Shown in pieces: positions 1-21,147 of a stretch of 21,147 nt of DNA (position 1 is its first letter; each line of letters starts with the position of its first letter). A program made the position numbers and the translations under genes. The stretch comes from a virus: the IMG/VR virus record IMGVR_UViG_3300042549_002556, positions 1 through 21,147 of that record. One strand, written 5' to 3'. Under the pieces are notes generated by a model. The model worked only from the letters and a program-made list of their open reading frames with translations. It ran no database searches and had not been told where the DNA came from.

Positions 1-210
1 TGGTCTAATAAACAATCAAAATGTGAAAAAATTGATAGTGGGGAAATTGATACAGATGATGAAAAATCAACATTCTTATCATTTATAGTTGATAAGTATA
101 ACATGGACTTTGATGATGTTAGAGAATTTACAGACGAACATTATGAAAATTTGCTATCTGAAAAAGATAACGAAACAAAATTTGTCACATGGTATAATAA
201 ACAAAAATAA
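1..210 (+). CDS. C-terminal fragment of an unknown phage protein
   Basis: Frame 1 is open from the left edge to a TAA at 208-210, giving 69 residues with no start in view. The fragment is acidic and hydrophilic (many D, E and K, with a DxDDVREF stretch in the middle) and ends in WYNKQK. I see no recognisable motif, signal peptide or membrane segment. The stop is followed within a few bases by a Bacteroidota-type promoter, so this gene closes an upstream transcription unit. Codon use (A/T-ending) matches the rest of the window. The function is unknown; only the reading frame and polarity are well supported. Confidence 0.7.
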   Translation, partial: WSNKQSKCEKIDSGEIDTDDEKSTFLSFIVDKYNMDFDDVREFTDEHYENLLSEKDNETKFVTWYNKQK

Positions 211-212
211 AT

Positions 213-243
213 TTGGTATAATCAAATAAAAGATATATCTTTG
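213..243 (+). promoter_or_regulatory. Bacteroidota-type promoter upstream of the HNH gene
   Basis: A TTG -33 element (213-215, inside ATTTGGTA) is followed by a 20-base spacer and TATCTTTG (236-243), which fits the TAnnTTTG -7 box of the Bacteroidota primary sigma factor. Transcription would start near 249 and give a short A-rich leader before the ATG at 262. The ATTTGGTA form of the -33 region recurs at the promoters near 15135 and 17008. Confidence 0.75.
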
Positions 244-261
244 TAAATAAATAAAAATAAA

Positions 262-786
262 ATGAGTAATACAAAAAAGATGCACAAAGAATCATGGCGT
301 GATGTGTTTGGTTATGATGGACGATATCAAGTAAGTAATCTTGGTAGAGTTCGTAATAAACATGGTAAAACATTAATGCCTGATATTAGTAGAGATGGTT
401 ATCATATCGTAACTCTTGTTAGTCATGAGGGAGAGAAAAAGCATTGGCGTGTACATAGATTAGTTGCTCTTTGTTTTGTTCCTATATATAGTTTAGATAG
501 AGACCAAGTAAATCATTTAGATGGTAATAAGTGGAATAATATTTCAGAAAATTTAGAATGGTGTAACAATTCAGAAAATCAATTACATAGGTATCGTGTT
601 TTAAAAACAGGTGCTTTATATGGAGTAATGAATAACCGTGCCAAATTGACAGAGGTTGAATCAAAAGAAATTAAAGCTAAATATCAAACTGGAAACTATA
701 CTCAAAAACAATTAGCAGAAGAATATAATGTTACACAATCTACGATTAGTCAAGTTGTAACAAACAAAATTAGAAAATATGAGTAA
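262..786 (+). CDS. HNH homing endonuclease with NUMOD4 domain
   Basis: This 174-residue protein has the layout of a free-standing phage homing endonuclease. An N-terminal NUMOD4 module (about residues 10-50, W12 and the YQVSNLGRVRN segment) is followed by an HNH_3-type nuclease. The nuclease is marked by VHRLVALCFV (64-73) and the metal-binding core N84-H85...G88-x-K90...N93...N97-L-E-W100. The C-terminal part (about 128-172, KLTEVESKEIKAKY then QKQLAEEYNVTQSTISQV) reads as a helix-turn-helix DNA-binding module. Such enzymes cut a target site in related genomes to spread their own gene. It has its own promoter at 213-243, and its stop lies in the first of several hairpins (781-836). No intron boundaries could be recognised, so I treat it as intergenic. 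Confidence 0.9.
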   Translation: MSNTKKMHKESWRDVFGYDGRYQVSNLGRVRNKHGKTLMPDISRDGYHIVTLVSHEGEKKHWRVHRLVALCFVPIYSLDRDQVNHLDGNKWNNISENLEWCNNSENQLHRYRVLKTGALYGVMNNRAKLTEVESKEIKAKYQTGNYTQKQLAEEYNVTQSTISQVVTNKIRKYE

Positions 787-836
787 GTAAATTACTCTAA
801 AATATAAGTCAGTTCGCTTATAATCGGGATGATTAT
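781..836 (+). repeat. Cluster of three small hairpins after the HNH gene
   Basis: Three inverted repeats follow one another. GAGTAA (781-786) pairs with TTACTC (792-797) and includes the HNH stop codon. TATAAG (803-808) pairs with CTTATA (817-822) around an 8-base loop. ATAATC (820-825) pairs with GATTAT (831-836) around GGGAT. The second and third share 820-822 and so cannot both form fully. None is followed by a U-tract, so this is not a standard intrinsic terminator. The rest of the 787-912 gap shows no gene. Confidence 0.5.
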
Positions 837-912
837 TAATACAGTATTTTTACATAGTATTTAGCATCTTGATTATTTGCCTTGCAAAACACACACGCTA
901 ATAAGTAATTAA

Positions 913-1173
913 ATGAATACTAAAAAACATCAAGAAGCGTATTTCGCATTAAGAGATTATGTATATAAAAACGGCAACACTGGTTATACAAGGTTGGAAC
1001 TTCATCAATTATCAAAGCAATTTATATTACCTTTGTTGGCTGACGAAGAAACTTGTTGGGTAGATGATGTTCAAGAGTTATCTACAAGATGTCTTTCAGA
1101 AAAAGGTTGGAATTTATTTATTGAACAATTTAAGGTATTCTGCCTAGATAAATTTAGTGTAAGTATATTCTAA
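913..1173 (+). CDS. Small hypothetical phage protein (86 aa)
   Basis: An 86-residue ORF starts at ATG 913 after the AT-rich stretch TAATAAGTAATTAA and ends at TAA 1171-1173. The sequence looks like a compact globular protein: an amphipathic N-terminal helix (QEAYFALRDYVYKN), a middle with TRLELHQLSKQFILPLLADEE, and a C-terminal LSEKGWNLFIEQFKVFCLDKF. Codon use agrees with neighbouring genes. I do not recognise a family; there is no obvious catalytic motif, transmembrane segment or cysteine cluster. It stands alone between a hairpin cluster on the left and a long structured RNA region on the right, which is unusual in this otherwise tightly packed window. Confidence 0.65.
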   Translation: MNTKKHQEAYFALRDYVYKNGNTGYTRLELHQLSKQFILPLLADEETCWVDDVQELSTRCLSEKGWNLFIEQFKVFCLDKFSVSIF

Positions 1174-1194
1174 AAATAATTAAAATATTTAAAA

Positions 1195-1399
1195 CTGAAG
1201 TCGTTTAGGACGTTAAAAGGGAAGGATAACAATTGTTAGGCATGATACCCGTCAGTATAAAAAAATTAGTTACTTGATGTCAAATATTACAGTAACAGAC
1301 ATTGGAGAAATTTGGCTTCTCATGAATGTTAAGTCCTATCAGGCAGAATAGGTGATGAGTACTTATGGGAAAATTTTAAAACCTCCAACCTCATCAAAT
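1195..1399 (+). ncRNA. Structured non-coding RNA region upstream of the tRNA-like element
   Basis: No credible gene lies in 1174-1399, but base-paired segments follow in close order. GAGAA (1305-1309) pairs with TTCTC (1317-1321) around a 7-base loop. CCTAT (1335-1339) pairs with ATAGG (1348-1352). Directly abutting it, TGATGAG (1353-1359) pairs with CTCATCA (1390-1396), a 7-bp stem ending three bases before the tRNA-like element. TTAGGAC (1205-1211) is perfectly complementary to GTCCTAA (1466-1472) inside the tRNA-like element, so the two parts may be one RNA of about 340 nt. A perfect 12-base palindrome lies at 1227-1238. I could not match this to RNase P, tmRNA or a group I core. No clear promoter precedes it. 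Confidence 0.5.
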
Positions 1400-1533
1400 A
1401 GTCAGGTGGCGGAAGGTACACGCAAAAAGCCAACTCGTAGATGGAAGCGAGTCTAAATAAGACGGGTCCTAAGTTCGTGGTTTGCGTTAGCAGCTGGCAC
1501 TTGGGCTTACAGGTTCGAATCCTGTCCTGACTA
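1400..1533 (+). tRNA. tRNA-like element, Leu-type D-arm, with oversized middle (intron or atypical)
   Basis: AGTCAGG (1400-1406) is the exact complement of CCTGACT (1526-1532), followed by A1533 as discriminator; CCA is not encoded. Next to the 5' strand is a D-arm, GCG (1409-1411) with CGC (1421-1423), whose loop contains GG, much like tRNA-Leu. Next to the 3' strand is a textbook T-arm, ACAGG/CCTGT around TTCGAAT (1509-1525). A class II tRNA is about 85 nt, but this spans 134 nt. Between the arms lie AAGCCAA (1427-1433) pairing with TTGGGCTT (1501-1508, one bulge), CTCG/CGAG (1434-1437/1448-1451), and a weak stem 1462-1466/1474-1478 with 7-base loop TCCTAAG. No unambiguous anticodon arm is visible, so the identity is open: a tRNA with a small insertion, a degenerate tRNA, or a tRNA-mimic domain of a larger RNA. 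Confidence 0.5.
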
Positions 1534-1553
1534 CAAATAAAAATAAAATAAAA

Positions 1554-1724
1554 ATGGGATTTTTTTCAAGTATAGTTAGTGCTACTATTAAAACAGCACT
1601 TACACCAATAGCAGTAGTAAAAGATGCAGTTAATGTTGTAATAGGTCAAGATGCAGATACAACTAAAAATTTAATAAACTCTGCTGGAGAAGATATTAGT
1701 GATGCTTTTGATGAAATAACTTAA
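1554..1724 (+). CDS. Small hydrophobic/acidic phage protein (56 aa)
   Basis: ATG 1554 follows an A-rich leader typical of this window and opens a 56-codon frame to TAA 1722-1724. The protein starts MGFFSSIVSATIK and continues TALTPIAVVKDAVNVVIGQ. That is an amphipathic or weakly hydrophobic N-terminal half (about residues 3-35), followed by a polar acidic tail ending EDISDAFDEI. It resembles small conserved phage proteins that begin MGF(F/L)SSIV, whose role I do not know. It could be a membrane-associated peptide, although the hydrophobic stretch is interrupted by K and D. It lies 20 bases after the tRNA-like element. Confidence 0.7.
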   Translation: MGFFSSIVSATIKTALTPIAVVKDAVNVVIGQDADTTKNLINSAGEDISDAFDEIT

Positions 1725-1740
1725 AAATAAAAAAATATAA

Positions 1741-1992
1741 ATGATTATGAATAGTACATTAAAAACAACACCCACAAAAATATCTAATGAGAATTTGAAT
1801 GAAGTTATATTTCATTTTAATCCTTATAATAAAATGTGGAGATGCTGTAACAGAGAACATCAAACAGAAATGTTTAATGGAAATAAAACCAATGTGATAG
1901 AGTCCTCTAAGATTGAAGTACTTATAGGATTACTAAACCGATATGGTTCAATAAAAAATATTAATGAAAAAGTAAAAAACGGAATTTTATAA
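1741..1992 (+). CDS. Small hypothetical protein (83 aa)
   Basis: An 83-codon ORF runs from ATG 1741 to TAA 1990-1992. A second ATG at 1747 would shorten it by two residues and cannot be excluded, since both follow an A-rich stretch. The protein has NPYNKMWRCCNREHQTEMFNG in its middle, with two adjacent cysteines and a histidine, and a C-terminal helix-like IEVLIGLLNRYGSIKNINEKV. I recognise no family. The next gene begins one base after its stop, so the two are probably co-translated. Confidence 0.6.
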   Translation: MIMNSTLKTTPTKISNENLNEVIFHFNPYNKMWRCCNREHQTEMFNGNKTNVIESSKIEVLIGLLNRYGSIKNINEKVKNGIL

Positions 1993-1993
1993 T

Positions 1994-2470
1994 ATGTCAA
2001 ACTTAATAGAAAACACAGAAACATATATTAAAAAACATTTTAAAACATTAAAGCTATCAGATACAGGTAAAGAGGAAGTTTTACAAAAATATCCAAATCC
2101 AAAATCATTTGTAAAAATGTATTTTGATGGATATTGTCCAGCAACAGAATCAGTCAATAAAAATGGAACAAGACCTAAAAACTGTATCGTTACAGAAAAC
2201 AGAAGAAATAGAAGTATTCCTGATGTGTATACATTATTGACTTACTATTATCCTAATATAAAGTTACAAACATTCTTAAAATATTTAGAAGAAGGCGTTA
2301 AAAAAAATAAAATAGGACAGTCCTATTGTCACGATATTAAGAGAATTGTTCTTTATAAAGGACACTATTATCATTCAAAAGTTTTTAGTAATACTTATGA
2401 AAAAGTTTGGAAAAGTAAAAACTCACCCACTTTTGGTAATTTGATTAGCTACTTACATGCTAATGAATAA
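1994..2470 (+). CDS. Hypothetical protein upstream of the SF2 helicase (158 aa)
   Basis: A 158-residue ORF starts at ATG 1994 immediately after the preceding stop and ends at TAA 2468-2470, overlapping the helicase start. The protein is basic. Its middle section has DGYCPATESVNKNGTRPKNCIVTENRRNRSIPDVYTLLTYYYPN and its C-terminal part KIGQSYCHDIKRIVLYKGHYYHSK. Tyrosine, histidine and lysine are frequent, which would suit nucleic-acid contact, but I see no catalytic signature. Its tight linkage to the helicase suggests a role in the same replication or recombination step. Function unknown. Confidence 0.65.
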   Translation: MSNLIENTETYIKKHFKTLKLSDTGKEEVLQKYPNPKSFVKMYFDGYCPATESVNKNGTRPKNCIVTENRRNRSIPDVYTLLTYYYPNIKLQTFLKYLEEGVKKNKIGQSYCHDIKRIVLYKGHYYHSKVFSNTYEKVWKSKNSPTFGNLISYLHANE

Positions 2471-3563
2471 AGACAAGATACAAAGCGAGATAAAGACAAG
2501 CATAAGAAATAATAAATACAATGGGTGTATTTTAGCAGGTACAGGAATAGGTAAGGGTAAGATAATGGTCGATATCATTAAAGAACTTAAACCTTTATCT
2601 ATTCTTTATATCTGTGATAATACTATCCTTAGAGATGAAACATTTAAAAATGAAGTAATCAAATGGGGTGCAGAAGAATTCTTAGATAGAATAGATATGC
2701 AATGTTATCAAACTACATATAAGTGGAAAGATAAACACTATGATTTATTATTAATGGATGAAGCTGATTTTGGTATTAGTCCTCAATACATTAAAGTACT
2801 AAAGAATAATACGTTTACAAATAAACTATTGTTTACAGGAACTATGACAGAGGATAAATTAAGGATTGTAAAATCTTATGTGCCAATTATTCACGAATTA
2901 AAAATAACAGAGGCTGAGCAAAGAAGTGCCGTTAATAAAATTAATGTTACATATGTTAATTATGAACTAACAGCGTTAGAAAATGCTACATACCTTTCGT
3001 TTAATGAGCAATTTAAAAAGATTTTAAACAATCAAACACTTACAAAGTATGATAAGATACGGTTAAAAATGATTCAAGGTCAACGTAAGTTATTCTTACA
3101 ATCGCTTAATAGTTGTAAAGAAGCAACTAGACAATTGATGAAGAAGCTTTATAATGACCATAACAACAAGATACTTATATTCTGTGGCATGACTGAACAA
3201 GCAGATAAGGTTTGTAAATTTAGCTTTCATGGTAAAAATGAAAAGTTAAATTGGCTTGAGAAGTTTAATAATAATGAGATAAGAGTTCTTAGTGTTGTTA
3301 GTAAAATAGATAGGGGGTTAAATATAGATAGTGTAAATAACATTATATTTGAATCACCAACAAAATCAAAAACTAAAACTATGCAACGGTCTGGTAGAGC
3401 AAGACGTTTAGATGTCGATATGGTTACTAATTGTTTCTTTATGATACCTTATTATAGAGATAGAATAAATAATCTTAGACCAACAGTTGTAATGGATTAT
3501 GTATTAGAGAGTGCAGAGGATTTAGATTTAGCTAATGCAAATATCTTAAACATAAAAGTTTAA
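2457..3563 (+). CDS. SF2 DNA helicase (DEAD-like motor)
   Basis: This 368-residue ATP-dependent helicase shows the superfamily 2 motifs in order: Walker A AGTGIGKGK (27-35), Walker B MDEAD (100-104), motif III TGTM (127-130), a second RecA-like domain with KILIFCGMTEQAD (238-250) and RVLSVVSKIDRGLNID (276-291), and motif VI QRSGRARR (310-317). The arginine fingers R314 and R317 are intact. It probably unwinds DNA during phage replication or recombination. Motif spacing is compact, with no added accessory domain. The start overlaps the previous gene by 14 bases; ATG 2463, two codons in, is an equally plausible start. A cluster of short genes follows within a few bases. Confidence 0.9.
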   Translation: MLMNKDKIQSEIKTSIRNNKYNGCILAGTGIGKGKIMVDIIKELKPLSILYICDNTILRDETFKNEVIKWGAEEFLDRIDMQCYQTTYKWKDKHYDLLLMDEADFGISPQYIKVLKNNTFTNKLLFTGTMTEDKLRIVKSYVPIIHELKITEAEQRSAVNKINVTYVNYELTALENATYLSFNEQFKKILNNQTLTKYDKIRLKMIQGQRKLFLQSLNSCKEATRQLMKKLYNDHNNKILIFCGMTEQADKVCKFSFHGKNEKLNWLEKFNNNEIRVLSVVSKIDRGLNIDSVNNIIFESPTKSKTKTMQRSGRARRLDVDMVTNCFFMIPYYRDRINNLRPTVVMDYVLESAEDLDLANANILNIKV

Positions 3564-3566
3564 ATT

Positions 3567-3782
3567 ATGCAAAAAATTAAATTAATTAAAATCAAGGACT
3601 TGAGAAATCGTAGTACTTGTATTAAAGAAAAGGAAACAATGACAGGATTCTTTCAAAGTTATCCTACTGTTGGTAGACCTTTTAGAATAAGACTTTCATG
3701 GAGTACAACACCTGTTACAAAAGTATTATCACACAATACATTTGAAACTAAAAATTCAAGATACAAATGGCAGATATACTAA
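3567..3782 (+). CDS. Small basic hypothetical protein (71 aa)
   Basis: A 71-residue ORF starts three bases after the helicase stop and ends at TAA 3780-3782. The N-terminal third is basic (KIKLIKIKDLRNRS) and the rest carries TMTGFFQSYPTVGRPFRIRL, ending KNSRYKWQIY. The composition suggests a small beta-rich protein that could bind nucleic acid, but no family is recognised. It overlaps the next gene by 16 bases in a different frame. Confidence 0.6.
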   Translation: MQKIKLIKIKDLRNRSTCIKEKETMTGFFQSYPTVGRPFRIRLSWSTTPVTKVLSHNTFETKNSRYKWQIY

Positions 3783-3961
3783 ATGAAGAATTTCAAATTC
3801 CACTTTATGCTGTTGAGATGCAAGACTTAATAGAGGAGCAAATTTCAAATAAGCCTGATAAGCAATCTAAACAGTATAAAGATTGGAAAAAAAAGATGAA
3901 TGAGATAATAGATGCTCATACAAAGTTGATAAAATTTAAAGCATATAAATCAATATGGTAA
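3767..3961 (+). CDS. Small helical hypothetical protein (64 aa)
   Basis: ATG 3767 lies within the last codons of the previous gene, and the frame ends at TAA 3959-3961. The 64-residue product is hydrophilic and mostly predicted helical by eye, with EMQDLIEEQISNKPDKQSKQ and YKDWKKKMNEIIDAHTKLIKF as charged heptad-like segments. No catalytic motif is visible. It sits in the string of short genes downstream of the SF2 helicase. Function unknown. Confidence 0.6.
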   Translation: MADILNEEFQIPLYAVEMQDLIEEQISNKPDKQSKQYKDWKKKMNEIIDAHTKLIKFKAYKSIW

Positions 3962-3977
3962 TATTAAAAACTAAAAT

Positions 3978-4343
3978 ATGAAAATTAAATATTTAGACTG
4001 TGATGGTAAAGATACTCTATTCAGCTTTCATGGTCATGACTATAAGTCAAAAATAATAGATGATGTTTTCTATATGATTGATGGAGGTCAAGAAGATTAT
4101 ATACGAAAATCTATATCAGGAACCATCAAAGAAGACACTATTGAAAATCTTATTGAAGACATAAGAGAAAAATTTACTTGGACATCACAATTAGACCGTG
4201 ACGGAAAACAATTAACTAAATCTATTACAAATACACTAAAAGAAATAACAACTCCTCATCTAAATAAATTGGTCATATTCTGTCAAGAATCACCTTTATT
4301 AGTAGAGATTTTTAAACAAGAATTAAAATATAGAAATGAGTAA
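3978..4343 (+). CDS. Hypothetical phage protein (121 aa)
   Basis: The start at ATG 3978 follows an A-rich leader (ATTAAAAACTAAAATATG) that is repeated exactly before the thioredoxin gene at 5582, which supports this start. The 121-residue protein begins with a beta-like KIKYLDCDGKDTLFSFHGHDY and a DDVFYMIDGG segment. It continues with helical acidic-basic stretches (TIENLIEDIREKF, ITNTLKEIT) and ends QELKYRNE. I recognise no family. It overlaps the following gene by 8 bases (ATGAG start inside its last codons), so the two are probably translationally coupled. Confidence 0.65.
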   Translation: MKIKYLDCDGKDTLFSFHGHDYKSKIIDDVFYMIDGGQEDYIRKSISGTIKEDTIENLIEDIREKFTWTSQLDRDGKQLTKSITNTLKEITTPHLNKLVIFCQESPLLVEIFKQELKYRNE

Positions 4344-4866
4344 AACTATACAAATAACTAAAGACTTTGGGTCTTACGTAAATACTAAGTGCTTTGATAA
4401 GTATTTAGATGGAAGAGAAGATGGTATATATGAACCATATTCAGAAGATGGTATTGTAGATTTGTTCATCGAGTTTACAAAAAAACAACAGAAAACAAAT
4501 CTTAAAACAGAACATTATGTTAGAGAGTGGATAGATGAATGGGTTGAGATATTTCCAAAAGGAATTAAAAGTGGTGGTAAACCAATTCGTTCTAATGCAA
4601 AAGATTGTTTACCTAAAATGGTTAGCTTTATTAAACAATATAAATACGATAGGGATTTAATATTCTATGCTACTAGAGAATACATTAAACAACAGTCATT
4701 TAAAAATTATGATTTTACAAGATGTGCAATGTATTTTATAGCAAAGCAAGGTGAAGGCTCTGATTTAGCTACATGGTGTGAACAATGTAAGGATGCTGAT
4801 TTAACTAAAGAACATCAAACATTAGAGATAGTAGAACATCAAGGAGTTTATAATGAATTTATTTAA
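4336..4866 (+). CDS. Hypothetical phage protein (176 aa)
   Basis: This ORF of 176 residues starts within the end of the previous gene. Its features are an acidic N-terminal part (YLDGREDGIYEPYSEDGIVDLFIEF), a central WIDEWVEIFPKGIKSGGKPIRSNAKDCLPKM, and a C-terminal segment with two cysteines in WCEQCKD. A basic, helical middle (FIKQYKYDRDLIFYATREYIKQQ) is followed by the FTRCAMYFIAKQGEGSDLATW block. These look like conserved globular features, yet I cannot name the family. Its position between helicase and DnaB-like genes suggests a replication accessory role, by inference only. Confidence 0.65.
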   Translation: MSKTIQITKDFGSYVNTKCFDKYLDGREDGIYEPYSEDGIVDLFIEFTKKQQKTNLKTEHYVREWIDEWVEIFPKGIKSGGKPIRSNAKDCLPKMVSFIKQYKYDRDLIFYATREYIKQQSFKNYDFTRCAMYFIAKQGEGSDLATWCEQCKDADLTKEHQTLEIVEHQGVYNEFI

Positions 4867-4867
4867 T

Positions 4868-5008
4868 ATGAGAGAAATACTAATACAGTTCTGTGATTGG
4901 GTTAATTCTCTTGACCAAGAAACAGTAATAAAGTTGGAAGACTTTGAAACAAGTGAAGAGATAGTTGACTTCTTTATAGATGAGACAAAGTTAAAAATTA
5001 AAAATTAA
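4868..5008 (+). CDS. Tiny acidic hypothetical protein (46 aa)
   Basis: ATG 4868 is one base after the preceding stop, and the frame closes at TAA 5006-5008. The 46-residue product (starting MREILIQFCDWVNSLDQE) is acidic and could form two helices joined at about residue 25, ending in a lysine-rich KLKIKN tail. Spacing and codon use match the neighbours, which is the main reason to call it a gene. No function can be suggested. Confidence 0.55.
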   Translation: MREILIQFCDWVNSLDQETVIKLEDFETSEEIVDFFIDETKLKIKN

Positions 5009-5014
5009 TTAAAG

Positions 5015-5179
5015 ATGAAAAAAATAATAATTTTAGACTTTTCAGATAATCAAGTATACATTAAAGATTATGATGAAAATATGTGGAGTAATCCAGAAGA
5101 ATTCTTAATTGAAAATGGATTTAATGAAACAAATTGTCAATGGATGGTTGTAAATAAATTAACACTTAATATAGATTAA
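5015..5179 (+). CDS. Tiny hypothetical protein (54 aa)
   Basis: The 54-codon frame starts at ATG 5015 after AATTAAAG and stops at TAA 5177-5179. It begins MKKIIILDFSDNQVYIKDYD, a beta-strand-like opening, and has a tryptophan-rich middle (MWSNPEEF...CQWMVV). It is packed between other short genes and its codons are typical of the window. I do not recognise it. Confidence 0.55.
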   Translation: MKKIIILDFSDNQVYIKDYDENMWSNPEEFLIENGFNETNCQWMVVNKLTLNID

Positions 5180-5191
5180 CATAAAAAATTT

Positions 5192-5386
5192 ATGAGTGAC
5201 ATAACCATGTGTAAGGGTACTGATTGCCCAATAAAAGAAAAATGTTATAGATTTACTGCAAAAGCTGATGACCTTTATCAATCTTATTTTACAGAACCAC
5301 CTATTAAAGATGGTAAATGTGAAATGTATTGGGGTGAATTTCAAAAAGAAATAATAAACCAATTAGAAAATATAGTTAAAAACTAA
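5192..5386 (+). CDS. Small cysteine-rich protein, probable metal site (64 aa)
   Basis: This 64-residue protein carries four cysteines in the arrangement C7-x4-C12-x5-C18 and a further C at about 43 in DGKCEMYWGEF, around a conserved-looking core KCYRFTAKADDLYQSYFTEPP. Such spacing suits a zinc or iron-sulfur site, but which one cannot be told from sequence. I recall similar short proteins in Bacteroidota phages without a known role. It starts at ATG 5192 after an AAAATTT leader, and a second cysteine-pair protein follows it directly. Confidence 0.65.
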   Translation: MSDITMCKGTDCPIKEKCYRFTAKADDLYQSYFTEPPIKDGKCEMYWGEFQKEIINQLENIVKN

Positions 5387-5390
5387 AGTT

Positions 5391-5564
5391 ATGGCATACA
5401 GATGTAAAGAATGTAATTCTATGGAAGTAGAAAGTAAAATGTGGGTTAATCAAAACACATTTAAAATATCAGATATGGTTTCAGATGGAGAACCTGAAGA
5501 TAATTTTTGTATTGACTGTCAACAATATGTTGAATTATATGATGATGAATTAGAAAAACCTTAA
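5391..5564 (+). CDS. Small zinc-ribbon-like protein (57 aa)
   Basis: ATG 5391 lies four bases after the previous stop, and TAA 5562-5564 ends a 57-residue protein. It has two CxxC knuckles, CKEC (5-8) and CIDC (about 41-44), the usual four-cysteine layout of a zinc ribbon, with an acidic C-terminal tail (YDDELEKP). Zinc ribbons in small phage proteins often mediate DNA or protein binding. Together with the preceding cysteine-rich gene it forms a pair of metal-binding candidates just before thioredoxin. Confidence 0.65.
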   Translation: MAYRCKECNSMEVESKMWVNQNTFKISDMVSDGEPEDNFCIDCQQYVELYDDELEKP

Positions 5565-5581
5565 AAATTAAAAACTAAAAT

Positions 5582-5848
5582 ATGGGATTAAAAATAATTA
5601 AATTTGGAGCAACCTGGTGTCAACCATGTAAGGTAGTTGATTCTATACTGGAATCAATTAAAAAAGAATATCCTGATATAGAATACAAGACATATGATTA
5701 TGATGCAGACCCAGATATTTTTAGTAAAAATAAAATAACAAGTGTACCTGCAATTATTATTTTGAAAGATGATGATACAGAATTAGAAAAAATTACAGGA
5801 ACTTTTCCTAAAGTAAAATTAACAACTATAATAGAAAAACATAAATAA
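5582..5848 (+). CDS. trxA: Thioredoxin-like protein
   Basis: An 88-residue thioredoxin fold. It has the active-site WCQPCK (W12, C13, C16) after the first beta-alpha unit, and TSVPAIIIL with the cis-proline P56. The family reduces disulfides in the cytoplasm, and in phages commonly reduces ribonucleotide reductase. A class II reductase gene is present at 19463, which makes that pairing attractive. The protein is slightly shorter than E. coli thioredoxin (about 108) and lacks its N-terminal strand-helix, as many phage versions do. The stop TAA directly abuts the ATG of the DnaB-like gene. The leader before ATG 5582 duplicates that at 3978. Confidence 0.88.
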   Translation: MGLKIIKFGATWCQPCKVVDSILESIKKEYPDIEYKTYDYDADPDIFSKNKITSVPAIIILKDDDTELEKITGTFPKVKLTTIIEKHK

Positions 5849-7003
5849 ATGCTATACGATAAAATATTAGAACATCTAACAATAAATAAAGAGGCAAAAG
5901 CTAATGGTGATTACTTAGGTATTCCTTATCCTTATGATAGATTGAATAATTATTTAAGCTGTATAGACAGAGGGCAAGCAATTGGAATATTAGGTCCAAC
6001 TGGTTCAGGTAAGAGTAGGTTTACTAGGTATACATTCTTATACAATGTATTCAAGTTCCATATGGAAACAGGTTATAAGGTTAGAATACTTTTCTTTTGC
6101 ATGGAGGATTCTAAAGAGATGACTTACAACTTTGTTATTTGTAATTATCTTTTTGAAAAGTATGGCATTAGAATAACATTACAAGAACTTACTTCTAAGA
6201 AATCTGAATTACCTGATGGTGTGCTCAATAAGATTGTTGAAGCTAAAGAATATTTTAATAGGTTTGAAGATGTAGTTAGTTTTATTGATGGAGAAGATGA
6301 CCCTACTCGTATTTATGAGATATGTAAAAAGGTTGCTTTAAAATTAGGAAAGGTTACTAAATATAAAGAGGTGATAGAAGGTGAAGAGGTTGACCAATAT
6401 ACATACGATAGCGATACTCATGTGATTGGAGTATTTGATAATATGAGTAACTTTGCATCAGAGGATTCTACAATGAATGAACAGAAAGCTATTCTTACTT
6501 TTGTTAAAGATTATATGCGATTAAAACTATGTAACTTTTTTAAATGGACTTGCGTTTTAGTAATGCAAATGGATTTTGAATCGGAACGTCAGTCTTTTAG
6601 TAAGTCTGGTGAGAGCATTGTCGCTAAGTTAGAACCATCACTTGCGAGCATAGGTGATAGTAAAAGAAGTAGTAGGAGCTTACATCTTATCTTTAGTTTA
6701 TTTGCACCTCATCGTCATGAGTTACCTCAGTATCCTTTACCATCTAAACATAATCCTGAATACTTTTATGATATTACAATATTAGGAAATGCCTTTAGAA
6801 GTTTAAGAGTTATCAAGAGTAACTACACAGAAACAGGAATGAGAGTTCCTTTATTATTTGATGGAGTTACTGAAACTTTTACAGAACTACCTCAACCTAA
6901 AACACCAGAATTAATGGATGTATATAATAGATTTAGAGCTATGAAATCAGGTCAACCTATCAGACATCCCCAAAGACAAAACTTAATTAAAATAGATATT
7001 TAA
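5849..7003 (+). CDS. DnaB-like replicative helicase / RecA-fold ATPase
   Basis: A 384-residue RecA-fold ATPase. The Walker A motif GILGPTGSGKS (46-56) follows an IPYPYDRLNNYLSCIDRGQ opening typical of DnaB C-terminal domains. A FFCMEDSKEM segment (83-92) corresponds to the post-Walker-A strand. Walker B is IGVFDN (193-198), and VMQMDFESE (about 238-246) occupies the place of the DnaB H3 glutamine motif. There is no DnaB N-terminal primase-interacting domain, so loading and primase contact must be handled differently. It very likely acts as the replicative 5'-3' helicase with the primase and polymerase encoded downstream. A more divergent KaiC/RadA-like role remains possible. Confidence 0.8.
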   Translation: MLYDKILEHLTINKEAKANGDYLGIPYPYDRLNNYLSCIDRGQAIGILGPTGSGKSRFTRYTFLYNVFKFHMETGYKVRILFFCMEDSKEMTYNFVICNYLFEKYGIRITLQELTSKKSELPDGVLNKIVEAKEYFNRFEDVVSFIDGEDDPTRIYEICKKVALKLGKVTKYKEVIEGEEVDQYTYDSDTHVIGVFDNMSNFASEDSTMNEQKAILTFVKDYMRLKLCNFFKWTCVLVMQMDFESERQSFSKSGESIVAKLEPSLASIGDSKRSSRSLHLIFSLFAPHRHELPQYPLPSKHNPEYFYDITILGNAFRSLRVIKSNYTETGMRVPLLFDGVTETFTELPQPKTPELMDVYNRFRAMKSGQPIRHPQRQNLIKIDI

Positions 7004-7004
7004 A

Positions 7005-7211
7005 ATGAATGACGCATTAATTAGAAAATTGAATTTAGAACTACTTGAAGTAGACGAAAAAATAAGAAAGGCTGAGGTATTTCTTCTAAGTAAACGAGCA
7101 GATAATATAACTACTACTCAAGATAGTTTATTAAGAATTCAAGTACAAGCTATGAAAACATATAGAGATTGTGTATTTGAAAGACTTTGTGATTTAACTG
7201 AAGTAAAATAA
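7005..7211 (+). CDS. Small helical protein (68 aa)
   Basis: The ATG at 7005 follows the DnaB-like stop after one base. The 68-residue product is almost entirely helical in character, with leucine/isoleucine heptads (LIRKLNLELLEVDEKIRKAEVF and QDSLLRIQVQAMKTYRDCVF), as in a short coiled-coil hairpin. It may be a partner or loader of the neighbouring ATPase, by position only. I recognise no family. Confidence 0.6.
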   Translation: MNDALIRKLNLELLEVDEKIRKAEVFLLSKRADNITTTQDSLLRIQVQAMKTYRDCVFERLCDLTEVK

Positions 7212-7221
7212 AAATAAATAA

Positions 7222-7518
7222 ATGAGAACAGGAAATTTAGTAGAATGTATTAATGACATATTCCTACCTAAGCAAATAGAAATGATTCCACATAGACCAC
7301 AGAAGAAGTCTATATACGAAGTAAGAAAAGCTTTGCATACAAGAATGGGTAAAGCTTATCTATTAGTTGAAATTGAAAATCCAGTAATAGATGACCCTGT
7401 ATCTGGTATGAAATTTGAACCTTCCTTTAATGTTAAAAGATTTGTCATTGTAGATGATGAATCAGGTAATCAACTTAAAGAAAAAATTAGTGAATTATTA
7501 GAAGAAGAAATATACTAA
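7222..7518 (+). CDS. Hypothetical phage protein (98 aa)
   Basis: The ATG at 7222 follows AAAATAAATAA. The 98-residue protein opens MRTGNLVECINDIFLPKQ and carries HRPQKKSIYEVRKALHTRMGKAYLLVEIENP followed by KRFVIVDDE, an alternating strand pattern suggestive of an SH3-like or small beta-barrel fold. It ends in an acidic helix (LKEKISELLEEEIY). I do not recognise it. Its stop TAA overlaps the ATG of the next, membrane-type peptide (TAATG). Confidence 0.6.
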   Translation: MRTGNLVECINDIFLPKQIEMIPHRPQKKSIYEVRKALHTRMGKAYLLVEIENPVIDDPVSGMKFEPSFNVKRFVIVDDESGNQLKEKISELLEEEIY

Positions 7519-7595
7519 TGAAAATATTCTTTATACTTATTCTATTACTTATTATAATAGGATACTTTGATGATAACAAAAATAAAACAAAATAA
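7518..7595 (+). CDS. Single-span membrane mini-protein (25 aa)
   Basis: A 25-codon frame starts at ATG 7518 in a TAATG overlap with the preceding stop and ends TAA 7593-7595. The first sixteen or so residues, MKIFFILILLLIIIIGY, are a continuous hydrophobic helix, followed by a polar, lysine-rich tail (DDNKNKTK). That is exactly a small single-pass membrane protein. Overlapping start and stop and codon use favour a real gene, but at this length chance cannot be ruled out. It closes the upstream unit, three bases before a promoter. Confidence 0.45.
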   Translation: MKIFFILILLLIIIGYFDDNKNKTK

Positions 7596-7597
7596 AT

Positions 7598-7628
7598 TTG
7601 ATAATTAATAAAAAACAACATACCTTTG
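7598..7628 (+). promoter_or_regulatory. Bacteroidota-type promoter of the replication operon
   Basis: TTG (7598-7600), a 20-base spacer and TACCTTTG (7621-7628) match the Bacteroidota consensus very well. The first start codon of the operon, ATG 7633, is only five bases past the -7 box. The transcript would therefore have almost no leader, unlike all other promoters in this window. Confidence 0.8.
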
Positions 7629-7632
7629 CAAT

Positions 7633-8406
7633 ATGAATATAAAAAATAAATTAATAACAAACCAGTACGAGGTTGATACAACAAACAACCAAATCACCTT
7701 TCTTGATACCCGAGTATACCGTTCTCCTGCTACTGGAGCATTTCTACCCAGTGTAACTACAATCTTAGATGCATACCCTAAACCTGCATCTTTTTTCAAG
7801 TGGTTAAAGGAGAACGGTGACAATGCTGATGATATCAGAGATGAGGCAGGACGTGTTGGTAGTATCGTACACAACTACACAGAAGCATATGACAATGGAG
7901 AAACAGTAAGTTTATTTAATACAGATGGTACAATTAGTATTGGTATTAAAGAGTGGAAATGTTTTGAAAGATATGTTGAGTTTGCTACTAGAGTAAAACC
8001 TGAGATACTTTTAAATGAGGTCAACTTCATATCTGATAAATTAGGATTTGCAGGTACTCTTGATAGAGTTATGGTTATAAATGGTAAGACATATCTTATT
8101 GATATTAAAACATCTAATTCTATTCATAAACATTACTTTGTTCAAATGTCTGCTTATGTAAAACTTATTGAAGAGTTTCATCCTGACTTAAAGATAGAAG
8201 GTATTGCTGTGTTATGGTTAAATGCTTTAACTAGAACGGATGGTAAAGGAGATGCTATACAAGGTAAAGGGTGGCAATTAGTTGAGCCTAAAGAGCCTAT
8301 TGATTACTATTGGAAGTTATTTACTCACGCTCATGCTTTACATATAGAAGAGAGAGGTGATGATAAACCAAATCATCTAACATATAAATTAACCCATACA
8401 AAATAA
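7633..8406 (+). CDS. PD-(D/E)XK nuclease (RecB/Cas4-like)
   Basis: A 257-residue nuclease of the RecB/Cas4-type PD-(D/E)XK superfamily. The motifs are in order: a GSIVHNYTEAY helix with H80, E129 in LLNEVNF, the metal ligand D144 in GFAGTLDRV, the signature D157-I-K159 in YLIDIKTS, and the motif QMSAY with Q171 and Y175. Such enzymes process DNA ends as 5'-3' exonucleases or flap nucleases. It is the first gene of the replication operon and is immediately followed by a second nuclease of the same superfamily. With the promoter box at 7621-7628, its message is essentially leaderless. Residues 1-12 precede the recognisable fold, and no internal Met offers a later start. Confidence 0.85.
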   Translation: MNIKNKLITNQYEVDTTNNQITFLDTRVYRSPATGAFLPSVTTILDAYPKPASFFKWLKENGDNADDIRDEAGRVGSIVHNYTEAYDNGETVSLFNTDGTISIGIKEWKCFERYVEFATRVKPEILLNEVNFISDKLGFAGTLDRVMVINGKTYLIDIKTSNSIHKHYFVQMSAYVKLIEEFHPDLKIEGIAVLWLNALTRTDGKGDAIQGKGWQLVEPKEPIDYYWKLFTHAHALHIEERGDDKPNHLTYKLTHTK

Positions 8407-9107
8407 TGGTAATAAAAAATCCTAAATATTATATATTTACCAATGATTCTGGAGAGAGAATGGTTGGTGTAAATAATTATATAAAGAAACTTAAAGTTGA
8501 AGAAGATTGGGATGCCTTATGTGAAAAGACAGCTAAGAAAAGAGGTGTTGACCCTAAAGTATTAAGAGCTGAATGGGATGCAAAAGCAGATAAATCTAAG
8601 GCTCGTGGTATTAAGTACCATACAATGATGGAAGATAAGTACAAAAAGATGAATCGTCCCGATGTAATTATAGAAAATCCTGACTTCTTAAAATGGGAAG
8701 ATTGTAAACTTAAGGACAACACAGCGTATATTGAGAAGTTAATATGGGATGATGAATCAAATGCTTTTGGCTTTGCAGACTTTATACAAGTTAAAAATAG
8801 TGTAATAAATATAATAGATTATAAAAGTAATGAGGAAATAAAATATGATTCGTTTAATGATAAGAGATATTTAAATCCTCTTGAACATATAAAAGATTGT
8901 AATTGGTTTGACTATTGTTTACAGCTTAATTTTTATATGTATATATGTTTACAAAATAATCCTGAGTTTGAAATGGGTTCTATGATTATAGAACATATTA
9001 TATTTGATTGGGATGATAATGTTAAAGAAGTAATTAAATTAAAAGTACCTAATTTTCAAAAAGAAATAAAACAAATAATAGAATATGTTACAACAAAACA
9101 CAATTAA
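8406..9107 (+). CDS. Second PD-(D/E)XK nuclease
   Basis: A 233-residue protein that overlaps the first nuclease by one base (TAATG). It also has a PD-(D/E)XK layout: GIKYHTMME with H72, E110 in YIEKLIW, D125 in FGFADF, D138-Y-K140 in INIIDYKSN, and the Q motif YCLQLNFYMY (Q173, Y177). Overall similarity to its neighbour is confined to these motifs, so they are not a recent duplication. The pair could act as a complex, or on different ends or structures during recombination. The N-terminal segment includes a helical charged region (EDWDALCEKTAKKRG). Confidence 0.8.
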   Translation: MVIKNPKYYIFTNDSGERMVGVNNYIKKLKVEEDWDALCEKTAKKRGVDPKVLRAEWDAKADKSKARGIKYHTMMEDKYKKMNRPDVIIENPDFLKWEDCKLKDNTAYIEKLIWDDESNAFGFADFIQVKNSVINIIDYKSNEEIKYDSFNDKRYLNPLEHIKDCNWFDYCLQLNFYMYICLQNNPEFEMGSMIIEHIIFDWDDNVKEVIKLKVPNFQKEIKQIIEYVTTKHN

Positions 9108-9312
9108 AAGACTCACTGAAAAAAGTGAAAGGGTTTTGGATAGCTTTAGAAAAGCCTTACAAGACTATCGAGACATCAATAATAAATTAGATGTTGAAGA
9201 AAATGAAGTAGATAAACAACTTACCACTCTTCATGGAAGAAGAGTAAATATTGTAAATCTTAAACAACAAAACGAAGACTTTATTAATAAACTAAACAAT
9301 TTTTTAAACTAA
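9085..9312 (+). CDS. Coiled-coil small protein (75 aa)
   Basis: The ATG at 9085 lies 23 bases inside the end of the nuclease gene, and the TAA overlaps the SSB start (TAATG at 9310-9314). The 75-residue product is strongly coiled-coil in character throughout: RVLDSFRKALQDYRDINNKL, then EVDKQLTTLHGRRVNIVNLKQ. It has no other motif. Placed between two nucleases and SSB, it may be a structural or regulatory partner. That is inference from position. Confidence 0.65.
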   Translation: MLQQNTIKRLTEKSERVLDSFRKALQDYRDINNKLDVEENEVDKQLTTLHGRRVNIVNLKQQNEDFINKLNNFLN

Positions 9313-9941
9313 TGGGATTAGCAGTAACAAAGCAAGCAGTGACTTGGGTAAAAGTAAAAGGTGGTAAATTCTACCTTGCATCTGACAAAGAATTAACAAC
9401 ACCTTATGATGAATTGCAAGGTACAATTGCAGACATTGGGTATAATGTAGAAACATTTAATGGTGCTGAAACATTAAAATTAAATTGTACAATAGAAAGT
9501 GATGGCGAAAAGTATAGATTTAGCATGCCTTTTGAAGGAAGTACTACATCAACATTCTTAGGGTTTCTTAAGAACGTAAACTTGAAAGAACCATTAGCTC
9601 TTAAACCAACATCTGAAAAAATTGTAAATGCAAGTGGAGAAGAAAGAGAGCGTCAAACTATTTTAATTCAACAAGATGGTACTTTCATGAAACAGTTTTA
9701 TACTAAAGATAATCCAAATGGATTACCTCCAATGAAACAAGTTAAGATTAATGGTAAAATGATTTGGGATAAAACTGATATGATTGATTTCTTTAAAGAT
9801 GTAATTAAAAATGAATTACGTCCTTCGTTAAACCAAACTGCAGTAGAGACAGTAAACCCTAAACCAAAAGAAGTTTCAGCACGAACTGCTGAAACAGTTA
9901 CAAGTTTTGATGATGACAGTGACAGTTCGCTCCCTTTCTAA
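9312..9941 (+). CDS. ssb: Single-stranded DNA-binding protein (crAss-like type)
   Basis: This 209-residue protein has a beta-rich N-terminal and middle region (KLNCTIESDGEKYRFSMPF, residues about 55-75). It ends with a flexible, acidic tail (FDDDSDSSLPF) whose terminal LPF and aspartates imitate the acidic C-terminal peptide by which bacterial SSBs recruit partner proteins. This combination, and its place directly before primase and polymerase, indicates single-stranded DNA binding at the replication fork. It does not look like the E. coli SSB OB-fold at sequence level and belongs to a divergent phage group. An HNH endonuclease gene separates it from the primase. Confidence 0.75.
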   Translation: MGLAVTKQAVTWVKVKGGKFYLASDKELTTPYDELQGTIADIGYNVETFNGAETLKLNCTIESDGEKYRFSMPFEGSTTSTFLGFLKNVNLKEPLALKPTSEKIVNASGEERERQTILIQQDGTFMKQFYTKDNPNGLPPMKQVKINGKMIWDKTDMIDFFKDVIKNELRPSLNQTAVETVNPKPKEVSARTAETVTSFDDDSDSSLPF

Positions 9942-9951
9942 ATTTTAAATA

Positions 9952-10479
9952 ATGAAAAAATGTTTTAAATGCAATATTGAAAAACCTTTATCAGAGTTTT
10001 ATAAACATAAACAAATGCCAGACGGACATGTTAATAAATGTAAAGTTTGCAATAAATTAGATGTTAAAAATAGATATGATGTTTTAAGACAAAATGAAAA
10101 TTTTGTTGAGAAAGAAAGAAAACGCGGAAGGGATAAATATTATAGATTATACAAAGATATAGAAAAAGAATCTATTACACATAAAGAAAGTATTAAAAAA
10201 TATAATAATAAATATCCTGAAAAATTAAAATGTAAGTGTTTTTCAGGTCACTTAAAAAAACCTTTTGACGGTGCTGAAAGACATCATTGGAGTTATAATA
10301 TAGAACATGCTAAAAATGTAATATGGCTTACTAAAAAAGAACATATGAAAGCTCATAGATTTATAATTTATGATACTGAATGTTTTATGTATAGACGATA
10401 TGATAATAATATTTTATTGGATAGTTTAGAAGAACATGAAAAGTTTATAAAATGTTGTATTGAAAACAAAGAGGATTAA
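9952..10479 (+). CDS. HNH homing endonuclease with N-terminal zinc ribbon
   Basis: A 175-residue HNH nuclease. The first 33 residues form a zinc knuckle pair, C4-x2-C7 and C30-x2-C33, with an [12 protein letters not shown] segment between them. The very lysine/arginine-rich middle (51-90) suits DNA contact. The nuclease core is ERHHWSYN (H111, H112, N116), then [14 protein letters not shown] with H131 and H135. The zinc-ribbon opening is clearly related to that of the HNH gene at 17188, while the C-terminal nuclease cores differ. It interrupts the ssb-primase succession, as expected for a mobile, free-standing homing endonuclease inserted between essential genes. Confidence 0.88.
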
Positions 10480-10484
10480 AAAGA

Positions 10485-11450
10485 ATGCTAATAAAAAATA
10501 TATATAATGAAATCAACGACTCCGAAATCTTCCGATATTACTTTGGTGAATTTGAATTGGGTAAAGCATACCCTTCAGTATTCAGAAAAGACTCTAAACC
10601 TTCAACAGGTTTCTTTATTGGAAGTACAGGACGAATTATTTACAATGATTTAACAACAGGAGAAAAACTCGATGCTGTTAACTTTGTAATGAAGTTATAT
10701 GATATTAGCTATCCTTTAGCTATTACAAAGATAAAGGAAGATTTAGAACTTATAAGTAAAGATGGTAAACCTCTCTTACAGAAAAAACAATTTGTAAGGG
10801 AGGTTCTAATTAAAGAAGAGGTTGACATAAGTATCATTCCTCGTCCATTCACAGACAATGATTTTACCTTTTTCAATAGGTATAATATAAGTCGGTATGA
10901 ATTGACAAAAAACGATGTGTTTTCTATTAATGGCGTGTTCATGAAAGGTAAGTTATTCAGGTATTCCGATAAGGATGTACGGTTTGCTTTTAGAGTCATG
11001 AATGGGGGTAAAGTTTACTTCAAGCTTTACTCTCCAAACCACGCCACTTATAAATGGATTAATAATATCCCGCTGACAATACCTTTTGGAATAGACTCTT
11101 TACCTAAAAAAGATAAGAGGTTGATAGTTACAAAGTCTTTAAAAGATAAAATAATATTAAATAAATTCTTTACTGACGTTATTGGATTACAAAATGAAAG
11201 TGCAGCTTCATTCACAGAAGAAAACATTGAAAAACTAAAACAAGATTACGATGATATACTTATTAATTTTGATGCTGATGCTCCAGGAATTAAAGCCTCT
11301 TCTTATTATGAACAACGTTATGGTTTTAAGTCATTCACTATTCCACAAGAAATCTATAAAGAACACAATGTGAAAGACTATTCAGATTATGTAAAAGAAT
11401 TTGGGTTATTACAATTAAAAAAATTATTAAAATGGCAAAAACTTTATTAG
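10485..11450 (+). CDS. Toprim-type DNA primase
   Basis: A 321-residue protein resembling the primases of crAss-like phages. The N-terminal half holds a CHC2-like region without visible zinc cysteines (SVFRKDSKPSTGFFIGSTGR, then NDLTTGEKLDAVNFVMKLY). The C-terminal half is a Toprim domain: RLIVTKSLKDKI (212-223) and the D263-A-D265 metal site in ILINFDADAPGI. The usual Toprim glutamate is replaced by K217 in VTKSLKD, a variant I recall from phage primases of this type. It would synthesise RNA primers for the polymerase, whose gene overlaps its 3' end by 19 bases. Confidence 0.8.
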   Translation: MLIKNIYNEINDSEIFRYYFGEFELGKAYPSVFRKDSKPSTGFFIGSTGRIIYNDLTTGEKLDAVNFVMKLYDISYPLAITKIKEDLELISKDGKPLLQKKQFVREVLIKEEVDISIIPRPFTDNDFTFFNRYNISRYELTKNDVFSINGVFMKGKLFRYSDKDVRFAFRVMNGGKVYFKLYSPNHATYKWINNIPLTIPFGIDSLPKKDKRLIVTKSLKDKIILNKFFTDVIGLQNESAASFTEENIEKLKQDYDDILINFDADAPGIKASSYYEQRYGFKSFTIPQEIYKEHNVKDYSDYVKEFGLLQLKKLLKWQKLY

Positions 11451-13348
11451 ATTGGGATAAAATAGTTACATGGGATATTGAAACCTTATGTAATTGTTTT
11501 ATTGCTTGCTTTAAAGACTATAAGACAGGAAAAAGAAAAGAGTTTATATTTTATGAACATGAGAGTTATGCGAGTCAACCAAAAGAACTATTAAAGTTTT
11601 TAGATACTCTAAAGAAGAATGGCTATACCTTATTAGGATTTAATAGTATAGGATTTGACCATCAGGTTATAGAGTACTATATACAGAATGTTAAATCATT
11701 TGGTGATATGGGTTCTTTAATTGATGGTATTTATAATACAGCCCAAGAGGTTATATCTACACCTGAAGAAGAGAGGTTTAAAGTATTAATACCTGAGCTT
11801 AAACTAAAACATAAGGCTATTGATTTGTTTAAACAAAAACACTATGACGGTAAGGCTAAGAGGGGTTGCTCGCTTAAATGGTTACAATTTGCAATGAGGT
11901 ATCCTAATTTAGAGGATATGCCTTATTCTCATGATGTACCTTTAGAGAAGGAGCAAATAGATGAGGTGTTACGTTATTGTTGGAATGATGTAGATAGTAC
12001 AGAAGAGTTCTTTAATAGAATTAAATTTGAAACAGAGTTAAGAGAATCTTTAAGCATAGAGTTTGATAAGAATCTAATGAATGCCTCTGAACCTAGAATG
12101 GCTAAAGAGATATTCTCAATCTTCTTATGTAAAGAGATGGGTATAGAACCTAAAGAACTTCGTGAAATGAGAACTATAAGAGGAAAGCTTAGGTTTAAAG
12201 ATTTAATACAACCTTATGTTTCATTTTATACGCCTACTTTTAAAAAAGTATTAGAAGATTTTAATAAAGTTGTTATAGATGCTTCTCCTAATAGTTCTGA
12301 TTCTTTTGATTATTCTTTTAATTATAATAATATAAAGATAGATTTAGGATTGGGGGGTATTCATGCTTCAATTAAGTCTGGTATTTATAAAGAAGATGAT
12401 GAGTATATAATAGAAGATTACGATGTTAAATCTATGTATCCTAACTTATCTATTAAAAATGGTATTAAACCAGACCATTTGGGTACATCTTTCCTTAATG
12501 TATATTCAGATTTATATGAACGTAGAAAGACATATGATAAGAAAAACCCTATGAACTATGTAATAAAAATTTGTTTAAATTCTGCGTATGGTTTAGGTAA
12601 AGAGCTTAATAGTTATCTATATGACCCAGCATTTGTTTATGCTATTACATTAACAGGGCAAATGTCTATCTTAATGTTAACAGAGATGTTTGTAGAGTAT
12701 ATAAAAGATTTACAAATACTTCAGCTTAATACAGATGGTGTATTAGTTAGATATAAAAAGAAAGATAAAGAAAGATTAACAAAAATAATAAAGCAGTTTG
12801 AGAAAGTAACACAATTAGAAATGGAGAAAGCTTCTTATAAGAAAGTTATTATAAGAGATTGTAATAACTATATCGCAGTTATAGATGATGATAATGCTAA
12901 ATACAAAGGAGCTTTTGAGTTTGATGTTGATTATCATAAGAATTCTTCTGCTTTAATAATAAGAAAAGCTGTTGCTAATTACTTTTTAAAGGGTGACTCT
13001 TGTGAAAAGTATATAAATGAGAGCAAAGATATATATGATTTCTGCCATTGTTTTAAAACAAGGAAGCCTTTTAGAACTGTATTATATAAAATAAAAGAAG
13101 GCATTCTTGATATAGAAGAACTACAAAAGATAAATAGATTAATTGTATCTAAGAATGGTGACTACATATTTAAAGAAGATGATGATGGTAGAAGAATTGG
13201 TATATTAGCAAAAACAAAAGTTACTATACTAAATAAAATAGAAGATGTAGAAAAAGAATTAGAAAATATAGATAGGAATTGGTACATCTCTCAAGCAAAT
13301 GATTTAATAAATTCAGTAATACAAGATAAAGATTTAACATTATGGTAA
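11432..13348 (+). CDS. Family B DNA polymerase with 3'-5' exonuclease
   Basis: The 638-residue replicative polymerase contains the proofreading domain first: Exo I WDIET (D15, E17), Exo II GFNSIGFD (D76) and Exo III YCWND (Y182, D186). The polymerase motifs follow: A DYDVKSMYP (D331, Y336), B K-ICLNSAYG (K379, N383, Y386) and C LNTDGVL (N433, D435). Motif C is usually DTD; here the first aspartate is asparagine, while D435 is kept. The protein is shorter than T4-type (about 900) polymerases, with reduced thumb and insert regions. It probably works with the encoded SSB, primase and DnaB-like helicase. It overlaps the primase gene at its start and a 57-residue gene at its end. Confidence 0.92.
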   Translation: MAKTLLDWDKIVTWDIETLCNCFIACFKDYKTGKRKEFIFYEHESYASQPKELLKFLDTLKKNGYTLLGFNSIGFDHQVIEYYIQNVKSFGDMGSLIDGIYNTAQEVISTPEEERFKVLIPELKLKHKAIDLFKQKHYDGKAKRGCSLKWLQFAMRYPNLEDMPYSHDVPLEKEQIDEVLRYCWNDVDSTEEFFNRIKFETELRESLSIEFDKNLMNASEPRMAKEIFSIFLCKEMGIEPKELREMRTIRGKLRFKDLIQPYVSFYTPTFKKVLEDFNKVVIDASPNSSDSFDYSFNYNNIKIDLGLGGIHASIKSGIYKEDDEYIIEDYDVKSMYPNLSIKNGIKPDHLGTSFLNVYSDLYERRKTYDKKNPMNYVIKICLNSAYGLGKELNSYLYDPAFVYAITLTGQMSILMLTEMFVEYIKDLQILQLNTDGVLVRYKKKDKERLTKIIKQFEKVTQLEMEKASYKKVIIRDCNNYIAVIDDDNAKYKGAFEFDVDYHKNSSALIIRKAVANYFLKGDSCEKYINESKDIYDFCHCFKTRKPFRTVLYKIKEGILDIEELQKINRLIVSKNGDYIFKEDDDGRRIGILAKTKVTILNKIEDVEKELENIDRNWYISQANDLINSVIQDKDLTLW

Positions 13349-13515
13349 ACTTATTTGATAAAATATATACAAAAGCTTTAAGTTGTAGTATAGAAACTTT
13401 AAATGTTATTGGAGAATTTGCAACAGAAGAAGAATTAAAAATAATTACTGATTATGTTTGGCATGGAGAACAAGAAGAAGAAACTAAAAAAATAATAAAT
13501 AAATATGAAGAATGA
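13342..13515 (+). CDS. Small acidic protein (57 aa)
   Basis: The ATG at 13342 overlaps the last codons of the polymerase gene, and TGA 13513-13515 ends the frame inside the start of the next gene. The 57-residue product begins MVNLFDKIYTKALSC and continues with an acidic helix (FATEEELKIITDYVWHGEQEEETKKI). Double overlap with neighbours and typical codons favour a gene. No family is recognised. Confidence 0.5.
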   Translation: MVNLFDKIYTKALSCSIETLNVIGEFATEEELKIITDYVWHGEQEEETKKIINKYEE

Positions 13516-13732
13516 ATATAAAGCAAAACCTTATGACCCACCTGAGTACACAGCTAATACAGCATACACAATAAGTGTATTAAAAGAAGAGGTCTTTAGA
13601 TTAAAAAAAACTAAAGAGAATTTAGAAAACAGTTTACATGAGGATGAAGTTGTCATAACTAATATTGATGCAATTGATAAGAAGATAATAGAATTAAATA
13701 ACAATATAAATTTTATAAATGAGTACAGATAA
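13505..13732 (+). CDS. Coiled-coil small protein (75 aa)
   Basis: This 75-residue ORF starts at ATG 13505, overlaps the previous frame by 11 bases and the next by 14. A tyrosine/proline-rich opening (EYKAKPYDPPEYTANTAYT) precedes a long charged helix (LKEEVFRLKKTKENLENSLH, then AIDKKIIELNNNINFINEY) with heptad spacing. It looks like a short coiled-coil adaptor. No known family is recognised. Confidence 0.6.
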   Translation: MKNEYKAKPYDPPEYTANTAYTISVLKEEVFRLKKTKENLENSLHEDEVVITNIDAIDKKIIELNNNINFINEYR

Positions 13733-14246
13733 GAGAGAATTATACTTTGTCGATAGACATAAAGAGATGGTTTTATATCAGAAATTAGTAGACCAATTAA
13801 AAAATAATAAAAAGTTTGATATCAATCCAGATGATACATTATTAATCAATGTTAGTCCTGATTACTCAAGCATTATTTCAATGTTACTAATACATGAATT
13901 TAGTAGGGATGGTGAGATATTAGATATGTTTAATGTTGAAGTTCCTTATCCTGACCAATTACCTAATCCATTTCAATTAAAGTTTGAAGAAACATTTAAA
14001 ACTTATGTAAACCCATATAAGAATTTTATATTAGTTGAAGCTGGTGTAATCAGTGGTAGAAATTATACATGGATGGTTGATACAATGAACAAAATGTTTA
14101 ATATCAATAAGAATGATATATTAACTGTAGCATTATGTCAGAATAGCCGTAGTATATTTACTTGTGATATTATAGGAGAACTTTATGATAACGAAACTCA
14201 AGATTTAACATTCTCATTTGAGAAATACAATAAACATTTTATATGA
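13719..14246 (+). CDS. Phosphoribosyltransferase-like protein (tentative)
   Basis: The 175-residue protein has an alpha/beta pattern. Strand DTLLINVSP is followed by YSSIISMLLIHEF. A segment FILVEAGVISGRNYTWM (about 102-118) resembles the PRPP-binding loop region of type I phosphoribosyltransferases (two acidic residues then small residues and TG/SG-x-x-T), and ILTVALCQNSRSIF supplies the following strand. One of the two acidic residues usual at the loop start is missing (E-A instead of D-D/E-D), so catalysis is uncertain. If real, it would handle nucleotide or base salvage. It starts inside the preceding gene and ends in an ATGA overlap with the next. Confidence 0.4.
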   Translation: MSTDKRELYFVDRHKEMVLYQKLVDQLKNNKKFDINPDDTLLINVSPDYSSIISMLLIHEFSRDGEILDMFNVEVPYPDQLPNPFQLKFEETFKTYVNPYKNFILVEAGVISGRNYTWMVDTMNKMFNINKNDILTVALCQNSRSIFTCDIIGELYDNETQDLTFSFEKYNKHFI

Positions 14247-14446
14247 CAATAACATTCAATTTCAACGAGCAGGATACACAAGAAACACTTGATGTATTTT
14301 TACAAGCACCTAAGATGCACCAAGCATTATTAGATTTAGATAGAACATTTAAACAATGGGATTCAGCAGATAAAGAAATAACTTCTGAATTTGTAAGAGA
14401 ATGTTTTTATGGAATAGTTAATGAAAACGAAATAAAATTATATTAA
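14243..14446 (+). CDS. Small acidic hypothetical protein (67 aa)
   Basis: The ATGA overlap at 14243-14246 couples it to the preceding gene, and TAATG at 14444-14448 couples it to PhoH. The 67-residue product is acidic and helical (TQETLDVFLQAPKMHQALLDLDRTFKQWDSADKE) with a hydrophobic C-terminal piece (EFVRECFYGIV). It resembles no family I know. Strict coupling on both sides supports it as a real gene. Confidence 0.65.
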   Translation: MTITFNFNEQDTQETLDVFLQAPKMHQALLDLDRTFKQWDSADKEITSEFVRECFYGIVNENEIKLY

Positions 14447-15102
14447 TGAAAGAAGCACCAAGAAAAAGACAAGGGGAGATAAAAGCTATAAATGCTGTTC
14501 AATTAAATGATGAGCAAAAAGAAGCTATGGGTTTAATAGTAAGCAATCAAATTGTAATTATTACAGGAAGAGCTGGTTCTGGTAAAAGTTTAGTATGTGC
14601 TAAAGCAGGATTAGACTTCTTAAAGAAAAAGCAAATAGATTGTTTATGGAATACAAGGGCTGCAATAGAAGTAGGTAAATCTATAGGACTATTACCTGGA
14701 CATCTTTCAGAAAAATTTGACCCTTATATGGAAGCATTTATTGAGAACTTAAATAAATGTTGCACAGATAAAAGAGAAATAGGTACTTTAATTGAAGCAG
14801 AAAAGATAAAAGCTTTACCTATTCAATTTATTAGGGGTAAGACAGTAGAAGATGTATTAATTGTAGAGGAAGCACAGAATACAACCAAAGCAGAAATGTT
14901 AGCTATCTTAACAAGATTAGGTAAGACAGGTAAGATAATTATTAATGGTGATAATGAACAGAAGGATATTAGAGATGATTTTAATGGATTATCTTTTGCT
15001 ATAGAATTATCTAAAAAGATTGATGAAATTAAATGGATAAAGCTTAAAGCTAATCATAGAAGTGATTTAGTAGGTAAGATATTAGATTTAGAATATAATT
15101 AA
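14446..15102 (+). CDS. phoH: PhoH-like ATPase
   Basis: A 218-residue P-loop protein of the PhoH family, common in phages. Opening LNDEQKEAMGLI precedes the Walker A IITGRAGSGKS (38-48). Then come LWNTRAAIEVGKSIGLLPG (67-85), Walker B LIVEEAQN (138-145), a TRLGKTGKIIINGDNEQKD block (sensor) and ANHRSDLV near the C-terminus, the usual PhoH order. PhoH proteins bind and hydrolyse ATP, and in bacteria some have RNA helicase or ribonuclease links; the phage role is not settled. It ends the replication operon; 30-odd bases later a new promoter begins. Confidence 0.9.
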   Translation: MKEAPRKRQGEIKAINAVQLNDEQKEAMGLIVSNQIVIITGRAGSGKSLVCAKAGLDFLKKKQIDCLWNTRAAIEVGKSIGLLPGHLSEKFDPYMEAFIENLNKCCTDKREIGTLIEAEKIKALPIQFIRGKTVEDVLIVEEAQNTTKAEMLAILTRLGKTGKIIINGDNEQKDIRDDFNGLSFAIELSKKIDEIKWIKLKANHRSDLVGKILDLEYN

Positions 15103-15123
15103 TTGTTAAAAAATAATTAAAAG

Positions 15124-15142
15124 TTATTATATATTTGGTAAA
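15124..15142 (+). repeat. 19-base repeat at -33 promoter region (copy 1; copy 2 at 16997-17015)
   Basis: TTATTATATATTTGGTAAA occurs identically at 15124-15142 and 16997-17015. In both places it covers the TTG -33 element of a promoter with a 20-base spacer. The conservation reaches about ten bases upstream of the TTG and five downstream. This goes beyond a basal promoter and suggests a shared class of promoter or activator site. Confidence 0.75.
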
Positions 15143-15165
15143 TCCAAAAAGTTATCGTACCTTTG
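15135..15165 (+). promoter_or_regulatory. Bacteroidota-type promoter of the attenuated leader
   Basis: TTG (15135-15137) and TACCTTTG (15158-15165) are separated by 20 bases. Transcription would start near 15171 and proceed through the terminator/antiterminator region. The downstream part, GGTAAATCCAAAAA (15137-15150), also recurs around the promoter at 18759 as GTAAATCCAAAAA. Confidence 0.8.
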
Positions 15166-15182
15166 TATTTGTAAGTTGCTCT

Positions 15183-15266
15183 GGGAGGAGTTAACGTAAA
15201 AATATTGATTAGTCCTCGTTACATTCCTCCCCCTCTCTTTTGAGAGTGTTGTAACGGGGATTTTTT
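15183..15266 (+). terminator. Intrinsic terminator with mutually exclusive antiterminator hairpin (attenuator)
   Basis: Terminator: CCTCGTTAC (15214-15222) pairs with GTAACGGGG (15251-15259, one G-U), capped by CTCTC/GAGAG around TTTT (15233-15246) and followed by A and six T (15261-15266). Competing hairpin: GGGAGGAGT (15183-15191) with ATTCCTCCC (15223-15231), and TAACG (15192-15196) with CGTTA (15217-15221), one bulged C. That is 14 pairs around a 20-base loop. The two share 15217-15222 and cannot coexist, and the competing stem forms first during transcription. About 15 to 17 nt of leader precede it. It could regulate genes downstream (15579 onwards) or define a sRNA of about 95 nt. Confidence 0.7.
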
Positions 15267-15578
15267 ATGCCCTTTAGTTTTACTTCTTCTAAACAAATAT
15301 AAAAAAGAAATTCGTATAAGTCGAATAAAATTAGTGTATTCAACCAGTGTTGTAAATGTGGCTCTGTCTTAAGGCTGACAACCATGACTTGCAAGTTTGA
15401 TAAAACTCAACACTGCTATAAAAAGTAAATCCAACTAAATGAGTTTGAGGAGAGTTGGTCAAGGAGGTAGGGTCGTTGAATGTGCTTTGAATGGTTTAGG
15501 ACACCAGGAAATATTTCTGCTTGAGAATTCATCTCTTGCAAGGAGTAAAGCCTTTCCTATATTTAAAAATAAATAAAA
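15267..15578 (+). ncRNA. Long structured leader between attenuator and next gene
   Basis: A stretch of 312 bases without a convincing gene or second promoter. It holds an 8-bp stem CAGTGTTG (15345-15352) with CAACACTG (15408-15415), which encloses a perfect hairpin AGTTT-GATA-AAACT (15394-15407) lying directly against the outer stem. CCAACT (15431-15436) pairs with AGTTGG (15453-15458). TGGT/ACCA around TTAGGAC (15492-15506) and GAGA/TCTC (15523-15535) follow. G+C is visibly higher than in neighbouring genes, as in functional RNA. It may be a 5' leader RNA read when the terminator is bypassed, or part of an independent RNA. Confidence 0.45.
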
Positions 15579-15773
15579 ATGGATAAATTAAACATAGTAC
15601 TAACAGAATATAGTTATGAATGTGGTGATGGTTGTTGTACTGATTTTGGAACAAAAACAACAGTAAATGGAGTAGAACTTGATTGTCATAATCAGGATAC
15701 TGCTACAATACTAGAACAAGTATTAAAGCATTTGGGATATGATGCTGAAGTTACAAATGAATGTGATTATTAA
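15579..15773 (+). CDS. Small cysteine-rich protein (64 aa)
   Basis: The ATG at 15579 follows AAAATAAATAAAA. The 64-residue acidic protein contains YECGDGCCTDFG (C15, C19, C20) and further cysteines in ELDCHNQD and TNECDY, five in all, so it may bind a metal. The middle shows a strand-like TTVNGVELD and a helical TATILEQVLKHLGYDAEV. It is the first gene after the attenuator and structured leader, which would make it the direct object of that control. I recall similar short proteins in Bacteroidota phages with no known role. Confidence 0.65.
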   Translation: MDKLNIVLTEYSYECGDGCCTDFGTKTTVNGVELDCHNQDTATILEQVLKHLGYDAEVTNECDY

Positions 15774-15774
15774 T

Positions 15775-15972
15775 ATGGAAAAGCAACAAACAGCAGTTGA
15801 ATGGTTATATCAACAATTAAACGATACACCAAAGGATAAATTAACATGGCAAGTAATATTAGATAAAGCCAAAGAAATGGAGAAAGAGCAGATAATAGAT
15901 GCTTACAAATATGGCAATCAAAGTGATATTTATTTTAAACCTGAACAATATTACAACGAAACTTATAAATAA
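15775..15972 (+). CDS. Small helical protein (65 aa)
   Basis: I start this gene at ATG 15775, one base after the preceding stop, rather than at the upstream in-frame ATG 15739 buried in the previous gene. The codons between encode a poor LQMNVIIN-like stretch that only mirrors the other frame. The 65-residue product is helical: TAVEWLYQQLNDTPKDKLTWQVILDKAKEMEKEQIIDAY, ending with KPEQYYNETYK. This AVEWL-type small protein is frequent in Bacteroidota phages; its function is unknown. Confidence 0.7.
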   Translation: MEKQQTAVEWLYQQLNDTPKDKLTWQVILDKAKEMEKEQIIDAYKYGNQSDIYFKPEQYYNETYK

Positions 15973-15980
15973 ATAAAAAT

Positions 15981-16430
15981 ATGATAAATTGGAAATTTAA
16001 AAACAAAGTGGTTAACTCACCACCAGAAAATGCTTATGGGTTTGTATATTGTATTACAGATAAAACAACAAGTAATTTTTATTATGGTTGTAAATCTTTT
16101 TACTCTATTACCAAGCCTATTATAAGTAAGAAAAGAGCAAATGAATTATATATAGGAAAAGGACGCAAACCAAAAAGAGAAACTAAAGTAAAGGAATCTA
16201 ATTGGAAAGAATACACATCTAGTTCTAAAGTAGTTCGTGATTTAGTAGAAGAAAAAACAATTGCAAGTTTTGATTTTAAAATACTATCTTATCATACAAC
16301 AAAACAAGAGATGTTAGTAAAAGAAGCATATATGATTGCGGGAGAATTTCTTAAATATAATAATAAAATTTTAAACGAATGGGTTAGCGTTAAAGCCTTT
16401 AAATTAAAAGATGGAACAGAAAACAAATAA
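15981..16430 (+). CDS. GIY-YIG-type endonuclease (homing endonuclease)
   Basis: The 149-residue protein opens with a GIY-YIG variant: GFVYCITD (20-27) for the GIY strand and NFYYGCKSF (32-40) for YIG, followed by K38. ESNWKEYTSSSK (72-83) is characteristic of the phage subgroup that has an ESDWxxYxxSS motif, and MLVKEAYMIAGEF (111-123) contains the expected catalytic glutamate E115. The C-terminal part is short and basic without a separate DNA-binding domain. It probably makes site-specific breaks to spread its gene. It is inserted between two small genes and overlaps the following gene by 20 bases. Confidence 0.72.
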   Translation: MINWKFKNKVVNSPPENAYGFVYCITDKTTSNFYYGCKSFYSITKPIISKKRANELYIGKGRKPKRETKVKESNWKEYTSSSKVVRDLVEEKTIASFDFKILSYHTTKQEMLVKEAYMIAGEFLKYNNKILNEWVSVKAFKLKDGTENK

Positions 16431-16989
16431 TGATTTAATAGATATTAATAAGCAGTTTCAAGATGCTTTAGACTATTTTAGAAGTAAAGATAAAAAAGAG
16501 CAACAAAAAATTATTGAAAAACAATTAAGTAAAGATTTTGATAATTTTAAAGTAGTATCTGATATGAAATATTTAATAGATAAATATCCAACAAATATTA
16601 CGACTGGGTATTTTGAACAAGTTCATAATGGTTTAGGAGCAAATGATATATATTCAAATCCTATAGCCAATAGAAGAAGTGCGGTTATTTCTCAAGAATC
16701 AATTCCTACTAAATCAGATGGGCACAAAGAATCAAATGATAAACAAGAGTTTGAATTAGATTGGGGATTTATTGAGAGCATGGCTAAAAGAATGACTAAA
16801 AATAAGACTAAATACGGAAAGGATAACTGGAAGAAGCCAATGGATACAGAGCAGTTAAAACAAGCCTTATTTAGACACGTTCTACAAGTAATGAAAGGTA
16901 ACTATCACGATGAAGATAAGCTAGACCATTTAGATGCTATCGCACTTAATTGTATGTTCATTCGTTATCAGCTATTAAATAATGTATAA
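16411..16989 (+). CDS. dATP/dGTP pyrophosphohydrolase-like protein (DUF5664-like)
   Basis: The 192-residue protein has a poorly conserved, lysine-rich N-terminal half (residues 1-110) with FQDALDYFRSKDKKEQ and IDKYPTNITTGYFEQVHNG. The C-terminal domain reads WGFIESMAKRMTKNKTKYGKDNWKKP, then LKQALFRHVLQVMKG and DKLDHLDAIALNCMFI. The combination KYG-x-x-NW, an RH pair and a final DHL helix is typical of the MazG-related DUF5664/MazZ-like nucleotide hydrolases, which cleave dATP and dGTP to monophosphates. By itself this suggests dNTP pool control. The start lies in the GIY-YIG gene's end. Confidence 0.55.
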   Translation: MEQKTNNDLIDINKQFQDALDYFRSKDKKEQQKIIEKQLSKDFDNFKVVSDMKYLIDKYPTNITTGYFEQVHNGLGANDIYSNPIANRRSAVISQESIPTKSDGHKESNDKQEFELDWGFIESMAKRMTKNKTKYGKDNWKKPMDTEQLKQALFRHVLQVMKGNYHDEDKLDHLDAIALNCMFIRYQLLNNV

Positions 16990-17007
16990 TAAAAAATTAT
17001 TATATAT

Positions 17008-17038
17008 TTGGTAAAGTTAAAATATTGTAGTATATTTG
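17008..17038 (+). promoter_or_regulatory. Bacteroidota-type promoter of the RHH-HNH unit
   Basis: TTG (17008-17010), exactly 20 bases of spacer and TATATTTG (17031-17038). The -33 region lies inside the 19-base repeat shared with 15124-15142. A leader of about 15 nt precedes the ATG at 17058. A regulator made from the first gene could act back here. Confidence 0.8.
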
Positions 17039-17057
17039 CATTATAAATTATATTACA

Positions 17058-17195
17058 ATGATAAAAGAAAAAGATATTCTTATTAGAGTTGACAAAGAAT
17101 TAAAAGAAAAAGTCAAACAAAAAGCTAAATTATTTGGATTAAGTGTATCTGCATATATTCGTATGGTACTTATAAAAGATTTAAAACATGTGTAA
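17058..17195 (+). CDS. Ribbon-helix-helix DNA-binding protein (45 aa)
   Basis: A 45-residue CopG/Arc-like regulator: a beta strand DILIRVDKEL (6-15), helix EKVKQKAKLFG, turn, and second helix LSVSAYIRMVLIKDL (28-42) in the usual order, with the conserved G27 and the S-x-S-x-Y-I-R pattern. It would act as a dimer that inserts the ribbon into the major groove. It is the first gene after its own promoter, and its last eight bases (ATGTGTAA) contain the start of the HNH gene, so the two are tightly coupled. It is likely to autoregulate this small unit, though that is not shown by the sequence. Confidence 0.75.
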   Translation: MIKEKDILIRVDKELKEKVKQKAKLFGLSVSAYIRMVLIKDLKHV

Positions 17196-17922
17196 GGTTT
17201 GTAATAAATGTTTAATAGAAAAACCTTTTGAGGATTTTAGTAAATGTAAAACATTTAAAGATGGTTTTTGTTATACTTGTAAAAAGTGTTCTAAGGAATC
17301 TTTTAAAAAATACTATAATAAAAATAAAAAAATTCTTTCTGAAAAAGCAAAAAATAAAGAAAAAATTCCTTATTCTGATGACAAAAGAAAATATATGAAA
17401 GAATATTATAGCAAGAATAAAGAAGTAATAACTGCTAAATCTAAAGAATATTACCAAAAGAATAGTGATACAATTAAAGCACTAGCAAAAGAATATAATA
17501 AAAATAATAAAGAAGATATTGCAAAGAAAACGAAAGAATATAGAATTAAAAATAAAAAAGATTTAAATGAAAAAATTAAAAAGAAAAAACAAATAAATCC
17601 TTTATTTAGATTAACATGTTATATTCGTAGTAGAATTTCTTCAATCTTTAAAAATTCAAATAGTTATGAAAATTCAAGTGTTAAATATATACTTGGATGT
17701 TCTTTTGATGAAATTAAAATACATATAGAAGAACAGTTTATAGAAGATATGAGTTGGGAAAATTATGGAATGTATGGATGGCATATCGACCACATAGTTC
17801 CACTAAGCTCTGCAAAAACAGAAGAAGAACTTATAAAACTTTGTCACTATACAAATCTTCAACCCTTGTGGGCTATTGATAACTTAAAAAAAGGAGCAAA
17901 AATATTAAATAATATTAATTAA
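17188..17922 (+). CDS. HNH endonuclease with zinc ribbon and lysine-rich repeats
   Basis: A 244-residue nuclease. Residues 5-34 form a zinc ribbon (CNKC at 5-8, CKKC at 31-34) related to the one at the start of the 9952 gene. Residues 40-135 are very lysine-rich and periodic, with repeated EYY-x-KN-type units (EYYSKNKE, EYYQKNSD, EYNKNNKE, EYRIKNKK), probably a DNA-binding helical linker. The HNH core is HIDHIVPLSSA (H199, D201, H202), followed by NLQPLWAIDN (N223, N232). The gene begins within the RHH gene in a different frame. It is probably a free-standing homing endonuclease, and the RHH protein may restrain its expression. Confidence 0.88.
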   Translation: MCKVCNKCLIEKPFEDFSKCKTFKDGFCYTCKKCSKESFKKYYNKNKKILSEKAKNKEKIPYSDDKRKYMKEYYSKNKEVITAKSKEYYQKNSDTIKALAKEYNKNNKEDIAKKTKEYRIKNKKDLNEKIKKKKQINPLFRLTCYIRSRISSIFKNSNSYENSSVKYILGCSFDEIKIHIEEQFIEDMSWENYGMYGWHIDHIVPLSSAKTEEELIKLCHYTNLQPLWAIDNLKKGAKILNNIN

Positions 17923-17927
17923 ACATT

Positions 17928-18077
17928 ATGGATTATATAGTAAATAAGTTAATTCAAATACTAAGACTGTATCCAAAGTGCAGTTTTTATTGTATTAGAA
18001 AAAAGCTAACAGAAAACAATATTTATTTAGATAAACAATCATTATTAAAAAGATTAAAGAATGGTAATAAAAATTAA
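17928..18077 (+). CDS. Small basic protein (49 aa)
   Basis: The ATG at 17928 is a few bases after the HNH stop, and TAA 18075-18077 lies 17 bases inside the dUTPase gene. The 49-residue product is basic and helical, with KLIQILRLYPKCSFYCIRKKLTE and a lysine-rich tail (KRLKNGNKN). It could bind nucleic acid. Length and overlap make it likely but not certain that it is translated. Confidence 0.5.
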   Translation: MDYIVNKLIQILRLYPKCSFYCIRKKLTENNIYLDKQSLLKRLKNGNKN

Positions 18078-18543
18078 GAAATTACATAAAGATAGTATAA
18101 TTCCATCTTATTCAAAAGAAGGAGATGCTGGAATGGATTTAACAGCAATCAGTAAGACATTTGACTCAGACGGTAACGTTGTGTACGATACAGGATTAGC
18201 ATTTGCTATACCAGAAGGGTATGTTGGATTACTCTTTCCAAGAAGTTCAAATGCTAAGAAAGATTTAGTATTAACAAATTCAGTTGGGGTGCTTGACTCT
18301 GGATTTAGAGGAAGTGTTATGTTTAAATATAAACCTATTGATTCATTGGCACATAGCGAAGACCCTGATGAAGGGATAGAAGCTGTTGATGTAAATGAAG
18401 ACTTTATTGTTAATATGTATGAAGTTGGAGATAGAGTTGGTCAAATTATAGTATTACCATATCCTTCTATTGAGTTTGAACAAGTAGATGAACTAACAGA
18501 AACTAATCGTGGTGAAGGAGGCTTTGGGTCAACAGGAGCATGA
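18061..18543 (+). CDS. dut: dUTP diphosphatase (trimeric dUTPase)
   Basis: The 160-residue enzyme cleaves dUTP to dUMP and pyrophosphate, keeping uracil out of DNA and feeding thymidylate synthesis. All five motifs are visible: DAGMDL (22-27), PRSS (60-63), VGVLDSGFRG (75-84, catalytic D79), VGDRVGQ (122-128) and the P-loop-like RGEGGFGSTG (150-159). An acidic insertion between motifs III and IV (SLAHSEDPDEGIEAVDVNED, about 95-114) makes it a little longer than many bacterial enzymes (about 150). It sits in a nucleotide-metabolism neighbourhood with the pyrophosphohydrolase-like gene and the ribonucleotide reductase. Confidence 0.95.
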   Translation: MVIKIKKLHKDSIIPSYSKEGDAGMDLTAISKTFDSDGNVVYDTGLAFAIPEGYVGLLFPRSSNAKKDLVLTNSVGVLDSGFRGSVMFKYKPIDSLAHSEDPDEGIEAVDVNEDFIVNMYEVGDRVGQIIVLPYPSIEFEQVDELTETNRGEGGFGSTGA

Positions 18544-18764
18544 TAATTAAACAAATAAATTTAAAAGAACTAAAAGGTATATCAAAAAATACTTTAGATA
18601 AGGTACTATCTTATAGAGTTGGTAAAAAAGAAAATAACTATTGGATATTTCCATGTATATTAATAGGCTATGTATCTCAAGATAATGGGGTAAATAATTA
18701 TAATAATATAATAAGAAGTTGTTTAAATAATGGTATGTCTTCTTTACAAATCATTAACTTGTAA
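18540..18764 (+). CDS. Small hypothetical protein (74 aa)
   Basis: The start ATGA at 18540 overlaps the dUTPase stop, and TAA 18762-18764 overlaps the promoter -33 region that follows. The 74-residue product has a basic N-terminal helix (KQINLKELKGISKNTLDKVLSYRVG), a hydrophobic centre (YWIFPCILIGYVSQ) and an asparagine-rich tail. Its features recall small DNA-binding proteins, but nothing specific is recognisable. Confidence 0.6.
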   Translation: MIIKQINLKELKGISKNTLDKVLSYRVGKKENNYWIFPCILIGYVSQDNGVNNYNNIIRSCLNNGMSSLQIINL

Positions 18765-18788
18765 ATCCAAAAACTCTTTGTATATTTG
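18759..18788 (+). promoter_or_regulatory. Bacteroidota-type promoter before the 173-aa gene
   Basis: TTG (18759-18761), 19-base spacer, TATATTTG (18781-18788). The region GTAAATCCAAAAA (18761-18773) is identical to 15138-15150 in the promoter at 15135. It overlaps the stop of the preceding gene. The leader of about 85 nt up to ATG 18879 is very A-rich and shows no clear structure. Confidence 0.75.
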
Positions 18789-18878
18789 TAATTACGGAAA
18801 CAAAAATTTGTAAAAAATGTAAAATTGAACAAAATAAAATAAATAAAAATTAATAAACTTTAAAAAACAAAATAAAAA

Positions 18879-19400
18879 ATGAACGAGAATCAGACAAACA
18901 CAGCGGGACAAGAAATTCCTAACAATCAAAACGCCAACCCTCAAATGCCAGAAGTGCGTGAACAACCTTATTGGTCATCTAATGATGACTTAATAATCAA
19001 AGGTATTGAGTATGAAACTATTTATAATGGTATCATGCAAATGACTGAAATTTTACAAGGTGTATTTGGTGCAACACAATCAGTATTGCAACGTAATTTA
19101 TTAGATGATAAAATTAAAGTTCGCTTTGAGAAATTATCTGAAACTACCTTAGAAGACGGTAGTAAAGTTCCTGATTATGTTCCAATGACAGAAGAAGAGC
19201 AAAAACCTCATCTTGATAACTTTTACGAATTAGTAAATAAAGTTAGACAAGATAGAGATGCCGCTATGAATTCTGCATTGAGTTCAGCACAAGAGCATAT
19301 TCAATCTTTGAATGAGATTGTAAATGTAGATGGCGAGCCAGTTAGAGCTGCTGAAAAAGGTATTGTAGATGCTGCTGGTCAACCAGTATCAAGTAACTAA
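18879..19400 (+). CDS. Hypothetical protein of a single-gene unit (173 aa)
   Basis: This 173-residue protein is the only gene between the promoter at 18759 and the terminator at 19415, so it is its own transcription unit. The first 30 residues are polar and rich in N, Q, P and E (disordered). Next come a helical block (KGIEYETIYNGIMQMTEILQGVFGATQSVLQRN), a short acidic linker (TLEDGSKVPDYVPMTEEEQ) and further helix (QDRDAAMNSALSSAQEHIQSL), ending with an alanine-rich segment. Codon use is slightly more GC-rich than neighbours, suggesting high expression. I do not recognise a family; a structural or DNA-associated role is possible. Confidence 0.75.
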   Translation: MNENQTNTAGQEIPNNQNANPQMPEVREQPYWSSNDDLIIKGIEYETIYNGIMQMTEILQGVFGATQSVLQRNLLDDKIKVRFEKLSETTLEDGSKVPDYVPMTEEEQKPHLDNFYELVNKVRQDRDAAMNSALSSAQEHIQSLNEIVNVDGEPVRAAEKGIVDAAGQPVSSN

Positions 19401-19414
19401 TACCAAATCAACTA

Positions 19415-19440
19415 GAGGGGTGAAAATCCCCTCATTTTTT
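19415..19440 (+). terminator. Rho-independent terminator
   Basis: A perfect 6-bp GC-rich stem GAGGGG (19415-19420) with CCCCTC (19428-19433), loop TGAAAAT, then A and six T (19435-19440). It is placed 15 bases after the 173-aa gene and before the ribonucleotide reductase, separating the two. Confidence 0.92.
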
Positions 19441-19462
19441 AACATTTAAATAGAAAACAAAA

Positions 19463-21147
19463 TTGAATAGAGATAAGAAGATATTATCAGACTTAATTGT
19501 GTATATGAAGTATGCAAAATATTTACACAATGAAAAAAGAAGAGAGACCTGGGAAGAAATTGTAGATAGAAATTTACAAATGCATGTGAGGAAGTTTCCT
19601 GAATTAACAGAAGAATTAACCAAAGTTTATAATGATTATGTAATCAACAAAAAAGTATTACCTTCAATGAGAAGTTTACAATTTGGTGGTTTACCTATTG
19701 AAATAAATAATGCAAGACTATTTAATTGTAGTTATTTACCTATTGATGATTATAGAGCTTTTAGTGAAACAATGTTTTTATTACTTTCTGGTTGTGGTGT
19801 AGGGTATTCTGTACAAAAACATCATGTTGAAAAATTACCTGAAATAAATAAACCTGTTAAGAATAAAAGATACCTTGTAGCTGATTCAATTATTGGTTGG
19901 GCTGATGCAATTAAAGTATTGATGAGTAGTTATTTTACAGGTAAATCTAAACCTAGTTTTGATTTTAGAGATATTAGAGAAAAGGGAGCAATTTTAGTTA
20001 CAGCTGGAGGTAAAGCTCCTGGTCCAGAACCTTTAAAAAGATGTTTGTTTGAAATAGAACAAATTTTAGAAAGATATAATAACGGAGATAAGTTATCTAC
20101 TATTGATTGTCATTCTATTCTTTGTCATATTGCTGATAGTGTTTTAAGTGGTGGTATTAGACGTAGTGCTATGATTGCTGGATTCACTATGGACGATGAA
20201 GATATGTTAGCTTGTAAAAGTGGTAATTGGTGGGAAAGTAATCCTCACTTTGCTAGAGCTAATAATAGTGCTATTATTGTTAACTCTCGTATTAAGAAAA
20301 ATGAGTTTGATAATTTATGGTTGAAGATAGAAAATAGTGGTAGCGGAGAACCTGGTTTATACTTTACTAATGATTGTGAATACTTTACTAATCCTTGTGT
20401 AGAGACTAGTCTTAGACCTTTTAGTTTCTGTAATCTTGTAGAGATTAATGCCGAAGGTATTGAAACGCAAGAAGAATTTAACAATAGAAGTAAAGCTGCT
20501 GCATTTATTAATACTCTTCAAGCTAGTTATACTGACTTTGTATATCTTAGAAGTATTTGGAAAAAAACTACTGAAAAAGATGCTCTTATTGGTACAGGTA
20601 TAACAGGAATTGGTAGTGGTACTTTAGATATCTTAGATAAAAAAGAAGCTTCTACTATTGTATTAGAAGAAAATAAAAGAGTTGCTAAATTAATAGGCAT
20701 CAATAAAGCAGCAAGATGTTGTGTAGTAAAACCAGCGGGTACTAGTTCAATCGTACTTGGTACTTCAAGTGGTATTCATGCTTATCATAATAACTTCTAT
20801 ATTCGTAGAGTACGTATTAATAAAAATGAAGCTTTATATACGCATTTACAAATTAATAATCCTGAATTATTAGAAGATGAAATATTTAGTCCAACAACTA
20901 CAGCTGTAATCAGTGTTCCACAAAAAGCTCCAGAAACTTGTCATATTAGAACAGAAAGTGCTTTAGCTTTATTAGAAAGAACTAAAGATTATAATATAGA
21001 TTGGGTTAGAAATAGTCATAATAGTGGTCCTAATTATCACAATGTTAGTGCTACTGTCTCTATTAAAGAAAATGAATGGAAAGAAGTTGGAGAGTGGATG
21101 TGGAGGAATAGAGATTCATACCACGGTTTAAGTGTATTACCATATAG
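19463..21147 (+). CDS. nrdJ: Adenosylcobalamin-dependent ribonucleotide reductase, class II (partial)
   Basis: This reduces ribonucleotides to deoxyribonucleotides with B12 as radical generator, without oxygen. Active-site residues match the monomeric Lactobacillus leichmannii RTPR: C89 in FNCSYLP, then N310-P-C312-V-E314 and C323. The eleven-residue gap C312-C323 equals C408-C419 of that enzyme. The blocks MFLLLSGCGVGYSV, ADSIIGWADAI and GGIRRSAMI also fit RTPR. About 560 residues are present and the C-terminus runs off the edge. The frame has no ATG before 19505 (residue 15), but homology reaches further upstream, so I take TTG 19463 (AAAACAAAA-TTG) as the start. It may be reduced by the thioredoxin at 5582. 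No promoter was found in the 60 bases after the terminator. Confidence 0.9.
   Translation, partial: MNRDKKILSDLIVYMKYAKYLHNEKRRETWEEIVDRNLQMHVRKFPELTEELTKVYNDYVINKKVLPSMRSLQFGGLPIEINNARLFNCSYLPIDDYRAFSETMFLLLSGCGVGYSVQKHHVEKLPEINKPVKNKRYLVADSIIGWADAIKVLMSSYFTGKSKPSFDFRDIREKGAILVTAGGKAPGPEPLKRCLFEIEQILERYNNGDKLSTIDCHSILCHIADSVLSGGIRRSAMIAGFTMDDEDMLACKSGNWWESNPHFARANNSAIIVNSRIKKNEFDNLWLKIENSGSGEPGLYFTNDCEYFTNPCVETSLRPFSFCNLVEINAEGIETQEEFNNRSKAAAFINTLQASYTDFVYLRSIWKKTTEKDALIGTGITGIGSGTLDILDKKEASTIVLEENKRVAKLIGINKAARCCVVKPAGTSSIVLGTSSGIHAYHNNFYIRRVRINKNEALYTHLQINNPELLEDEIFSPTTTAVISVPQKAPETCHIRTESALALLERTKDYNIDWVRNSHNSGPNYHNVSATVSIKENEWKEVGEWMWRNRDSYHGLSVLPY

Follow-up and report, generated by a model that had tools for sequence, protein, structure and literature searches.

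A widespread family of phage tRNA-like RNAs that lack an anticodon arm and carry an exchangeable core

Introduction

The viral record IMGVR_UViG_3300042549_002556, of which the whole stretch analysed here (hereafter the window; 21,147 nt) forms positions 1 to 21,147, derives from a virus and, within its 21 kb, carries phage replication genes. A preliminary description, made from the letters of the window alone, had pointed out a tRNA-like RNA at positions 1400–1533 with a middle too long for a class II tRNA, and offered three candidates for it, namely, a tRNA gene with an unusually small intron, a tRNA mimic used by the phage and a degenerate tRNA. Which of these, if any, accounts for an RNA that has the ends of a tRNA but not its decoding arm is the question that we address here.

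A tRNA-shaped RNA in a viral record

The element is a tRNA-shaped RNA in which a 7-bp acceptor stem, a Leu-type D-arm with a 3-bp D-stem (GCG/CGC), a T-arm and the discriminator A73 frame a middle of 85 nt. It thus possesses the acceptor, D and T arms and the tertiary core of a tRNA, together with the three traits of the phage family described below, that is, the Leu-type frame, the absence of an anticodon arm and a helix ending 2–4 nt before the T-arm. Acceptor, D-arm, T-arm and discriminator lie exactly where the preliminary description had placed them. CCA is not encoded after A1533, and the folding energy of the RNA is unremarkable (z −1.5 by single-sequence folding). The parts of the element are as follows:

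1400–1406, plus strand: acceptor stem, 5′ strand AGTCAGG; 7/7 pairs with 1526–1532
1409–1423, plus strand: Leu-type D-arm GCG-GAAGGTACA-CGC, with A1424 as nucleotide 26; read from the sequence, frame kept in the family
1424–1508, plus strand: 85-nt middle that stands where the anticodon and variable arms would be; no anticodon arm
1429–1432, plus strand: candidate helix X, 5′ strand GCCA, partner TGGC at 1495–1498; invariant in 5/5 window-type sequences and hence without covariation support
1433–1452, plus strand: hairpin H1, ACTCG (1433–1437) with CGAGT (1448–1452); predicted fold, invariant among relatives
1468–1473, plus strand: helix Y, 5′ strand CCTAAG; third pair varies among relatives
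1482–1493, plus strand: hairpin H2, TTGC-GTTA-GCAG; third pair from the loop varies and stays paired
1500–1505, plus strand: helix Y, 3′ strand CTTGGG, ending 3 nt 5′ of the T-arm; the family-wide helix stops 2–3 nt short of the T-arm
1509–1525, plus strand: T-arm ACAGG-TTCGAAT-CCTGT; read from the sequence and recovered by the Rfam tRNA model at 14 bits
1526–1533, plus strand: acceptor stem, 3′ strand CCTGACT, and discriminator A73 (A1533); read from the sequence, A73 being frequent among AGTCAGG members

ARAGORN with default settings reports no gene in the window, and an Rfam 15 scan at gathering scores gives no match there; when the Rfam scan of the element is made permissive, only the T-arm is recovered. 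At 18 further loci scanned with Rfam, the general tRNA model reaches the element only in L125 and L022, which are short or mid-length members of the family. Run with introns allowed or at low thresholds, ARAGORN gives calls on nearly any middle. For instance, with introns allowed, it calls the window element a tRNA-Thr(cgt) with a 47-nt intron, but an intron-containing tRNA is also called on 292 of 300 dinucleotide-shuffled middles placed in the same frame, so that the call can be ascribed to chance and carries no weight. A tmRNA call obtained at low thresholds, with a start upstream of the element, was discarded, given that a perfect acceptor already begins at 1400.

A family with a constant frame

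A search with the exact D-arm pattern gave no match, and with the neighbouring helicase and polymerase genes as bait, too few relatives spanned the locus. A scan of viral contigs for a Leu-type D-arm, a gap of 73–103 nt and a T-arm core returned at least 119 stretches. Among the matches listed, 94 of 120 carry a perfect 7-bp acceptor, nearly all at exact tRNA offsets, and 96 of 119, likewise among the matches listed, combine at least six acceptor pairs at fixed tRNA offsets with a paired T-stem. Conservation of the D-arm and of much of the T-loop is partly built into these results, given that the search patterns themselves fix both; acceptor pairing at fixed offsets and nucleotide 48 are not imposed by the patterns. 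Since the relatives keep a perfect acceptor at tRNA spacing, the window element is not a chance assembly of stems.

When the 5′ half with the AGTCAGG acceptor was used for searching, the matching 3′ half was found 31–112 nt after the D-arm, with one further case at 229 nt that spans two elements. Overall, the family middles measure about 30–112 nt, with no favoured length. The long members with other acceptors comprise about 48 distinct acceptor sequences in 51 elements, all 51 being paired, as the element caller requires. Nucleotide 48, the base before the T-arm, is T in 91/100 AGTCAGG members and 49/51 of the other long members, as expected from the A15–U48 pair of tRNA-Leu. A73 is present in 90/100 and 37/51, respectively, and absent from the remaining 10/100 and 14/51. 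By contrast, a canonical anticodon arm (5-bp stem, 7-nt loop, U33 and purine 37) occurs in 0/99 AGTCAGG members and 1/47 other long members, compared to 12/13 short non-AGTCAGG controls, which are ordinary tRNA-Leu. The missing anticodon arm of the preliminary description is thus borne out across the family. Furthermore, the acceptor, D-arm, T-arm and 15–48 pair are kept in relatives with compensatory changes. As a case in point, the acceptor of L310 (GATTGAG/CTCAATC) differs from that of the window on both sides in 5/7 pairs. Both the structure and the assignment of the window element to a widespread family of phage tRNA-like RNAs with no apparent anticodon arm thus have good support from sequence comparison.

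These observations bear on two of the three original candidates. A tRNA gene with an unusually small intron, to be spliced into a class II tRNA, would accord with the tRNA-Thr(cgt) call, and some cyanobacterial tRNA arrays indeed contain inserts of 50–60 nt within otherwise normal tRNAs. However, the shuffled middles yield the same kind of call, members with middles of 31–36 nt, which leave no space for an intron, also have no anticodon arm, middle length is continuous, and middles are wholly unlike between close relatives, all of which makes an intron highly improbable. A decaying tRNA pseudogene, or a tRNA copy at an attachment site, might be suspected given that tRNA fragments are common at integration sites (PMC9897764) and that D-arm matches in Synechococcus podoviruses adjoin integrase genes and resemble such sites. 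Yet no integrase was found at the window site, and both acceptor strands, the D-arm and the T-arm, along with the 15–48 pair, are intact and compensated in the window and in many unrelated phages, whereas this frame is what pseudogenes would lose first; we consider such an origin scarcely credible. What survives of the preliminary candidates is the phage tRNA mimic, taken broadly as a tRNA-like RNA that is conserved, and the intron and the degenerate tRNA fail. The family seems to be a common kind of phage RNA that has escaped notice, and not a tRNA that is damaged or interrupted by an intron.

Structure of the variable core

Across 143 non-redundant middles, two helix registers are strongly enriched: one in which exactly 2 nt separate the end of the 3′ strand from the T-arm (z 8.4), and one in which the helix begins 1 nt after the D-arm (z 6.8), with registers further off near zero. 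When thresholds are strict, 48/127 middles contain a helix of 5 bp or more whose end lies 2 nt 5′ of the T-arm, versus 8.4 ± 2.6 in shuffles. The crossing arrangement of the two helices, that is, an H-type pseudoknot, occurs in 14 of the 127 middles versus 1.5 ± 1.0 in shuffles, and the nested arrangement in 5 versus 1.4. Compensatory changes are seen within the core as well. In the L128/L173 pair, which has two crossing helices, four pairs are changed on both sides and every pair is kept; the Listeria phages show double changes in the acceptor, helix X and the inner hairpin, and a one-sided change in helix Y. Taken together, these patterns indicate that the core of many family members is a predicted H-type pseudoknot, with the second helix ending 2 nt before the T-arm.

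For the window element itself, the comparison comprises five sequences (the window, L008, L310, L311 and L312), with pairs read from an alignment and from the sequences, as MAFFT misplaces the L310 core. The third pair of helix Y is U·G, G·U or A–U in these sequences, and the third pair of H2 from the loop is U–A in the window, G–C in L008 and L311 and U–G in L312. The 4-bp helix X (GCCA/TGGC) is kept yet invariant in all five. A pseudoknot in the window element is likely. The preliminary description had instead drawn a central stem against the T-arm: this pairing, AAGCC 1427–1431/GGCTT 1504–1508, is lost in L310, and the overlapping helix Y (1468–1473/1500–1505) is the better supported. This loss also weakens the comparison with the P2/T-arm arrangement of tmRNA that was based on it, and an enclosing P2-like stem gives no signal across the family (z −0.4).

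Core exchange and mobility of the elements

Comparison of closely related phages reveals a recurrent pattern of constant frame and unlike middle. Between the phages Grass and SBSphiJ1, identity amounts to 95% in the 150 nt upstream, 92% in the 5′ frame, 18% in the middle, 100% in the 3′ frame and 83% downstream. The corresponding values for L142 and L188 are 95, 100, 9, 100 and 59%; for L015 and L148, they are 93% upstream, 100% in both parts of the frame and 99% downstream, with middles that are unlike, their gapped score of 55 overstating the similarity. PSA and LP-101 follow the same pattern. Judged from these alignments, middles are apparently replaced wholesale inside the constant frame. 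Entire elements also recur in otherwise dissimilar surroundings. The window and L008 share 1398–1536 alone (89%) and nothing else at E below 0.001, and what is common to L311 and L312 is essentially just the element, which indicates that whole elements evidently move between unrelated phages. That the tRNA frame stays constant while the core is replaced wholesale among close relatives points to a role in specificity that is subject to strong change.

Distribution and genomic neighbourhood

The family is widespread: members occur in viral contigs from a wide range of environments, in phages of Bacillus, Listeria, Enterococcus, Brochothrix and Paenibacillus, and in a number of contigs from bacterial chromosomes. 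Among cultured phages, the element is present and unannotated in SPP1, where it lies between genes 9 and 11, among head genes; in Grass, BSP10 and SBSphiJ1; in the Listeria phages B054, PSA, LP-101, vB_LmoS_188, LP-114 and LP-LmcIH1-8; in the Brochothrix phage BtpYZU01; and in the Enterococcus phages 21C1 and EH-TP1. It has thus gone unannotated even in phages as well known as SPP1 and PSA, and the window member escapes both ARAGORN and Rfam at default settings. Genome contigs hold members in Paenibacillus and several Bacteroidota. Some chromosome matches of the long pattern (e.g., L258, L276 and L285) were set aside as duplicated pieces of ordinary tRNAs. Most cultured-phage members have the T-arm GCNAGG-TGCAAAT-CCTNGC, with TTCGATT in the EH-TP1 member; most Bacilli-phage members combine the T-loop TGCAAAT, in which U55 is replaced by G, with a 6-bp T-stem.

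We found no neighbour gene that is conserved family-wide; genes for terminase, homing endonucleases and others recur, none of them generally. Many elements sit in tRNA arrays or among phage tRNA genes. In several Listeria and Brochothrix phages, the element comes just after a late regulator, upstream of HNH or terminase genes. In at least 8 of 111 viral loci, the first gene downstream of the element encodes the terminase large subunit, at a distance of about 35 nt in one cluster. In the window, a NUMOD4/HNH homing endonuclease gene (262–786) lies upstream of the tRNA-like RNA. On the contigs of L312 (about 820–920) and L310 (about 1655–1780), a further, different tRNA-like element is found just upstream of the window-type one, and one of these has an odd D-arm containing GGTTCGATTCC. 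Partial tRNA-Leu-like sequences by integrase genes in the Synechococcus phages S-TIP37 and S-TIP28 (L202:1502–1560 and L203:1502–1560) are probably attachment sites. In the cyanobacterial tRNA arrays of L260 (2502–5694; Prochloron), L226 and L272, several tRNAs that are normal in other respects each bear a similar insert of 50–60 nt, placed in the anticodon loop or in the variable region.

Adjacent structured RNAs

Several elements are accompanied by other structured RNAs. Directly upstream of the window element is a stretch of about 132 nt, denoted RNA ‘R’, which is 82% identical to stretches adjoining the tRNA-like elements in L115 and L310; the relationship is one of association only:

1268–1399, plus strand (window): RNA ‘R’, directly upstream of the tRNA-like element
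11753–11881, minus strand (L115): RNA ‘R’, downstream of the tRNA-like element
1997–2124, plus strand (L310): RNA ‘R’, downstream of the tRNA-like element

RNA ‘R’ has at least four hairpins, with seven doubly compensated pairs in the three sequences, and no match in Rfam. Phage tmRNA genes adjoin elements or lie within a few hundred nucleotides of them in L304 (849–1196), L128 (5468–5866, minus strand) and L155 (553–939, minus strand). Rfam matches to the Listeria sRNA rliG (L302:1042–1240 and L299:1050–1197) overlap the 5′ end of the element, as in L302, or stop just before it, and rliG may be the upstream part of the same transcript as the phage tRNA-like element. Downstream of the element, Listeria phages also contain matches to the Rfam ‘mcrA RNA’ (RF03010; L307:1321–1371 and L302:1479–1528).

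Possible functions

On balance, we favour an explanation in which a complete tRNA core carries an exchangeable hypervariable domain, so that the element would be a stable, possibly leucylated, non-decoding RNA with an effector core. RNase P and the host enzymes that mature tRNA 3′ ends would trim the transcript, CCA would be added, and the tRNA ends would keep the RNA stable. Charging of E. coli tRNA-Leu survives removal of the anticodon and variable arms, the anticodon arm being dispensable for LeuRS, and depends on A73 and the D-loop/T-loop contacts (PMC9976931). These determinants are found in the sequence of the family frame, and because the conserved frame matches this minimal chargeable tRNA-Leu, the RNA might be leucylated by LeuRS while being unable to decode. 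The T-loop and T-stem of the Bacilli-phage members may impair G18:U55 contacts or recognition by LeuRS or EF-Tu, and the U55-to-G change warns against taking charging for granted in all members. The frame would then act as a stabilizing chassis that binds the tRNA machinery, and the variable core as an effector that might engage a changing target. Fast core replacement argues for a changing partner, which makes phage–host or phage–phage conflict the leading idea and the most likely arena, with the RNA possibly acting as a decoy for, or an inhibitor of, a factor directed at tRNAs or the ribosome. No excess of antisense matches to the phage's own DNA was found. Only tentatively do we go further and suggest a categorically new class of phage RNA, in which a leucine-chargeable, anticodon-less chassis carries an exchangeable, hypervariable pseudoknot module that passes between phages by recombination within the constant frame and acts as a specificity element in conflict with hosts or other phages.

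Within the setting of conflict, the element could be a decoy or antitoxin-like RNA against host defences that cut or sense tRNAs, its core changing to escape or match host factors. Replacement of the core within a constant frame, the lack of an anticodon loop available for cutting, movement between unrelated phages and the frequent location among phage tRNA genes all fit; however, the same pattern fits other fast-evolving targets, and this candidate reading is possible but rather unlikely. The main alternative to a conflict role is a ribosome-directed, tmRNA-like one, in which the charged body would enter stalled or empty A sites and the pseudoknotted core would replace the SmpB/anticodon region. 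Although the tRNA body joined to a pseudoknot, the retention of A73 and the tRNA elbow, and the phage tmRNA genes next to the elements in L304, L155 and L128 speak for it, no tag reading frame is evident, a D-stem is present, ARAGORN makes tmRNA calls in only 5/215 loci, and a factor facing the conserved ribosome would hardly be expected to be hypervariable, so that we judge this role improbable. The proximity of terminase genes, including those shortly downstream of the Brochothrix phage element, and the position among the head genes of SPP1 bring to mind a packaging or virion RNA like that of phi29, but most loci have other neighbours, many elements reside in tRNA arrays, and the members share no domain suited to contact with a portal or motor, leaving very little room for such a function. 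Regardless of which reading proves correct, SPP1 and B. subtilis are tractable, and the function of the element favoured here, an effector core on a tRNA chassis, is accordingly open to direct testing.

Comparison with known systems

No description of the family was found in the open-access literature searched, and the element is not annotated in the public phage records checked. Among the nearest known systems, the bacterial class II tRNA-Leu shares the 7-bp acceptor, the D-arm GGCGGAA..GGTAGACGC, the A15–U48 pair, the T-arm and mostly A73, whereas the family is without an anticodon arm (99/99 AGTCAGG members) and its middle of about 30–112 nt contrasts with roughly 30–36 nt in tRNA-Leu. The tmRNA (SsrA, RF00023) similarly joins tRNA-like ends to a pseudoknotted structure that replaces the anticodon arm, but the phage element has a D-stem, is much shorter, shows no tag frame and has no Rfam tmRNA match at the element. 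Bacterial Y RNA (YrlA), found in phages too, is a non-coding RNA that mimics tRNA; its tRNA-like portion sits inside the molecule as a module that binds Ro60, whereas in the phage family the acceptor would make up the two ends of the RNA.

Allo-tRNAs and irregular tRNA polycistrons resemble the family in that they, too, are non-canonical genes of tRNA-like type which lie in arrays and have an unusual acceptor/T-arm geometry, and a link to mobile elements or toxin–antitoxin systems has been suggested for them (Mukai et al., 2017, as reviewed in PMC7609411). Allo-tRNAs differ in having 8/4 or 9/3 geometry, Ser-type identity and retained anticodons, as opposed to the 7/5 geometry (7/6 in most Bacilli-phage members), Leu-type frame and lack of an anticodon of the phage family; identity with allo-tRNAs was accordingly rejected, given the 7/5 geometry of the window element and the mostly A73 discriminators of the family. 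The pseudo-tRNA tRNA-Other of B. cereus is likewise tRNA-like, resides on mobile DNA and serves a purpose other than translation (PMC3399842), but it has an anticodon and sits inside a larger regulatory RNA. Plant-virus 3′ tRNA-like structures are chargeable viral tRNA mimics that also use pseudoknots (PMC9976931); their pseudoknot, however, is in the acceptor, whereas the phage family combines a normal acceptor with a pseudoknotted core. Overall, the family is relevant to the question of which features allow a tRNA-like RNA to be charged and to remain stable when the anticodon is missing; we file it under tRNA-like RNA, and there is a substantial chance that, set beside these systems, it deserves a class of its own.
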